From: Candidatus Thorarchaeota archaeon
GTDB lineage: Archaea > Asgardarchaeota > Thorarchaeia > Thorarchaeales > Thorarchaeaceae
Length of the DNA: 64,000 bases
Assembly (NCBI GenBank): GCA_008080745.1
Contig: SHMX01000006.1
Location: 1-64,000 of the forward strand
Direction: 5' to 3'
The position numbers and the translations under genes are program-made. The notes beneath the pieces are model-generated. The model saw only the letters and a list, made by a program, of their open reading frames with translations, was not told the origin of the DNA and did not search any database. Shown here in pieces: positions 1 through 64,000 of the stretch (position 1 is the first letter of the stretch; every line of letters starts with the position of its first letter).

Positions 1-347
1 CTACAAGCCCCACAATCGACTCTCCTACTGATTATTCGTACGAGGCTGGAAGTACCAACAATTGGATCAACTGGACTGTTGGTGATAACTATCCAGATAC
101 ATATGAACTCTACAGAGATGGATCGGTCATAGACTCGGGACCTTGGAATGGTAACAAACTGAATTGTTCCGTTGATGGACTTGACCCTAATGCATACAAT
201 TTCACACTTGTCATCTTTGACTCCAGCGGGAATAGTAATTCTGATGAGGTCTGGATCACCGTAGAAGATACTACAAGCCCCACAATCGACTCTCCTACTG
301 ATTATTCGTACGAGGCTGGAAGTACCAACAATTGGATCAACTGGACT
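1..347 (+). repeat. 77-bp perfect direct repeat inside the Ig-repeat gene
   Basis: Bases 1-77 and 271-347 are identical, a period of 270 bp (90 codons, in frame). They encode the first strands of two successive Ig-like modules, while the rest of those modules has diverged. The first copy begins at the window edge, so the identity may extend further upstream. This indicates recent in-frame duplication or gene conversion among repeats. Confidence 0.95.
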
Positions 348-3300
348 TGTTCAGATTTCTATCCGCAAAGGTATGAAATCTATCATAATGGAAGTCTGGT
401 TGATTCAGGTATCTGGAATAATGAATCCATTTCGATAAATGTAGATGGTCTTCAACTGGCGATACATAACTTTACTTTGTTTCTTGAAGACCAATATGAT
501 AATCAGAATACATCATCAACTTGGATTACTGTCATGGACACCATAAATCCGGAAATCAATGATGTCACCGATATGATATACTCAGAAGGAAATCAAAGTG
601 TTTTTGTAGAATGGGTTCCTGTTGATGAAAATCCATTCTATTATAAGATATTTTTGAATAATTCTCTATTGCAATCAGGAATATGGAATACTTCATATGA
701 AGTGATAACACAACAACTAGGTGGATTATCCTACGGATTATACAATACAACCATTATTGTATTTGATGAAGTAAATAACTCCAACAAAGATATGCTATGG
801 ATTCATGTAATTGACACGATTTCTCCCCAATTAGACTCACCAGAAGATATTCTATATCCGGAGGGTGATACTGGATATTCCATTCATTGGACCGCTCAGG
901 ATACAAATCCGTCTGAGTATTACATTCTCTGTAATGATACAGTTTTGCAGGAAGGAACATGGAATGAAACCTATGAAGTTATTTCTATCATTGCTGATGG
1001 TCATCCATATGGATTGTATGAATACAATCTTACCGTAGTTGATATTGATGGAAATTCATTTTCAGACATTGTATTGGTTAATGTCTTTGATGGGAATCTA
1101 CCTACAATACTACCTGTTAGTGATATCTACAAGGGAGAATTAGACGAAACTACGAATTTGACGTGGAATCCGATTGATTTGCATCCTAAGAATTACACTA
1201 TTTTCTTGAATGATACAATCATTCGTCAGGGGAATTGGAATGAAACTACTGAAGAAATCATAGTCAATCTATCAAATCACGAATTAGGATGTTACAATTA
1301 TACTCTTCGAATTTTTGATATTGATGATAACTCAGCTGTATCGGATATTCTTGTCTTTGTCAATGATTTGACAAGTCCGGAAATCAATCACCTTGATTCA
1401 TACCATATGGTTGAAACCACAGAAGGGCATTATATTGAATGGCAAGGTTCAGATTTACATCCGAATAAATACACGATTTTTCTGAATGGAAGTATTGTGA
1501 TAGACCAAGCTTGGAATTCTAGTTCTGAATTATTGAGGTATTCAATAGATACCTTAAGTCGCGGAACTTACAACGTTACAATCATACTAACAGATATTGG
1601 GATGAACAGAGTTAAGGACCAACTATTCATCTATGTAAACGATGAAACTGCTCCAATGATCGAGAAGTCGTCAAATTGCCAGATATCAGAAGGTACAGAA
1701 GGAATAGTGATTTCATGGAATGTATCTGATCTTCATCTTTATACATATAAGTTGTATAGAAATACAACTGTGATTGCGGAAAATTTCTTCAATTCAACCT
1801 ACGAGACCATAACAGTATCACTAAACGGTCTGCAATTGGGAAGATGGAATTTCACACTGCTCTCATATGATTTGGACCTCAATAGCAAAGCTTCTAACAT
1901 TCTTGTTGAAGTCTTTGATGGAACGCCACCTGAAATTTTAGGACCGAATAACCAAAAAGTAGCGATCTCAAGTTTCCCTGCTATCCTATCATGGGAACCC
2001 TATGACTCTCATCCTACTAGTTACCGTATTACAAGGAATCATACCATACTAACCGTAGGTTCATGGACATCAGGAACTAACATTTCAATATCATTGGATA
2101 ACCTTGAGGTAGGTATCTATAACCTAAGTATAATTATCTTTGATATAGGTAATAATGGTGCAGCTCATTCGGTAATTATCACTATCTATGACGATTATAT
2201 TCCAATATTGAATTCACCTGACGATCAAGTCTTCTCAGAAGGAGAGGTACCAGATATTATAACATGGGAGATTTCAGATAATGGACTTAGTCACTATCAA
2301 GTTCTCAAGAATGATTCAATTATAAAATCGGGAGTGCTAGGTGAATTTCAAGACACTGTTACTATCGACCCATCAACATTGGAATCGGGCACCTGGAATC
2401 TAACACTTGTCGTTCATGACCGAAATGGAAATGTAGCGTCCGACTCTGTCATCGTTACAATCACAACATCTGGTGCCTTTACGAATAACGAATTGGTCAA
2501 TCTGATTAATACTCCTATAATAGGAGGATCTTCTATTTTCATCATGTTAGGTATTGCATTACTAACATTGAGAAAGAAGAAGACGAAATCTCAAATACAT
2601 GAATCTAGCACATCAGAATACTCACCAAAGAAACGAGAGATTTTCGTGGATATCAAGAGAGGTGGAGAGTTTACAGGAAACCGATATAAATTCAAGGTCA
2701 AGATTGAGAATAATTCATCAAATGTGATTACCGATGTCAAAGTATCTCTGGCATCATATCCAAAAGATGCATTGACAGCCGAAGGAAAAATGTCGAGAGA
2801 ATATGCAAAGATAGAACGCGGTGGATTCAGAACTCCTACCTTTGAATTTCTCCCGAAGCAAGATTGTGTTCAAGGGAGTATTATTGCAAATGTCACGTAC
2901 ATCGATTCTCATGGAAAACCATATTCTGCAGTTACCGAACCTTTAGAAATACGAGCTGTATGTGACCTCTTACGTCCTGAATCAATCAGCCCTGAAGACT
3001 TCATGTTCAAACTAGCTGGGCTAAACCATGGAGAGATGATGGTTCGGGTAGAAGATTGGACACCAACTGAAATGCTTGAGAAAACTGGAAATATATTGAA
3101 AGATGCTAGTTTCTTCCAAGTTTCAAGTGAGATATCCAATATTGGAGAATATACGGAGGTAAGACTTCAAGGATGGGCAAAAGGAATCTATACGCACAAG
3201 AGTCTCGGAGTGGAAGTGATAATCACTGGCAAAGAAGGTGTCAAAGGGGCAACCTGTGTGATTAAGATGATTGGTGAAGACGATGCTATGATCATGCCAG

Positions 3301-3440
3301 CAATTGATGAGATAGCTAAGAAGATTGGGGCCTGGCTTTGTCCGTATTGCATGGGTAAATTACCTAGCGAAATGGTAAATAAACTCAAAGAAGGTATCAG
3401 TGTTGGCTGTCCATTTTGTGGAGTAACAATTGACTATTGA
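1..3440 (+). CDS. Ig-repeat surface protein with appendage-like cytosolic tail (5' partial)
   Basis: The frame is open from base 3 to the stop at 3440, giving 1145 visible residues, and the start lies outside the window. About nine repeats of roughly 91-93 residues follow one another to residue ~830. Each has a D-x-x-x-P-x-I entry, an I-x-W core, a G-x-W-N/S turn and an F/Y-T-L...D..GN strand, as in bacterial or archaeal Ig/Fn3-like surface modules. Many N-x-S/T sequons are present. One membrane helix lies at ~836-857, followed by K/R-rich residues, so the repeats should be outside the cell. The cytosolic ~290 residues look like a beta-sandwich (~877-990) plus an alpha/beta unit (~994-1110), ending in two C-P-x-C pairs (~1113 and ~1136) likely to bind zinc. 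The tail resembles the appendage of gamma-COP and AP adaptors in layout; this is inference from pattern only. The likely role is adhesion or surface sensing. Confidence 0.8.
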   Translation, partial: TSPTIDSPTDYSYEAGSTNNWINWTVGDNYPDTYELYRDGSVIDSGPWNGNKLNCSVDGLDPNAYNFTLVIFDSSGNSNSDEVWITVEDTTSPTIDSPTDYSYEAGSTNNWINWTCSDFYPQRYEIYHNGSLVDSGIWNNESISINVDGLQLAIHNFTLFLEDQYDNQNTSSTWITVMDTINPEINDVTDMIYSEGNQSVFVEWVPVDENPFYYKIFLNNSLLQSGIWNTSYEVITQQLGGLSYGLYNTTIIVFDEVNNSNKDMLWIHVIDTISPQLDSPEDILYPEGDTGYSIHWTAQDTNPSEYYILCNDTVLQEGTWNETYEVISIIADGHPYGLYEYNLTVVDIDGNSFSDIVLVNVFDGNLPTILPVSDIYKGELDETTNLTWNPIDLHPKNYTIFLNDTIIRQGNWNETTEEIIVNLSNHELGCYNYTLRIFDIDDNSAVSDILVFVNDLTSPEINHLDSYHMVETTEGHYIEWQGSDLHPNKYTIFLNGSIVIDQAWNSSSELLRYSIDTLSRGTYNVTIILTDIGMNRVKDQLFIYVNDETAPMIEKSSNCQISEGTEGIVISWNVSDLHLYTYKLYRNTTVIAENFFNSTYETITVSLNGLQLGRWNFTLLSYDLDLNSKASNILVEVFDGTPPEILGPNNQKVAISSFPAILSWEPYDSHPTSYRITRNHTILTVGSWTSGTNISISLDNLEVGIYNLSIIIFDIGNNGAAHSVIITIYDDYIPILNSPDDQVFSEGEVPDIITWEISDNGLSHYQVLKNDSIIKSGVLGEFQDTVTIDPSTLESGTWNLTLVVHDRNGNVASDSVIVTITTSGAFTNNELVNLINTPIIGGSSIFIMLGIALLTLRKKKTKSQIHESSTSEYSPKKREIFVDIKRGGEFTGNRYKFKVKIENNSSNVITDVKVSLASYPKDALTAEGKMSREYAKIERGGFRTPTFEFLPKQDCVQGSIIANVTYIDSHGKPYSAVTEPLEIRAVCDLLRPESISPEDFMFKLAGLNHGEMMVRVEDWTPTEMLEKTGNILKDASFFQVSSEISNIGEYTEVRLQGWAKGIYTHKSLGVEVIITGKEGVKGATCVIKMIGEDDAMIMPAIDEIAKKIGAWLCPYCMGKLPSEMVNKLKEGISVGCPFCGVTIDY

Positions 3441-3781
3441 TAGATTTTAGGAAGCTATAGGAAAATTCCATTTTCAAGCAATGAGAAAAAGAAAATACAT
3501 TCTCCATCCGTTCGCATCACATATATCTTGAGATTGTGCTAGATAGTATTGAAGGAGAGCCATCACGTCATAGGATAAGATTTCAAACTCATTCAATCCA
3601 ATTTATTGCTCTACATTCAAATTGGTTTTTCGTAACTACCGAAAAATACCATTTTACCAAGTCTATGAAGTATGGCACACAAATGTGTATCTATTATTAA
3701 TTACATAGCGTATCTTCCAAAATCTTTAATAATAAACAATTGTTAATATCTATATATCTCTAATGAGAGTGGATTAGGTCA
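3441..3781. other. Intergenic region upstream of the copper ATPase
   Basis: No coding sequence is seen in 341 bp. A near-perfect inverted repeat lies at 3624-3650, with 7-bp arms TTTTTCG/CGAAAAA at 3626-3632 and 3640-3646 and outer GG/CC pairs. An AT-rich TATA-like stretch at ~3722-3733 lies about 50 bp before the ATPase ATG. Both are only candidates for control elements. Confidence 0.4.
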
Positions 3782-6574
3782 ATGAGTGAGAAAAAACAGA
3801 CAAAGAGAATGTCTATGTCAATAGAAGGAATGCATTGTGCGTCCTGTGTAGCTACAATTGAGAAATCATTGAAGGCAAAAGAAGGGGTACTCAGTGCATC
3901 TGTCAGTCTATTAGATGAAAAAGCTATAGTTGAATATGAGTCAGGTAAAGTTGAAAGAGAAGATTTGGAGAAGACTGTTGATTCAACCGGCTATAAAGCT
4001 ATTCGACCTAAGATGAGTCTTACAATAAAGCCAGAACCAATTGGCGAAGAGTGGGAAACCGTAAGAAAAGCACTCTTAGATATTGACGGTATCATTTCAG
4101 TAGAGGGTTTTCCTGAGCATAATCGAGTAATAATAGAATATGATGGAGACCTAATTACTTACAAAATAGTAAAGCGTTCTTTTTATCAGCACGGTTTTGA
4201 AGTATCTGAAGAGTCTGATACACAGGACAGAGAAGCTTCTGCAAGAGAAGAGGAAATAAAATACTATTCACGTCTGTTCACATTCTCACTTATTCTTACA
4301 ATACCCGTAGCCCTCATCATGTTTGGAGTGATTACGCCGTTCATTCCAACAGGAATCTCTCCAGAGATAGTCATGTTTGTCCTAACCACTCCTGTCCAAT
4401 TTATTGGAGGCTATCCTTTCTACAAAGCTAGTTTACGGGGATTAAAACATCTCAAGACAAATATGGACACTCTAATCATGTTGGGAACAAGTGCAGCGTA
4501 CTTCTACTCGGTATTTGCAACCTTCTTTTTGGAGGGTTTTCCTTCATTCTATGATACAGCAGCGATGCTGATCACTTTCATTCTTCTAGGAAGAATGTTG
4601 GAAGCTATCGCCAAAGGTAGAACTTCCAAAGCGATTAGAGAACTTATGGGCTTACAGGCAAAGGTCGCAACCGTAATTAGAGATGGTCAGGAGTCTACGA
4701 TTCCAATTGAGGATGTAGAGGTAGAAGATGTTGTCTTGGTACGCCCCGGTGAGAAAATACCCGTTGACGGAAAAGTGATTCAAGGCCAGTCCTCTGTTGA
4801 CGAGTCTATGATTACAGGAGAATCTTTACCTGTAAAGAAAAAGGTAGGGGATTCTGTTGTGGGTGCAACTATTAACAAGAATGGGGTACTTCACATAAAA
4901 GCAACTGAGGTGGGACAAGACACAGTTCTATCACAGATAGTGAAAATGGTAGAAGAGGCACAGGCAAACAAACCACCGATACAGAGGAAAGCTGACGCTA
5001 TCGCCGAAGTGTTTGTACCTATCGTTCTGATAATATCAGCCGCAACTTTCCTATTCTGGGCATTTCTTACACCGGAACCCTGGGTTAGAGCGCTTAGCTT
5101 CATGATAGCTGTTCTAGTTGCTGCATGTCCCTGTGCGTTGGGGTTGGCAACACCAACTGCAATCATGGTCGGTCTGGGTCAAGGTGCGAAACATGGAGTA
5201 CTGATAAAGACAGGTGGAAGCCTTGAAAGAATTCCTCAGATAGACACAATCATCTTCGATAAGACTGGTACCCTAACAATCGGTAAACCCACTGTTACTG
5301 ACATCATCACCGTAAAAGGAGTTGAGAAGGACGAGAGTCTTCGCCTGATAGCAGCAGTAGAACACAACAGTGAGCATCCCTTAGCTACAGCCATCGTTGA
5401 TTTTGCAAAAGAAAATGAAATCGAATATCCTGATGTCCAGGAGTTTGAGTCGGTTTCTGGAAAGGGCGTTACTGCCATCGTTGAATCAGAGAGAGTCTAT
5501 GTTGGTAGTGAGGATTACTTGGTTGAGCAAGGTATTGACCTTCGTTCTCTTCCGGATCATAGTGATATGCTCCAAGAACAAGGTAAGACTACAATATTTG
5601 CAGGCACACAAAAAGGTGCTTTAGCTATATTGGGTATAGCAGATACGTTGAAGGAATCATCTCCTGATGCAGTAAAGACTCTGAAGGATCAAGGTATCGA
5701 GGTCTGGATGATCACAGGAGACAGGGAAATCACTGCACGTGCTATTGCAAAGAAGATTGGTATTGAAAACATAATGGCACAAGTTCTCCCTCAAGACAAA
5801 GCTGGAAAAGTTGAGGAATTGCAGAAGAGTGGTCGAGTTGTGGCAATGACCGGAGATGGAATTAATGATGCTCCTGCTCTAGCACAAGCAGATGTTGGAA
5901 TTGCTATGGGTTCAGGGACCGACGTATCGGTAGAAACAGGAGATATTGTTTTAGTCAAAGATAACCTGATGGACGTTGTCACTGGTATCCAATTAGGACA
6001 AGCAACAATGAGCAAAATCAAGCAAGGATTCTTCTGGGCATTAATCTATAATATGGCTCTGTTGCCCATTGCAGCGGGCATTCTATTTCCAATTGGAATT
6101 ATGCTCCGACCCGAATTCGCTGGACTTGCAATGGCACTCTCCAGTGTTAGTGTTGTTTCAAATGCATTACTTCTTAATCGATTTGAGCCAAGGATATCCA
6201 AAGTTGGGGTCGTAACTGATTCCAGTGAGGTAGAACCTAAGGTAGCAATTGATCCAATCTGCAAAATGGAAGTAGATATTGACTCAGCAGAACTTTATAG
6301 TGATTATGAAGGCAGGAGATATTACTTCTGTGCACCATACTGTAAACAGACCTTCGATGAGAATCCAGAGAAATATAAAAATCAAGACACTCGAGAGGAA
6401 ACCCCTGAAGTATCAAAGATTGCAGTAGATCCAATCTGTAAAATGGATGTTGACACAGAAACCACGGACCTGTACACGGACTATGAAGGAAAACGTTACT
6501 ACTTCTGTGCACCTTATTGTAAACAGACCTTTGAAGCCAATCCAGAGGAATACAAGAATCAAGATCATAGGTAA
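3782..6574 (+). CDS. copA: Copper-type P1B ATPase with two C-terminal YHS domains
   Basis: This is an ATP-driven heavy-metal exporter (Cu+/Ag+ type) of the cytoplasmic membrane, 930 residues. Visible motifs are an N-terminal HMA domain with C-A-S-C metal site (C19, C22), a second HMA-like domain (~78-140) that lacks the CxxC, TGES at 345-348, the intramembrane CPC at 449-451 with the usual following ALGLATP, the phosphorylated Asp in DKTGTLT (D493), and GDGINDAP starting at 691. After the last helices come two YHS domains (~821-865 and ~881-925), each with D-P-I-C-K-M and C-A-P-Y-C. Many archaeal CopA/CopB proteins carry one YHS domain; two in tandem is less common. AGGT just before the ATG is a weak Shine-Dalgarno. 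Substrate identity is inferred from CPC; silver cannot be excluded. Confidence 0.93.
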
Positions 6575-6672
6575 CTACCAAGAAGCAATTTAGTATATTG
6601 TATCAAGAAGTGATTTTGAGATAGGTAATTGAAGTATGTCTGATAATGCATATCACAAAATAGTAATTAGCG

Positions 6673-7578
6673 TTATATTGCTAACACCACCAATATTACT
6701 CCGAAGACAGTAAGTAAAGCACCTAGTAGTGACAAAGCAGTATAGTTTTCTTTTAGTGCAAATATGGAAATTGGTAGTGCAAAGAGGGGGGCAGTTGAGC
6801 CCAATAATGATGCAGTGGCAGCTCCAATTAGCTGAACAGTGTAAGTATAGAGTAGTGAGCCCAGAGTCATCCCCAAGAAGCCCCCAAAAAGGATGATACG
6901 TATTGATTTTTTTCTGGGGATAGGCATACCCCTCTTTCGCGCACCTAAAAATAAGGGTATCATAATTACCGATCCAAACAACATTCTAATGAAATTGGCA
7001 TCTATAGGGTTAACATCAGTGACGCCAATTTGTAGGAAGATGCTTCCCAAAGACCAACAAATAGCTGCTAGCAATGCAAGGGCAATTCCACCCAAGTTGC
7101 TTACAGCTACTTCTAACTCATCTTCTGTTTTTCTTGCACTTGCCCGTGATATCATAATGACACCAATAATCGCGACTACTACTCCAACAAAACGCAACCA
7201 TACTAGCTCTTCACCAACCAAGAAGATGGCAAAAAGATAGGTGGTGATAGGAAAGATGTTTGCGATGGGGAAGGCATATGAAACGCCAATTTTTTCCTGT
7301 GCAATTAGATATACAAGATCACCAACCACAAGTCCAATTGTTACGGAAGCAACCAAATAGAAAATAGATTCAATTGGGATGTAGAAAGGATCAGTTCTAA
7401 ATGGAACAAGTACGATAATACCCATAATCGCACCAGATAACCACATTTTAACTACCGAAATTGCTAGAGGAGTTGCCTCTTCACTCTGTGATTTGTATAC
7501 ATTTGTGGATATACCCCATAGGAAGGCTGTAAAGAGTCCTATGGATACTCCTAAAATCACATCAGTAGATAATTGCAT
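6673..7578 (-). CDS. EamA/DMT-family transporter
   Basis: This is a polytopic permease of the drug/metabolite transporter superfamily with about ten hydrophobic helices in two five-helix EamA repeats. The N-terminal half contains F-L-W-G and the second repeat starts near W-S-L-G-S. The length (302 residues) is normal. I place the start at the ATG of 7578 because GGTGG lies nine bases before it; an upstream ATG at 7620 would add 14 charged residues before the first helix and has no ribosome binding site. The substrate cannot be read from sequence. The neighbours give no hint, and the gene converges with the copper ATPase. Confidence 0.85.
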   Translation of the reverse strand: MQLSTDVILGVSIGLFTAFLWGISTNVYKSQSEEATPLAISVVKMWLSGAIMGIIVLVPFRTDPFYIPIESIFYLVASVTIGLVVGDLVYLIAQEKIGVSYAFPIANIFPITTYLFAIFLVGEELVWLRFVGVVVAIIGVIMISRASARKTEDELEVAVSNLGGIALALLAAICWSLGSIFLQIGVTDVNPIDANFIRMLFGSVIMIPLFLGARKRGMPIPRKKSIRIILFGGFLGMTLGSLLYTYTVQLIGAATASLLGSTAPLFALPISIFALKENYTALSLLGALLTVFGVILVVLAI

Positions 7579-7791
7579 GAGAGAGTTCCACCTTTTTCCC
7601 AAAAGATATTTCAGTACCATTAGAGGATATAGTTAGTCTTTAGAAGAATTTGGAATGACATTAATTTCTATCCTAAAATTCTCAAATTATAGAATATTCA
7701 TATCTTTGAACCTGGATAACAATGAAACGATTTATTCTAAAACATATTAAATTTATTCGAAATGATTATAAGGACTTGTAAGAGGGAAAAC

Positions 7792-7867
7792 CCATCATTG
7801 CGTTAACCACCTTGATTTCTGGGATATAATCCCAAATGTATTTCGCATGAACCTCTGCAATGATGGT
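7792..7867 (+). promoter_or_regulatory. Stem-forming inverted repeat in the 5' leader
   Basis: CCATCATTGC at 7792-7801 is the exact reverse complement of GCAATGATGG at 7858-7867, and the flanking A and T runs can pair further. A TATA-like ATTAAATTTAT at ~7745-7755 would start transcription near 7780, placing both arms in the mRNA leader. The second arm ends directly before the AGGAGG (~7870-7876) of the next gene, so folding could affect its translation. Function is unproven. Confidence 0.45.
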
Positions 7868-7886
7868 TTAGGAGGAGAATATTAAC

Positions 7887-9002
7887 ATGAACAAACAAAT
7901 GCGTGCTATTGTTCTCATAACCTGTCTTGTTCTGATAGCTCCCTCTTTCGCATTTCCTTTCACTCAACCATTAGCAAATCCCTTGATAGTGATGTTTGGT
8001 AATAGTGCAGAGGAAACTGAAGCTGTAAAGACATTAGAATCAAATCTGCAAGATTCGATCGTTGTGGAATTTGGTTCTCTTGATTACGCTTTGGCTAAGA
8101 TGCGATGTATTGGACCTATAATCTATGTGGGACATGGATCTGGTGATGCAATAGCTGGCAATTTAGCTAGTGCTGACTCCCTGCGAATAAACGCAGAAAT
8201 CAAATCATCTATCGCATCAACTATATATCTGCTCTCTTGTAACTCTGCAGATATATCTGATAGCATTGATAGTACTAAAGTTAAAGGCTTCAATCAAGCT
8301 ATTGACGCACACATTGGTGCTGGTGTGATAGCAGTTAGAGTGTTGCTAGAATTTGGACTACTAGATAAGGCAGCATCTGCTTTCTCTAATCTACTTGAAA
8401 TTGCTCAATTAAAGATAAGTGGAGCAATACCTTTCCTGCCCCTCTACATGCTTGATCCAGGTGGAGGAGGTAGTTCATCCGGTCCCTATCTTAGTATAGC
8501 TGAACGAAATAATTTCTTGGCTGTACTTATTATTGGAATTCTAATAGCAGTTATAGGAACTGCAGCAATTGCAGCAATTTCTTCAAAATTTGCCTCTGGA
8601 GCAAGCTCAGCCGCGGCTGCTGCTTCTTCAAGTGTTAAGTCAGCAACCAAGACTATAATCACAAAGATTGCTACAGCTGGAGGAACAAGCATTAGTACCA
8701 TTATCACCGCAATGTTTGGTGGCTTCCTTGCATTTGCTACTGCTTTTGGCCCAACTGTTAAACACGCTTTCGATATCGCCAAGAACAATATGAACGTAGG
8801 AGAGTGGATTATCTTCACTGGCCTCGTTATTGGTGAAATTTTAGCAGTTGTTCTAACGGGTGGTCAAGCACTATGGGTACGAATCGCTGCAAGTGCAGGC
8901 GTAGCTTTAGTCAATGCAGGAATAATCGGAACTACTGATTACTTTGATTCTGACGGAACACCCTGTAAATCCGTTATGCAAGCAATAAGCCAATGGACCT
9001 AA
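7887..9002 (+). CDS. Membrane-associated protein with caspase-like His/Cys pair
   Basis: This 371-residue protein has an N-terminal signal sequence or anchor (residues ~5-25). The first half holds a V-G-H-G motif (H83) and an L-L-S-C-N-S motif (C118), each after a hydrophobic strand, which is the layout of clan CD cysteine peptidases (caspase, CHAT, gingipain families). The C-terminal half is Ala/Ser/Gly-rich with several hydrophobic helices (~210-235, ~265-290, ~310-350). A strong AGGAGG precedes the ATG. No known family is named with certainty; the peptidase assignment rests on the two motifs and their spacing. It could instead be an inactive member. A second protein of this type lies at 58044-62060. 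Confidence 0.55.
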   Translation: MNKQMRAIVLITCLVLIAPSFAFPFTQPLANPLIVMFGNSAEETEAVKTLESNLQDSIVVEFGSLDYALAKMRCIGPIIYVGHGSGDAIAGNLASADSLRINAEIKSSIASTIYLLSCNSADISDSIDSTKVKGFNQAIDAHIGAGVIAVRVLLEFGLLDKAASAFSNLLEIAQLKISGAIPFLPLYMLDPGGGGSSSGPYLSIAERNNFLAVLIIGILIAVIGTAAIAAISSKFASGASSAAAAASSSVKSATKTIITKIATAGGTSISTIITAMFGGFLAFATAFGPTVKHAFDIAKNNMNVGEWIIFTGLVIGEILAVVLTGGQALWVRIAASAGVALVNAGIIGTTDYFDSDGTPCKSVMQAISQWT

Positions 9003-9010
9003 ACTAACAA

Positions 9011-9046
9011 GAGTGGAAGTAATTCCACTCGTTCTTTTTATTTTTC
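9011..9046. terminator. Bidirectional hairpin terminator
   Basis: GAGTGGAA (9011-9018) pairs perfectly with TTCCACTC (9023-9030) across a 4-base loop, followed by a T-rich run at 9031-9046. It sits between convergent genes, just after the stop at 9002. The T run lies within the 3' end of the minus-strand gene. Confidence 0.75.
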
Positions 9047-9724
9047 AATATTTACACGCCAAAACATATCAGATAAGGCAGGGATAATTCCAGATTCGAC
9101 AAAGCACTTTGTCAATTTCAGTTTGATTTCCCTAGATATGAATTCAGGATTTTGAAAATCAATCACATTATCTAAGGGAGTAGCAACATGTATCGACTCG
9201 ATGGTTTCAGACTTGTTCATTTCGCTTACCATTAGTGAGATAGGCTCTTGTAGCATATCCTTTGTGTTACTTGAGATATAGATGTCAGAATATCCATAAT
9301 CCAATAACACAATGATACAGAAAACAAGAAATAACAAAGGAAGAAATGGTAGGTACATATCGATGATAGATACTATCTCCATATTTCCAAGAAATGCAAT
9401 AATTAATCCGAATATGGCTGAACCTAAGAACAAGAACATAGTAAGGATGATTCCAATAAAACAGACCATCATTATATTGGTAAGCATATCATAGAATCGA
9501 GGATTACCTATTCGAAACAGCATCCCACATACAAAGGTTGAGTTATTACTGTCATGCTCCACCAAAATAGCTTGGATATTATTCTTTCTCAAAATAGACT
9601 GAGATATTGTCTGAGAGTCTACTTCGAATCCAGTTTTTAAGAATACTTTACAGATCCTATCAGCTCTGAAATCCTCATCTTCGATGTAGAAGTAGTGAGG
9701 AATATTAGTCTTGGTAGGTGCCAT
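9038..9724 (-). CDS. Unknown membrane protein with two helices
   Basis: About 228 residues. A soluble N-terminal part (~75 residues) is followed by two strongly hydrophobic segments joined by a short loop (~85-145), then a soluble C-terminal part of ~90 residues. I recognise no family. The layout, with a helical hairpin between two cytosolic domains, is seen in many membrane-tethered proteins. The ATG at 9724 has GAGG seven bases upstream; an in-frame ATG at 9745 would add seven residues without a site. Its stop lies in the T run of the terminator shared with the upstream convergent gene. Confidence 0.65.
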   Translation of the reverse strand: MAPTKTNIPHYFYIEDEDFRADRICKVFLKTGFEVDSQTISQSILRKNNIQAILVEHDSNNSTFVCGMLFRIGNPRFYDMLTNIMMVCFIGIILTMFLFLGSAIFGLIIAFLGNMEIVSIIDMYLPFLPLLFLVFCIIVLLDYGYSDIYISSNTKDMLQEPISLMVSEMNKSETIESIHVATPLDNVIDFQNPEFISREIKLKLTKCFVESGIIPALSDMFWRVNIEK

Positions 9725-9896
9725 TAACCATCCTCGCGAAACCATGATAATAATCCATGTTAGAATTGCTAAAAAGGTTCCTTCAGAAGAAATGATAACG
9801 AGAGAAATTTAGGAGCATTGATAAAGAATAAGTTCTTGAATACAGTGGGATATTACCCCCCGGATTACAAATTAATTCAAGAAGAGGTTTCTAGAG

Positions 9897-11597
9897 ATGG
9901 GAGGTTTCTTTCTAACCAACAATATAGCTCACCCGATTGAAAGAAATGTTATGAAACTATTGGAGAAAAAAAGCCAGGAAGTTGTCACCTATAATTTGGG
10001 AGAGTTTAGGCTTTATTACTTTAGAAGAGTAAATACTTGGGAAAGAGAATCCATATTTGAGCAGAGTGAAGACAAGATATTTGGTATTGGTACTATAATT
10101 TACAAAAATAGAGTTGGAACTCAAGCACTGAAACATATCTACCAAGACCTTATAGAATCAAACCATGATCTCGGAATTCTAAATGATATCAAAGGACATT
10201 ACAATATTATTCTGTACATTGACAGAGAGCTAAGCGTTATCACAGATAGAATTGGAGCATATCATTCTTTTGTGGCAAAAGAAGAAGATTCAATTTTCAT
10301 ATCCAGCTCTCTTTTTGCTATTGCAGAGAACCTTCATTCTTTGAGTATAAGAAAACAGGAAATAATGGAGTTTATTGCGTCAAAGGCATTTTATGGGCCT
10401 ACTACAATCTTCGAAGAAATAACTTTTTTACCATTTGGACATGTCCATAAGATGAAATCGTCCAACTTCGCTTCGTTTCCATTTCACCAAGATATGGGAC
10501 CTTTATCAGAATACACATTAGAAGATCACATGAATAGAATCAGGAGTCATCTAAAACCCCTAAAAGAATTACAGATATCGATTACAGCGGATATCTCTGG
10601 TGGATACGACTCCCGACTGGTCTGTGCCATCCTAAATCATATGAACATTGATTACACTCTAAGTACAAATACCAATTCGCAAGATTCTCTAGACTTGAAA
10701 ATTGCTTCTTTGATTGCCAAAGGTGAAGATAGACCACTTGTAGTCTATGAGAAAAATTTTGATAGAAATAATTACGAAACACTCATCGATAATTCAATAT
10801 TCATCAATGAATTGTTTAGAGGAGCATATGGATCCGAATATTCACATATTTTCTTCTCTGAGAAAACACGAGATTTTGATATGATATTAGGAGGATATGG
10901 TGGAGAGCTATATAGAGATACCAAGTACAAGGGTATTGCTGATTATGAAGAGTTGATTCGTAAAAAATACGTGCATAGAGATCTTGATGGAATCTTTTCT
11001 CATGACGATATTGAATTATTGCATCAAGACCTCAAAAGAAAAATGAGCGGATATGTTACTCACAATAATAATGAGTTATCAAAGATGGACTGTGAGAGAA
11101 TCTATTACTATCAAAGGATGATGTATTGGGGAGGGGCAAGAGTGAATATATTCAATGCATATGGATTAAGATATCATCCGTTACTAGAATACGAAGTTAT
11201 TCATCCCTTATTCTACATAGATGATAGTGAGAAGGGAAAGGGGAAATTCTTGATGCAGTTGATGGAGAAATTCGATCCAAGACTCGCATCTTATCCTTCA
11301 GGATACGGTCATAATTTCATTTGGTCAGAATATGAAGGAAAAAGAGAGCTACCCAATATTATCAATGTTCCATTGAATTTACTGTTTAAAGTATATAGAA
11401 AAATTACACAGCGGCATACGACCGTGACTCTAGATCAAGACAGGTCGGTTTGGCATAAAAAGATGAAGAACCATTTCCTAATTGAAAAATTATTCGACCA
11501 ATTTGATGCAAGAAAGAGTGAGAAATACCTAAGTACAATATACTCAGTAGAAGAAGTTCTGCGGACTTTTCAAGATAAGATCGAATGCTTTGGTTAA
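9897..11597 (+). CDS. Asparagine-synthetase-like enzyme without the glutaminase Cys
   Basis: This 566-residue protein has the two-part layout of class B asparagine synthetases: an Ntn-type N-terminal domain (~1-200) and an ATP pyrophosphatase domain. The PP-loop S-G-G-Y-D-S is at 234-239 and a second glycine-rich G-G-Y-G-G-E-L motif follows at ~340. True glutamine-dependent enzymes start M-C-G; here residue 2 is Gly, so glutamine hydrolysis is unlikely. This recalls beta-lactam synthetase, lasso-peptide cyclases and other amide-forming relatives that have lost the Cys. The product is unknown. The gene stands alone with no visible precursor-peptide gene next to it. GAGG lies nine bases before the ATG. 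Confidence 0.75.
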   Translation: MGGFFLTNNIAHPIERNVMKLLEKKSQEVVTYNLGEFRLYYFRRVNTWERESIFEQSEDKIFGIGTIIYKNRVGTQALKHIYQDLIESNHDLGILNDIKGHYNIILYIDRELSVITDRIGAYHSFVAKEEDSIFISSSLFAIAENLHSLSIRKQEIMEFIASKAFYGPTTIFEEITFLPFGHVHKMKSSNFASFPFHQDMGPLSEYTLEDHMNRIRSHLKPLKELQISITADISGGYDSRLVCAILNHMNIDYTLSTNTNSQDSLDLKIASLIAKGEDRPLVVYEKNFDRNNYETLIDNSIFINELFRGAYGSEYSHIFFSEKTRDFDMILGGYGGELYRDTKYKGIADYEELIRKKYVHRDLDGIFSHDDIELLHQDLKRKMSGYVTHNNNELSKMDCERIYYYQRMMYWGGARVNIFNAYGLRYHPLLEYEVIHPLFYIDDSEKGKGKFLMQLMEKFDPRLASYPSGYGHNFIWSEYEGKRELPNIINVPLNLLFKVYRKITQRHTTVTLDQDRSVWHKKMKNHFLIEKLFDQFDARKSEKYLSTIYSVEEVLRTFQDKIECFG

Positions 11598-11962
11598 ATA
11601 TCCATTTTAACCAAATGAATAATAAATAATAACTCTACTAAAAAGATATTCGTTGAAAGCGGGATTCTTTCTTTAATCGTGTTCCACTCATCAAATCACA
11701 TTTTTGAGTTTCAAAATTGTTTGCATCAAATATACGCAAAACAAGCCTAGCACATCTAAATCTAAATTCCTACAAGAAATGGAATTCTTGTTGACTACCA
11801 ATGTCATAGGTAAAAGACAGGTATGAATTACCGCCCGCACCCCTCAAAATTTCCTCACTATTTCAAGTTTCAATTTATGTCCCAACTTTCAGGATATTAT
11901 AACAAAAACCACATAGATATTATAAGGTGGTTTGCCATCTTGGCTATTGGAGACCTAGTGCG
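11598..11962. other. Intergenic region upstream of the flavoprotein
   Basis: About 365 bp with no supported gene. A TATA-like GATATTATAAC lies at ~11893-11902. A weak 6-bp hairpin (CAAGAA/TTCTTG) lies near 11771-11795. Nothing else is recognised. Confidence 0.4.
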
Positions 11963-13156
11963 TTGAAAGATTTAGTCATTGTTGGAGCTGGACCTGCTGG
12001 CAGTGTTTGTGCAATGTCCGCAGCTAAATTAGGTCTAGATGTTCTACTTGTGGATAAAACCCAATTTCCACGATTCAAATCTTGTGGCGGAGCATTGTCA
12101 AAGAGAACAAAGAAAAATTTAGGCCCAAAAGGAATCGATGCAATAAACTGTCAAAGTGAGGGCCTAACTGTTTTCTCTCCTAGCTATCACGAAGCGGATT
12201 ATGAAGAGAGAGACTCGCTTAATCTAGTTGTTCGAACTGAGTGGGATCATGCTGTCTTTCTTGATGCTCAGGATGCGGGTGCTGAAACTTTGGAAAACAC
12301 AATGGTAATCGATATTGAACCAAAAAAGACCTTCATAAGAGTACATCTCCAGGAAAAAGACCCAGTCAAAGCAAAGTATGTTGTTATTGCAGACGGAACC
12401 GGTCTACGTTCTTATAAGAAGAAGTTAGGCTTTACACAACCTTATGAATATATGGCCAGAACAGTCTGTGCTGAGAATCCTGTTGATAACCAAATTCTTG
12501 ATGACCATTTTGACGGAAAACGAAAAATTCAACTCTATTTCGGTGTAGTTCCCAGAGGATACGGGTGGGTATTTCCAAAGAGAGGATATCTCAATGTAGG
12601 AATTGGATTCAGTAATGAAGAAATTCCCGATATTTCTCAATTAGAAGTGTTTGATATATTCCTTGCCACTATGAAGAAAAGAGGTGTAGTTCCAGAAGAA
12701 TTTGATGGAAGTACCCGCAAGACCCACCCGGTTCCATTTAAGAAACCTTTTGATCCAATAGGTATTGGAAATATATTACTTGTCGGTGATGCAGGAGGAT
12801 TTGTTTCTCCTGTCACGGGAGAAGGTTTGTATTATGGCACAACAGCCGGGCGGATTGCAGCCGAAACAATCCATCAAGACATAGAGGGAAAACTAAGTGA
12901 CGACTTAGTTTCTACTTACAAAGAGAGATGGATGGAAGATTTCGGAGATGACCTAATCAACAAGGGTTTGTCCCTAGCAAATCTGGTATACAAATCTGTT
13001 CGCAGGATGGAACTATTAGTCAAGATGATGGCATCAGATGAAGAAACTTGTAAAGCAGCAGCAGAGATGATTATGGGTGCGAAGAGCTATGGAGAAGCTC
13101 GGAGTAAAGTATACCGAAGAGCTCCCATCTCGGTATTGAAATCATTACTCTCCTAA
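11963..13156 (+). CDS. Geranylgeranyl reductase family flavoprotein
   Basis: FAD-dependent reductase that saturates isoprenoid double bonds; in archaea this family hydrogenates the geranylgeranyl chains of membrane ether lipids. A Rossmann motif V-G-A-G-P-A-G lies within the first 20 residues, followed by the C-G-G-A-L motif typical of the family. The second FAD motif L-V-G-D-A-G-G-F-V-S-P-V-T-G-E-G lies in the C-terminal third. Length (~397) is normal. I prefer the TTG at 11963 because GGAG lies ten bases upstream and the FAD motif then sits where family members have it. A GTG at 11927, ~27 bases after a TATA box, could give a leaderless start with 12 more residues. Substrate may be lipid or carotenoid-type isoprenoid. 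Confidence 0.85.
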   Translation: MKDLVIVGAGPAGSVCAMSAAKLGLDVLLVDKTQFPRFKSCGGALSKRTKKNLGPKGIDAINCQSEGLTVFSPSYHEADYEERDSLNLVVRTEWDHAVFLDAQDAGAETLENTMVIDIEPKKTFIRVHLQEKDPVKAKYVVIADGTGLRSYKKKLGFTQPYEYMARTVCAENPVDNQILDDHFDGKRKIQLYFGVVPRGYGWVFPKRGYLNVGIGFSNEEIPDISQLEVFDIFLATMKKRGVVPEEFDGSTRKTHPVPFKKPFDPIGIGNILLVGDAGGFVSPVTGEGLYYGTTAGRIAAETIHQDIEGKLSDDLVSTYKERWMEDFGDDLINKGLSLANLVYKSVRRMELLVKMMASDEETCKAAAEMIMGAKSYGEARSKVYRRAPISVLKSLLS

Positions 13157-13764
13157 TAGACAGAGAATCCTGTTGATATTTCTTCAAACAAATGAGGATA
13201 CGTTTCTTTGACCGTAGTGAGATCTATCTCTTGAGGGATGAAGTATACTTGGAATTCGCAGTAGTTGTCACCCGCTGCCCTGCATTTGGTTTCACGACTA
13301 AGAATATTGTATTCACTATCTCGGGTGAGCATACTCCATGTTTGAGCTGCCCCCTGATAAGCTCCTGCTGGAAATTGACAGAACTTGTGAGGGAAAGAGA
13401 TATCTCGGCACCATGGTGAGTCATCGTCAGTAAAGGTGTAGAGATGTGCTTCTTTACCGTCAATCTCGATTTCTTCAAGAGTTTGCTCAGTCGGTTTATG
13501 TCCAGAAAACATAATCCAAGCCGCCTCACCATAAGCAGGAATTCTACCTACGTCGGGTTCTAGATGGGCTGAGAGCTCCATCATAAATTCATGACCTAAT
13601 TGAACTCCACCCTCAAAGACCATCTGAAGACTCTTTTCAGGTCCAACTATATCCAGAAGACTCGTCATGAGAAGATCATTGAGTTTTGTAAGCGTCATAG
13701 TGACTACTTTTTCGCTTCCAAATTTTTTCGCTTTTGAGGCTTGAATAATTAACCAATTTTTCAT
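13153..13764 (-). CDS. V4R-domain protein of the GTPase cassette
   Basis: This 203-residue protein carries in its C-terminal half a V4R (4-vinyl reductase) small-molecule-binding domain. Signs are the G-A-Y-Q-G-A helix and the closing E-T-K-C-R-A-A-G-D-N-Y-C-E-F pattern with its two Cys. V4R domains occur in bacteriochlorophyll enzymes, in signalling regulators and, as relatives, in TRAPP3/Bet3 subunits of vesicle tethering complexes. It is the third gene of a coupled operon: its ATG lies one base after the stop of the CPxC gene, with GGTGG nine bases upstream. Context points to a regulator or partner of the GTPase at 14217-14774. Its stop overlaps by four bases the stop of the convergent flavoprotein gene. 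Confidence 0.75.
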   Translation of the reverse strand: MKNWLIIQASKAKKFGSEKVVTMTLTKLNDLLMTSLLDIVGPEKSLQMVFEGGVQLGHEFMMELSAHLEPDVGRIPAYGEAAWIMFSGHKPTEQTLEEIEIDGKEAHLYTFTDDDSPWCRDISFPHKFCQFPAGAYQGAAQTWSMLTRDSEYNILSRETKCRAAGDNYCEFQVYFIPQEIDLTTVKETYPHLFEEISTGFSVY

Positions 13765-13765
13765 T

Positions 13766-14209
13766 TTATTCTACCACCGTTTTAACAGATTCCAATCTTT
13801 CTAATTTTACAAGCTGCTCGCAGAGTATCTTTACTCTAATAGCAGGAATGTCCAGTATTTGTGCAAGCTCGGCCACACTTTTTTCTCCATCTGCTAGTGC
13901 AACAATTGTAACTTGAGCGTTATCCAAATCATCCAAAGGAACTTTCGTTTGCTTAGGAACAGGTATATGTCTTCTTTGATATTTCTTTGGAGCAGCCTCG
14001 GCTTCTTGAATTCGTTGAACAATATCCGCAGCACTTGTGGCACGAACATTATATGACTTATCAATAAAAACAGTCACAGCGTGTTCAGGAGAGCCATGAG
14101 TCACTAATACAGGAACTGGATTTCTTTGTGCCCCCTGAATTTTTTCTTCGCTGACTTCTATTGTTTCCGTCTTCTTGCAAATTGGACAAGTGAATTGAAC
14201 AGAGGGCAT
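13766..14209 (-). CDS. CPxC protein, GTPase partner family (paralog A)
   Basis: 147 residues starting at the ATG of 14209, eight bases after the stop of the GTPase gene. The N-terminus has F-T-C-P-I-C, a half zinc knuckle, followed by a ~60-residue domain ending in V-F-I-D-K-S-Y-N-V-R. The C-terminal ~55 residues resemble a small helical (winged-helix-like) domain with S-V-A-E-L-A-Q-I-L. The first domain matches the 84-residue protein at 33738-33992 in spacing of the CPxC, a conserved E-E-x-I-x-x-A-x-R-x-P, an H near the middle and V-F-x-D. Both lie directly downstream of a small GTPase gene. Function unknown; an effector or membrane adaptor for the GTPase is a reasonable guess. Confidence 0.7.
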   Translation of the reverse strand: MPSVQFTCPICKKTETIEVSEEKIQGAQRNPVPVLVTHGSPEHAVTVFIDKSYNVRATSAADIVQRIQEAEAAPKKYQRRHIPVPKQTKVPLDDLDNAQVTIVALADGEKSVAELAQILDIPAIRVKILCEQLVKLERLESVKTVVE

Positions 14210-14216
14210 ACAATCA

Positions 14217-14774
14217 CTAATCCCGAGAACTCGTAAGAATCTTACTCTTATCATGAGAATATTCATTTTTGGACTTGATAGCTTGAACAATCCAACGTTC
14301 AAGTTCATCGATATTCTCACCTGTCTTTGAACTCACTTTCAACCAAGGCATGTTATAGCGTTTTGATATTTCAGCAATTTCTGAATCTGATATTTCAGCA
14401 TCCAGATCAGATTTATTTGCTACAAGTATTCGCCCCTTTTTCGGGACATGATCGATGAAATTTATCCATTCTTCAATCTCAACTAGAGAACTATAACGAG
14501 CCAAGTCGATGGTTACCAGACAGACCTTAGAGCCTACTGAGAATTCTTCTTGAAAAGACCGAAATCGATCTTGACCTCCAAGATCAAAGGTAACAACCTT
14601 GAATCTGGATCCATCAATTTCATCCTCCAGCTCACAGGTAGATATGTCAAGGCCAACTGTCATGGTAGATTCAGTATAGGTGCTATCTACGAGTCGAGAT
14701 GCAAGACTAGTCTTCCCGACCCCTCCCGAACCTACGAGTAATAGCTTAGTGATATTAGGGGATTTCTCACTCAC
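14217..14774 (-). CDS. Ras/Rab-like small GTPase (cassette A)
   Basis: Small GTP-binding switch protein, 185 residues from the GTG at 14774. G1 is G-S-G-G-V-G-K-T at 15-22, a Thr of the switch I region follows, G3 is D-L-G-G-Q-D-R-F (where eukaryotic Ras/Rab have D-T-A-G-Q), G4 is N-K-S-D and G5 is S-S-K-T-G-E. No C-terminal prenylation Cys is seen. I choose GTG 14774 because GGTGA lies five bases before it; a TTG at 14816 would add 14 residues. First gene of an operon with the CPxC and V4R genes. It probably controls a membrane or cytoskeletal process as MglA-type or Asgard GTPases do; the exact role is not known. Confidence 0.88.
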   Translation of the reverse strand: MSEKSPNITKLLLVGSGGVGKTSLASRLVDSTYTESTMTVGLDISTCELEDEIDGSRFKVVTFDLGGQDRFRSFQEEFSVGSKVCLVTIDLARYSSLVEIEEWINFIDHVPKKGRILVANKSDLDAEISDSEIAEISKRYNMPWLKVSSKTGENIDELERWIVQAIKSKNEYSHDKSKILTSSRD

Positions 14775-15002
14775 GTTGCTCACCAGGTGGTCGCACGAAT
14801 TGCATCCAGATTGCAAACAAACCGCCTATTAGATATATTGATTTTTTATGGGATGAATGAAGATATCACATACTGTTTCTTTTTTTTCCAGACACAAAGA
14901 TGTAAAATTCCAGATATTAAACTAGGAATTTAATTAGAAGTTTTTTGGCTAGATGGTTACGATATACTATGTCACACTTTGAGTATATTAAGTTGTATTA
15001 GT

Positions 15003-16220
15003 CTAAATCATTGTAAGAAGATATTCTTTCATTGCCTGCGACATTTCAACAGAATATTTAGATTCATTTCCAATTTGCAACTCTAATCCAATTCGTTTCA
15101 GAGCATTCTTAATCTCCTCCATCTGGTAATCCTTGGCTTTGAGACCCATCTCTAATGCTCTGAGGATTTCATAACCATACTGTGTCACCCAAAGAGGTTT
15201 CAAATCATAATATTGGTGATAAACTTGAAAATCATCAAAGTCCTGTACTTCCACTGATTTAGCAATCACTAGATTGTTAATCTCTTGATTTCTTCTGTCA
15301 ACTATAAAGGGAACCATAATGACCCCACTCGAAGATTGAAGTCGCTCTATGTCGATATGTCTAGTTGGACCATTGTTCTTTATTTGTTCAACCATGCAGC
15401 TCTCTAAGACTTTCTTCACTTGATTGACCACCTTTCCAAAGTCATACGAATTGGGAATCTTTTGAAGATACGGACGGAGATCTCCATCATATACTCCAAG
15501 ATCACCAAGACCAAAAGCTGTCATCCATTTGTGTTGCATGCTAATCAGAGAAGTTCCTTCAAGTCTTATTCTTTTATTCATCATAGAAAACAAAGCGTTC
15601 CATCCTTTCTTTTCTACAAAATCAACTAGAACCACAGAGGGGTAAAACCAGTCACAATAAAAATCAGCATTTCGAATTGCAGGATGAAATGTAAGAACGC
15701 TATCCGCATGTGCATTTCCCTCTACAGTGAGTTCTGTCAGATTCTCACACCAAACTAGTGGGGTTAAATTTGTACTTAGATGATGACTGGAACGGGTAAA
15801 ATGAAAACTGCGTAACTGATCACATTTCGATAAAGGTTCCAAGTTTAATTCTCGAAGAGCACCATTCCAACGAATCTCTAATCGTTGAAGGTTTCTACAT
15901 TGCGCCAATGGTTGCAAATCTAATTGCTTCAAGCTAGTATTGTAATTTAGTTTGAATTCTATGAGATTTGGACATTCTGCTAAAGGTTGCAAATCTATCT
16001 CTTTCAAGCTCCAGAGATGTGAGATTTCAAGACTCCTCAGATTCTGGCATTGTGGCAATACTCGGAGATCTATCTCTTGCAGTCGTTCTCCATGATTGAT
16101 CTTCACAGAAACAAGACTCTCCTGTTTTCTAAGAAAACTCAAATCAATTTCTGTAATACTGTTGTGACGCGGAATATCAGTTGAAAGATTGAAATGTGTG
16201 ATTTCGGATTCTTGATTCAC
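15003..16220 (-). CDS. Leucine-rich-repeat-like protein
   Basis: 405 residues. The first ~200 consist of repeats of about 23-24 residues with the pattern L-x-x-L-x-x-C-x-x-L-x-x-L-x-I-x-x...L-x-E/Q-L-D-L, so successive parallel strands of a leucine-rich-repeat solenoid are expected. The rest is a mixed alpha/beta region without a recognised family. The start is GTG at 16220, with a TATA-like AT-rich segment ~25-30 bases upstream, so the mRNA may be leaderless. Relatives in this window are the gene at 54638-55654 and a pseudogene at 50503-51025. LRR proteins usually bind other proteins; no partner is evident. Confidence 0.7.
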   Translation of the reverse strand: MNQESEITHFNLSTDIPRHNSITEIDLSFLRKQESLVSVKINHGERLQEIDLRVLPQCQNLRSLEISHLWSLKEIDLQPLAECPNLIEFKLNYNTSLKQLDLQPLAQCRNLQRLEIRWNGALRELNLEPLSKCDQLRSFHFTRSSHHLSTNLTPLVWCENLTELTVEGNAHADSVLTFHPAIRNADFYCDWFYPSVVLVDFVEKKGWNALFSMMNKRIRLEGTSLISMQHKWMTAFGLGDLGVYDGDLRPYLQKIPNSYDFGKVVNQVKKVLESCMVEQIKNNGPTRHIDIERLQSSSGVIMVPFIVDRRNQEINNLVIAKSVEVQDFDDFQVYHQYYDLKPLWVTQYGYEILRALEMGLKAKDYQMEEIKNALKRIGLELQIGNESKYSVEMSQAMKEYLLTMI

Positions 16221-16331
16221 AATAGATATTTACAAAATACATCCTATTGAATCTCACTCTTTGTTCTTCGATTATTTTGCTATGACCGATTGCTTATTTT
16301 ACGTGGTGTATAATTATTCCAAGGAAGAGTC

Positions 16332-17609
16332 ATGAGAAGAAGTGGGATATATCTAGTTGTATTCCTTTTATTGGGATTACAATTGCAGATTGTAGGAGAT
16401 TCTGAGTTTCGATATAATTACCATATTGTGGATACTCCCACAGCAAGTAGTACATACACATTGGTAGATTATATTGCAATTAATGGAAATACAGATTTTC
16501 TGAATCATGTTGAAAAATTCAATTGGACAGGTTCTGGCACAGCTGAAGACCCATTCATTATTGAGAACTACAACATAACCAATAACAGGCATCTTTTTCG
16601 AGTTGTAAATACCGATTATCATTTCATCCTTCAAAATTGTTGGTTGGATGGTATTGACAACTCTTGGTGTGGTTTATACCTCGCAGAGGTAACTAATGCC
16701 ATCATCAGAAACATTACAGTAAAAAACGCAGCAATTGGGATGCACATGTTACAACTAAATGACTCTATTATTGAGAGCTGCGAAATATATTATAATACCA
16801 ACATGGGTATTGCATTAGAATTGACCTGTAAACAAAATCAAATTCTAAACAATAGTATACATAATAATAACGAGGGGGGCATTTGGTTAGACTGGTTCAA
16901 TTCCCAAAATATTATTCAGGGGAATAAAATACATAATAATGCCATTGCAGGCCTTCGTTTGCTTGAGGATACCTATAACAATACCATTACCGAGAACCAC
17001 ATTTTCGAGAACAGTGGTTATGGGATAATCGCTCTTGGAAATGAATCTGATATTTTCAAAAACAACATAACACGAAATACTGCATCGGGTATTCTAATTC
17101 AGGGAGATGAATTCCATATCTATCAAAATATTATATGGAAAAACAATCGAATGGGAATCTGGGTAACCTACAAAGCCAGTCAGAATGAGATATCCAGAAA
17201 CACAATTCTCAATTCTACCAGCTATGCAATAAGAATGGACAGGAGAACCACAGACAATCACATCCACCACAATGATTTCCTTCATAATGGAGATAAATAC
17301 CAATGTAAGGATGATGGAGCAAATAATGTCTTTGAGTGGAACTATTATAATCCTTGGAATACTACTGATGCTAATGGAGATCAAGTGGTTGATTTTCCGT
17401 ATCTAATAGAGGGATTGACAAACAATACGGATTCATTCCCATCTCTAGTGCCAAATACAGAGATTCCCTCTTGGTACGAGTATAACCCCAATGAACCCGC
17501 AGGAATCCCCGAATCTATCCTTCTCGTTCTACCAGCTATAGCATCAGGAACTGCAGTGGTGGTGATAGTTATAGGATTCGTCTGGTGGAGAAATAAACCA
17601 AAGGAGTAA
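16332..17609 (+). CDS. Secreted beta-helix (NosD/PbH1-like) membrane-anchored protein
   Basis: 425 residues with an N-terminal signal peptide (~5-22), a right-handed parallel beta-helix region (~50-350) and one C-terminal helix (~395-420) ending in K-P-K-E. The helix region shows periodic N-x-I-x-x-N, G-I-W/G-I-x-L and N-N-x-I turns, with the consensus E-N-x-I of PbH1/NosD-type repeats. Many N-x-T/S sequons suit an S-layer-side protein. The family includes carbohydrate-active enzymes and surface proteins, and no catalytic residues can be assigned here. The start ATG has GGAAGA just upstream. Confidence 0.8.
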   Translation: MRRSGIYLVVFLLLGLQLQIVGDSEFRYNYHIVDTPTASSTYTLVDYIAINGNTDFLNHVEKFNWTGSGTAEDPFIIENYNITNNRHLFRVVNTDYHFILQNCWLDGIDNSWCGLYLAEVTNAIIRNITVKNAAIGMHMLQLNDSIIESCEIYYNTNMGIALELTCKQNQILNNSIHNNNEGGIWLDWFNSQNIIQGNKIHNNAIAGLRLLEDTYNNTITENHIFENSGYGIIALGNESDIFKNNITRNTASGILIQGDEFHIYQNIIWKNNRMGIWVTYKASQNEISRNTILNSTSYAIRMDRRTTDNHIHHNDFLHNGDKYQCKDDGANNVFEWNYYNPWNTTDANGDQVVDFPYLIEGLTNNTDSFPSLVPNTEIPSWYEYNPNEPAGIPESILLVLPAIASGTAVVVIVIGFVWWRNKPKE

Positions 17610-17695
17610 CAAGTATTTATCTCAGAAATATCTCAATATTAAATACAGGTTAATATTTATCAGTTTTCGATAGATGAATGCTCTCGGTGTGAGGA

Positions 17696-18175
17696 TTGGA
17701 ATCAAATCAAAAAAGAATCCTTTCAGTTATATCACTAGTATTGAGTTTTCTCCTCCCATTCATGATAGCAATTGGCCCAATGGTGGGAAATGAGTATTTT
17801 ATGATTTATGCACCTCTATGGATATTTTATGAGGCCGGAACAGAAACATACTTTGGGTTCAGTCCTATGATGCTAATGATAGTGCTGTATTGGATTCCGT
17901 ATGTAATAGCAACATATCAGATTCCAAGATTAGCAGAAGGGAAAATAGACTCGTTCAAAACTCTTGTAAGAAATGTTCTTATCCTGACGATAATTGGCAT
18001 AATTCTGACTCTCCCTCTTTCTTTCGTCCCCAGTGGTATGAGTGGAGGAATAGAGTACTACACCACGATGGTTCCATTGCCATTCGCTTCGATTCTATCA
18101 GTATTATTTGGATATGTTGTAAAACCCCGGAAGATTGAATCTCCATGGGATAAAGAGAGTTCACCTGACAAGTGA
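17696..18175 (+). CDS. Small membrane protein with about four helices
   Basis: 159 residues with hydrophobic segments at roughly 8-28, 35-65, 85-110 and 120-145, and a charged C-terminal tail. No family is recognised. The start is TTG at 17696, supported by GGTG six bases upstream; an ATG shortly upstream in the same frame is cut off by a stop. It follows the beta-helix gene by 86 bp and may be co-transcribed or separate. Confidence 0.6.
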   Translation: MESNQKRILSVISLVLSFLLPFMIAIGPMVGNEYFMIYAPLWIFYEAGTETYFGFSPMMLMIVLYWIPYVIATYQIPRLAEGKIDSFKTLVRNVLILTIIGIILTLPLSFVPSGMSGGIEYYTTMVPLPFASILSVLFGYVVKPRKIESPWDKESSPDK

Positions 18176-18209
18176 AAATAGTTCAACTAGATCTAAAGTG
18201 ATAGTAGTC

Positions 18210-19496
18210 CTATCTAAGAGATACTATAGCCAGACTATGTGCCTCTGCCAACTTACCAATATCCTTGATAGGTTTAGAACCATACAATTCTAAACCAGCT
18301 AATTCATAGAGTCTGGTGAGTTCTGAAAGATTCTTTCTGGAATTAACAACATCATACAACTCATCACGGCCTAATTCATACCGAGAGGCCTCTTCAATTA
18401 GATACTCACAATTATCCCAAATTTTCTGGAGAATCAAGAGTAATGGTTTGGATTGAGCAATGAGCTTGTAGTCTTCTGGATATTTTTGTCTTGCAATTTT
18501 CAGATACATTTGGGTATAGAGCATGAATTTCAGTAGCCTATGAGTTATACTGGGAGAATCAGAAGGCATTTGATCAATCAGTCGCAGCGTTGTTCTGAGA
18601 CCTCGACAATATGCATTTAATTCATTCAATACCGATTGGAAATCCTGTTTTCCTGAATGGCCCAGATACTCTGAATCGAAATCATCACGATCATCCAGCG
18701 CCTGAAGAATCTCTTGGCGATAGAATAGGCTTCTGGGGATACTACAACCGATAGCATGGTCATCAATAAGATAGATGTATCCCGACCCACCTTCAGGTAT
18801 GCGTAGGTGTTTATCACGAATAACATATTGAATTGTTGAACCAACATGTGTCAATTCATGTACGAGGGTCTCAGAGTTCATAACCAAATCATCAGTTGAA
18901 TCAACGAACATCAGAAAGACGTCTGGTTCCATCATACCAATCTTTACCGCAATCCAGTATCCTTGTTCATCTCTAGTGTCCAAAGCATCGAGAACACTCT
19001 CAGCCCAATCTATTTTATCAGATGAGTCGGTCTTCTTTTTTAGAAGCTTGATCAGTTTCTTTCGTTCAGAAGATGAAACCGAATAGTCACCTACAGACTT
19101 CAAAGGTTTAGGTTCAGAGCTGAAGGTTGGTTCACCACCATCTATCATTGGAAGACCGTCTTCTATCACTTTCCCTACACAATAACCAGGGAAATGATAG
19201 TTGCCCTTCTTGTCAACAGCAAATACATAATAGCTATAGGAGGTCTTGGGTTCTACCTCTCGATCCACTAACATGGTAGCTGAATCATCAAGCGTAAAGA
19301 TGAACAGTTCATTGAAATCACCGCTTCCTTCGATTAACTCGGAACAACCTGTCTTATAGTCATATGTCATTGATCGGAAGACTTTCCATTCTTTGATCTT
19401 CACATCATCCTTAGGTGGGCGGAAAGAAATGAAAGCACCCTCTTTTCTGGTTCGGATTTTTGTAGGCCGAAGCGATTCATTTGGATATCTTACCAT
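18210..19496 (-). CDS. Fn3-like domain protein with HExxH motif
   Basis: 428 residues. The N-terminal ~130 residues form a domain nearly duplicated in the preceding gene: S-L-R-P-T, F-R-P-P-K, a conserved E-W-x-x-x-R-S-x-T-Y-D-Y-K block and a Y-S-Y-Y-V-F-A-V-D strand like an Fn3 module. The C-terminal ~290 residues are alpha-rich and contain H-E-L-T-H, the zinc site of gluzincin-type metallopeptidases, within E-T-L-V-H-E-L-T-H-V. The usual third ligand is not certain. No signal peptide is visible, so it is probably cytosolic. The ATG lies nine bases after the stop of the paralogous upstream gene, so the two are an operon. The peptidase role is inference. Confidence 0.65.
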   Translation of the reverse strand: MVRYPNESLRPTKIRTRKEGAFISFRPPKDDVKIKEWKVFRSMTYDYKTGCSELIEGSGDFNELFIFTLDDSATMLVDREVEPKTSYSYYVFAVDKKGNYHFPGYCVGKVIEDGLPMIDGGEPTFSSEPKPLKSVGDYSVSSSERKKLIKLLKKKTDSSDKIDWAESVLDALDTRDEQGYWIAVKIGMMEPDVFLMFVDSTDDLVMNSETLVHELTHVGSTIQYVIRDKHLRIPEGGSGYIYLIDDHAIGCSIPRSLFYRQEILQALDDRDDFDSEYLGHSGKQDFQSVLNELNAYCRGLRTTLRLIDQMPSDSPSITHRLLKFMLYTQMYLKIARQKYPEDYKLIAQSKPLLLILQKIWDNCEYLIEEASRYELGRDELYDVVNSRKNLSELTRLYELAGLELYGSKPIKDIGKLAEAHSLAIVSLR

Positions 19497-19504
19497 TTTA
19501 AGAC

Positions 19505-19885
19505 CTACTTGAAAGTGGGTTCTCCGCCATCAGCCATTGGTAAGCCGTCTTCGAGAATCTTGCCTACGCAATAGCTCGGAAAATACAGGTCTCCATTTTC
19601 ATCAACTGCAAATACATAGTAAGAATATCTTTTTCCTTCCTCAGCCTCTTTATCCACGTACATAGTTTTAGTAGAGTCTATTGTAAAAGTTTTCAAGTCG
19701 TCGAAATCACTGCCACTCTCAATCAGTTTGGAACAAGGGGACTTGTAATCATAAGTTAATGAACGATAGATTCTCCATTCTTTTATTGAATCCACTCCCT
19801 TGGGTGGACGAAAGGATACATAAGCTCCTTCTTTGCGAATTCGAACGTTGGTAGGTCTCAAAGATTCGTCTGGATAGTTAGTCAT
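19505..19885 (-). CDS. Single-domain Fn3-like paralog of the next gene
   Basis: 126 residues from the ATG at 19885, which has GGAG nine bases upstream; a GTG at 19900 would add five residues. It is a full-length match to the N-terminal domain of the downstream protein (18210-19496), including the closing G-L-P-M-x-D-G-G-E-P-T-F, after which this gene stops. It therefore arose by tandem duplication of the domain. The function of the domain is unknown. Confidence 0.7.
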   Translation of the reverse strand: MTNYPDESLRPTNVRIRKEGAYVSFRPPKGVDSIKEWRIYRSLTYDYKSPCSKLIESGSDFDDLKTFTIDSTKTMYVDKEAEEGKRYSYYVFAVDENGDLYFPSYCVGKILEDGLPMADGGEPTFK

Positions 19886-20050
19886 AGGATATATCTCCAC
19901 TTCTCACTCTAGGTCGGTTATGCCTCTCTAAACAAAATAAGGATTTATCCGACGAATTAGTAATATTTTAGATTCCTTTACTACACGAATAAAAGAAGAT
20001 GTTTGTCAAGAAATATTAGTCATAAAAACCATGAGCAATGTGATGTAATT

Positions 20051-20749
20051 ATGAGTCAAGTGCGAATGCAACACGACAAGAAATCATTTTCCATATTTGT
20101 GGTCATAGCAGTTGTATTTCTTTCGCTACTGTTCATTCAGCTTGCAGGAGCTGTATTCATCCAGATTGGTATTCCAGCTTGGCTAGCATTTCTTATAGTT
20201 CCAGGTTCCTTACTTGGGAGTCTTGTTAATATTCCAATCTATACCATAGAATCGGATTCTGCACCTTGTGATGCCAAAGAATACAAACAGGTATGGCTAA
20301 TAACCTATCACATCGTTGGATCAGAATGTCCAGGAGAAACGATTGTCAGTATCAATCTGGGTGGCGCTGTTATCCCAGCAGTAGTAAGCGGATATCTTAT
20401 TTTTGTTAATCTGGCAGGTATTATCCCAATTCTTCTAGCAATTAGTATAGTTGCAATCTTTGTAAGAGCAATAGCTAAAGTCGATCCCGATATTGGAATC
20501 ATGACACCAGCCCTACTACCTCCACTTGCAGCTGCACTCATGACTATGATTGTAATGAGTTTATTTCCAATAGGAATTAATGCTTATGCTATTGCATATA
20601 TCTCAGGAACTCTAGGTACCTTAATTGGAGCGGATCTGTTGAATGCTCATAGATTTGATGAATTTAAAACGGATCAGGTATCAATCGGTGGAGCAGGTAC
20701 TTGGGATGGTGTATTTTTAACGGGAATTATTGCGGTATTTCTCGTATAA
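20051..20749 (+). CDS. DUF1614 family membrane protein
   Basis: 232 residues with about six or seven hydrophobic helices. Features I associate with DUF1614 are G-S-L-V-N-I-P-I, the L-G-G-A-V-I-P-A strand, G-T-L-I-G-A-D-L-L-N and the closing G-G-A-G-T-W-D-G-V-F-L-T-G-I-I-A-V. The family is archaeal and bacterial with unknown function. I start at ATG 20051; a TTG at 20003 would add 16 polar residues. It converges with the three small membrane-protein genes on the other strand. Confidence 0.8.
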   Translation: MSQVRMQHDKKSFSIFVVIAVVFLSLLFIQLAGAVFIQIGIPAWLAFLIVPGSLLGSLVNIPIYTIESDSAPCDAKEYKQVWLITYHIVGSECPGETIVSINLGGAVIPAVVSGYLIFVNLAGIIPILLAISIVAIFVRAIAKVDPDIGIMTPALLPPLAAALMTMIVMSLFPIGINAYAIAYISGTLGTLIGADLLNAHRFDEFKTDQVSIGGAGTWDGVFLTGIIAVFLV

Positions 20750-20780
20750 GAAGTTGAGAGAAGAAAGGAGTTTTCTTCCT

Positions 20781-21110
20781 CTAACTCTCGCCTTTCTTCT
20801 TGTAGGTATCGGTCTTCTCGCGTTCTTCTTTTTTACCCATAGGAAGAGGTCCTTTCCCAGATGTTTCTTGTCCAGCTCGATGTGAATCATCTGTCGGGTA
20901 AGAACTGGAAGATACACCAGTTCCTGTTGGATCTGGACTTTTTCTATCGGGACTTCTTGCAATAGTTTCTGTGTGAAGATGACCTGCATGCATCGCACGA
21001 CGAATTAGAAAACCAGCTACGAAGATAGCTACTAGTACTGCTGCAAGAGCTATAACTAAAAATGCGAATGAAGAGGGATCGAATATAGGGGATGGATCAA
21101 ATGGTTGCAT
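20781..21110 (-). CDS. Single-pass small membrane protein (tandem family, copy 1)
   Basis: 109 residues: a short N-terminus, one helix (~15-37) and a hydrophilic tail of ~70 residues. The tail contains P-D-P-T-G-T-G-V-S-S-S-S-Y-P-T-D-D-S and then K-G-P-L-P-M-G-K-K-E-E-R-E-K-T-D-T. The same P-D-P-x-G-x-G, S-Y-P-Y-D-x-S and G-K-K elements occur in the two following genes. No known family. The tail should be cytosolic by the positive-inside rule. GGGGTGAG lies upstream of the ATG. Confidence 0.65.
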   Translation of the reverse strand: MQPFDPSPIFDPSSFAFLVIALAAVLVAIFVAGFLIRRAMHAGHLHTETIARSPDRKSPDPTGTGVSSSSYPTDDSHRAGQETSGKGPLPMGKKEEREKTDTYKKKGES

Positions 21111-21198
21111 ACATACAGATTCTCACCCCATGTTATAAATCTTAACAATGTTGAAGAATTTAGGAATTCTTAAGGAATAGCTAAGATTCTCATTTGAC

Positions 21199-21483
21199 TT
21201 AGTCCTCACTGTATCTGCGATGTGTTTCAGTCTTTTTACGGTCCTTCTTTTTGCCTATTGGAAATCCACCCTTATCAGAAGCACGATACATTGGTGAGTA
21301 TGACTCATCATAAGGATATGAACCTGATAAGGCACCACTACCTTTAGGATCAGGTTGTCCTGGTTGACCAATCCGGGTTACTTTACGAGAATCGTATGGA
21401 TTCTGACGCATCAGCCAGATAAATAGCACTAACACCAGCCCAGCCATAACTAAAATGAATGTTCCTGCGAATTCTATTTGCAT
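21199..21483 (-). CDS. Single-pass small membrane protein (tandem family, copy 2)
   Basis: 94 residues with a helix at ~6-25 and a basic/polar tail carrying P-D-P-K-G-S-G-A-L-S-G-S-Y-P-Y-D-E-S-Y and G-F-P-I-G-K-K-K-D-R-K-K-T-E-T. It is clearly related to the flanking genes 20781-21110 and 21549-21812. Function is unknown. The conserved Pro/Gly/Ser/Tyr motif may be a docking site for a common partner; this is inference. Confidence 0.65.
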   Translation of the reverse strand: MQIEFAGTFILVMAGLVLVLFIWLMRQNPYDSRKVTRIGQPGQPDPKGSGALSGSYPYDESYSPMYRASDKGGFPIGKKKDRKKTETHRRYSED

Positions 21484-21548
21484 TGTTATACGAACTTATC
21501 CTATAATGAAATAAAGTTATTCAAAACTTATAATGCTTATTCGGAAAT

Positions 21549-21812
21549 TTAGAAATTTTTGTCCTTAACATCTTTTACAGGGTTTGGGTTCACTTCATCA
21601 CAATAACGTAGAGCTGGATGATATGAATCACCGTATGGAGAGGAACCGGATAGAGCACTTCTACTTCGGGGATCTGGCTTCTTTAATAGATATTCAAGAT
21701 TCCTTGAGGTTGTGCTTTCTTGTTCCTGACGATTTATCAAAACACATAGAAACACTGTAATTGCAACAATGAAGATTACCACGGGTCCAGCAATATCAAC
21801 CTGCATATTCAT
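21549..21812 (-). CDS. Single-pass small membrane protein (tandem family, copy 3)
   Basis: 87 residues starting at ATG 21812, which has AAGGA nine bases upstream. There is one helix (~5-25), then P-D-P-R-S-R-S-A-L-S-G-S-S-P-Y-G-D-S-Y-H. It is shorter than its two paralogs and lacks their G-K-K end. It follows the carotenoid cluster on the same strand, ~100 bp after cruF, and may be cotranscribed with it. Confidence 0.6.
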   Translation of the reverse strand: MNMQVDIAGPVVIFIVAITVFLCVLINRQEQESTTSRNLEYLLKKPDPRSRSALSGSSPYGDSYHPALRYCDEVNPNPVKDVKDKNF

Positions 21813-21913
21813 GTGATTATTCCTTAGATAGTTGAAAAATATTTTCAAATAACTACGGTTGAAACCTATCCAAGTATTCGCCCATTTACATCCAGATTTA
21901 CTTTAATCAAAAA

Positions 21914-22696
21914 TCAAATTTTAGATATATGGAATATAATATAGTAACCCAGAAGGATAATCATACCAATTCCGATTAGAACAGGAATCCAAAGACCAGT
22001 CCAAAATGAGAAACCTGTCCAAAATGCAATACTTACAAGAAGACTGCTTGAAACATCAGCATTGATATCTTCAGAAATCCAAATATTCTCTGCCACTAAT
22101 AGATGCATCATTACGGAAGCAATCAGTGCTGTAAGAAACCAACCAGCGTAATTAGAAAGCGGAATCCCATAGTAGGGACCTGGTTCTCCCCAGACCCATA
22201 TATTCAGCACTACCGCTGCTGGATCAAGAATCAAATCAACTATCACAAGTAGTAATGCACTTAGGGGTATTGCGAGAACTGCCTTCTTACTCAATTTGTT
22301 TGCAATTGTTATAGAACCTAATACGAGTGGGGCAAATGCAAAAGAAACACTCCATGGAACAAGGTCAAGAATCTTGAATCCCATCTGGTCTGTGTATTCA
22401 AACGGTCCATAAGGAAAACCTGTGATTATCCCTATAGCTTCTATAATAATGGGAAATATACTGAAAAGTGTAATAATTAGAATTGCGCGAATGGGCGTTG
22501 TCCAACGATACAGGAAGAAATAGGAGGGCAATGCAATAGCTACTATGAAAAGAGCTGATACCCATGTGGCTTGCTCCCCAATGGGTACATTAGCAACTAA
22601 CCAGCTTACAAAGAAGAACACTACGGAAAAGATAGTTATGAATAATTTCTTAGTTCCCTCTACAGGATCTCTGTAGATTGACTTGATGCGTTCCAT
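21914..22696 (-). CDS. cruF: CruF-type carotenoid hydratase (bisanhydrobacterioruberin hydratase)
   Basis: 260-residue polytopic membrane protein of the CruF/DUF422 family, which adds water to end groups of acyclic carotenoids and makes bacterioruberin in haloarchaea. Visible family signatures are G-F-P-Y-G-P-F-E-Y-T, L-V-P-W-S-V-S-F-A-F-A-P, the D-P-A-A-V motif with I-W-V-W, and G-x-Y-Y-G-I-P-L-S-N-Y-A-G-W. About seven helices are expected. The ATG at 22696 overlaps the stop of the preceding lyeJ gene in TAATG, with GGGGG a few bases upstream, so translation is coupled. The reaction is assigned by family and context. Confidence 0.88.
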   Translation of the reverse strand: MERIKSIYRDPVEGTKKLFITIFSVVFFFVSWLVANVPIGEQATWVSALFIVAIALPSYFFLYRWTTPIRAILIITLFSIFPIIIEAIGIITGFPYGPFEYTDQMGFKILDLVPWSVSFAFAPLVLGSITIANKLSKKAVLAIPLSALLLVIVDLILDPAAVVLNIWVWGEPGPYYGIPLSNYAGWFLTALIASVMMHLLVAENIWISEDINADVSSSLLVSIAFWTGFSFWTGLWIPVLIGIGMIILLGYYIIFHISKI

Positions 22697-23565
22697 TAGA
22701 ATACCCCCATGAGTGGTAGACCTACTGCAAAGAATAGAACCATTCCAAAAATTCCTGTATAAATAGGAAAGTACCAATATGATTTCTCTACGCTAACTGA
22801 TGGTTGAATCAACAAGTAGAGTGGAATAAGCGGATATATGAACATCATGAGATTCCATGGAGCATACCATGGTGGATACCAAGGTGCCATGAATGTAAGA
22901 ATTATCGCAAAAAGTAACCAGAAGATAAAACACAATATCAGAGACAGCCTTTTTCCCATAATAACTGCAGTCGTTTTGATGTCGGCTTTGGTATCAGCTT
23001 CTATATCAGGAATTGCTGAAAACAGTTGCATTGCTGAAGTCCAGAAGAAAGCGGCAAGAAGTGGAAGGGGTGGTGGGATAATGGATGTAACTTGATAATA
23101 TGCTAGTAATGCAGGAATAACGTACAGAAAATTAGAAGCAAAATCAAGTATTGGTACAGCTTTGAATCTGAAGGGTTTTACACTATACATTATCGATAAT
23201 GACATCCAGCTAGCAAAAAGCAGAATAGCGGTTATATCGGGCTGGAAAGCCATCAGTACAAAACCATAGATGAATGAGAGTGCAACTAAAGTATAGAGCT
23301 TTAGTTTATCCCTTTCAGCAGCACGATATTCTTTCTCATCTTTCTTAGGATTGAACATATCTGTATCTTTGTCAGAAATGTCATTGACACCATAGAGTAA
23401 AATGTTGGCTGGAATCATGAAGTAGAATAGATGTGCAATAAAGTAAGAATCCATTAACTGACTAATACTGGTGATTCCAATGATGTAGCCAATTAGGTAG
23501 GTACCTCCCAGATACAGCCAGAAACGTATCCGAGAAACTTTGAATGCTAGTCGAAAGATGTTCAT
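22696..23565 (-). CDS. lyeJ: Lycopene elongase (UbiA prenyltransferase family)
   Basis: 289-residue integral membrane prenyltransferase of the UbiA superfamily. The first metal-binding motif N-D-x-x-D-x-x-x-D is at 61-69 and the second, P-D-x-E-A-D-x-x-A-D, near 195. Lying between crtI and cruF, it most likely adds C5 units to lycopene ends to start C50 carotenoid synthesis, as lycopene elongase does in haloarchaea. Around nine helices are expected. It shares an operon with cruF (one-base overlap) and with the desaturase 30 bp upstream. Another UbiA substrate such as a quinone precursor is possible but less likely here. Confidence 0.88.
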   Translation of the reverse strand: MNIFRLAFKVSRIRFWLYLGGTYLIGYIIGITSISQLMDSYFIAHLFYFMIPANILLYGVNDISDKDTDMFNPKKDEKEYRAAERDKLKLYTLVALSFIYGFVLMAFQPDITAILLFASWMSLSIMYSVKPFRFKAVPILDFASNFLYVIPALLAYYQVTSIIPPPLPLLAAFFWTSAMQLFSAIPDIEADTKADIKTTAVIMGKRLSLILCFIFWLLFAIILTFMAPWYPPWYAPWNLMMFIYPLIPLYLLIQPSVSVEKSYWYFPIYTGIFGMVLFFAVGLPLMGVF

Positions 23566-23595
23566 GATAGTGACGTACCTACTTGGAAGGTCTAT

Positions 23596-25065
23596 TTATT
23601 CTTTCATCTCCTCATAAATCAAATCAGCTACAATCTCTGCAGAGATGAGTGCCATTGGTACACCTATCCCTGGGTGTGTGTACTGTCCCACATAGAATAG
23701 GTTGTCTACCTTCTTACTCTTGTGACTTGGTCTAAAGAATGCAGACTGCCAAAATGAGTGTGTAAGTCCTACAGCGGTTCCTCGATAGGCATTATAAGCT
23801 TCGGAAAAATCATCCAGAGTAAACACACGTTGTACTATGATCGAGTCGCGGATATTTGTCTTCAGCACCTTCTCTATGTGATCTACCATTTTATTGAAAT
23901 ATGACTCGCGAATCTCTGGAGTATCCTCAATTCCTGGAGCTAAGGGTACTGTCACAAAGATATTCTCATGATTTGGTGGGGCAACAGAAGAATCCGACTT
24001 TGATGTGCAACACAAGTAGTAAGCAGGTTTGTCAGGCCATTGTGGATTTTCAAATATTTGCTCAAAATGTTCGACCCAATCATGGTCTAGAATTACATTG
24101 TGGTGAGTAAGGTTATCTATGGTCTTATTGAGGCCGACATACATAACATAAGCTGAGGGGGCTATGGTCTTCTTCTCCCAGTATCCTATGTCATAAGTTT
24201 TGTACTTTTCCGGAATATAATTTATTTCAACATGAGGATAATCTGCATTGACTACAACTACGCCAGCCTCCATCTCACCATTATTTGTTATAATTCGATG
24301 TACTCGACCATCAGATATCTGTAAATCAGTTACTTCGGTACCATATTTTATACTACCACCATGCTGTTCTGTCAGGGCAACTAGCCCCTCTACTATCTTA
24401 CCCATACCACCCATCGGATACCAAACACCCAGATTATAGTCGATATGAGAAATCATGGAATAAAGAGCTGGGGTGTTCTTGGGATTGCCTCCCAGAAATA
24501 CGATAGTATATTGTAGGATTTTTTGTACTCGTTCATCATCAAAGTATTTTCGAATGAGTTTATCCATATTTGAGAGAATTGAGAGTTTCCAGCCTGCAGC
24601 CATAAGTTTTGGACTTAGCATAGACCGTAACCCTGAGAGATCTTCATACATGAGACCCTCCATTAGGTAATCGTATTTATCCTGAGCCTGTTTTAGATAG
24701 TCTTCAAATTTTTCAGCACCATTATCTTCAAGTCTATCGAATAATTCCTTATTCTTCTCTAAATCTGCAGAGATATCAATCACTTCATGATCTGGGAAGA
24801 AGAATCGATAAGATGGATCTAATCGTACCAATTCGTAGAAATCACTCACCTTTTTTCCAAAGAGATCAAAATAATGTTCGAATACTTCAGGCATTAAATA
24901 CCATGAAGGTCCCATATCAAATACGAATCCATCTTTTGCCCAAATTCGGGCTCTTCCACCAGGTTCTTGATTTTTCTCAAGAACTGTTACATTATGTCCT
25001 TCTAGGGCTAACAGTGCCGCAGTGGCAAGACCTCCAACTCCAGCGCCAACTATCTTCACATCCAT
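23596..25065 (-). CDS. crtI: Phytoene desaturase family carotenoid oxidoreductase (first copy)
   Basis: 489-residue FAD enzyme of the CrtI/CrtD/CrtN family. The N-terminus has V-G-A-G-V-G-G-L-A followed by the E-K-N-Q-E-P-G-G-R-A motif. The C-terminus has V-G-Q-Y-T-H-P-G-I-G-V-P, the family FAD-binding signature. The family desaturates phytoene to lycopene or introduces 3,4 double bonds in C50 precursors (CrtD). As the window has two family members, one may be CrtI and the other CrtD; lying in the lyeJ-cruF operon, this one is the better CrtD candidate. ATG 25065 is used; a GTG at 25077 would add four residues. It is transcribed divergently from crtB. Confidence 0.9.
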   Translation of the reverse strand: MDVKIVGAGVGGLATAALLALEGHNVTVLEKNQEPGGRARIWAKDGFVFDMGPSWYLMPEVFEHYFDLFGKKVSDFYELVRLDPSYRFFFPDHEVIDISADLEKNKELFDRLEDNGAEKFEDYLKQAQDKYDYLMEGLMYEDLSGLRSMLSPKLMAAGWKLSILSNMDKLIRKYFDDERVQKILQYTIVFLGGNPKNTPALYSMISHIDYNLGVWYPMGGMGKIVEGLVALTEQHGGSIKYGTEVTDLQISDGRVHRIITNNGEMEAGVVVVNADYPHVEINYIPEKYKTYDIGYWEKKTIAPSAYVMYVGLNKTIDNLTHHNVILDHDWVEHFEQIFENPQWPDKPAYYLCCTSKSDSSVAPPNHENIFVTVPLAPGIEDTPEIRESYFNKMVDHIEKVLKTNIRDSIIVQRVFTLDDFSEAYNAYRGTAVGLTHSFWQSAFFRPSHKSKKVDNLFYVGQYTHPGIGVPMALISAEIVADLIYEEMKE

Positions 25066-25177
25066 GTTTAAACACACACCTTAACAATCTCTAATAGAAT
25101 CCTTCATCCCTAATAACCTAATTGTTCAAATTCAAAAATTTTATCGGAAAGTTTTAGAAAACCGTCAAATTAGAGAA

Positions 25178-25195
25178 CGATATTCGTCAATATCG
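25178..25195. promoter_or_regulatory. Palindrome in the divergent carotenoid promoter
   Basis: CGATATT (25178-25184) and AATATCG (25189-25195) are perfect inverted repeats with a 4-base spacer. The site lies in the 235-bp gap between the divergent desaturase and phytoene synthase genes, about 17 bp upstream of a TATA-like TATTTAATAA at ~25212-25221. Its position and symmetry suit a dimeric regulator controlling both directions. Confidence 0.5.
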
Positions 25196-25300
25196 AAAGG
25201 GAACTAACCAACTATTTAATAATACGAAAGTTATAAGATTCGCACTATATTAGGAGAAAAAATCAGGGAATAATTCATTATTTGATGGAGGATTCAAATA

Positions 25301-26305
25301 ATGGGGTGTCCAAAAAGGTGTGTGCAAGTGTTTAGTGATTACAAGGCCCATCTCACAGTGCTGCCTTCGCAGATTGAGATAATAGAAGAAATAGAACAAG
25401 ATAATTTAGAACATGCTTATGACTATTCATTGAACCTATTCAAGTTACATGCAAAGTCATTCTACTTCGCATCAAGGTATTTGGAGGAAAAAGAACGAAG
25501 AGCGTTTGCAGCGCTCTATGGATTTTGTAGATTAGCAGACGATTTTGTAGATGAGATAAATCTTGAAATTTCGGAGATAGATAAGGAATTAGACATTCTC
25601 AAAGATATGACATCAGGACTTGCCAAAGGCAAGACATACAATCATCCGTTGTTTCTTGCTTTTGGAGATACCATGATTAGATATAAGATTCCTGTCAGGT
25701 ATTTACATGAACTCATTGAAGGAGTTCGTATGGATGTAAATCTAGATGAAATTAAAACTGAGAAAGAATTGGAGAAATATTGTTATCACGTAGCATCAAC
25801 AGTTGGTCTCATGATGTGTCATATATGGGGAAGTACTCGAAGAGATACATTAGAAAGAGCTGCTGACCTTGGACATGCATTACAGCTTACTAACATCCTC
25901 AGGGATGTTGCTGAAGACTATGATAATGGTAGAATATACATACCTTTGGAAACCAGAGAATTGTTTCGAGTCACAGCTAATGAGTTTGAACTTCGTGAGG
26001 TACGACCTAATTTTCAGAGGTTAATTGAACATGAGATTCATCGAGCAAGAACTCTTTATGCTAGATCTGAAGTTGGTATACCCGATTTACCTCCAGCGGG
26101 ACAATTCACAGTAAAAGTTGCGTCTAGAGTATATGCATCCATTATGTCCGAAATCGAGAAGATGGACTATCAAGTTTTCAAGAAACGTGCAATTGTTCCC
26201 AAATGGAAGAAAATCTGGATAGCTTATCGCGTTCGTTCGGAGTATTTAAGAGAGAAAAAGGCTTACGAGCGAAAAATGGCGGATGGGATTAGACAGATCG
26301 CATAG
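25301..26305 (+). CDS. crtB: Phytoene synthase
   Basis: 334 residues. It condenses two geranylgeranyl diphosphates to phytoene, the first committed carotenoid step. The trans-isoprenyl diphosphate synthase signatures are visible: S-F-Y-F-A-S, then L-A-D-D-F-V-D-E with the first Asp-rich motif at 80-84, and L-T-N-I-L-R-D-V-A-E-D with the second at 202-206. GGAGG lies nine bases before the ATG. The ~50 residues before the conserved fold are somewhat longer than in many members. Transcribed with the second desaturase (gap 33 bp). No geranylgeranyl diphosphate synthase gene is nearby; the precursor would come from ether-lipid synthesis. Confidence 0.93.
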   Translation: MGCPKRCVQVFSDYKAHLTVLPSQIEIIEEIEQDNLEHAYDYSLNLFKLHAKSFYFASRYLEEKERRAFAALYGFCRLADDFVDEINLEISEIDKELDILKDMTSGLAKGKTYNHPLFLAFGDTMIRYKIPVRYLHELIEGVRMDVNLDEIKTEKELEKYCYHVASTVGLMMCHIWGSTRRDTLERAADLGHALQLTNILRDVAEDYDNGRIYIPLETRELFRVTANEFELREVRPNFQRLIEHEIHRARTLYARSEVGIPDLPPAGQFTVKVASRVYASIMSEIEKMDYQVFKKRAIVPKWKKIWIAYRVRSEYLREKKAYERKMADGIRQIA

Positions 26306-26338
26306 AATTTCTATGATTTCTCAGGAGGGAGAAATAGA

Positions 26339-27841
26339 ATGAATACAAAGAAAAACAAAGAAATAGTAGTAATAGGCGGAGGTCTCGGAGGACTTGCAGC
26401 TTCCATTAGAATGCAGGCTGCAGGACATTCGGTGACACTCCTTGAGAAACGCCATCAATTGGGTGGAAGAGCAGGTGTATTTGAAAGAAAGGGTTATGTG
26501 TTTGATACTGGACCTACCATACTGACCCCACCAATGGTTGTAGATGACCTGTTTCAAACTGCAGGTAAAGAAACATCGGAATATGTACAACTTGAGAAGG
26601 TATCTCCAAAATACAGATTATACTTTTCTGATGGAAGCAAGATGGACTATTCTGGTGAGGAAGAGAACATCTCTCAGATTGAGAAGATGAGCCCAAAAGA
26701 TGTTGAAGGATATAAGAAATTCCTCAAAAGAGTTAAACCGATTTACGAATTAGGTTTTGAGAAATTTGGTTCCATGCCCTTTGAGAGTATTTTTCAAATG
26801 GCTAAGATGGGACCTGCTGGGTTGAAGCATAAGGCATACAGGAGTGTATATGGATTTGTTTCAAGTTATGTGAAAGATCCAAGACTCCGTATTGCAATGT
26901 CATTTAATCCACTGTTTATTGGTGGCAATCCCTTCACCACAACAGCGATATATACTCTGATAACCTACATTGAAGAGAAGCACGGAGTATGGTGGGTAAA
27001 GGGCGGCACGCACAAACTTGTAGAGGCAATGGGACAACTGATTAACGATTTAGGCGGGCAGTATCATCTCAACTCTGAAGTATCGCAAATTCATGTCACC
27101 GATAAGAAGCGAGTAAAGAGTGTTGAAACCATTGATGGATCAGTATATGATGCAGACATTGTCATCTCGAATGCTGATACTGCACATACCTACATGAGTC
27201 TCATTGACAGCAAATATCGTAAAAAGAACAAGGATAAGCGATACAGAAAAGCCAAGTATAGTATGAGTCTGTTTATGACTTACTTCGGCGTGAAGAAGAA
27301 ATACGAGGATATGGTTCAACACAGCATTGTTTTTGGTCCCCGATATAAGGACCTAATTGAAGACATCTTCAAGAAGCACATTGTTCCAGATGACTTCTCA
27401 ACATATCTTCATATCCCAACTCGAAATGATCAGAGTCTTGCACCTCCGGGATGTGAAGCCATGTACGCATGCACACCAGTCACGAACTTGGAAGGAGAGG
27501 TCAATTGGGAGGAAAAGAAGGATGAATTCCGAGATCATATTCTCGGTACATTGGATAAGTCGGTTCTACCAGGATTGCTAGACAATCTCGAAGTGGCAGA
27601 AGTCTTTACCCCTGCAGACTATGAGAGAGAGTTCCATTCATTCCGTGGTAGCGGATTTCAATTGCAGCCAATTCTACTCCAATCTGGATCCTTCAGACCC
27701 CACAATCGGTCAAAGGATGTCAAGGGACTTTATCTGGTTGGTGCAGGAACGCATCCTGGAGCTGGAGTTCCTAGTGTCATCATGAGTGCAGACATCACCT
27801 CGCAATGTATCTTTGAGGATATAGAAAAAGAGAAGATATAA
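26339..27841 (+). CDS. crtI: Phytoene desaturase family carotenoid oxidoreductase (second copy)
   Basis: 500-residue CrtI-family FAD enzyme. It starts with V-I-G-G-G-L-G-G-L-A-A and E-K-R-H-Q-L-G-G-R-A, and ends with L-V-G-A-G-T-H-P-G-A-G-V-P-S-V. Being downstream of crtB in the same operon, it is the better candidate for the phytoene-to-lycopene desaturase. AGGAGGG precedes the ATG by about eight bases. It differs enough from the gene at 23596-25065 that the two are old paralogs, not a recent duplication. A GAAA-loop hairpin terminator follows the stop. Confidence 0.92.
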   Translation: MNTKKNKEIVVIGGGLGGLAASIRMQAAGHSVTLLEKRHQLGGRAGVFERKGYVFDTGPTILTPPMVVDDLFQTAGKETSEYVQLEKVSPKYRLYFSDGSKMDYSGEEENISQIEKMSPKDVEGYKKFLKRVKPIYELGFEKFGSMPFESIFQMAKMGPAGLKHKAYRSVYGFVSSYVKDPRLRIAMSFNPLFIGGNPFTTTAIYTLITYIEEKHGVWWVKGGTHKLVEAMGQLINDLGGQYHLNSEVSQIHVTDKKRVKSVETIDGSVYDADIVISNADTAHTYMSLIDSKYRKKNKDKRYRKAKYSMSLFMTYFGVKKKYEDMVQHSIVFGPRYKDLIEDIFKKHIVPDDFSTYLHIPTRNDQSLAPPGCEAMYACTPVTNLEGEVNWEEKKDEFRDHILGTLDKSVLPGLLDNLEVAEVFTPADYEREFHSFRGSGFQLQPILLQSGSFRPHNRSKDVKGLYLVGAGTHPGAGVPSVIMSADITSQCIFEDIEKEKI

Positions 27842-27850
27842 TAGAACTAG

Positions 27851-27868
27851 AGGCCGAAAGGCCTTTTA
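27851..27868 (+). terminator. Hairpin with GAAA loop after the second desaturase
   Basis: AGGCC (27851-27855) pairs with GGCCT (27860-27864) across a GAAA tetraloop and runs into TTTT. It lies 10 bp after the desaturase stop. The stem is short but GC-rich. Confidence 0.6.
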
Positions 27869-27915
27869 CGTATTTTAATAATTTATTGCAGAATTATGTA
27901 ACAAATTGCTATCAG

Positions 27916-28224
27916 ATGGGGTTGCTAGAATTATTTATGGAAATGTGTAAAATAGGAAAAGCACTATCGTCTGAGGTCCGATGTTTTTTACTCACAATCT
28001 TAGAGATACCATTATCACTATCTGGTATTTGTGATACATTGGAAAAGATGGGTATTTATAGACTCAGAAGAGAAACAATCTATAGACATTTAGAAATTTT
28101 AACGAATGCGGGTCTGGTTGAAAAAGAATACCATAGAACAGATAAGATTCTGAAATATACGACTATAAAAGGAAATATGATATTGAATCTGCTAGAAGGT
28201 ACTGTTGAAATTATTGGTGACTAA
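27916..28224 (+). CDS. Winged-helix DNA-binding protein upstream of the restriction-modification genes
   Basis: About 102 residues. A helix-turn-helix region with L-S-x-x-x-I-C-D-T-L-E-K-M, then R-R-E-T-I-Y-R-H-L-E-I-L-T-N-A-G-L-V-E-K and a basic wing-like Y-H-R-T-D-K-I-L-K-Y, is typical of archaeal ArsR/PadR-like winged helices. It ends two bases before the methylase start and so is probably cotranscribed, suggesting a controller role for the system. It is not of the classical C-protein (Xre) type. The start is uncertain: ATG 27916 is chosen, with TTG 27886 or ATG 27937/27943 as alternatives. A TATA-like TATTTTAATA lies at ~27871. Confidence 0.65.
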   Translation: MGLLELFMEMCKIGKALSSEVRCFLLTILEIPLSLSGICDTLEKMGIYRLRRETIYRHLEILTNAGLVEKEYHRTDKILKYTTIKGNMILNLLEGTVEIIGD

Positions 28225-28225
28225 T

Positions 28226-29308
28226 TTGGTTGAGGAAAATGAAACATTTCAAAAAACATTGGTTTCTGATAGGATAATATACGATGTGCCTTTTCCCTCC
28301 ACTAGATTTCAGGGAAGTAAGAGAAGAGTTATCAAATGGATTAAGAAACAAGCTATGAATTTTGAATTTAATTCAGTTCTCGATTGTTTTGGCGGTACTG
28401 GAATTGTTAGTCATCTTTTCAAAAGATTAGAAAAACAGGTTACATACAATGACTACCTTAGATCTAATGTAGTAATGGCAAAAGCTCTGATTGAAAATAG
28501 AGACGTTACCATTTCAACAAAGAAAATTGCAGACCTGTTCCATCAGACAAATCCCCCCTATGATGATTTTGTTCAACGCACATTTCAAGATATTTACTAT
28601 ACAGATGCAGAGAATAAACAGATAGACATAGTCACACAGAATATACATTTAATTGAAAATGAATATGAGAGAGGTTTAGCTTTCTTTGCATTGTTCCAAG
28701 CCTGTCTTATCAAAAGACCATATAATCTGTTTCATAGAAAAAATCTGTATATGAGAACATCTGATGTAGAAAGATCCTTTGGAAATAAAACCACATGGGA
28801 AAGACCATTTGATGAACTGATGATTCAGTTTGCGAATGAGGCGAACAAGGCAGTCTTTGATAATGGTAAGGATAATACTGTACTGAATCGAGATGCACTA
28901 TCGATTACACAGCAGGATTATGATCTTATTTATGTTGATACACCATATATCTCACCCAAAGGAGTTGGTGTCGATTATCACCACTTCTATCACTTTTTAG
29001 AAGGACTGGTACAATATGATGTATGGAAAGAGCAAGTGGATTTCAAATCCAAACACAGAAGGTTGCGTTCTATAGATAATCCTTGGCATGATAAAGATCG
29101 AATTTACGAAGCTTTTAACATGCTCTTTGAAGAATTTAGAAATTCTATCATCATGGTTTCATATAGGTCACCCGGTATTCCAAGCATAGATGAATTAGAG
29201 GAAATTCTATTAAAATACAACAAGGATGTTCAAATATTTGAGAAGAAGCATCAATATGTGTTATCTAAGAGAAGAAGATCACACGAAGTATTATTGATTG
29301 CAATCTAA
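28226..29308 (+). CDS. D12-class DNA adenine N6-methyltransferase (M.EcoRV-like partner)
   Basis: About 360 residues. The S-adenosylmethionine site is D-C-F-G-G-T-G (F55-G59 with this start) and the catalytic motif IV is D-T-P-Y near 237-240, a variant of the usual D-P-P-Y. The early R-F-Q-G-S-K-R is the N-terminal motif of the Dam/D12 group. It lies 71 bp upstream of the EcoRV-like nuclease on the same strand and should protect its target by methylating adenine. I place the start at TTG 28226, with GGTGA five bases upstream; in-frame TTG 28205 or GTG 28217 would overlap the preceding gene. The region is more A-rich than its neighbours, which fits acquisition by transfer. Confidence 0.85.
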   Translation: MVEENETFQKTLVSDRIIYDVPFPSTRFQGSKRRVIKWIKKQAMNFEFNSVLDCFGGTGIVSHLFKRLEKQVTYNDYLRSNVVMAKALIENRDVTISTKKIADLFHQTNPPYDDFVQRTFQDIYYTDAENKQIDIVTQNIHLIENEYERGLAFFALFQACLIKRPYNLFHRKNLYMRTSDVERSFGNKTTWERPFDELMIQFANEANKAVFDNGKDNTVLNRDALSITQQDYDLIYVDTPYISPKGVGVDYHHFYHFLEGLVQYDVWKEQVDFKSKHRRLRSIDNPWHDKDRIYEAFNMLFEEFRNSIIMVSYRSPGIPSIDELEEILLKYNKDVQIFEKKHQYVLSKRRRSHEVLLIAI

Positions 29309-29379
29309 TTACAAACATTCGTAATTTATTGTATATTTCTGTAAAGATTACTTAATTATATTCTACTCATCATTAATTC

Positions 29380-30027
29380 ATGAAATACTGGGAGAATCTT
29401 ATTGAGGATATAGAAGAGATTGCATCAGAAGTTGAATGGAATGTCAAAGGAATTCTTTTAGACAACGATGAACTCATAGAAATGCCATCTATGTCAACAG
29501 TTGTTACTGCACTCATAGAGTGTTTTGCAATAGCAAAATATACACCTTATTTTGATTCAAAAAAAATCAACTACACTTTTGGAGGTGAAAGGTCATATCC
29601 AGATATAGTATTGGAAGGTAAAGGAATTGAAAATGATGTAATTGCCCTAGATATTAAAACATGTAGAATGAAAAGCAAGAAAAAAATATCGGGTTTTACC
29701 TTGGGAAGTTATGGGGAGTATTTCAGAAATCCGGCTGTGAAAAAAAGAGGATGTCTAAGGCCATATGGTGAGTTTAGAAAACACATAGTTGTAGGATTCA
29801 TATACAAATGGGATAAAGAGGCATCAACTCCGGATAAAGTAGAAATATTAGAGAGAATAGTTGCTGAAAAGTGGCAGTTATCTTCAAGGAAGACAGGAAC
29901 TGGAACAACTACTGCAATAGGATCAATCACTGAATTATCTAGAATACTAAATAGAGATGGAGAATTCTCTTCAGAAGAAGAGTTCGAAAAGTATTGGAGA
30001 AAATACGAAAAAAAGAAGAAATCATAG
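29380..30027 (+). CDS. EcoRV-like type II restriction endonuclease
   Basis: 215 residues with a PD-(D/E)xK nuclease core: S-Y-P-D with D75, then A-L-D-I-K-T with D91 and K93. From memory, EcoRV has D74, D90 and K92 (numbered without the initiator Met), the same spacing. Further matches recalled from EcoRV are F-T-L-G-x-Y after the DIKT, a W/F-I-x-G-F/Y-I/V-Y strand, T-G-T-G-T-T-T-A-I-G-S-I aligned to the recognition loop, and E-E-F-x-x-Y-W-R-x-Y-E near the C-terminus. EcoRV cuts GAT^ATC with blunt ends. Within the loop the Asn at position 185 of EcoRV appears as Thr here, so specificity may differ. It lies beside its methylase. Confidence 0.87.
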   Translation: MKYWENLIEDIEEIASEVEWNVKGILLDNDELIEMPSMSTVVTALIECFAIAKYTPYFDSKKINYTFGGERSYPDIVLEGKGIENDVIALDIKTCRMKSKKKISGFTLGSYGEYFRNPAVKKRGCLRPYGEFRKHIVVGFIYKWDKEASTPDKVEILERIVAEKWQLSSRKTGTGTTTAIGSITELSRILNRDGEFSSEEEFEKYWRKYEKKKKS

Positions 30028-30031
30028 CCGA

Positions 30032-30517
30032 CTATTTCTCGTGGGCTCGTTTAGCTCCACCTAACCATTCATTAAATACAATAATTCGAAAATCATCAGT
30101 AATATCCAGAGAATCGTCAACTATGGTTACAGCAGGATGTCCAAAACCATCTTCCTCAGCGTGAAGAAGACTTTCAAGACAGGCCTTGTACTTCTTTTGC
30201 GCTTTGTCAAATTGATCCTCCGCAAATGTCCAACCTTTGAAGAGAACCCATTGATTTTGACCCAAGACTGGTTCAACTCTGACCTCAACTCTATAGTATA
30301 TGCTTGTTTCCTCATCCTGCGTATCGACTACCTTTGCAATTCCAACACCCCAAGTCACATCAAATGATGTGATATCAGGTCTCCATTCAATCCATTCACG
30401 TGTATGGTTTTCTGCGCTCAAAATAATCGCACTAAGGATAGTTGATTTCCTGATAGGTCTTTCTATAAAAATAGAGGGAAGAGGGAATCCCCTGTTACTC
30501 GGTTGATCCCCATTCAC
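30032..30517 (-). CDS. Unknown protein, translationally linked to the CBS protein
   Basis: 161 residues, mixed alpha/beta, no membrane helix, no recognised family. The GTG at 30517 lies inside the last codons of the upstream CBS-domain gene, a 23-bp overlap, so coupled expression is likely. The middle has alternating strands (Y-R-V-E-V-R-V-E-P, W-V-L-F-K-G-W) followed by a helix, and the end is charged. The opposite-strand nuclease gene stops four bases away. Confidence 0.55.
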   Translation of the reverse strand: MNGDQPSNRGFPLPSIFIERPIRKSTILSAIILSAENHTREWIEWRPDITSFDVTWGVGIAKVVDTQDEETSIYYRVEVRVEPVLGQNQWVLFKGWTFAEDQFDKAQKKYKACLESLLHAEEDGFGHPAVTIVDDSLDITDDFRIIVFNEWLGGAKRAHEK

Positions 30518-31715
30518 TTCTTAGAATCTCTTTGATCTTCCGTTCAGCATACTCCTCATCCATATCTCGACCACGTCGGTCCTCAATATTTCTCTCAACT
30601 TTATCGAGAGCGAATCTGAATGCTTCTTCAGGACTCCAAGCATCAGCAATACCATAGAACTGTCCCTGATGGGTATAGAATTGTAATTTACATTGAATGT
30701 GTTGATCTCCTTTTGTTGCGGGTCCAAACCTTTTCATATGAACAAAGAGACCTCCAATTCCTACGGTGTCTTTATACTTCTGTGCAAAGGCGGTGAATTG
30801 TTTTCTGATAATCTCACGTTCTCTCTCAGATATCTCGACATTTGGTTTAACTGTGAACTGAACTGTCACCTGTCTTTGTTCACGGACCTCCGATGCTAAA
30901 GGTTGGAGAAAATCAAGCTTGGTCATAATCCCAACTAGTTGTTCATCGTGATCTACCACAGCGAGAGATGATATGTCATGACTCTGCATTTTATCAAAAG
31001 CATCTCTGAGAGAATCATCAGGTCTCACAGCTACTACTGGTGAGGACATAATATGACGAATCTCTATGTCCTGAAGATTTTTCGTCTCTCCGCTCCTCTC
31101 ACCATGACCTCCGTGATCTCTTGTACTACCAAAGCCACCTTCGGTCCGGTTTCTCCTTCGATATACAATGTCTATGACATCACGAAGACTTACAATACCT
31201 TCAGTCTGCCCATTCTTCACAACTGGAGCATGGGAGAAACCATGTTCTCTGAAAGTTGCGAGTAGTTGTCCAATCGTCTGACTAGGAAACATATAGACGG
31301 GGTTTTTCGTCATGACAACTGATACAGGATTGTTCCCCCAATCTTCTGCTATTATTCTTCCAATTATATCCTCTCGTGTGAGATATCCTTTGAGTCTTTC
31401 ACCTGAATAAACCGGAAGAATGGTGGCTCCGCTTTCAACCATCAATCGTGCTGCTTCAGCCAGAGCATCGTGTTCTTCAACTTTGGGAACTTTTCTAGTT
31501 AAATCCTTCACCTTTCTTTGTGAAGTGTCAATCTTTGATCTATCTAACCATCGTAATGATAACGTACCGGAATAATTTCCCTTCTCATCTTGTACAACTA
31601 ATGCGGGTAACGAACTATCCTTGAAATAACTAATTGCTTTTGCTAATAGAGCATCTTGTTCTATAATACCCAATTCTTCATCTGAGTATACATCTATAAC
31701 TTTGATTTCTGCCAT
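30495..31715 (-). CDS. Protein with four CBS motifs and a ribosome-hibernation-like tail
   Basis: 406 residues. Four CBS motifs form two Bateman modules: about 5-60 and 65-125 (D-L-T-R-K-V-P, L-P-V-Y), then about 128-190 and 215-275 (I-M-S-S-P-V-V-A-V, S-S-L-A-V-V-D). CBS pairs bind adenosine nucleotides. Residues ~285-395 form a beta-alpha-beta unit with V-T-V-Q-F-T-V-K-P, C-K-L-Q-F-Y-T and a final helix A-L-D-K-V-E-R-N-I, resembling the S30AE/HPF ribosome-hibernation fold. That would suit an energy-sensing translation or ribosome-dormancy factor; this is an inference from fold pattern. The function could also be other RNA or protein binding. Confidence 0.75.
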   Translation of the reverse strand: MAEIKVIDVYSDEELGIIEQDALLAKAISYFKDSSLPALVVQDEKGNYSGTLSLRWLDRSKIDTSQRKVKDLTRKVPKVEEHDALAEAARLMVESGATILPVYSGERLKGYLTREDIIGRIIAEDWGNNPVSVVMTKNPVYMFPSQTIGQLLATFREHGFSHAPVVKNGQTEGIVSLRDVIDIVYRRRNRTEGGFGSTRDHGGHGERSGETKNLQDIEIRHIMSSPVVAVRPDDSLRDAFDKMQSHDISSLAVVDHDEQLVGIMTKLDFLQPLASEVREQRQVTVQFTVKPNVEISEREREIIRKQFTAFAQKYKDTVGIGGLFVHMKRFGPATKGDQHIQCKLQFYTHQGQFYGIADAWSPEEAFRFALDKVERNIEDRRGRDMDEEYAERKIKEILRSEWGSTE

Positions 31716-31790
31716 ATGTTAAGTACTCCAAGATAACTATAGTTATTCCCCCTTTTGTATTCTCGGGTCTGAAATAATTTAGAGGCATGA

Positions 31791-31831
31791 TTAAAAAAAA
31801 AAGAGTACCAGAGAGGAGAAATCTGGTACTC
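31791..31831 (-). terminator. Strong terminator closing the GTPase/membrane-protein operon
   Basis: GAGTACCAGA (31803-31812) pairs perfectly with TCTGGTACTC (31822-31831) across a 9-base loop. Read on the minus strand, the stem is followed by about ten T (A run at 31793-31802). It lies 33 bp after the stop of the membrane protein at 31865 and before the next gene's start at 31715, and so bounds the operon. Confidence 0.85.
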
Positions 31832-31864
31832 CAAAGGAGAGAATAACGGACTTCACACGCATCT

Positions 31865-33238
31865 TTACATTGTCTTGGCAATCTTGTCTAGTCTACCTGT
31901 AATAGCCAACCAGAAAATCAGAAAGCTTACTATGGAAAGACCATAGGAGTAGTCTAATCCTGGAAAGGAGATAATCAGAACAGGTAATCGTATTGCAAAT
32001 ACTAGAAAAATTGCTAAACCAAGGCCAAATGGCCTCATTCTGCCGGGAACCTTTTCGTTGCGCATTCGCTTCCAGACACCCATGAACACGAAGGCTGGTA
32101 AAACCATGATCAGTATTGTTAAAATCATGAAAGGCAACAATGACAGAAATACCTCCGATAATGATGTTGGAAACATCATCACCATCATGATAGATATTGG
32201 AGCAAAGACTGCAAGGGGTATTACCGATGGATACCTATAACCAGCTGCCATAAGAGAAGCAATAGCAAGAAAGATGAGGGCATAAGCTGTTAGCAACAAT
32301 TCTAAGTAAAGTCCTGTTTGAAACTCAGAGAAACCAGAAGCTGCAAACATCCCAATGGTATGGCCGAGTGCAAAGAAAATGAAGCTCAACATTAGAATAA
32401 ATGTTGGTATCCTTCTACTTTCAGACCAACGACCGTAGAGATATACACCAGTCCCCATTGCTATGAGAACGGTTAGTGTGCTAAGACTGCCAACTATTAT
32501 GAAATATGGGTTAAATAAGAACCCACTAAGTTGAAGGTTAGCTAGGAACAAGATTGGTCCAGCAAAACTTATTCCATAACCAATCAGCTCTCCCGATATT
32601 TTCTGTTCCGGACGTAGAAATGCAAATGCGACCATTGCAGGTCCCATTAGAACAAGAGAAAGTAGAAACAAAGCGAGATTACCTGTTATGAAATCGATAT
32701 ACATAACCGGCAAACCAGCAATTTGAGTGAACAACATAAAAGCGAGAGCAAAGCTAGTACTCCGTTTTGTAGCCTTTGTAATATAGGTAAAAATAATGCC
32801 TACAAAAAGCAAAATAATCGCAGGGATAAGAGCACCAATGATATAGGTAATCACTGTGATAGTGGGAGAGATTAGTGCTAAATAGAACCCAATTAGAGTA
32901 ATCACAATAGTACTCAAAGGAAGAATGTAGATTCTTCTAGAGTTCAAGATGAGTGCTGATGCGACTCCTAGTAATATGACCTCAATAGCCAGGCCTAGGT
33001 AATAGAGTAAACGAAAATCAAGTAGGAATGCTACATTGGTCAAATCTTCAATATATAAACTGAACACACCCACAGCATAGATCATGAACGCAATAGACAC
33101 GATGTACAAAGGACGAAATGCGCTTCGTTCTTCAACATCAACTTGTTTTGATCGTCTTATACTATACTGAAGGATAATTATGGCAGCAATAACGATTGCT
33201 ACGCCCAGATAGAGTTGTATAACTTCAAATAACGCCAT
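31865..33238 (-). CDS. Polytopic membrane protein of the GTPase operon
   Basis: 457 residues and about 12-13 hydrophobic helices over the whole length, with few charged loops and no soluble domain. I recognise no transporter signature. It is the last gene of the operon GTPase / CPxC / longin-like / membrane protein, 12 bp after the longin-like gene, and is followed by a strong terminator. The protein at 44371-45432 has an N-terminal seven-helix part of similar style fused to a longin-like domain, which suggests that this membrane protein and its neighbour interact. It may be a receptor or anchor for the GTPase system. Confidence 0.7.
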   Translation of the reverse strand: MALFEVIQLYLGVAIVIAAIIILQYSIRRSKQVDVEERSAFRPLYIVSIAFMIYAVGVFSLYIEDLTNVAFLLDFRLLYYLGLAIEVILLGVASALILNSRRIYILPLSTIVITLIGFYLALISPTITVITYIIGALIPAIILLFVGIIFTYITKATKRSTSFALAFMLFTQIAGLPVMYIDFITGNLALFLLSLVLMGPAMVAFAFLRPEQKISGELIGYGISFAGPILFLANLQLSGFLFNPYFIIVGSLSTLTVLIAMGTGVYLYGRWSESRRIPTFILMLSFIFFALGHTIGMFAASGFSEFQTGLYLELLLTAYALIFLAIASLMAAGYRYPSVIPLAVFAPISIMMVMMFPTSLSEVFLSLLPFMILTILIMVLPAFVFMGVWKRMRNEKVPGRMRPFGLGLAIFLVFAIRLPVLIISFPGLDYSYGLSIVSFLIFWLAITGRLDKIAKTM

Positions 33239-33250
33239 GTAAAATCACCT

Positions 33251-33694
33251 TTAAAACACAGTCTTTCCCCATTTACCTGCGGCCTTCTTGGCCTTGTCAA
33301 CCTGTGACTCAGACCATTTTCGAAGTCCTTCTTTGGATTCTTCACTCATAGACATATCATCAGTAACCATTTCTTGTATGAGATCAAGTATTCCTTCGTT
33401 AATGGTTTCATCTTTATCTTTGAGAAGCTGAATTACCTTCTTATTCTGCTCAACAGCATTATTTTCAGATGCTTTATGCAGTGTGATAACATGATACTTC
33501 TCAGATTTTCCGATGAGCAACTTTGTATCTCCAAACTTCAGCTCCTCAATCTCAGAGCCCTCTGATATTCGTCCTATGAACATCTGGATAGCAGATACAA
33601 ATCCGCCAAACATAGCTAGATCGCCTTCGATATGTTCCCAGCCCACTGCTGCTACAGGTTCACCAGCGTGAGTGACTAACATGATACCATTCAT
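33251..33694 (-). CDS. Longin/roadblock-like regulator of the GTPase operon
   Basis: 147 residues. The first ~90 residues read as beta-beta-alpha-beta-beta-beta-alpha: G-I-M-L-V-T-H-A-G-E-P-V-A-A-V-G, a long helix, then E-L-K-F-G-D-T-K-L-L-I and Y-H-V-I-T-L. This is the order of longin and roadblock/LC7 domains, which bind and regulate small GTPases (for example MglB or the Mon1-Ccz1 type). The C-terminal ~50 residues are helical and end in a basic stretch. The gene lies between the CPxC gene and the membrane-protein gene. Assignment is by predicted fold pattern and context. Confidence 0.65.
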   Translation of the reverse strand: MNGIMLVTHAGEPVAAVGWEHIEGDLAMFGGFVSAIQMFIGRISEGSEIEELKFGDTKLLIGKSEKYHVITLHKASENNAVEQNKKVIQLLKDKDETINEGILDLIQEMVTDDMSMSEESKEGLRKWSESQVDKAKKAAGKWGKTVF

Positions 33695-33737
33695 CTAGTA
33701 CTACCTCGGTTTATGACTGTGTAATCGTAAATTGAAT

Positions 33738-33992
33738 TCATAGTGATGACAACCAATCCTTTGTTTTGTCTATTGCATCACTCTCAGCAGCTTTGACTGC
33801 TGCTTCTACATCTCGAACGTGAAATTTTCCATCAACAAAAATCACGAGCTGATGATCTCTCTTACATTTTGTAGTGACCATTGCAGGAAGTCGTTTTGCT
33901 TCTTTTATTGCTGATTCTTCTATTTCTACGTCTACTAAAGTCCCATCACCACAGACAGGGCACTTGAATGGAGTTAACTCTACCTTTCCCAT
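33738..33992 (-). CDS. CPxC protein, GTPase partner family (paralog B)
   Basis: 84 residues with F-K-C-P-V-C near the N-terminus, a second Cys with C-K-R-D-H in the middle, V-I-F-V-D-G-K-F-H-V-R and a C-terminal helix. It matches the first domain of the protein at 13766-14209 in order and spacing. A zinc site could be formed by the CPxC plus the later Cys/His. It sits 54 bp downstream of the GTPase gene. Function unknown; the repeated link to GTPases is the main clue. Confidence 0.7.
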   Translation of the reverse strand: MGKVELTPFKCPVCGDGTLVDVEIEESAIKEAKRLPAMVTTKCKRDHQLVIFVDGKFHVRDVEAAVKAAESDAIDKTKDWLSSL

Positions 33993-34046
33993 CTCAACGA
34001 CCTCCGAATTCTATCAGACACTCCAACAACGGTTTCATCTAAATCA

Positions 34047-34607
34047 CTACTCCATTGATTCAGCAAAAGGGCTGGATGCATCTCTGTCTTTATCGAGGAG
34101 CACCCTAGCAGCTAATTCAAACATCTCATTGATGCCTTCACCAGTTTTGGCTGAAACCTCCACAACTGAAGCACCATATGTATCGGCATAGGTCTGAGCA
34201 TATTCTAAAGAAACACCATCTTCAGTTCGCTCATCGATTTTGTTTCCAACAAACAGAATCTCACATTCTGACGCATTTTCTTTCAGTCTCTTTACCCAAT
34301 CATCTAAACGGTCTAAAGAGAAGGGACGAGTTGCGTCATATACAGCAATAGCAATCTTTGATCCTCTGAAATAATCCGTAACAACGTCTCGAAAACGTGG
34401 TTGGCCTCCTAAATCCCAAAGCATTAGTGTGACGTCTATGCCATCGACCTGAATCTTCTTGTTAGCAAAATTCACTCCGATAGTAATCTTCATATCTTCC
34501 TCAAAACGATCTTCGGTATATCGGAGGGCAATACTGGTTTTTCCTACACCGCCCTCTCCAATGAGTGTGCATTTGAATACCTTGCCAAAACTTCGTGTTG
34601 CTCTCAT
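34047..34607 (-). CDS. Rab/Ras-like small GTPase (cassette B)
   Basis: 186 residues. G1 is G-E-G-G-V-G-K-T at 17-24, the switch I Thr lies in K-I-T-I-G-V-N-F, G3 is W-D-L-G-G-Q-P-R-F, G4 is G-N-K-I-D and G5 is V-S-A-K-T-G-E. The W-D-L-G-G-Q form replaces the W-D-T-A-G-Q of eukaryotic Rab. There is no lipidation Cys at the C-terminus. It is first in the operon with the CPxC, longin-like and membrane-protein genes, so its regulation and membrane recruitment are probably encoded alongside. The related GTPase at 14217-14774 is in a parallel cassette. Confidence 0.9.
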   Translation of the reverse strand: MRATRSFGKVFKCTLIGEGGVGKTSIALRYTEDRFEEDMKITIGVNFANKKIQVDGIDVTLMLWDLGGQPRFRDVVTDYFRGSKIAIAVYDATRPFSLDRLDDWVKRLKENASECEILFVGNKIDERTEDGVSLEYAQTYADTYGASVVEVSAKTGEGINEMFELAARVLLDKDRDASSPFAESME

Positions 34608-34711
34608 TATGTGTTTCTCCTCATTATTGAATACTGTTGGCCATCCTCAAGCCAAAAGCTGATTTTAATTTCAAAAGCCAAACTAAACCCACACTATGAT
34701 TGGAATACATC

Positions 34712-35509
34712 TTAGTCAGTACCTCCGGATTCACTACTAGTCATGTTAGCATCAATATCTTGAAATCCTTCACTAGAACGAATCAAGATCTCTTTCGTTT
34801 CCTGATATGATCTAACAAAATCATCATCATCTGACAAAAATACCAATGCGACTTGCTCGATTAGATTTGGATGATTTAGGAGGTATTCTGAATCTCCAAC
34901 CAGATGTTCTGCTAATTGTTGTACTGTCGCAGAAAGTAACCGTTCTTGTTCTATGAAAATTTCTTTCAAACGTCTCCGGTCTTTAGGTTTTGGGACTACA
35001 TCCCAACCATGTTTCAAAGTTTCGAGTACTTCCTCCACATCACTCGGAGATACACCCAAGTATTGGGAGATAAAGAATCTGGCAATGCTACGGTAGAATC
35101 TCGCACGAGGTTTCTTCGATCTATATCGAGCATCGCCCAATTGATGCTCCTTTATGAGACCGTGTTCGATCAGCTGATTCAAATGATAGTAACATTGCTG
35201 TTTTGTAGCTTTAAACTCGGGAAAACGCACATGCGCTGCCTCGTGAATCTCAGATACGGTCATCCAAAATCGTCTAGTTGGTGTACTTCGAGTCACATGA
35301 TGGGTTACACTCGTACCATCCTGTAGTGTTTTCTTCCTAACTTCACGTTCGATTTCAAAATCCAGAATACCTTCACAGAGAACACGTAGAATTTTTTGTC
35401 TAAGTGGGTGTTTGAGACTCTCCTCTTGAGCACGGGTCTTGAGACGAAATAATGTCTTTGGTGTATCGTTATTCTGCCACACCAAACTCATTTCCTGTTT
35501 TTGTGCCAT
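34712..35509 (-). CDS. Winged-helix transcription regulator
   Basis: 265 residues. An ArsR-like winged helix occupies ~30-150: H-P-L-R-Q-K-I-L-R-V-L, then F-W-M-T-V-S-E-I, C-Y-Y-H-L-N-Q-L-I-E-H-G-L-I and a basic wing. A ~60-residue insert with T-L-Q-D-G-T sits between the first helix and the recognition helix and is shared with the divergent gene at 35742. The C-terminal ~110 residues are helical and acidic. A 37-bp palindrome lies directly upstream of the ATG and probably covers its promoter, suggesting autoregulation. Confidence 0.75.
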   Translation of the reverse strand: MAQKQEMSLVWQNNDTPKTLFRLKTRAQEESLKHPLRQKILRVLCEGILDFEIEREVRKKTLQDGTSVTHHVTRSTPTRRFWMTVSEIHEAAHVRFPEFKATKQQCYYHLNQLIEHGLIKEHQLGDARYRSKKPRARFYRSIARFFISQYLGVSPSDVEEVLETLKHGWDVVPKPKDRRRLKEIFIEQERLLSATVQQLAEHLVGDSEYLLNHPNLIEQVALVFLSDDDDFVRSYQETKEILIRSSEGFQDIDANMTSSESGGTD

Positions 35510-35532
35510 TAGATAGTCTCCTTTTCAGTCAC

Positions 35533-35569
35533 ACGTTTTTATTAAAATCAATTTTAATAACAAAAACGT
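35533..35569. promoter_or_regulatory. Long palindrome between divergent winged-helix genes
   Basis: ATTAAAAT and its complement ATTTTAAT are joined by CA (core 35539-35560, 10-bp perfect arms), and the flanking ACGTTTTT (35533-35540) pairs with AAAAACGT (35562-35569) after a short bulge. It lies 24-60 bp upstream of the minus-strand ATG at 35509 and overlaps its likely TATA element. A symmetric operator for one or both neighbouring winged-helix proteins is likely. Confidence 0.6.
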
Positions 35570-35741
35570 TATAATATAAGTGTTTTTAATTGGTATAATT
35601 ATTAGTAAACACAGTATTAATTTTTAATTTTTCAATTAAATGGATATTTACTAAATCCTATAGGTTTTTATTGCTGTATGTAATGGTAGACACGTCTATC
35701 GCTATTCTCTGAAAATAATACACCACCACCACACCAAGAGG

Positions 35742-37979
35742 GTGAACAGATATTTGGAAAAATCAAACAACGACGCCCAAAAATTCCCTGATACAGAGAG
35801 AAAAGACTTCATGGTATTGGAAACACGAGAGCAGAGACAGTCACTATATGATCCATTACGAAAAGAGATACTACGAACTCTAGGGCAAGGAATTGAAGAG
35901 TATACTACTGAGGTTCAGAAGTCAGAGGAGACAACCCTAGAGGATGGGATAGTAGTTACTGAAGAAGTCAAAATCACAAAACCAATAACACGTTACTGGA
36001 TGGCGGTTCCTGAGATTGTGAGTCATATCAACGAAGAACATCCGCATCTAGGTCTAAATAATCACAATTGCTATTACCATCTCTACAAACTAGTTGAACA
36101 AAAGTTAGTTGATCAATACCCAGAGAAAAAAGAGAAACGAAAAAAGAAGACTAGAATCCGTGGTATGTATTTCAGAGCAGCAGCCAAGTTCTATGTTCCT
36201 ACAACTTTTGAGATTGCATCCGATATTAGAGAGGAGGATGTACTACCGCCAGAGATAGATGAGCGTCTTGTGGAATTAGCTCAGAAAGTCAAAGACACCA
36301 AAGAACCTCGAGCTATTGAATATGACCTAGAGATAGATAATGAAACCTTTTGGTTCTCAGTGATGATGAGTCTTCATGATGATGGAGAAAGTATAATATC
36401 CGTCGTTAGAGATATCACGGAACAAAAACATGCTCAAGAAGAATTGAGAAAAAGCCAAGAGATGTTGGATCTAGCTCTACGGGGAGCAGATTTAGCACCA
36501 TGGGAGTTCAGTGAAGTAACTAATGAGATTATTTATAGTCAGAAGTATGCAGAAATTTTAGGATATTCATTAAATGAATTACAGAAGAAAATCCCAGATC
36601 CTAGAGATCTTATCCATCCGGACGATATTGAAAAAGTTATGGAAAAATGGGAAGAACATACCAGAGGAGATACTGACTATGTTGCTCTCCAGTATAGAAT
36701 GCGTACAAAAAGTGGGGATTATGTCTGGGTTCAAGATAGAGGAAGAATAGTTGAACGAACACCAGGAGGTCTCATAACAGCAGGAACTATTAGAGATATT
36801 ACCAAACAAAAGCAAATGGAGGAGGCATTGGGAGCAACTGAGGAACGTTACCGAACATTATACGAAAATTTAGCTGATGGGTTGTTCATCATTAACACTG
36901 ACAGAAATATATCATTTTGTAGTCCTCTTGGAGCAAAAATGTTCGGATATTCACAGAATAACTTGATAGGGATGGACTTCTTAGATTTGATATTTCCTGG
37001 TGATAGAGAACGTCTGAGAGCCATTGCTACCCCAAAATCAAAAATATCTGAAATATTATACGATGGATTAGAAGCAAGAGGGTTGAGAAAGAATGGATCT
37101 ATATTTCATTTTCACGCTACGGGCTCAATAGTTAGAGAAGGCAAGGAGGTAACTGGTTATCAGATTCTAGTCAGAGACATCACTGAATTAGTAAAGACAA
37201 GACAGCTTATCCAAGAAGAACGAGACAGAGCTCAGGTATATCTGGATATTGCAGGAACCATATTTCTAGTAATGGATAGAGATGGCTCGATTGCACTTCT
37301 CAATAAGAAGGGTCTCGAAGTCATGGGGTATGAGGTTGAAGATATAATAGGACAACCCTGGTTCAATTTTGTTCCAGAGGATGAGAGGGAAAATGTACGA
37401 GTAGCGTTTCAAAATCTCATGTCTGGAGAAACTGAGCAGATAGATTACGTTGAGAGACCTGTTTTGACCAAAGAAAATGAAGAACGCTTAATTGCTTGGC
37501 ATACCACAATCATCAGAGATAAAGAAGGAAATATTATTGGATTAATCAGTTCGGGCGATGATATTACTGAAAGAAGATGTGCTGAAGAATCCCTCCAGGA
37601 AAGCGAAGCGAGGTTTAGAACTTTAGTACAGAACTCAACTCATGCATTCTTAGTATTTCAAGGAGAACCACCGGAATGTGTCTACGTGAATCCTGCATTC
37701 ATCGAATTTTCAGGATATACCCCCGAAGGGGTGATGAGTGCCTCCTTTGATGAAATCATAGAAATGGTTCATCCGGATGATCAAGAGATAATGCGTAAGA
37801 GAATCCAAGGAGTTATCCGAGGGGAAAGGGAACCCGAACGGGAATTCGAGGTTAGATATAGACATAGAGATGGAAACTTGGTTTATGCTTATGCAAATCC
37901 AAGTAAGGTCGAATATGACGGACAACCAGCATATCAAATCCTATTGGTGGATATCTCTAGATGGAAAAACCATCAATAA
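35742..37979 (+). CDS. Winged-helix domain fused to PAS sensor domains
   Basis: 745 residues. Residues ~25-150 form a winged helix close to that of the divergent gene at 34712-35509 (P-L-R-K-E-I-L-R-T-L, Y-W-M-A-V-P-E-I, C-Y-Y-H-L-Y-K-L). It is followed by part of a PAS domain (~175-228) and four PAS/PAC units (~238-355, ~360-485, ~490-610, ~615-740), each ending in a D-I-T-x-type PAC strand. No kinase, HATPase or output domain follows the last PAS, so this is a one-component sensor that would read signals through PAS and act on DNA. The start is GTG 35742 next to GAGGG; TTG 35754 or ATG 35811 are alternatives. PAS ligands cannot be read. Confidence 0.82.
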   Translation: MNRYLEKSNNDAQKFPDTERKDFMVLETREQRQSLYDPLRKEILRTLGQGIEEYTTEVQKSEETTLEDGIVVTEEVKITKPITRYWMAVPEIVSHINEEHPHLGLNNHNCYYHLYKLVEQKLVDQYPEKKEKRKKKTRIRGMYFRAAAKFYVPTTFEIASDIREEDVLPPEIDERLVELAQKVKDTKEPRAIEYDLEIDNETFWFSVMMSLHDDGESIISVVRDITEQKHAQEELRKSQEMLDLALRGADLAPWEFSEVTNEIIYSQKYAEILGYSLNELQKKIPDPRDLIHPDDIEKVMEKWEEHTRGDTDYVALQYRMRTKSGDYVWVQDRGRIVERTPGGLITAGTIRDITKQKQMEEALGATEERYRTLYENLADGLFIINTDRNISFCSPLGAKMFGYSQNNLIGMDFLDLIFPGDRERLRAIATPKSKISEILYDGLEARGLRKNGSIFHFHATGSIVREGKEVTGYQILVRDITELVKTRQLIQEERDRAQVYLDIAGTIFLVMDRDGSIALLNKKGLEVMGYEVEDIIGQPWFNFVPEDERENVRVAFQNLMSGETEQIDYVERPVLTKENEERLIAWHTTIIRDKEGNIIGLISSGDDITERRCAEESLQESEARFRTLVQNSTHAFLVFQGEPPECVYVNPAFIEFSGYTPEGVMSASFDEIIEMVHPDDQEIMRKRIQGVIRGEREPEREFEVRYRHRDGNLVYAYANPSKVEYDGQPAYQILLVDISRWKNHQ

Positions 37980-38085
37980 TATCAACCAATTAGTTTCTCA
38001 ATTAGCATAAGCAATTTTTCTAATTGAATGACTAAGCTAATCAGTAGGTAATGCAATTAAAGGTTGCAACTGGATATTGTTTGCT

Positions 38086-38448
38086 ATGATAGTGAATCCG
38101 ACTGACGACTTCATAGGTACACTCCTTGCTGAAGTATTTCGAAGAGAACTTGAATCAGAAAAAAAGAAAGAGGAAGTATCGAAGTGGAAAATATCAATGA
38201 TTCTAGATACAGATTACTATCCAGTTTCTATCGAATTTAATAATGGCATCTCTATCATAAAGGGAGTCATAAAAGACCCAGATATTACCATGACTACTTC
38301 GATGCAGACAATAATCGATATTACAAGAGGAAAGACTAGTGCACTACGCGCCATTAGAAAAGGAGAACTAAGAGTAAAAGGTTTATTCCGTCATCCAAGG
38401 TCCGCTTTCAGACTATATCGTTTCATGATACCAGCTTTAGAGGGTTAA
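38086..38448 (+). CDS. SCP2-like sterol-carrier domain protein
   Basis: 120 residues resembling the SCP2 lipid-binding fold: a strand region with W-K-I-S-M-I-L-D, then P-D-I-T-M-T-T-S-M-Q-T-I-I-D-I-x-x-G-K-T-S-A and the closing R-K-G-E-L-R-V-K-G. SCP2 domains bind fatty acyl or other hydrophobic ligands. It is first in an operon with an FAD oxidase and an iron-sulfur CCG protein, hinting at a lipid-like or hydrophobic hydroxy acid substrate. ATG 38086 is chosen; TTG 38077 is the alternative. Confidence 0.75.
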   Translation: MIVNPTDDFIGTLLAEVFRRELESEKKKEEVSKWKISMILDTDYYPVSIEFNNGISIIKGVIKDPDITMTTSMQTIIDITRGKTSALRAIRKGELRVKGLFRHPRSAFRLYRFMIPALEG

Positions 38449-38452
38449 TCAG

Positions 38453-39874
38453 TTGATCATTAAGAAATTATGTAAGGTAGTTGGAGATCAGTATGTTTCT
38501 GAAAGTACTGGTGAAAGGTATATCTATTCTCAAGATATGACGGAGAATGAACCTTGTCAACCAATAGCTATTGTCATGCCAGAATCTGTAGAAGAGATTC
38601 AAGCTATATTGAAGATAGCAAATGAAACGAAGACCCGCATCGTGCCGTTTATCACCGGCCAGAATGTTGGAGGCCTGACTATACCCCAAGTAGAGGAATC
38701 AATCATCATTGACTTGAAACGGATGGATAAGATACTACAAGTTGATGAAGAAGCAATGTACGCACTTGTGGAACCAGGAGTAACCTTTGGGCACATGAGA
38801 CGGTATCTTGATGCCCATCATCCAGAATTACGATACACTTACCCCCTAGCTCCACCATATACATCAGTTGTAGCAAATGCATTACTACAGGGTCTCTGTG
38901 ATCTATCAACCAGACATGGAGCTATGGCAGACTTCGTGAACGGTCTTGAAGCAGTTCTTCCAACAGGAGAATTGGTTAGAGTGGGTTCAGGTATTCTCGG
39001 TGAGGATAATTGGTTTGGTCGTTACCCATTGCCAGACCTTGTAGGGCTATTCAGTGGATGGCAAGGAATGTCAGGCATAGTGACAAAAATGGCTCTTCAA
39101 TTATTTCCGAAACCACCACATATTGAACATGCTGCACTATTTACTTTCGGAGAAGAGCCAACCACCGAGATTCTGAAGAGAATAGCACGTAAACAGATTC
39201 TTGATGATGCAGATTGCATGTCGTTATCACTTGTCAAGATGCTTCTTGGTGTTGATTATCCTGTTGAAGCTTTAGATGGCGAGCCAGATTATGCTACATT
39301 GATTGCTGTATCGGGAAACACAGAGAGAGAAGTCCTAGAAAAGCTGAGTGTCGTTGAGGATGAGATGGAGAGAGCTAAATCAAAAGAGCCAAGACAACTT
39401 CTAGTAACATGGGATGCTATTTCAAAATTGATGGGCGAACAGGCTCGTTCATGGATTGACTTTCCTTCCGATGCCTTCAAAATTCTGACCGAATTCGACG
39501 GTCTCACATGGGTCGGTACATATATTCATCCGAAAGCATGGGGGAAAGCTTTAGCGGGTGGTAGGAAAATCGTAGAAAGATATGAATTTGAATTAATGGC
39601 ATTCCTTAAGCCTATGAATGGAATGCATTTTGCAGAGTTTAAATTCATAATCAGGTTTCCGAAAGATATTGAGAACATAGAGAGAGTGAAAAGATGCAAT
39701 TCCGAATTACTCGATTTTGCCTTGGATAACGGAGCAATACCGTATAAAACTCCAGTGTGGGCTGCTAAAAAACTACAGGAACGGATAGATCCCCAATTCA
39801 TAGCTCTACTACGCAGAATAAAGAGATCTCTGGACCCAAATAATATCATGAATCCGGGAAGGTGGAATCTGTGA
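38453..39874 (+). CDS. GlcD-like FAD-linked oxidase
   Basis: 473 residues from a TTG with GAGGG about eight bases upstream. The FAD_binding_4 (PCMH/VAO-type) region at ~35-210 shows the pattern I-V-M-P-x-S-V-E-E-I-Q, G-Q-N-V-G-G, a V-E-P-G-V-T-F strand and a T-G-E-L-V-R-V-G-S-G loop. The C-terminal part ends with L-D-P-N-N-I-M-N-P-G, as in GlcD and D-lactate dehydrogenases. Such enzymes oxidise 2-hydroxy acids with electrons passed to a partner iron-sulfur protein, which here is the next gene (4-bp overlap). The substrate is not known. Confidence 0.85.
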   Translation: MIIKKLCKVVGDQYVSESTGERYIYSQDMTENEPCQPIAIVMPESVEEIQAILKIANETKTRIVPFITGQNVGGLTIPQVEESIIIDLKRMDKILQVDEEAMYALVEPGVTFGHMRRYLDAHHPELRYTYPLAPPYTSVVANALLQGLCDLSTRHGAMADFVNGLEAVLPTGELVRVGSGILGEDNWFGRYPLPDLVGLFSGWQGMSGIVTKMALQLFPKPPHIEHAALFTFGEEPTTEILKRIARKQILDDADCMSLSLVKMLLGVDYPVEALDGEPDYATLIAVSGNTEREVLEKLSVVEDEMERAKSKEPRQLLVTWDAISKLMGEQARSWIDFPSDAFKILTEFDGLTWVGTYIHPKAWGKALAGGRKIVERYEFELMAFLKPMNGMHFAEFKFIIRFPKDIENIERVKRCNSELLDFALDNGAIPYKTPVWAAKKLQERIDPQFIALLRRIKRSLDPNNIMNPGRWNL

Positions 39875-41007
39875 CAAAGGAACCCTCGGTCATTTCAGAA
39901 TGGCTTCATAGATGTATCCGATGCGGGAACTGCAAATACATTTTTCGTGATTATGATAAATCATGTCCCTCAGGGCAACATTATAGATTTGAGAGTTACT
40001 TTGCATCCGGAAAGATTTGGATAGCAAGAGGCATTGAATCTAAAGAGCTTGATTTTGATGAATCATTGCTGGGACCAATCTTTAGTTGCCCTACTTGTGG
40101 AAGCTGTGAGATTCAATGCCAAGCCCCACATCAAGAGCACATAGTTGACATTATTGAGGAACTACGAGCACATGCAGTTGAAACATTAGGACCTTTACCC
40201 AAACATAAGGGATTTCTAGAAAAAATCCAGAAGCACAATAACCCGTATGGAGAAATACATCACAATAGGGAGTTAGTAAATATTCATGGACTTCCTGACA
40301 AAGCAGAAAACGTCTACTTTGTTGGATGTACTTCAAACTATCGCGAGACATCTATTAGAGATGCTACAATCCATATTCTCAAAACAAGTGGAATGAATTT
40401 TACAGTTATCGATGAGGTGTGCTGCGGATCACCTCTGCTTAGGACAGGTCAAAGAGCTGAGGTTAAGAAGCTAGTAAAACATAATCTGGTGAAAATCAAA
40501 GAAGCGGGAGCGAAACGGATCATTACTTCTTGTGCAGGATGCTTCAGAACGATAAAGAAAGATTATCAAAAATTTGAGAAAGATTTCAAATTGGAAGTCA
40601 TTCATATCTCGCAATTATTACCATCATTAATAGAGAGTGGAAGATTAACTTTCAAACACACAAAAGATTCACCTAGAATCACATATCATGATCCTTGCCA
40701 TCTTGGAAGACACATGGGAGTCTATAATGAACCTAGAAATGTGATATCCGTTTTACCAGTAGAGATGGTTGAGATGTCTAGGAACCGTGAAAATGCATGG
40801 TGTTGCGGCGCTGGTGGAGGATGTCGTGCAGCTTTTCCTGAGTTCTCTCTTGCTACCGGAAAGGTCCGAATTGCCGAAGCAGATGAAATTGGTGCTGAAT
40901 TACTCGTAAGTACATGTCCATTCTGTGTATCTCAACTTCGAGAAGTCAATGATACAGACATGAAGGTTTTAGATTTGACAGAATTGTTGTCAAGTCTAAT
41001 CAGGTAG
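39871..41007 (+). CDS. GlcF/HdrD-like iron-sulfur CCG-domain protein
   Basis: 378 residues. The N-terminus has C-I-R-C-G-N-C...C-P and, at ~75, C-P-T-C-G-S-C-E-I-Q-C, two 4Fe-4S sites. Two CCG domains follow: G-C-T-S-N-Y...V-C-C-G-S with S-C-A-G-C, and D-P-C-H-L-G-R...W-C-C-G-A-G-G-G. Together with the FAD oxidase this makes a GlcDF/LldEF-type dehydrogenase that feeds electrons to the membrane or to another carrier. GTG 39871 forms a GTGA overlap with the upstream stop and has GGTGG five bases before it; an in-frame GTG at 39862 is less well placed. The 3' end overlaps the convergent gene by 12 bp. Confidence 0.88.
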   Translation: MTKEPSVISEWLHRCIRCGNCKYIFRDYDKSCPSGQHYRFESYFASGKIWIARGIESKELDFDESLLGPIFSCPTCGSCEIQCQAPHQEHIVDIIEELRAHAVETLGPLPKHKGFLEKIQKHNNPYGEIHHNRELVNIHGLPDKAENVYFVGCTSNYRETSIRDATIHILKTSGMNFTVIDEVCCGSPLLRTGQRAEVKKLVKHNLVKIKEAGAKRIITSCAGCFRTIKKDYQKFEKDFKLEVIHISQLLPSLIESGRLTFKHTKDSPRITYHDPCHLGRHMGVYNEPRNVISVLPVEMVEMSRNRENAWCCGAGGGCRAAFPEFSLATGKVRIAEADEIGAELLVSTCPFCVSQLREVNDTDMKVLDLTELLSSLIR

Positions 41008-41469
41008 AATAACTTCATCTTGGTGTTTTTCGTAATAAAAGCTCATTCTATCAACAAACCACATTTTCATGAGGAAGGCAATAGATGCGAAAAACATCAT
41101 CTCCCAAAATAATTGAAGATAAGTTACGATTATTGTAGGAATGAAAAAGATACCTGATACTACATTCATCCAGAAATGAATGTCACGTTCTCCCTTCGCG
41201 GTCCAAATTTTCTCACCTAAAACTCCTTTACTAGCCCAATTATCGTAATTATCAGGTTTTGAGAAGATACGTGGATTAACAGCAGACCAAATCCCATAGA
41301 TAATCAACCACACTAAAGGCCACCAGTTTGCCAGAGGATTTGCAAAGAATAAGGACATGTACCAAATAGGTGGAAAGAGAAAAGGTAATGACAAAATTCT
41401 TGACCATCCACTTTTTGGATTTGCATGTCTTAGCCATGTTTCTTCAGACATTATTCGTGTCTTGCTCAT
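40996..41469 (-). CDS. Small membrane protein, possibly DUF6653-like
   Basis: 157 residues with about four helices. The opening W-L-R-H-A-N-P-K-S-G-W-S-R-I-L and the later G-E-K-I-W-x-x-K-G-E-R-D-I-H-F-W recall DUF6653 proteins, of unknown function. ATG 41469 has GGTG six bases upstream; GTG 41478 is the alternative. It lies in the same direction as the DUF362 and ferredoxin genes, 69 bp after the former. Confidence 0.65.
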   Translation of the reverse strand: MSKTRIMSEETWLRHANPKSGWSRILSLPFLFPPIWYMSLFFANPLANWWPLVWLIIYGIWSAVNPRIFSKPDNYDNWASKGVLGEKIWTAKGERDIHFWMNVVSGIFFIPTIIVTYLQLFWEMMFFASIAFLMKMWFVDRMSFYYEKHQDEVILPD

Positions 41470-41546
41470 TTCTGGCACCAGTCATAAATCGTTTCTAAAA
41501 TAGATTCTAATTCATCCACTATTTAGCTTGCTAACATTTCATTCAA

Positions 41547-42434
41547 CTAGGACTGGTGAACTACAATTTGATCTTTATCTTTTGGCCCAATTCCAATCTT
41601 GATAGCATGTCTAATCTGCGGAACTGTCCAAACCTCTGAGCCAAGCGAGTTCTTTGCTTTGTAACTCTGCAGAAGCTTAACTCCTTCAATATCAACTGAC
41701 AACATGTTATCCCCTGCAATGATAATGTTTGGTTCTTCAATAGTTCCAGAGGCTGGACCTCCAGTAACGAAGACCTTTCTGGCATCCATCAAGACCAAAT
41801 CAGGATTAAAGAATGATGCGAGATCAGCAATTTTTTCTTGCAGCTTTCGTACATGCATTCTGATACGGTCACGTCCCCTTACCCAACCTATTAGCAACTT
41901 CATTGCACCAGTGAATCCAGCAAGTCTGTGAGTCTTTAGACAAGGGACAAGGAATAATTTATCTGAACCCCGCAAAGCGGGTCCACCAATCTGACCACCT
42001 TTCATATATTCCCCATTCGAAATATCTTGATGGGGCCAGTCATGATCGTCTAATATTACAAGTTCAGCCTCAAGTTCCTCAGCAACTCTTGTAACCCCAA
42101 CCTTTTCAGCAACTTCATGAGTGTCTAATCTAAACATCGAACTCTCAACAATGCGAAGTTTCTTTGCACCAGCATCAAGAATAAGTCTTCCAAACTCTCT
42201 AATGAAATCAGGGTCACTTGAAGCAGGATATGGATCTGCAGTGTTCAGATTTGGTTTGAGGGTAACAATATCCCCCTCAGAAACAAATCGCTCAAAACCG
42301 CCTAGTTGACCTATAGCTTTTCTGATTGAACTCTCTAGAGATCCTTGTACTTTGTGTCTAACAACTGTGTATTTTTTTCCAGTTTTAGATTCGAGATATG
42401 TACTGGAGTCGGTCTTTCTAGATGAAACAGTCAC
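41547..42434 (-). CDS. DUF362 family protein
   Basis: 295 residues with the DUF362 layout: V-T-L-K-P-N-L-N near the N-terminus, D-A-G-A-K-K-L-R-I-V-E-S-S, K-T-H-R-L-A-G-F-T-G-A-M-K-L-L-I-G and a Cys/Asp-containing centre. Many members carry 4Fe-4S domains; this one has none, but a ferredoxin gene lies 67 bp upstream on the same strand. GAGGA precedes the GTG start. The family has no settled function but often goes with iron-sulfur redox proteins. Confidence 0.82.
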   Translation of the reverse strand: MTVSSRKTDSSTYLESKTGKKYTVVRHKVQGSLESSIRKAIGQLGGFERFVSEGDIVTLKPNLNTADPYPASSDPDFIREFGRLILDAGAKKLRIVESSMFRLDTHEVAEKVGVTRVAEELEAELVILDDHDWPHQDISNGEYMKGGQIGGPALRGSDKLFLVPCLKTHRLAGFTGAMKLLIGWVRGRDRIRMHVRKLQEKIADLASFFNPDLVLMDARKVFVTGGPASGTIEEPNIIIAGDNMLSVDIEGVKLLQSYKAKNSLGSEVWTVPQIRHAIKIGIGPKDKDQIVVHQS

Positions 42435-42501
42435 ATACAGTCCTCTCGTTTCATATAGCAGAGAGATAGATGAATCTATGGAAAGGTGAATGAAAAGTAC
42501 T

Positions 42502-42723
42502 TCACTTAATTCTGATAGCTTGGTTAGGACAAACTTTTACGCAATCCAGGCATCTCGTACAGAGGTCTAGAAAAGCTACGTCAACTCTCCATTCATCGGG
42601 ATCATTACTCTCGTAATCGGGAGAGTACATCATAAAGAGAGCAGAAGGGCATATCTGCATACATTTCTTGCAATCACGAGGATCTCCACATTTCTCATAA
42701 TCAACGATGATATCTGTCTTCAT
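42502..42723 (-). CDS. Two-cluster 4Fe-4S ferredoxin
   Basis: 73 residues. The first motif is an atypical C-G-D-P-R-D-C-K-K-C...C-P, and the second, C-T-R-C-L-D-C-V-K-V-C-P, is a standard 4Fe-4S site. It is a soluble electron carrier for the neighbouring proteins. ATG 42723 overlaps the upstream stop as TGATG and has GGAGG seven bases before it; an in-frame ATG at 42729 sits directly on that site. Confidence 0.85.
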   Translation of the reverse strand: MKTDIIVDYEKCGDPRDCKKCMQICPSALFMMYSPDYESNDPDEWRVDVAFLDLCTRCLDCVKVCPNQAIRIK

Positions 42724-43592
42724 CACCATTCCTCCACAAGAGTTGGATAACTAGTTCGATCTACCATCTGTATTGCACCCTGCGGACAAGAAGTAGCACA
42801 TAGACCACATCCGTAGCATTTCCAGACATCAATGAATGGTCTGTTCGTTGAATCAGCAAAAGTAAGGGCTCCAAATTGGCATCTGCTTACACAGGTCTGA
42901 CAGCCATCACATTTTGAGAAATCAACCTTAGCTACATATTCTCCTTTGAGTAGTGCATTGAGACCATAATCCATTCTAATCCTAGTTGCGGCACACTCGG
43001 GGTACTCACAACTGCATAGAGCGGCAATATACGGAACAGGTCCAAACCAAACGGTATTGACACGTCCAGAGTGATTCATCTCTTCTATGAAATCTTGAGC
43101 TTCGTCAATGTGTAGCGGTTCAACTCCACTTTCAGGAATGTAACGTGGGAGTTTTGGAACCATCTCTGCTAATGCACCAAATGCTAGACAGCAAGCATCC
43201 TTGATACCTCGTGTCATATGGCGACATGCACAATTAACTTTGAGAATTGGCTCAGCTAATTCTAGAATCTTCTTTCCATCTTCAAGGGGAACAACTTGAC
43301 CAGGATGTCCCTCAGCTCGTCTTGGATTTCGACCCTTAAGGGGTTTTTCCTTGGTAAACCAGCTATTGATATATCGTTTGATGAATTTGCCCACTAACGG
43401 ATAACTGAATTTGTATCCAGGTCCTCGTGCAGAGATTCCATAGATCTTTTGAAGGTATACTTTCTCAAAATTTTTCCATAGTTCGAAAATATATTCATGG
43501 GCACCTACTTCTTCCGCGGTTTCTTGAATATAATTACGAGAATTCAGGTACCATTTCTTTCCGGCCCCATGTTTGTAACACCATTCACACAC
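42723..43592 (-). CDS. Iron-sulfur protein with Cys-rich N-terminal domain
   Basis: About 289 residues. The N-terminus begins C-E-W-C-Y-K-H-G-A-G-K-K-W-Y-L-N. A central C-A-C-R-H and C-C-L-A-F-G-A-L segment and a C-S-C-E-Y-P-E-C segment could bind metal. The C-terminal ~70 residues hold two 4Fe-4S sites: C-D-G-C-Q-T-C-V-S-R-C and C-Y-G-C-G-L-C-A-T-S-C-P. It is probably a redox protein feeding the adjoining ferredoxin. GTG 43592 is preferred because GGTGAT lies just upstream; TTG 43607 or GTG 43601 are alternatives. The substrate is unknown. Confidence 0.75.
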   Translation of the reverse strand: MCEWCYKHGAGKKWYLNSRNYIQETAEEVGAHEYIFELWKNFEKVYLQKIYGISARGPGYKFSYPLVGKFIKRYINSWFTKEKPLKGRNPRRAEGHPGQVVPLEDGKKILELAEPILKVNCACRHMTRGIKDACCLAFGALAEMVPKLPRYIPESGVEPLHIDEAQDFIEEMNHSGRVNTVWFGPVPYIAALCSCEYPECAATRIRMDYGLNALLKGEYVAKVDFSKCDGCQTCVSRCQFGALTFADSTNRPFIDVWKCYGCGLCATSCPQGAIQMVDRTSYPTLVEEW

Positions 43593-43760
43593 ACGTATCA
43601 CCAGCAAGTTTCAATATTATATCTACAACAATGTCCCTAATATTATCAATCGATGATATAACATTCTTTTAAATAACAATGAATGAATTTTGGGTTATCT
43701 AATTCTTACAGATGGCAAACCTGTACTTTTATTAACTATGTTAAAGTAAATATACGTGAA

Positions 43761-44303
43761 ATGAGTCTACGTAGTTGCACGAAAATAGCCCTCATGGTTT
43801 CTTTCCTAATTATCATCTTAGGAATTCCAGTTGCTGCACAAGGTCATGAGCTGCTACCCAATCAAATTGATTATAGCAATGAATTGATTGGAAACAACGA
43901 GAACTATTACTACAGCAACCTAGAACCTGGTACTTGGACTGTAGCAGTAAGCTGTAATACGATATGTGATATGGAAGTCAGAATTGATGTATCTCTGAAT
44001 GAAACGTTCACCAACATAATCGCTACAACTGAAGGCAGCATTGATACCGGAGTGTCTGCTGAGATTACCCTCGTAGCAGCCGAAACCGTGTACATTAAGA
44101 TAACCAAGATAGGAGGAACTCCTGGAGAATATGGGATTGCAGTGTACGACGAGATGCATATGCTGCTTCCGATGATAACACCATGGATTATTCTGATAGG
44201 TGGAGCGGTAGTGGTTATAGTTGCGATATTTATCCGAAGGCGAATGATAAAACCAAAAGCCAGAGGAGCAGAATACCCTCCAAAATCACCTCCAGAAATA
44301 TAG
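43761..44303 (+). CDS. Secreted membrane-anchored beta-domain protein
   Basis: 180 residues: a signal peptide (~7-28), a beta-rich extracellular domain of ~110 residues, one helix (~145-165) and a short basic tail. The domain reads E-N-Y-Y-Y-S-N-L-E-P-G-T-W-T-V-A-V, like the pre-peptidase C-terminal (PPC) domains found on secreted proteins. ATG 43761 lies ~27 bases after a TATA-like CTTTTATTA, so the mRNA may be leaderless; an upstream ATG at 43683 would put 26 polar residues before the signal peptide. Confidence 0.7.
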   Translation: MSLRSCTKIALMVSFLIIILGIPVAAQGHELLPNQIDYSNELIGNNENYYYSNLEPGTWTVAVSCNTICDMEVRIDVSLNETFTNIIATTEGSIDTGVSAEITLVAAETVYIKITKIGGTPGEYGIAVYDEMHMLLPMITPWIILIGGAVVVIVAIFIRRRMIKPKARGAEYPPKSPPEI

Positions 44304-44370
44304 AGGTGGAATATCGAATAACAATATATTGAGTTCAATTGATCCCATAATTATACACAAGAAGTTTTGA

Positions 44371-45432
44371 TTAACTGAATACTTCCCTTACCAAATTATC
44401 TGTGTTCTTGAATGGATCGATATTGCCTTGATAATCTGCTAACTCGGCCCTGTATCTTTTCTCAAATTCAAGAGCAAACTTCTCCATTCGATATTTCATC
44501 TCAGGAATTGATCTTTCTACAATCAAAATACAGGTAAAGTCATCACGTCGATGAAACATGATTGTTCTAGATCCATGTTGAATCTCATCTAGACCACTAC
44601 GATCAGCTAAAATTTCTCCAATCAGATTATTGATACCACTCATTGCCCCGGCTACAAGGATGCTATCAGGAGCCTTCTCATCACCACCATTGGGTAAATC
44701 CACTTGTCTAAAAGTGAAGTCGACCATTGGAAGTGAAGCCTCAGCGTCTACTACCAACAGACGGTTCAAATCGAATAACCAATTCAGATCATCTGAACTA
44801 GGGATATGCCACCATGAAAAATAGAGCATCAGAACACCCACAAGAACTGTGAGATTCTTGATAACAAAAAAGACACCTGAATAATCAATTGCAACTATGA
44901 AGTTAGCAAATCCACTTAGGATGAATCCCAAAATGAACCAGACCTGAGGAAAATTAGCTTTTGTGGTTTCAAGTTCTAAAATTCGCTCGAGATAAGCTTG
45001 GGTTACATAAACAATTGCAATCGAAAGTCCTATGAAGACCAAATACCCAATTCCCACCAATATAGATACTATTAATGACAAAATCGTATATATTATGCTG
45101 AATGCCGTCATTTTTGGTTTTCTTTCTTCAAAGACCGCTTGGTCCATCTCCATAGCGAAAACAAAGAAAATGATACCTACAATCCAAGTGCCATTGCCAA
45201 TAAGATCAGATAAGGTACTATACATACCCATATCATAGAGAAAAGGGAGAGAACTGGTAAAAGTATAGACTGCAAAGGTCAGAAGGTAGACGGAAAGACC
45301 AGTAATGCTGGATACTATTTTCTTACTACGACGCAATAATCCTGCGGCAATAGCACCAAGAATGAAAGCCACCATGTAAGTAGAGGTAACAGTCAAATCC
45401 CGTAGTAAGATCTCTGTGATTTCGACTTGCAT
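44371..45432 (-). CDS. Seven-helix membrane protein fused to a longin/roadblock-like domain
   Basis: 353 residues from ATG 45432, with GGGAG and AAGG upstream. Seven or so helices (~15-230) are followed by a ~120-residue soluble domain. There D-S-I-L-V-A-G-A-M-S-G-I-N-N-L-I-G-E-I, then L-D-E-I-Q-H-G-S-R-T-I-M-F-H and F-T-C-I-L-I-V-E-R give a strand-helix-strand-strand-strand order like that of the protein at 33251-33694. The fusion joins in one chain what lies as two adjacent genes (31865 and 33251) in the GTPase operon. It may recruit or regulate GTPases at the membrane. Confidence 0.68.
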   Translation of the reverse strand: MQVEITEILLRDLTVTSTYMVAFILGAIAAGLLRRSKKIVSSITGLSVYLLTFAVYTFTSSLPFLYDMGMYSTLSDLIGNGTWIVGIIFFVFAMEMDQAVFEERKPKMTAFSIIYTILSLIVSILVGIGYLVFIGLSIAIVYVTQAYLERILELETTKANFPQVWFILGFILSGFANFIVAIDYSGVFFVIKNLTVLVGVLMLYFSWWHIPSSDDLNWLFDLNRLLVVDAEASLPMVDFTFRQVDLPNGGDEKAPDSILVAGAMSGINNLIGEILADRSGLDEIQHGSRTIMFHRRDDFTCILIVERSIPEMKYRMEKFALEFEKRYRAELADYQGNIDPFKNTDNLVREVFS

Positions 45433-45497
45433 AATACCTTCTCCCTTATGAGTATCGAACAATTATTACTCAAATTAAATAATCTTATCGAAGCATA

Positions 45498-46181
45498 TTA
45501 TTTCTTCCACGCCCAATGTACTGCAGAAACACCTGGAGGGAGGAGCATCCATTGAACTTGTTTAAAACCAATATCACACAATATTTTGGAAAGAACAGGT
45601 GCTGTAAAAAATTCAATCATGGAATCCGATAAAAATCCATAGTGACGCATCCTTCCTGTAAGCAATCTACCTAGGAATTTCACAATAATTTTAACATAGA
45701 CAATCATGAGGAGTTCAAAGATTTTCCTCTGCGGAATTGTGGTTTCAAGGTTAAGAAATAGTCCACCTCTCCGTAACACCCGTTTAAACTCTTTCAAGTA
45801 ATATTTCAATCCATCAACACTATTGTATAAATTTCTGGTTGCAAATGATATGACGACTAGATCAAAGGTGTTGTCTTCGAAGGGAAGTTTTTCAGCATCA
45901 GATAATATGAAAGTGGCATTAGCAGTCGGTATCCTTCGCTTGGCTTTGTCTATCATTGGCTTTGAGAAATCAACTCCGACAATTTTACCTTGATGGACTT
46001 GAATAATTTCTATGGTCATATCACCCGTTCCACAGCATATGTCAAGCATGCAGGTAATAGGAAAACCTGAGGTGCTTCGCGCAGCTATTTTTCGCCAGAC
46101 ATTATCAAGACCTAATGTAAAAGACCTATTTGCGGACTCATAAAAAGGTACAATTCTTGAATAAATCGATTTTAGAGCCAT
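45498..46181 (-). CDS. UbiE/MenG-type methyltransferase
   Basis: 227 residues of the UbiE/COQ5 family, which methylate the quinone ring of menaquinone or ubiquinone precursors. The SAM motif is L-D-I-C-C-G-T-G-D, followed by G-V-D-F-S-K-P-M and D-A-E-K-L-P-F, and the family opening Y-S-R-I-V-P-F-Y-E-S-A-N-R-S-F-T-L-G-L-D-N-V-W-R-K is recognisable in its parts. No other menaquinone gene is near. I use ATG 46181 with GTGAT eight bases upstream; TTG/ATG starts up to 46232 would add 17 residues. A different isoprenoid substrate is possible. Confidence 0.78.
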   Translation of the reverse strand: MALKSIYSRIVPFYESANRSFTLGLDNVWRKIAARSTSGFPITCMLDICCGTGDMTIEIIQVHQGKIVGVDFSKPMIDKAKRRIPTANATFILSDAEKLPFEDNTFDLVVISFATRNLYNSVDGLKYYLKEFKRVLRRGGLFLNLETTIPQRKIFELLMIVYVKIIVKFLGRLLTGRMRHYGFLSDSMIEFFTAPVLSKILCDIGFKQVQWMLLPPGVSAVHWAWKK

Positions 46182-46236
46182 GAGTCTATCACTTAATACT
46201 ATTATAGCTATTTCAATTCCTATAGAGTCCAACTAA

Positions 46237-48585
46237 TTACTGATTTGACCCGGATTTTAGATAGATATCAACTTTCGTACCACCTAGATTTGATGACGAT
46301 ATTTCAATCCATCCTCCATACTCTTCTGCGATTTTTCTGATAAGATAGAAACCAATTCCAGATAGATTACCTATGTGATCCTCAATATCTCCAGATAGAA
46401 TGGACTTAATTATTCTCGTCGGTATTCCTACTCCATCATCCTCAACTCGGATAAGAATGTAGTCACCTGTGTCCTTTGTCATTATCTGGATATGAGAACC
46501 CTTTGAATGTATTACTGCGTTTGCGATTACATTCGTAAATAGTGGTTTGAGTAATCCACCACCCACAACTTGAATTTCACTATCCGAATCTTTGAATTTG
46601 ACACATATACCCACCTCTTCAGCGTGCAGCTCGTACTCACTTATAATTTCTCGTAAGATTGGAATTATAGAAACTGTATCCAATGCCTCACTATCGACCT
46701 GATATAGCATTTGTATTCTTTCAATCAATCGATTTTGCTCTGATGTAGCATGCAAAGCTTTGTTAATTATTGATGACTGATTTTCAGAGAGTTCTGTATT
46801 CTTCAGCAGGTCGAGATAAGTCTGAACTACAAAAACCTTGTTTTTCATGTCGTGTCTAAGCAGAGAGTATAAAAACTCGCGACGACGTTCAGCTTCAAGT
46901 TGGTCTCGAATATCACGGATTAGCCCGATATGTCCTTGAATATCACCATCTTGATTTTGATAATAGAAAACATTGGTTTCACCAGGAAATACTTCTCCAG
47001 ACTTGGTGGAATAATCCACTATGTAGAAGAAATTAGAATCTGTACTATATTGAGACAGTAGTTCTCCAAGCTCTTCGTATTGCACCTCATTGCTGTAAAG
47101 ATATTTTGTCTTCTTACCCTTTATTTCTTCAAGAGAATATCCAAATAGGTCGGTAAATGCGGAATTACAGTTTACTATTTCTCTGTCTTTATTTGTTACC
47201 AGAATAGCATCACGAATACTATGAAATAGAGCTTGATACCGGTCTTGGCTTTCAAGATATGCTTCCTCGGCTTGTCGATGCTGAATCATCTCTGAGAAGT
47301 GACTCACTATAGTCTCGATGGCTGCTGAATGTCGAATCTCAGTCTCTGCAGGAAGATATATGGTTACGCTTCCATAGGGTCTTCCCTCCAAAGCAAATCC
47401 AACAGTGTATACATTTTCAATACCCAGTTTTTTCATGATCGAGTCACTTCTCTCTTTAGGTATTGATTTTGGAATAAGGTCTGACAATCCGTTTGGAACA
47501 TACTCAAGCTTTCCACTAAGTGTATATTTGCTCAAGTGTTCTAAATCACTGGGACTCACATCGATGGGTTCAGAAGAGCCAAAGAAATACTCCATATGTG
47601 ATTCTGCATCCTCTAGTCCCGCTATTGTACGAAGTCGAATACGGTCAATTTTTCTATCATAGAGTGTAACAGTAACAAAGCTATTTGGAATGGTATCACA
47701 TATCGCTTGAGCAATATATTCACATATTTCCTCTACATCGTTCAATCGACTTGCTTCAACAATTGTATCATTAATCATCTGTAGTTCAGATATGTACTGT
47801 TTTCGTTCATTTTCAGTCTCAAGCCTTTTTGATATATCCTGGGCAACCGCCAGAATCATGGGTTGGTCATTAAGACGTATTGCAGTAATATGAATCTCAG
47901 CATCATATTCTGTTCCATTCTTTCGACGATGCTTACTTGTTATCTTCCTACGATCGCCAGTCTTTAGTTTCAGCCAAAGATGCGCTCTGTCATCACGACG
48001 AATAGAAGTTGAATCGATGTCTGCAACGGCCATACTAAGAAGTTCATCACGAGAGTACCCTGTGTTTCTGCATGATTGCTCATTCACCATTACAATATTT
48101 CCATCAAGATCGTGAATGAACACACCATGTGGTAAATTCTCAATAGCCATTCGAAATCGTTCTTCGCTCTCTTTTAGCTCTTTCATTGTTTTAAGCTGGT
48201 CTTTCTCAGCCCTATAGTGTTTGATTTCTTGGATAATTACATCTGCAAGCAACTTGTATTGTGCCTTCAAGTCAGAACTCTTCTGTAGATACCGATTAGC
48301 TCCAATGTTCAATGCCTTCATAGCGACTTCTTCTCTACCCCTCCCTGTTAGCATGATGAATGGAATATCAGATTTCTTTCGAACGCATCGTAAAAACTCG
48401 AGTCCATCAATATTTGGCATCATATAATCAGAAATAATCAGATCGTACTTGTTTTCTTCCAAAAGCTCAAGAGCATTTGAAACTGAATCAGAACACTCTA
48501 CAACGAAACGATCATCCTGTTTCATTAGAAATCGTCTTGTGATTTCTAACATATCGGGTTCATCGTCTACATGTAGTATCCTCAT
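46237..48585 (-). CDS. Receiver-PAS-GAF-PAS histidine kinase
   Basis: 782 residues from ATG 48585 with AGGAG seven bases upstream; ATG 48600 would add five residues. An N-terminal receiver domain (~1-120, V-D-D-E-P, L-I-I-S-D-Y-M-M-P with the phosphorylatable Asp, L-T-G-R-G-R-E, K near 105) is followed by a PAS domain (~155-280), a GAF-like domain (~285-450), a second PAS (~460-575) and a kinase core. The H box is S-L-L-R-H-D-M-K-N-K and the ATPase motifs are N-A-V-I-H-S, D-D-G-V-G-I-P and G-I-G-F-Y-L-I. Archaea have many such hybrid kinases with the receiver first. The signal is unknown. Confidence 0.88.
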   Translation of the reverse strand: MRILHVDDEPDMLEITRRFLMKQDDRFVVECSDSVSNALELLEENKYDLIISDYMMPNIDGLEFLRCVRKKSDIPFIMLTGRGREEVAMKALNIGANRYLQKSSDLKAQYKLLADVIIQEIKHYRAEKDQLKTMKELKESEERFRMAIENLPHGVFIHDLDGNIVMVNEQSCRNTGYSRDELLSMAVADIDSTSIRRDDRAHLWLKLKTGDRRKITSKHRRKNGTEYDAEIHITAIRLNDQPMILAVAQDISKRLETENERKQYISELQMINDTIVEASRLNDVEEICEYIAQAICDTIPNSFVTVTLYDRKIDRIRLRTIAGLEDAESHMEYFFGSSEPIDVSPSDLEHLSKYTLSGKLEYVPNGLSDLIPKSIPKERSDSIMKKLGIENVYTVGFALEGRPYGSVTIYLPAETEIRHSAAIETIVSHFSEMIQHRQAEEAYLESQDRYQALFHSIRDAILVTNKDREIVNCNSAFTDLFGYSLEEIKGKKTKYLYSNEVQYEELGELLSQYSTDSNFFYIVDYSTKSGEVFPGETNVFYYQNQDGDIQGHIGLIRDIRDQLEAERRREFLYSLLRHDMKNKVFVVQTYLDLLKNTELSENQSSIINKALHATSEQNRLIERIQMLYQVDSEALDTVSIIPILREIISEYELHAEEVGICVKFKDSDSEIQVVGGGLLKPLFTNVIANAVIHSKGSHIQIMTKDTGDYILIRVEDDGVGIPTRIIKSILSGDIEDHIGNLSGIGFYLIRKIAEEYGGWIEISSSNLGGTKVDIYLKSGSNQ

Positions 48586-48743
48586 CCAATTTCTCCTCAT
48601 TACCCATAACTGTCAAAAAGATTTCATTTGCTCGCTTTTCACCAGTTCAAGACAAATTTTCAGTTAGCTTTGTTTAGAATTGTAAAATATGCATATATTG
48701 ATTCCGTGAGTATAGAGGCATTGATTGTTTAATTGAAGTCCAA

Positions 48744-50360
48744 TCAAGAATTTGGTTCAGAATATCTAGACTCGATTCTGTTTCTATGGATTGTGTTATA
48801 TGTGCAAAAAGGAATGATTGTTCCTTCAGGAGTTGCATAGTTTATGGTGCAATGCTGGACCCGCTCCAAGTCGATATTCCAGCCATCCATGAAATGCATC
48901 ATACCAAGCATCACAACCCTGTGCATAAATGATGCTAAGGAGTCATAATCGCCCCGATTGAGAAAAGCGGAGATTATATCTTTCATGAAGGAACGCTTCT
49001 TTATGTGTCGCATAAAACCTGCGAGTTTTAATTTCGCCCTTATCCCTCGGAATCTTTTCCTATCTGCATAGAGTTCACAAATATCTTCCAATACTTCCAT
49101 TAATTTTTCAATATCAAGTACTTCAGTTATTGGATAATACGTTCCATCGGGATCTATGAATAGGAAAGTTGCCATCCCGCAGGCAAAGTGAGAATGGAGT
49201 TCAACAGTTGGAACTCCCTTCATTAGACCGAGAGCTCGCCCTACACCCATCATTGAAGCGACTGGATACCAATCACCTGCTTTTACTTTTCCACCAGTCT
49301 GCTCTTCTATTGCGTGAATTGCATCAGGAATAGTGATACGCATTCTTTTTCGTTCTTCATAATCGATTCTACCAGTGATGCTAACAGGTTGGAAGTTGAT
49401 ACATCGAACAATATCACGGTTGTCAATAGCATATTGAACAATATCACCTAATTCTTGATCGTTAGTTCCTTTCACTATTGTAGGAACCAATACCACTCCA
49501 TCCAGCCTTATTTCCCTACAATTGTCAAGAACTTTATCTTTAACTGCTCTTAGATCTCGGCCTCGAGCCTCAAGATACGGTTTTTCTGAGACCCCGTCAA
49601 ATTGGAGATAGATAGTGTTCATCCCTGCATCCATAAGAGATTTGAGATAGTCCGCACCTTTGGACATTCTAATACCATTGGATGCAACCATGATATGGTT
49701 GAAGCCAAGCTGCTTTGCCCATTTGACATACTGAGGTAAGTTGTCACTGACTGTAGGTTCACCTCCTGCAAATTGAACAGCAGGACTCGGAACAGGAAGA
49801 TTGCGTCTCAATGTCTTAAGCATCTCAAGTACCTGTTCCGGTGTGGGTTCATAGATAAGACCAGATTCAGCTGCATTAGCAAAACAAATTGGACAGCGCA
49901 TATTACATCGATTGGTCACATCAATGAGACCCAATGCAGTATGTGCTAGATGCTGTTCACAAAATCCACAATCATTTGGACAGCCCTCAGATGATTTGTT
50001 TCGTGGATTATCAACCCCAACGGATGTGTACCAATATTTCATCACCCGCCTGAACATATCTGCATCAGACCAATATACATCAGTGAAGGAGCCATGTTTC
50101 TCACAGCTTTTTGACATTAATACCTCGCCATTCTCTTCAAATACTGTGGCAGGAATTACCGTGATTTCGCTATGCTCTAAGAGACATATGGGGCATATTG
50201 ATTGGGTTTCGTAAGGTAAATCCTTCGCCGGATATTTGGTCATACGGTATCGTTCGAGGTCCTCAGGATCGTGACGTTCCTCTTCAAGAGGTATTCTGCT
50301 CAATTCCTCCTCCATTGATTTTCCATCCATGACTTGCTTAAGGGGAGTAGTAGTATTCAC
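48744..50360 (-). CDS. tes: Tes-like radical SAM enzyme (tetraether lipid synthase family)
   Basis: 538 residues. The N-terminus has C-P-I-C and G-C-P-N-D-C-G-F-C-E-Q-H, extra cluster ligands, followed by the radical SAM C-N-M-R-C-P-I-C (C152, C156, C159), Q-F-A-G-G-E-P-T and I-Y-L-Q-F-D-G. This order and length match the archaeal Tes/MJ0619 family, which joins two ether-lipid tails to make membrane-spanning tetraether lipids. The C-terminus has H-C-T-I-N-Y-A-T-P-E-G and F-C-T-Y-N, further Cys ligands. The start GTG 50360 is uncertain; ATG 50330 and 50315 are alternatives. Other family members act on related C-H substrates, so exact activity is inferred. Confidence 0.85.
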   Translation of the reverse strand: MNTTTPLKQVMDGKSMEEELSRIPLEEERHDPEDLERYRMTKYPAKDLPYETQSICPICLLEHSEITVIPATVFEENGEVLMSKSCEKHGSFTDVYWSDADMFRRVMKYWYTSVGVDNPRNKSSEGCPNDCGFCEQHLAHTALGLIDVTNRCNMRCPICFANAAESGLIYEPTPEQVLEMLKTLRRNLPVPSPAVQFAGGEPTVSDNLPQYVKWAKQLGFNHIMVASNGIRMSKGADYLKSLMDAGMNTIYLQFDGVSEKPYLEARGRDLRAVKDKVLDNCREIRLDGVVLVPTIVKGTNDQELGDIVQYAIDNRDIVRCINFQPVSITGRIDYEERKRMRITIPDAIHAIEEQTGGKVKAGDWYPVASMMGVGRALGLMKGVPTVELHSHFACGMATFLFIDPDGTYYPITEVLDIEKLMEVLEDICELYADRKRFRGIRAKLKLAGFMRHIKKRSFMKDIISAFLNRGDYDSLASFMHRVVMLGMMHFMDGWNIDLERVQHCTINYATPEGTIIPFCTYNTIHRNRIESRYSEPNS

Positions 50361-50502
50361 TGATAACTAGGTATCGCTATATCGACACATACTCTCCGTT
50401 CCTACTGAGTGAAATTTGTACTTATTACTCTGTTTCTTTATAGATAAATTGATGATTGAGAAAATGATATCCTGAATTGGATGAAGACTAGTGATTTGAT
50501 TA

Positions 50503-51025
50503 TTAGGTATTGTTGCAAGATACACCATCACTAACTTGTTTATGCTCTATACATGGTTGTGCAGAATCTAACACTATAACTCTCGCAAATAAATGCCCAT
50601 TATTATTACTCAAATTAGCTAATTTGGATGTAACCGCTCCATATAATTCAGTACCAAACGGTATCCTCCCTATTTTGTAATAGTATCCGAAGACACTCAA
50701 TATCTCGATATTTTTCTCTATATTCTTGAGGCACCCCAATGGGGATAGAAACTTCATCTTCGTCATCGATGTATACAGCTTTCAAAGCGGGACAGTGGAA
50801 TAAAGGACCCACATCTAGATTCCTAGGAGGATTATCGTACAGTGATATCTATAGAAGATGTTGATTTCCAGCCAAAGGAGTTAGATCTACAGTTTGAAGA
50901 TTATCTCCAAGTGTGAGCTTTTCAAGAGGACATTGTGCGATTGGGGATAAGTCAATCTTCTTGACAACTGAATGTATCTCAAGTCTTCTAAGAATACTAT
51001 CCTGAAGGGGTTTCAAACAGCTGCT
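50503..51025 (-). pseudogene. Degenerate leucine-rich-repeat gene
   Basis: On the minus strand from ~51025, one frame encodes LRR-type units (L-K-P-L-Q-D-S-I-L-R-R-L-E-I-H, I-D-L-S-P-I-A-Q-C-P-L-E-K-L, V-D-L-T-P-L-A-G-N), the same style as the intact gene at 15003-16220. The frame is broken by a TAG at 50849-50851, then continues with L-D-V-G-P-L-F-H-C-P-A-L-K-A-V-Y-I-D and runs to a stop at 50648-50650. An overlapping 87-codon frame (50503-50766) lies in another phase and is probably a remnant after a frameshift. No good start is present. Confidence 0.55.
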
Positions 51026-51165
51026 AAAAACTTGGACCTATCTGGACAAAAAACGATAGGAGCTTATATATTGCGTTCCAGATTGATATCTATTGCAGAG
51101 AATTTTTCTGACCTCTTATAGGACTCAGTAGAATAATATATCTTCTCTATTGATTAAAAGGCGTA

Positions 51166-51768
51166 TTATTTAACAGGATGTCGAATTACGGTCTTTATTT
51201 TTGATGACTCGGTCCTACTAGGATCATTGAGATAGATCTCATGGTACTTTCCATGTAATTGATATCCACATTTTTTGGCATGGCTGTGTATCTTATCTAT
51301 AGAGGATTGTTTAGTGCTATGAGGGCCAATATGAAGAATCTGAACTGATTTCCCCTCATGGAGTGAATCAAATCGTACCTGCTCTATTGCAGCAGGATTC
51401 TTCTTCTCAGTGACTGAAACAATCGCTCTGTTGAATATATCTTCCGTCACTCGATCTGGTTGCATTATCATACTTATCCATGAAAATTCGTCCTTATTAT
51501 CCAATGAGAAATCCTCACCATCGACCCAAAAAAGACCTTCAAGCGGCATAACTTCATAGTCGTAGTTCTGATTCCTAAGCATAGAGCTGATGGTATAAGA
51601 AACTGCGAATAAGGCCTCGATTGCATCATGATAATCTTGTGAGATATCGGGGTTTCCCTTTCCATCAAACATGACGAACTTCATCTGCGGAACAATAACG
51701 ATTACGGGAACAGCAGGAGAAGGTTGATACAAGACCTTTAGAGCATTCTTGAAATCAATCTTTGGCAT
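51166..51768 (-). CDS. GyrI-like small-molecule-binding protein
   Basis: 200 residues with the GyrI-like/SOUL-type fold: M-P-K-I-D-F-K, V-P-Q-M-K-F-V-M-F-D-G-K-G-N-P, then M-P-L-E-G-L-F-W and H-I-G-P-H-S in the second repeat, ending in L-H-G-K-Y-H-E-I-Y-L-N-D-P. It is a stand-alone GyrI-like domain, often found as a ligand sensor or a hydrolase for small cyclic compounds. GGAGG lies six bases before the ATG. The ligand is unknown. Confidence 0.8.
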   Translation of the reverse strand: MPKIDFKNALKVLYQPSPAVPVIVIVPQMKFVMFDGKGNPDISQDYHDAIEALFAVSYTISSMLRNQNYDYEVMPLEGLFWVDGEDFSLDNKDEFSWISMIMQPDRVTEDIFNRAIVSVTEKKNPAAIEQVRFDSLHEGKSVQILHIGPHSTKQSSIDKIHSHAKKCGYQLHGKYHEIYLNDPSRTESSKIKTVIRHPVK

Positions 51769-51912
51769 TTTAATCCTCCGTAATATTTGTGTTCTCGACT
51801 TCTATTGATACATTGCACCTCATAATGGTACCTATTACTAAGTTCAATAATTGAACAGATTGATGATGCGTTAGTGGGTAAATTGATTTGCATTTTTGAC
51901 TAAACGGATATC

Positions 51913-52806
51913 ATGACCTTTTCAATTGTAGCAGTTGACATCGAAAGTAAAGAAATCGGTTTTGCAATTGCTTCATGCACATGGGATGCTGGAATGGTTG
52001 GCACAGCTAAGGCTGAGAAGGGCGCCTTATGTTCACAAGCTCAGGGTTACTTTCCGTTTCATTCGGTTCTTTACGAAAAAATTGATGAAGGTATGAATCT
52101 AGAACAGATATTCGAAGAGTTCAAGAAGATAGACGAGAATATTGAGAATCGTCAAGTAGGCATGGTTTCTTTTTCAGGTGAGGTTTTTGCGTTCACAGGA
52201 AGTGAAAATGATGAATACGCAGGTCACATCATTGGAGATTCTTATGCATGTCAAGGAAATATCTTGACTGGGCCTGAAGTGCTTGAACACATGTCACAAA
52301 CATTCGAGTCTAGTGATGGGATGTTAGCTGAGAAACTCTATGCAGCCCTCCAAGCTGGCGATGATGTAGGTGGAGATATTCGTGGAAAAATGAGTGCACG
52401 TGTATTAGTCAAAAAAAAGAACGGTTCGGACTTAGAAGACACATACATAGATCTAAGAGTTGAAGACCACGACGAACCCGTTAAAGAGATTGGACGCCTT
52501 CTTGCTGTTAGAAAGAAGATATTCAATGCGTATCTGGCAATGAGAAAAGTAATGGAAACCGGGGAGAGGGATAAAATTGTTGCTTTAGAGGAGATGCAAG
52601 AATATCTCTCAGATAAAGTGGATAGAACTGTCATCGATTATCACTCGTTTCTCGCTGATGAGTTCCTTCAAATGGGACTGGAAGAAGAAGCAATTAATTC
52701 CTACCAAGATGTGCTTACCATTGCACCAAAATTAATCAGGTCCTTGAAGAAACAGGTGAAGTCTGGACATATACCAAAGTCAATCTTTGAGAAGATAGTT
52801 GAGTAA
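51913..52806 (+). CDS. DUF1028 family protein
   Basis: 297 residues. The first ~200 are DUF1028, an Ntn-hydrolase-like fold: T-F-S-I-V-A-V-D, G-F-A-I-A-S-C-T, G-A-L-C-S-Q-A-Q-G and the Y-A-C-Q-G-N-I-L strand, with A-L-Q-A-G-D-D-V-G-G-D-I-R-G-K at the end. The C-terminal ~95 residues are helical and TPR-like. Function is unknown; a glutaminase-like or proteasome-like activity is sometimes inferred for the family. A hairpin (52835-52862) follows the stop. Confidence 0.8.
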   Translation: MTFSIVAVDIESKEIGFAIASCTWDAGMVGTAKAEKGALCSQAQGYFPFHSVLYEKIDEGMNLEQIFEEFKKIDENIENRQVGMVSFSGEVFAFTGSENDEYAGHIIGDSYACQGNILTGPEVLEHMSQTFESSDGMLAEKLYAALQAGDDVGGDIRGKMSARVLVKKKNGSDLEDTYIDLRVEDHDEPVKEIGRLLAVRKKIFNAYLAMRKVMETGERDKIVALEEMQEYLSDKVDRTVIDYHSFLADEFLQMGLEEEAINSYQDVLTIAPKLIRSLKKQVKSGHIPKSIFEKIVE

Positions 52807-52834
52807 GTAACACAGATATCGACAATATACGAAT

Positions 52835-52862
52835 GAAGAAAATCGGACTCACCCGATTCTTC
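52835..52862 (+). terminator. Possible terminator hairpin after the DUF1028 gene
   Basis: GAAGAAAATCGG (52835-52846) pairs with CCGATTCTTC (52853-52862), allowing a two-base bulge. No T run follows, so the terminator call is weak. Confidence 0.4.
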
Positions 52863-52897
52863 AATATAGTTAAATAATATGCTCGAAAATATTGGTT

Positions 52898-53278
52898 ATG
52901 ATTAAGAAGATTGAGAAAACCATAGAGTCCGGTCGAAAACAATCTCGTAAGTTAGCTTTAGTAATTAGGATATCAGTCATCCTCTTCTGTTTTTTTCAAC
53001 TATTGATTTTGAACTTTGATATAAAGACTCCAGATTATATCACCACGTATCTATTTCTTGTGTTAGGGATGGCACCAAATATAATTGGATTATCTCATGT
53101 GATTCCCACTATTTCCACTAAAATAGAAAAAATACCAAGATACATTAGAAATCCTTACGAGTGTTCAACTTACAGCCTGAAAAGGAGAATTGTGTTAAAT
53201 CTTGACTTCAATACAAATCATGAATACAATCATAATGTAGTTGTTATACTCGAACAAAAATCACCGGAGATTAATTAG
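52898..53278 (+). CDS. Unknown protein with two membrane helices
   Basis: 126 residues. A basic N-terminus, two helices (~20-40 and ~48-70) and a ~55-residue polar tail. No family is recognised. ATG 52898 is chosen; TTG 52892 is an alternative. An AT-rich TATA-like stretch lies about 25-30 bases upstream. It converges with the radical SAM gene, whose stop is eight bases away. Confidence 0.5.
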   Translation: MIKKIEKTIESGRKQSRKLALVIRISVILFCFFQLLILNFDIKTPDYITTYLFLVLGMAPNIIGLSHVIPTISTKIEKIPRYIRNPYECSTYSLKRRIVLNLDFNTNHEYNHNVVVILEQKSPEIN

Positions 53279-53285
53279 TAGTAAC

Positions 53286-54557
53286 TCATTCCAACTCGAA
53301 GGAATGTAATAAAGAAGACTCGCCATGTTCCAGAATCTCCATAATAACAGAAACAGCTCTTTGATTCAACTGAAGACGTTCTGCAATGGCAATAAGGTTA
53401 TTCAGGGTTATTTCACCCTCAATATTGTTTTCCAAAGACCGAATAGCTGCGTCGAAGGGGCGTGCTCTATGCCATGGTTGTTCCTGTATGTACTTGATGT
53501 GAAAAGAGATTCTTAGCAGGATTTCAATAATTACTTGATTAATACGAGGTACTCCTTCAATAGGCCACAGAGGAATTCTATAATCAGTATTGTATTCTCT
53601 ACATAATCGATATCCTTCCTTTATCACGTTAACTGGTAAGAGTTTGTAAGCTGGAGCTCCGTAAGGATCTTCGTTTTGGTAAACTCGCTCTATTAGAGGT
53701 CTATTATCAGGAAATCGCTTTCTAAGGACTGACATGAAGTAGTCTTTCTGACGACCTGGTTTCAGTGTCAGCCCACCCCATAGGATATATTCGCTTTTTG
53801 CTCTCGTAGCCTCCTCTGTTAGCCTTCTCATATTCTCTTCAGTATCACTAATACCCGGAATTAATGGCATGGCTGCTATTCCTCCATGCAGTCCAGCATC
53901 TCGAATCTCTTTCAAAGCTTCAAGGCGTTCATAAACAGTAGCAGATTTTGGTTCGAATACGTTCTTTGTTTCCTCATCCATAATTGTGACTGTAAAACCA
54001 ATATTTACCAAAGCACGGTCATGAATTTCCTTTAGCAGGTCGAGGTCTCGTAACACAAGATCGGATTTAGTAAGTAGGAAAATTGGCATCTCAAAATCAA
54101 GCATGACCTCCAAAATCTTTCGAGTGATTTTATGCTCTCTCTCAACATGTTGGTATGCGTCAGAAACCCCACCTGAAACCCCAATAATGAATTTAGGAGG
54201 ACCAGTCTCACGTAGACGCTTAGCATCTTCAGACTCGAGAAACGGAAGAAGACTCTCGGTTTCCATTTTAGATTGTGATGAAAACCCAAAAGATTCTAGT
54301 TCCTTCCTAACAATCTCAGGAGCATTTTCTTTGATTCGTATATGTGTTAGAAAGTTATCAACATGGTACGACTCGGACATGCCATCACAATAAACACAAC
54401 CAAATTCGCATCCCCGATATGGATTCATCGAATGAAGAGAGTTAAACCAATTGTCGACTCCCTTTTGTTTCGACATCATTGATTTTGCTCTGATACACTC
54501 GTATTTCATTTCAGAAACCATGTCAGCTTGACCCATTATCAAATTAAGTAGTTCCAT
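53286..54557 (-). CDS. SPL-like radical SAM protein
   Basis: 423 residues. The radical SAM site is N-P-Y-R-G-C-E-F-G-C-V-Y-C (C50, C54, C57), in the style of the spore-photoproduct-lyase group, preceded by A-K-S-M-M-S-K. The next parts show S-G-V-S-D-A-Y-Q, L-T-K-S-D-L-V-L-R-D and P-L-I-P-G-I-S-D, typical of this subfamily. Most members are uncharacterised; a DNA repair role (photoproduct reversal) is only one possibility. I use ATG 54557, ~30 bases after a TATA-like element; TTG 54572 is the alternative. Confidence 0.82.
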   Translation of the reverse strand: MELLNLIMGQADMVSEMKYECIRAKSMMSKQKGVDNWFNSLHSMNPYRGCEFGCVYCDGMSESYHVDNFLTHIRIKENAPEIVRKELESFGFSSQSKMETESLLPFLESEDAKRLRETGPPKFIIGVSGGVSDAYQHVEREHKITRKILEVMLDFEMPIFLLTKSDLVLRDLDLLKEIHDRALVNIGFTVTIMDEETKNVFEPKSATVYERLEALKEIRDAGLHGGIAAMPLIPGISDTEENMRRLTEEATRAKSEYILWGGLTLKPGRQKDYFMSVLRKRFPDNRPLIERVYQNEDPYGAPAYKLLPVNVIKEGYRLCREYNTDYRIPLWPIEGVPRINQVIIEILLRISFHIKYIQEQPWHRARPFDAAIRSLENNIEGEITLNNLIAIAERLQLNQRAVSVIMEILEHGESSLLHSFELE

Positions 54558-54637
54558 TTTGGATATATGCAAGAACCAAATAATGAAAACACAATTAACA
54601 AGGTCAGCTTAGAGGTCATACTAAGGGACAAGAGAAA

Positions 54638-55654
54638 ATGGATGAAACAAGATGTAGAGCTCGAGAAATTAGGCGAAAATTCTTCAAAGACAAGTACGAA
54701 ATCAGCATATCTCATGGTCTGAATGAAGAATTAGTCGAGGATATCCTAAGTGTAAGTCCAGAAGTTCACACTCTACATTTTGAATTGCTTGCGGACTCGG
54801 AGTTTGAAACCTCACTTCTACCAAAATTTAGGTCTCTCTTGCAAGTGGGAATTTGGACGGGTCATAGTCTAGAGTATATTGACCTGAATGGTATATCGGA
54901 TATCAAATCATTAGTGAAAATTGTCATCAGTGTACAACCAACTAAGGGATTAGATGAACTCGATATCTCTCCGCTAGGGGGACTTGAAAACCTAGAGATA
55001 GTAAACATTCTATGCCCTGTGAGGAAATTGATGGGGATAGATGAACTGAAAAAGTGTCCACAACTTCATTCACTACAACTTGCTTCATTAGATGTTAAAG
55101 GATTGGATCTCTCAGGTCTATCTGGTTCCAATCTCCAGAGTCTTCACATCAATGATGTAGGGCAACAATATCCAGAAGAACCCTACAAAATTGTGATACC
55201 ACAAGATACCCCCCTGAGTGAGGTAGTAGTTTCTGATTGTTATAGTCCTGATTTGAAGTTGGATATAGATTATTCATGGCTAGAAGAGAAAATAGCACTG
55301 GATCATATTGCAATAATCAATTGTAATCTAACCTCATTTGATTTACAAGTCTTATCATCACTGGAAAGGATTGGCAAGATTGACTTGACAGGAAATCAAA
55401 TCACTCATCTTGATATCACGTCGATAATTGAAATTCCAATGTTCACAGAGAACACTTTGGGCGAATCTGCGTTTAATATTGATGAAAATGTAGTTATCCA
55501 AATCTCAGTAAAAAAACAGGATACTATAAAATCCATCATCCAGAAACCTGACAAGGTAATAGAAGAGCACAAAGGTTACTTTTCCGTTATTCCAGAATTT
55601 GGTCACAAATGGCTGAAAAAGTTGATAGACAAGCATGATTTGGAATGGATTTGA
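54638..55654 (+). CDS. Leucine-rich-repeat-like protein
   Basis: 338 residues. From ~90 to ~270 there are imperfect leucine-rich units such as L-D-E-L-D-I-S-P-L-G-G-L-E-N-L-E-I-V and I-G-K-I-D-L-T-G-N-Q-I-T-H-L-D-I. It is less regular than the gene at 15003-16220 but of the same general kind. The N-terminal ~90 residues are charged. The function is unknown. The gene is divergent from the SPL-like radical SAM gene with a ~80-bp gap. Confidence 0.6.
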   Translation: MDETRCRAREIRRKFFKDKYEISISHGLNEELVEDILSVSPEVHTLHFELLADSEFETSLLPKFRSLLQVGIWTGHSLEYIDLNGISDIKSLVKIVISVQPTKGLDELDISPLGGLENLEIVNILCPVRKLMGIDELKKCPQLHSLQLASLDVKGLDLSGLSGSNLQSLHINDVGQQYPEEPYKIVIPQDTPLSEVVVSDCYSPDLKLDIDYSWLEEKIALDHIAIINCNLTSFDLQVLSSLERIGKIDLTGNQITHLDITSIIEIPMFTENTLGESAFNIDENVVIQISVKKQDTIKSIIQKPDKVIEEHKGYFSVIPEFGHKWLKKLIDKHDLEWI

Positions 55655-55696
55655 GGTGTTTAGTTATCTTCTATTAAATCATATCCCATAATGGAG

Positions 55697-55730
55697 AAGA
55701 AAAGTAAGAAAAGAGAGTCAAAGGACTCTC
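55697..55730 (-). terminator. Terminator of the TauE/SafE permease gene
   Basis: GAGAGTC (55713-55719) pairs with GACTCTC (55724-55730) across AAAG. On the minus strand the stem runs into a T-rich stretch (A/G-rich 55697-55712 on the plus strand). It lies just downstream of the permease stop at 55737. Confidence 0.7.
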
Positions 55731-55736
55731 AATTCA

Positions 55737-56711
55737 TTATATTCCAGTAGGAGCGTCGCAAGTTTCTTCATCTGGAGTTTCAGCCACTATTCTTCCCCTG
55801 AGATAGTATTTGATAAGAGCAATTGGAATGATGATTATCAGCCAAATCAAGGCATCTCCAGCAACAGAGAGTGGAGTGTATGCATTAGGTTCGTTGAATA
55901 AGGTCATTCCAAGTTTTGCCATTTTTACTAGGGGAAAAACCAAGACAAGACCGAAGATTTGTTTGAGTTGGACTGCATTTACTTTACATGCAAGACGAGG
56001 ACCAATTTGGGCACCAATAATCATTCCAATTCCAAGTGCAAGTGCAAAGAATGGATCTATGAAACCCTGAGCATAATTCATAGCAGTCCCAGCAGAGGCG
56101 GTAAAGATCATTGTGAACATTGAGGTTGCCACTGCAGCATGCATGGGGAGACCCATAATGAGACTTAGTACTGGTACGACAATAACTCCACCACCCAGAC
56201 CTAAGAGCCCTGCTACAATGCCACCACAAAACCCACCAAATAAAGCAAACATTAGCTTGCGGCTTCCAATCTGTCCAAAATTAATTGCTTCTAATTGAGC
56301 TGTACGATCCACTGGTCCTTTCTTCTTAGCAAAGAGCATCTTCAAAGCGATAGGAAATAGTAAGATTGCGAAAATATACCGAAGTAACATCTGATCTGTA
56401 ATGAGAGTTCTGAGAAATACGCCAGTAAGAGAACCAGGTATTGTCGTTATGGCAACGAATAGCCCTGCCTTAGGTACAATAGGACGGGGTTTCTGTCTTG
56501 CGTAGGCAACAGTGCTAGCTGCTCCAACGCTTAGAGCTGCAACTAGAGCTGTAGCGGGGGCACTTTGTTCCGACAGAAAGAAGACAATAATCAGAAGAGG
56601 AGTATTGATGATACCCCCACCAATTCCAATCATTGATGAGATCGTTCCAACACCAATAGCAAAAATAATGATAGGGAGAATTTCAATGAAGATGTCTTGC
56701 AAAGTATACAC
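55737..56711 (-). CDS. TauE/SafE-family sulfite exporter-like permease
   Basis: 324 residues with about eight helices. The two family repeats are visible: G-I-G-G-G-I-I-N-T-P near the start and G-L-G-G-G-V-I-V-V-P in the second half, each in a G-x-G-G-G-x-x-x-x-P form. The family carries sulfite, sulfoacetate or other small organic anions; the substrate cannot be told. Start GTG 56711 has AAGGA immediately upstream; TTG 56702 sits at a better distance (nine bases). Confidence 0.85.
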   Translation of the reverse strand: MYTLQDIFIEILPIIIFAIGVGTISSMIGIGGGIINTPLLIIVFFLSEQSAPATALVAALSVGAASTVAYARQKPRPIVPKAGLFVAITTIPGSLTGVFLRTLITDQMLLRYIFAILLFPIALKMLFAKKKGPVDRTAQLEAINFGQIGSRKLMFALFGGFCGGIVAGLLGLGGGVIVVPVLSLIMGLPMHAAVATSMFTMIFTASAGTAMNYAQGFIDPFFALALGIGMIIGAQIGPRLACKVNAVQLKQIFGLVLVFPLVKMAKLGMTLFNEPNAYTPLSVAGDALIWLIIIIPIALIKYYLRGRIVAETPDEETCDAPTGI

Positions 56712-56776
56712 TTCCTTGATTTTGCGTTTAAATCCTGTACTTAAGGGATAGGTTGTAGGTCATTTATTGAATTTTC

Positions 56777-57193
56777 TTATGGGGTTCTTCGAGTACCTAA
56801 ATAGTAACATCCCGCCATGAATATTAGAATACCAACAAAACCAACTCCAAGATATTGATCTTGCTGGGTTTGCGTGGGAGCAGTAAGCCCAAAAACAAGT
56901 CCAATAGCCAGAATGAGAAATCCAAAGAACATCACGATTCGTCCAGGCCGAGGGTCAAACGCAAGAAAATCAGGGGTATCAGGTTCTGGAGGTTTTTTTG
57001 GTTCTGATGGTTCGAGATCTTTACTGAAAAATCGTTCACCATCTTCCGAAAGTTTTCCATTTAGTTTTCCTTCATCAACAAGACGCTTCAATATAACACG
57101 CACTTCATCAGCAGGTATACCAAGACGACCACTCATAAGTTGAATAGAGCTCATTCGCTCTTGTTCAACCATTTTGATAACTTCTTCTTGCAT
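56777..57193 (-). CDS. Winged-helix domain with two C-terminal membrane helices
   Basis: 138 residues. The N-terminal ~65 residues form a small winged helix (E-E-V-I-K-M-V-E-Q, S-S-I-Q-L-M-S-G-R-L-G-I, L-K-R-L-V-D-E-G-K-L-N-G-K). A Pro/Glu-rich linker (~68-88) leads to two helices (~90-110 and ~117-135). A membrane-anchored nucleic-acid-binding or PCI-type protein is possible. ATG 57193 is chosen; TTG 57202 is an alternative. No family name can be given. Confidence 0.6.
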   Translation of the reverse strand: MQEEVIKMVEQERMSSIQLMSGRLGIPADEVRVILKRLVDEGKLNGKLSEDGERFFSKDLEPSEPKKPPEPDTPDFLAFDPRPGRIVMFFGFLILAIGLVFGLTAPTQTQQDQYLGVGFVGILIFMAGCYYLGTRRTP

Positions 57194-57239
57194 TGGAATC
57201 AAGGTATTCTAGGTAGAACAAGTACCTAAATATAACGGA

Positions 57240-57265
57240 AGAAGCCGCATTCTGTCACGGCTTCT
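57240..57265. terminator. Possible hairpin terminator in a minus-strand gap
   Basis: AGAAGCCG (57240-57247) pairs with CGGCTTCT (57258-57265), 8 bp, with a 10-base loop. It lies just downstream of the broken gene at 57289-57927. The following T content is modest in both directions. Confidence 0.45.
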
Positions 57266-57288
57266 ATTTCTTCAACAAGTGATTTCTA

Positions 57289-57927
57289 CTAGGTCTTTCG
57301 CATCCTAACTATTAGAATTGCTACAACAACCACACCAATTGCTCCTCCAATAGCAAGAATTGGTAATAACGTGTTTGAAGTAGTATAATCAAGTATTGTG
57401 ATTTCTTGTACATTAGGAATTCCAGAGATATTACTATAGGAGTAAAGGTAGGCTAATGCCCCACAATCTTTGAGATACAATTCAGAATAATTGTAGTCCA
57501 TGAAGTCTGAAGAGAAATAATAGCCAATCATTGTATCATTGTTGATAAGTTCAAAGTCTCCACCGCCACTGTCATAGAATACAATTTCTGACACCAACTC
57601 CCAATTCCCGACCGGTAGACAGAACCACTTATAGTTGAACGGTTGCACTAGTGTGTTATTCATGAAATAAGTGCTATATTCAGGCCGGGTCCAGAAGCTC
57701 GTTGAATTCAGATCAGAAGGTATTGGTATAATCTCATTCACTACTATATAATAATCGATATTGCTGTGCACACCATGAATATCAATCATATCCATATTAT
57801 AATCAAAACGTTGTCCTTAACTGACACCCCAATACAAATCATGATTGACTATCGATGTAGCTGAAACTGGTACAATGAGAGGGAGCACAAACATAGCTAA
57901 CGCTACAATACAGTATTTCTTATACAA
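57289..57927 (-). pseudogene. Secreted membrane-anchored protein gene broken by one in-frame stop
   Basis: Reading from TTG 57927 (GGAG eleven bases upstream), a signal peptide of ~22 residues leads into D-L-Y-W-G-V-S, then a TAA at 57817-57819, then G-Q-R-F-D-Y in the same frame. Without the stop the product would be ~212 residues with one C-terminal helix (~185-207) and a short basic tail. A W-G-V-x-x-G-x-x-F-x-Y opening is common in archaeal secreted proteins of this kind, so the stop is most likely a recent mutation or a sequence error. The downstream part alone (from 57795) has no signal peptide. Confidence 0.65.
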
Positions 57928-58043
57928 GTTAATTAAATCTCCATAATAAGTAAACCATCGAAGTAAATGATACTTATTTTGAAAGAATATAAACAATAGC
58001 CCGAATCTGATTTTACATCCGGCATATTGTTTGAATATATGAA

Positions 58044-61000
58044 CTAAGATTCTCTTGCTAGTGTTCTTAATAGGCTCAGAAGGTAATCCCGTTTCTCACC
58101 CTGAGCTCTCTCTGCGGCTTCTCGAATGTCTTGAAGCAATACTTCATACATAACAGCAAATTCTTGCTTGCGACCGAATTTTGACATGGAATCCAATGCA
58201 ACTATAGCACCTTGAACTCGTCCACCAATGAACCATTGAGCTACTCTATGTCCTGCAGTAGATGGATCGGTTTCGAATGTCTTTGTTAGAAGTATTACAT
58301 CACGTATATCTGATTCACTGCCAGGATATTTCTCAAGATCCAAGCTGGTTTTTTTCCAACTTGATGAATCCTGTGTTAGTCCAGACCGAGTAGGAATACC
58401 AAAGGTAGAACTGGAACTCTCTTTAATTGGATGATGTGAAATGCCTCTTGATTGGCGGATTCTGTCAATATATTCTGGACCGAGTTCACCTAATACATAG
58501 AGAGGAAGGCCAGCCTTTTCACCAACCCTATATGCGGCTTCCTTGGCACCCGCTTTTTTGTAGGCAGTAAATGCCTTGGAGTATAACAACTCTGATTCAT
58601 ATTGATGTGCTTCCCTGAGTTTCTTAATCGCCCCAGATGTTCGAAAATGCACAATTCCAATAAGAACAAAAATAACTGGAAAAATGCCCAGTCCACCCAC
58701 TAGAAGATAGCTTGCCCAATGTGGACTGAATGATGCAGTGGTGTGCAATATCTGAAGTTCTGTGTTCGAAACAGGGTCAATCATACATATCTCAATTTCT
58801 TGAGTGCCAGTAGTAAATGACAGAGCTTCGAATTGGATTTCGAAATTATTCATTCCTGGTAGCAGGGTTACTTCATTTGTATAGACACTTGCATCATTAA
58901 ATCGGACATCAATGAAAACTATGTAATTCACATCATGATTATTTGATGCTTCGATAGTCATTAACCAAAAACCAGCCTGGACAGCTGTGGAAACTACAGC
59001 TCCTATCAACTCTACACTGAAATTCTCCAATAGGATGAGGAAGGTGCATTCTGTTGATTCTCCATGTTTAGAAAAGGAAACAAGATAATATCCATGCTCA
59101 GCACTGCTTGAGAAGTCTATTTCAGCTTGAGCAACCGTGGTACCATCTGAAGTTGCAGCACCGGATATTAATTGAGAACCTCCAATCTTGTCTACAGTGA
59201 ATTGATAGTCACCTGCTGCTGCATAGACGTTACCCACAGGATCTGCTATACCCATATCTAAGACATAGGTAGAGTTAGGGTGAACTTTCACAAGAGGTAG
59301 AGATGTGGGATGTGAAAGTCGGTCCACAACTGGATAGGGGTTAGCATCCCAGTCGTATATGCTAATTCCACTATCACCAAAAATAACGAACTGTTCAGCA
59401 CTAGCGCCTATGATGTGAATATTGGAACCAAGAATGTATGTATCATCAACATACTCTCCCGTTGAATAACAATGAGAGGTCTCATCTAGTGATAGAAGTA
59501 ATGCCTCTCCAAGTGTTAGATTCCAATCGATAAGATAGTCAGCTATGGCAGCTTCAAAACAGTCAGCTGGTCCGAGTAAAGTATCAGACCAAGATGACAC
59601 AACAGAGCCTCCCCCAGCTTCAAGAATCGTGGCAGGACAATAGCTTGATCCGACTTGGCATGCGTCAAGCATGGTAAACATGCCTCTCAAATCGTTGCTT
59701 CCAATTATATCTGAAGTGTTGTATCCGGTATAACTGTCATGAGAGGGTGCTACCATAGAATCCCCATCAGCATCTGGATGGGATGAGCTACCACCCGCCT
59801 CATAACCTCTGAAAGCATTGAAGTTCCACAGCGTCAAAACTCCATCATCAGAATACAGAGTATCACCGACTCCACCATGTGTCGAAGTGAACCAACAGTA
59901 GGGAGCAGATTCCAGAGAGGTAGTCACACTAGGGCCTACCTGCATGGTTGGGTTTAATCCTGCACTCCCAAATGTGCTATGGAATTGATTACTATTGTCA
60001 ATCGTTGCTGGATCATGATTGGCATTATAGACAGTTTGACCTTGTGAATAGATTAGGTAAGAACCCAAAGCATCTATGGATCGTGATGGTAACGTCTGGA
60101 GTGGAACTCTTAGCAAAGAACGCATTACCTGAACACACGTTGCATCAGCTGTGGCCGAGGGATAACGACTAGGAGTAGACCATCCTGAGATAGCTCTTTC
60201 AAAAGAAACAGGTAATGTTACTCCTGGTCCACGGAAAGGTCCTACAGTCACAACCTCATCAGGATGCTTAACCTGAGCAACATTTTTCATCCAGTCGCGA
60301 AACTCCATGGCTAGTTGGAACATAGCTCCAAAGGGAGGATTAATGTCCGTAAGCTCTAGAGATGTCCATACGTGTCGGAATGAAAAGACCGAGGTAAATG
60401 GAATCAGGAATTCTCTATGATAACTGATCTGCTCAGGAATTTGAGAGAGAGTCATTAGTTTCGAATTATTATAAGAGAATGGAACTACCGCCGCATGTTT
60501 TTGTGCACCAATAAGGGCTGATGGAGCAAAATAATCTCCATGACTATCAAAGAGGACGAAGTTTCCCTGATCAAGTGGATAATCGCGGACATTTGCCATC
60601 CATCTGTGCATACTAGGAATGCTATCTATCAGTTCAACTCGATTGGTAAGCATCTGCAATTTTCCAATTATCTGGTTTGGTATTTTCTTCATTGGATCTA
60701 CAAGATAGATACGACTAGGTTCTAAATTGGACAAACTCGCCATTGTCGCGGCAGGTAATGATGTACTATCATCAACATAGAGAATCGGTGAACCCGTATG
60801 GGAAGCTATCACTGCTGCATTCGAGCACGATAATTCACTTGCTAGCCATTTCTGATTGAGAGTCTGCTTGCTTATACTTAGGTCGTAAGAAACACTGAAT
60901 GATTCACCGCTGCCAACATACACCTTGTATGTCCCGGGTTCAGGATGGGCAAGAGAAGCTTGAATCGAATCAACTTCTCCAAATTCCGGATAATCTGTAA

Positions 61001-62060
61001 ACATCCAGTAACGATTTGTATCAAGTACTAATTGTCCAGATGGACCCAAGACATTCAAACCTACTAATCTCTCACCACCAGTAACATCAAGCGAGAAATC
61101 AATCCGACAATCTTCACCTGGTTCTACCGTGAATTCATAAAAATTCGCATCAAAGGTTTTGATTGTGAAATCTAAAGCAACATAACGACTATAATCTTCA
61201 AAATCTATGACATGTAAGAACCACGTATCACCATTGAATTCTTCATAGGGATAATAGACGGTATTCTCAACATAAGGATAGTCCATTTCATACCAATCTT
61301 CCCAGATTTCATTGTAACCATAACTGTTAGGAACATCGTATATGCTTTTCACAAGTAAATCAAAATAGAGCATAGGATCATCGTTTTCAAGAGTTACAGC
61401 AATTCCTCCACCCGAGGGTGTGATTGAATATTGATATTCCCAATTCCAGTATGAACTTGATTCACCATCATGGGTAGAGAGCGAATAACCCGATAAAGTA
61501 TCGCTACTAGTGAGAATATTGGTGGTTTCAAACATTTCTAGAGTAGGATTGGCATATGCAATCACAGCAGTATCAGTACCAACAAAGAAAGTATCTGCAA
61601 TCTCTGAAGCTACTGCATAAGGGTCAGTATTTGGAATGTTGTACACTTCGTTAGCGATTGAACCCAAATTCGCATAGACCGGATTAGCTGCTGTGCCGAT
61701 ATAGACGAGTTCACCTAATTGATTATCCAGAAGTTCAGTCCATTCTTCTATCGGCGTCTGAAAATTGGTTGAATGGTCGGGCAATAACATACCACTAGCT
61801 GTAAGATTGTTTCTCGATTGGATATTTAATGGGATAGAACTGATATAATTCAAAGCATCAATGTACTTTGAATTTGACTTACCTACTATGGTTGTGATAT
61901 CCATAGGGATATTTCCATCATAAGCTAACTGAGATTCGCAAAGAACCTCCTGAAAACTTATGTCAGAACTATGACTAGAATTAGGGATTGTAAGAGGAGA
62001 TACACCGGAGAAACAGAGAATAATTGTAATTATTGCTAGAACAAGTGACCTAATCTTCAT
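58044..62060 (-). CDS. Large membrane-anchored caspase-like (clan CD) protein
   Basis: 1338 residues. Signal peptide (~1-25); an N-terminal half with Y/W-rich beta regions; a peptidase-like region with T-S-T-H-G-G (H728) and M-L-D-A-C-Q-V-G-S (C801), each after a hydrophobic strand, as in gingipain/caspase-clan enzymes; a C-terminal beta domain; one helix (~1115-1140); and a cytosolic tail of ~195 residues with helical repeat-like character. The gingipain-type G-G-G-S-V-V-S-S-W after the Cys strand also fits. GGAGG lies about nine bases before ATG 62060. The preceding 56-codon microprotein gene overlaps its start. The activity is inferred; substrates are unknown. Confidence 0.78.
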   Translation of the reverse strand: MKIRSLVLAIITIILCFSGVSPLTIPNSSHSSDISFQEVLCESQLAYDGNIPMDITTIVGKSNSKYIDALNYISSIPLNIQSRNNLTASGMLLPDHSTNFQTPIEEWTELLDNQLGELVYIGTAANPVYANLGSIANEVYNIPNTDPYAVASEIADTFFVGTDTAVIAYANPTLEMFETTNILTSSDTLSGYSLSTHDGESSSYWNWEYQYSITPSGGGIAVTLENDDPMLYFDLLVKSIYDVPNSYGYNEIWEDWYEMDYPYVENTVYYPYEEFNGDTWFLHVIDFEDYSRYVALDFTIKTFDANFYEFTVEPGEDCRIDFSLDVTGGERLVGLNVLGPSGQLVLDTNRYWMFTDYPEFGEVDSIQASLAHPEPGTYKVYVGSGESFSVSYDLSISKQTLNQKWLASELSCSNAAVIASHTGSPILYVDDSTSLPAATMASLSNLEPSRIYLVDPMKKIPNQIIGKLQMLTNRVELIDSIPSMHRWMANVRDYPLDQGNFVLFDSHGDYFAPSALIGAQKHAAVVPFSYNNSKLMTLSQIPEQISYHREFLIPFTSVFSFRHVWTSLELTDINPPFGAMFQLAMEFRDWMKNVAQVKHPDEVVTVGPFRGPGVTLPVSFERAISGWSTPSRYPSATADATCVQVMRSLLRVPLQTLPSRSIDALGSYLIYSQGQTVYNANHDPATIDNSNQFHSTFGSAGLNPTMQVGPSVTTSLESAPYCWFTSTHGGVGDTLYSDDGVLTLWNFNAFRGYEAGGSSSHPDADGDSMVAPSHDSYTGYNTSDIIGSNDLRGMFTMLDACQVGSSYCPATILEAGGGSVVSSWSDTLLGPADCFEAAIADYLIDWNLTLGEALLLSLDETSHCYSTGEYVDDTYILGSNIHIIGASAEQFVIFGDSGISIYDWDANPYPVVDRLSHPTSLPLVKVHPNSTYVLDMGIADPVGNVYAAAGDYQFTVDKIGGSQLISGAATSDGTTVAQAEIDFSSSAEHGYYLVSFSKHGESTECTFLILLENFSVELIGAVVSTAVQAGFWLMTIEASNNHDVNYIVFIDVRFNDASVYTNEVTLLPGMNNFEIQFEALSFTTGTQEIEICMIDPVSNTELQILHTTASFSPHWASYLLVGGLGIFPVIFVLIGIVHFRTSGAIKKLREAHQYESELLYSKAFTAYKKAGAKEAAYRVGEKAGLPLYVLGELGPEYIDRIRQSRGISHHPIKESSSSTFGIPTRSGLTQDSSSWKKTSLDLEKYPGSESDIRDVILLTKTFETDPSTAGHRVAQWFIGGRVQGAIVALDSMSKFGRKQEFAVMYEVLLQDIREAAERAQGEKRDYLLSLLRTLARES

Positions 62061-62220
62061 TAAATACAACCTCCAGATCACCACGTTCTATGCTCTTTCG
62101 TAAATCCTCAAGATTTCTTTTCTTCTCAAGGACATGTTTAGTAAAGATAAAGGAAAGCATCCCTAATATTACAAGCACACCAAAGGTGCTTGCAATAAGT
62201 ACAAGTTCCATCATTTGCAT
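62050..62220 (-). CDS. Single-pass microprotein overlapping the caspase-like gene
   Basis: 56 residues: M-Q-M-M-E-L, one helix (~6-27) and a charged tail with K-K-R-N-L-E-D-L-R-K and E-R-G-D-L-E. Its stop (62050-62052) lies 11 bases inside the downstream gene, and its last codons contain that gene's GGAGG, so the two should be translationally coupled. Tail-anchored coiled-coil-like organisation is likely. No family is known. Start ATG 62220 or the ATGs just after it. Confidence 0.6.
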   Translation of the reverse strand: MQMMELVLIASTFGVLVILGMLSFIFTKHVLEKKRNLEDLRKSIERGDLEVVFNED

Positions 62221-62594
62221 TGTTAGATTGCCCCACTAAGAATATGGAATTATGAAAAGGAATCTATTTTCGTTACACATGTTTTCGTTCATTCCCTATC
62301 ATCTCCAGTGATAAACTCCAATCCCAACATATGTTGAAGATATAAATACATTTACTCTGACGGTCAATATATATTTTATTTCTATTTTGTTATTGAATCA
62401 GTAGTTCATTGCTCCACTCTTTACCATTGCAATATGGAGATATCTTGTCACTTCTTATTTTGTAAAAAACAAACCGGTTTCATTCCATTCGTTATACATT
62501 TTCAGCTATGAATTGATGCAAAGAAACTGTAAATATCTCCATCCATCAGAAAATCTTATGCCAAAACATAATTCATTGTTAATTACCAAATAAG
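62221..62594. other. Divergent promoter region
   Basis: 374 bp without a gene. A minus-strand TATA-like element (GTATTTATATC read on that strand, ~62338-62350) lies ~120 bp before the microprotein. AT-rich sequence on the plus strand precedes the methyltransferase. GGAGATAT (~62436) and ATATCTCC (~62534) form a distant inverted pair of doubtful meaning. Confidence 0.4.
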
Positions 62595-63260
62595 ATGGAT
62601 GTAGCTGAAATGAGCGATATACCAGAGGTTTCCGCACCTGTACAGTGGATGAGGGGCTGGAATAAACATCTAAATTCGATACTTAAAGCATCTGATGAAG
62701 ACTTACTGTCACAACCTATTGGACATGTAACACAGCAGTTGTCACGAGCTTTATTTGTGGCGGATGTGGAACCTGAAGGAATGGATGTTCTAGAGATTGC
62801 ATGTGGAGATGGTAGAACATCGTGCCACATGGCAAAATTAGGATGTAAAGTACAGGCCTTTGATGCAATCCCAACAGCTCTGGAGGTTTCTAGGAGAAGA
62901 GCTGAACTCATGGAGGTTTCCGAGAATACTATATTTGAATTAAGCACAATGGAAGAGTTCCAATTAGAAAGTTATGATATTGTTATTGCATTACAGTGTA
63001 TTCAATACCTATTTGATGAGGCTATCTCAAAATTGAAAGAGATTAGAGATTCAATAAGACCAGGGGGTTTTGTTGCATATTCAGGAAATATCCCCCCACA
63101 TTTTGAAACTGAACCAAAAATCAGATTCATTAATCCCAATGAATTAAAAGAAATTTTTGATGGATGGACCGTCCATTCTTATGGTACAGAAGAAACTTTA
63201 TTGAAACCTGATGATTTACGAGGCTACGTCTGGCTGGTCGCTCGTAAGTCTACTAATTGA
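62595..63260 (+). CDS. Class I SAM-dependent methyltransferase
   Basis: 221 residues. The SAM-binding motif is L-E-I-A-C-G-D-G-R-T near residue 67, followed by the acidic loop A-F-D-A-I and by I-A-L-Q-C-I-Q-Y-L (motif IV-like) and R-P-G-G-F-V-A-Y. No substrate domain is recognised. Its 3' end overlaps the convergent isochorismatase-family gene by 45 bp. It belongs to the methyltransf_11/25 type by pattern only. Confidence 0.8.
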   Translation: MDVAEMSDIPEVSAPVQWMRGWNKHLNSILKASDEDLLSQPIGHVTQQLSRALFVADVEPEGMDVLEIACGDGRTSCHMAKLGCKVQAFDAIPTALEVSRRRAELMEVSENTIFELSTMEEFQLESYDIVIALQCIQYLFDEAISKLKEIRDSIRPGGFVAYSGNIPPHFETEPKIRFINPNELKEIFDGWTVHSYGTEETLLKPDDLRGYVWLVARKSTN

Positions 63261-63839
63261 GATAGATGGAGTTTCAAGATCGATTTCTCTAAGAAGTTCA
63301 TCAGTCTTAACGACCTCAGAGCCATGTACATCGCGTATTTGTCCCAGAGCAAAATCATGTATTTCATCACTCGTAGTTCCGGTCGCATCTGAAACTACTA
63401 TTACATTATAGTCCTTAGCAGAGGCATCAGCAGAGGTGTACATTACACAGATATTTGTTAGTACTCCCACAAGTATTATGGTTTCAATACCAGCTTCTCT
63501 AAGACTCAAATCTAAATCAGTTCCGAAGAATCCAGAATATCGTCGTTTGGGAATGACGCGTTCATTTGAGGAGGGTTCTAGTTCATCTATTACCTCTGCA
63601 CCCTCTGTCCCAACAACTGCATGCGCACCCCACATATCAAACTCAGGATCATCGGGAAGATGATTATCAGTAAGATAAACAACCATCATTCCGCTCTCAC
63701 GCGCAGCCTCTAGAAGTTTCTTCTGTCGTGGAATAAGATCTATCGCACCAGGTACCACCAGCGCACCATCTTTTCTTACAAAATCATTCAACATATCAAC
63801 TATTACTAATGCTGTCTTATTTGGGTCCATATCCAACAT
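63216..63839 (-). CDS. Isochorismatase-family cysteine hydrolase
   Basis: 207 residues with the catalytic triad of the isochorismatase/nicotinamidase family: D15 in V-I-V-D-M-L-N-D-F, K98 in P-K-R-R-Y-S-G-F and C131 in L-T-N-I-C-V. Length and layout match nicotinamidases and related amidases; the exact substrate (nicotinamide, isochorismate, ureidoacrylate type) is not certain. I use ATG 63839; GTG 63845 would add two residues. A TATA-like element lies ~25 bases upstream, so a leaderless mRNA is possible. Confidence 0.85.
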   Translation of the reverse strand: MLDMDPNKTALVIVDMLNDFVRKDGALVVPGAIDLIPRQKKLLEAARESGMMVVYLTDNHLPDDPEFDMWGAHAVVGTEGAEVIDELEPSSNERVIPKRRYSGFFGTDLDLSLREAGIETIILVGVLTNICVMYTSADASAKDYNVIVVSDATGTTSDEIHDFALGQIRDVHGSEVVKTDELLREIDLETPSISISRLTSDQPDVAS

Positions 63840-63888
63840 CTTCACATATTAAATATAGTTAATAATAGTTATAAGACTTGGGACATGT

Positions 63889-63999
63889 TCACGAGATTTT
63901 TAGTCTAGATACTTGCTCAAGAACATAGGTACGAATATCAGTCGGAGTGGATTGTGGTTTTAATCTACTACCCTTTTCCAGAAGAAGTTCTGTTGCTTT
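63889..63999 (-). CDS. 3' end of a gene continuing beyond the window
   Basis: One minus-strand frame is open from the window edge to a TGA at 63889-63891, giving 36 residues (K-A-T-E-L-L-L-E-K-G-S-R-L-K-P...). The helical charged pattern looks genuine, but too little is seen to name a family. It could also be chance. Confidence 0.4.
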   Translation of the reverse strand, partial: KATELLLEKGSRLKPQSTPTDIRTYVLEQVSRLKIS

Positions 64000-64000
64000 T

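What the first reader, a model, noticed from the sequence alone, without database searches (positions are those of the whole stretch)
31791..34607. Second GTPase operon with longin-like regulator and membrane protein
From 34607 to 31865 the order is GTPase, CPxC paralog, longin/roadblock-like protein, 12-13-helix membrane protein, closed by a 10-bp-stem terminator. Compared with the first cassette, the CPxC gene is constant while V4R is exchanged for longin plus a membrane protein. This suggests a modular GTPase signalling system with a shared CPxC core, not described to my knowledge.
Basis: partly seen in the sequence, partly recalled or inferred. Interest (0 to 1): 0.85.

Follow-up and report, generated by a model that had tools for sequence, protein, structure and literature searches.

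The report
Asgard four-gene GTPase signalling operon
This is a real, tightly packed and ancient gene cluster of Thorarchaeota and related Asgard archaea that ties a Ras/Rab-like switch protein to two small partner proteins and a large membrane protein; it looks like a self-contained membrane-linked signalling switch in the microbes closest to eukaryotes and is not described in the papers I could search.

Summary
Confirmed and extended. Window 34607-31865 (- strand) encodes a Ras/Rab-like GTPase, an 84-aa C2CH zinc-ribbon protein ("CPxC"), a longin-fold protein and a membrane protein, ending in a strong hairpin plus T-run. The membrane protein has 15 predicted helices, not 12-13. The same four genes lie together at about 23 loci in 21 genomes: Thorarchaeota plus four genomes of other Asgard families. 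Two gene orders exist, and the CPxC, longin and membrane-protein trees split by order. A diverged paralogous operon of the same layout lies elsewhere in this genome and relatives. The GTPase-CPxC-V4R cassette is also conserved, and another type pairs a ~7TM protein, GTPase and long CPxC. So "modular GTPase system with a CPxC partner" holds in Thorarchaeota. The layout parallels actinobacterial conservons (membrane sensor, roadblock GAP, small CvnC, GTPase), but membership fails: no histidine kinase, and no DUF742 in this CPxC. Most likely role (inferred): a membrane input or anchor controlling a dedicated Ras-like GTPase through longin and CPxC regulators.

The parts
34047..34607 (-). Ras/Rab-like small GTPase, 186 aa; G1 GEGGVGKTS, G3 WDLGGQ (catalytic Gln kept), G4 NKID, G5 SAK; no C-terminal Cys for prenylation
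   Evidence: Pfam Ras 2e-42; best PDB relatives Rab21 and Rab8; alignment A4, 47 invariant columns
33738..33992 (-). CPxC protein, 84 aa: C2CH zinc ribbon (C11, C14, C43, H47 invariant) with conserved C-terminal K..xW motif
   Evidence: alignment A1, 24 sequences, invariant Cys/His; no Pfam family above cut-off
33251..33694 (-). longin-fold protein, 147 aa, with C-terminal helix ending in a conserved Trp motif
   Evidence: alignment A2; AF2 model bbabbbaaa, pLDDT 75; Foldseek zeta-COP 8.6e-5, AP2 sigma, Ragulator, MglB; weak Pfam Fuz/MON1 longin match in 4 of 26 members
31865..33238 (-). 15-helix membrane protein, N-terminus out and C-terminus in, made of two homologous halves (TM1-8 and TM9-15)
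   Evidence: AF2 pLDDT 87; alternating K/R in loops; half-half hhalign E 2.7e-7 in register, above reversed and block-shuffled controls; no Pfam, no significant PDB fold
31793..31832 (-). terminator-like hairpin (10-11 bp stem, 9-nt loop) running into ten T
   Evidence: fold -16.1 kcal/mol, z -5.35
34712..35509 (-). HTH_20/ArsR-like regulator, 265 aa, 104 bp upstream on the same strand; kept at this place in two other genomes (L048, L049); possible fifth gene or regulator
   Evidence: Pfam HTH_20 6.7e-7; conserved placement
14217..14816 (-). cassette-1 GTPase (related module)
   Evidence: Pfam Ras 1.6e-26
13766..14209 (-). cassette-1 CPxC zinc ribbon plus C-terminal wHTH/DUF742-like domain
   Evidence: A5; DUF742 27.3 bits against cut-off 27.0; homologous to the CPxC profile, 8e-13
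13153..13764 (-). cassette-1 V4R protein
   Evidence: Pfam V4R 1.6e-5, below cut-off; conserved next to GTPase-CPxC at L078, L081 (twice) and L095-L100

Best explanation
The four genes are one functional unit: a membrane-anchored switch built on a Ras/Rab-like GTPase. Shown: they form a tight operon kept together as a set across Asgard families, with a paralogous copy of the same layout. Inferred: the 15-helix protein is the membrane input or anchor; the longin protein, shaped like roadblock/longin GAPs, GEFs and coat subunits, binds the GTPase and controls its nucleotide state; the zinc-ribbon CPxC protein is a second regulator or adaptor that fixes GTPase specificity, filling the place CvnC has in conservons; the GTP-loaded GTPase carries the output. 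In the V4R cassette a soluble ligand-pocket domain replaces longin plus membrane protein as the input.
For: Four-gene clusters at about 23 loci in 21 genomes, including G114, G213, G047 and G116 outside the Thorarchaeota family. A second, diverged operon CPxC-small protein-membrane protein-GTPase in this genome and relatives; its membrane protein is homologous to this one (E 1.7e-6 over 362 columns, score 57 against at most 30 in shuffled controls). CPxC, longin and membrane-protein trees all split the two gene orders, type A at 100% support. The longin fold matches known GTPase partners: MglB with MglA, Ragulator, zeta-COP with Arf1. Conservon precedent: the CvnB homologue is a GAP, the CvnC homologue a likely GEF, CvnA a membrane sensor (PMC13343842).
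Against: No binding or activity data, and no complex prediction could be run. The membrane protein has no recognisable sensor or kinase domain and no significant fold match, so 'input' is a guess. Some genomes keep a close GTPase without the other genes nearby (L150, L162, L164, L165), and one copy (L054) has CPxC-longin-membrane protein without a GTPase nearby, so the GTPase may act in trans or the set may be incomplete. CPxC domains elsewhere occur without GTPases.
Confidence: 0.55

Rival explanations
1. Membrane-recruitment or trafficking module: the membrane protein is a docking site, and the longin protein acts like an SRX, AP-sigma or zeta-COP longin that holds the GTPase at the membrane to position other machinery; no external signal is sensed.
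For: Top Foldseek matches are coat-complex longins and Ragulator; the GTPase is Rab-like and lacks a prenylation Cys, so it would need a protein anchor.
Against: A plain docking protein does not obviously need 15 helices duplicated from a smaller module; but the fold matches cannot tell docking from GAP/GEF activity.
Confidence: 0.25
2. The membrane protein is a transporter or lipid flippase whose activity is gated by the GTPase with its two regulators.
For: Polytopic protein with internal duplication, common in transporters; weak PDB matches include LYCHOS (a transporter-GPCR fusion) and MATE/MurJ-type flippases.
Against: Those matches have E above 0.02 and TM-scores of at most 0.35; no transporter Pfam family; no transporter-type motif recognised.
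Confidence: 0.15
3. The genes are neighbours by inheritance only and work in separate processes.
For: GTPase copies without the operon exist; the distribution is patchy (membrane protein in 19 of 47 family genomes).
Against: Conserved adjacency in two different gene orders, in other Asgard families and in a paralogous operon; shared tree splits.
Confidence: 0.05

Closest known systems
Actinobacterial conservons / AGPS (CvnA sensor, CvnB roadblock, CvnC, CvnD GTPase), PMC13343842 and PMC4316618
   Same: Four syntenic genes: a membrane protein, a roadblock/longin-fold protein, a small protein without clear function, and a small Ras-superfamily GTPase; several paralogous operons per genome; the related cassette 1 carries a DUF742-like domain, the Pfam family tied to conservons.
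   Different: The membrane protein has no histidine kinase and has 15 helices; the regulator is of longin topology and not MglB-like by sequence; the small protein is a zinc ribbon; the GTPase scores as Ras/Rab-like; Asgard archaea, not Actinomycetota.
MglA/MglB polarity GTPase and its GAP (Myxococcus)
   Same: GTPase encoded with a roadblock/longin-fold regulator; MglB bound to MglA is among the best fold matches.
   Different: No sequence similarity of the regulator detected; no CPxC or 15-helix membrane protein.
Asgard Thor-Rab, roadblock, longin and TRAPPC3 proteins (PMC10933270)
   Same: Same protein classes in the same lineage; cassette 1 pairs a GTPase with a V4R/TRAPPC3-superfamily protein.
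   Different: That paper states that MK-D1 GTPase genes generally do not lie in operons with roadblock, longin or TRAPPC3 genes; I found no description there of these operons, the CPxC protein or the membrane protein.
Rup group 1 loci (PMC4316618)
   Same: Small GTPase with uncharacterised partners, one membrane-spanning, proposed there as conservon-like.
   Different: Rup group 1 lacks the catalytic Gln, which is invariant here; the partners are different proteins.

Membership tests
Ras superfamily small GTPase (Ras/Rab branch) | G1-G5 motifs and Ras-family profile match | tested here: met
   Pfam Ras 144.8 bits; motifs conserved in 19 orthologues
Rab GTPase (eukaryotic type) | C-terminal prenylation cysteines | tested here: not met
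   C-terminus ASSPFAESME; no CXXC/CC tail in the orthologues aligned
Longin domain | b-b-a-b-b-b-a-a topology without N-terminal helix | tested here: met
   AF2 model of moderate confidence; fold matches
Longin domain | significant sequence-profile match | tested here: inconclusive
   Fuz_longin_1 in 4 of 26 members, best E 0.0015; nothing for the window protein itself
Conservon (AGPS) | CvnA: membrane protein with histidine kinase module | tested here: not met
   membrane protein has no Pfam match and is all membrane helices, with no soluble domain
Conservon (AGPS) | CvnB: MglB-type roadblock protein | tested here: inconclusive
   same fold class (MglB TM about 0.5-0.6), no sequence match
Conservon (AGPS) | CvnC: DUF742 | tested here: not met
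   the window CPxC has no DUF742 match; only the cassette-1 CPxC does, marginally (27.3 against 27.0 bits), with subthreshold background in control genomes
Conservon (AGPS) | CvnD: MglA-group GTPase | tested here: inconclusive
   scores best with Ras/Rab and keeps the G3 Gln; no phylogeny with MglA was run
Conservon (AGPS) | syntenic four-gene set of membrane, roadblock-fold, small and GTPase proteins | tested here: met
   about 23 loci
GPCR/rhodopsin-like 7TM receptor | significant structural match to a 7TM bundle | tested here: not met
   no PDB match at E 0.001 or better; best 0.021

The most novel reading that the evidence does not exclude
A receptor-coupled Ras-type signalling system of Asgard archaea: the 15-helix protein is a duplicated 7-8-helix receptor module that, with a longin regulator and a zinc-ribbon adaptor, sets the nucleotide state of a dedicated Ras/Rab-like GTPase. 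This would be a pre-eukaryotic counterpart of receptor-to-small-GTPase signalling, built from interchangeable input modules (longin plus membrane protein, V4R, or 7TM) around a GTPase-CPxC pair.
Probability: 0.25. Interest if true: 0.9.

Novelty: new variant of a known kind. Interest (0 to 1): 0.7.

Why it matters
Asgard genomes hold dozens of small GTPases, but matching each with its regulators has been called difficult because in MK-D1 they rarely sit in operons with them (PMC10933270). Here the partners are linked genetically across Asgard families, so a specific Asgard GTPase can be tested with its probable regulator, its second subunit and its membrane partner. If the longin protein proves to be a GAP or GEF, it bears on how Mon1-Ccz1, TRAPP and Ragulator-type regulation arose before eukaryotes.

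Tried and rejected
Sequence search of the longin, CPxC and membrane-protein profiles against PDB chains: nothing significant. Rfam and tRNA scans of the window: nothing. Homology between the longin protein and the 124-aa protein at the same place in the paralogous operon: not detected (hhalign 0.1%), only a weak roadblock match for one member (E 0.077). Membrane protein as a GPCR, LYCHOS or MOP flippase: matches not significant. DUF742 in cassette 1 as proof of conservon descent: rejected as too marginal, with subthreshold hits in unrelated control genomes.

Full report
Origin. The window is part of an unnamed 3.16-Mb genome. Its GTDB family corresponds to Thorarchaeota: contigs of family members match records named Candidatus Thorarchaeota in length and content (for example CP070658.1, SDNZ01000121.1, PRDJ01000036.1). 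The genome carries 34 Arf-profile GTPase matches.

Observation. The four ORFs and their order are as reported. Gaps are 54, 43 and 12 bases, each start has a Shine-Dalgarno-like stretch, and the last gene is followed by a hairpin of 10-11 bp running into ten T (-16.1 kcal/mol, z -5.35). The next gene downstream (31715-30495) is a CBS-domain protein and the one upstream (35509-34712) an HTH_20 regulator.

Proteins. The GTPase matches Ras (2e-42); its nearest solved relatives are Rab21 and Rab8, with Thor-Rab 7EZB in the list. The catalytic motifs, including the G3 glutamine, are invariant in 19 orthologues, and there is no prenylation tail. CPxC has nine invariant columns, among them C11, C14, C43 and H47, a C2CH zinc ribbon. 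The longin protein models as b-b-a-b-b-b-a-a-a (pLDDT 75) and matches zeta-COP (8.6e-5), AP2 sigma, Ragulator subunits and MglB bound to MglA. The membrane protein models as 15 helices (pLDDT 87), and loop charges alternate, placing the N-terminus outside and the C-terminus inside. Its two halves are homologous (E 2.7e-7, in register; shuffled controls at best 2.5e-4). It has no Pfam family and no significant PDB fold. CPxC and longin both end in a similar motif with a conserved Trp (hhalign between the tails only E 0.024).

Conservation. The membrane protein occurs in 19 of 47 genomes of the family, and strong matches occur in four genomes of other Asgard families (G047, G114, G116, G213); the weaker hits in G123, G126, G170 and G175 are probably chance. 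At most of its places it lies with CPxC, longin and GTPase; the exceptions are mainly contig ends, plus L054, which has no GTPase nearby. This gives about 23 four-gene loci in 21 genomes. Two orders exist: GTPase first (type A, as here) and GTPase last (type B, which three of the four distant genomes also have). CPxC, longin and membrane-protein trees each put all type-A rows on one side of a branch with 100% bootstrap support; the GTPase tree agrees except that the window's GTPase is unplaced. The only other genome of the same genus held here lacks the membrane protein.

Paralogous operon. CPxC (93-97 aa), a 124-aa protein, a ~460-aa membrane protein and a GTPase lie in that order in this genome at C1:649.6-652.2 kb, in G015 (two loci, one with tandem copies) and in G026; G002, G004, G038 and G039 hold the same kind of locus with one or more members unconfirmed in the fetched stretch. 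The CPxC proteins (E 1e-10) and the membrane proteins (E 1.7e-6 over 362 columns) are homologous to those in the window; homology of the 124-aa protein to longin is not shown.

Other CPxC cassettes. GTPase-CPxC/wHTH-V4R is present at nine loci in eight genomes, the window's included. In 7 of 9 the C-terminal part matches DUF742 at E below 0.1, reaching the curated cut-off in the window copy, but the background in control genomes makes this weak. A further type pairs a ~7TM protein, a GTPase and a 280-307-aa CPxC protein (L075, L084).

Does CPxC need a GTPase? In this genome 5 of 9 CPxC genes have a GTPase within 2.5 kb, 5.4% expected (P 5e-5). But the 75-aa solitary Thor form and most Lokiarchaeia-type CPxC genes sampled have no GTPase beside them. 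CPxC is therefore a common Asgard zinc-ribbon domain of which several subfamilies are dedicated GTPase partners.

Mechanism (inferred). The closest working precedent is the actinobacterial conservon, where the roadblock protein is a GAP, the small CvnC protein a likely GEF and CvnA the membrane sensor (PMC13343842). By analogy the longin protein and CPxC set the nucleotide state of the GTPase and the membrane protein supplies input or anchoring. Membership in conservons fails on the kinase and on DUF742 for this CPxC; the resemblance is one of layout. No paper found in four searches describes the operon, and PMC10933270 states that MK-D1 GTPase genes generally do not lie in operons with roadblock, longin or TRAPPC3 genes.

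Limits. Gene calls outside the window are mechanical ORFs annotated by profiles made here. The genomes are mostly MAGs, so absences may be assembly gaps. Only single-chain models were possible, with shallow alignments made here. The P value for CPxC-GTPase proximity treats the CPxC genes as independent, although some are paralogues.

Noticed in passing
G000:C1:649587-652220 (L073:2688-5321): Diverged paralogous operon CPxC-124 aa-membrane protein-GTPase in the same genome, with overlaps or gaps of only a few bases; tandem copies in G015 (L079).
   Followed up: partly
window 13153-14816: GTPase - CPxC/wHTH (DUF742-like) - V4R cassette, present at nine loci in eight Thorarchaeota-family genomes.
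   Followed up: partly
window 34712-37979: HTH_20 regulator upstream of the operon and a divergent protein with a related N-terminal region and PAS-like sensor layout; the pair is kept at the same place in L048 and L049, so it may regulate the operon.
   Followed up: no
window 34047-34607: The window's GTPase is closer to several GTPases of the other gene order (up to 68% identity) than to most of its own order (52-61%, though 66% to that of G010), while its three partners clearly belong to its own order: possible exchange of the GTPase between operons, weakly supported.
   Followed up: partly
L071, L082, L102, L106: A 75-aa solitary CPxC protein in a conserved neighbourhood (276-aa protein, ABC ATPase), found in most Thorarchaeota-family genomes, not in a GTPase operon.
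   Followed up: no
L109: Four ~280-aa CPxC-domain proteins in a row with multi-helix membrane proteins among and after them in a genome of another Asgard family, no GTPase nearby.
   Followed up: no
L061 (G011) and L060/L094 (G013): Remnants of the operon: a CPxC with an internal TGA and no membrane protein; a second longin gene followed by membrane-protein fragments after an intact copy.
   Followed up: no
L179-L225: Lokiarchaeota relatives of the GTPase are often ~530-600-aa GTPase-containing proteins, frequently with another GTPase gene about 2-4 kb upstream.
   Followed up: no
window 57053-57283: Weak DUF742-like stretch with in-frame stops on the - strand.
   Followed up: no
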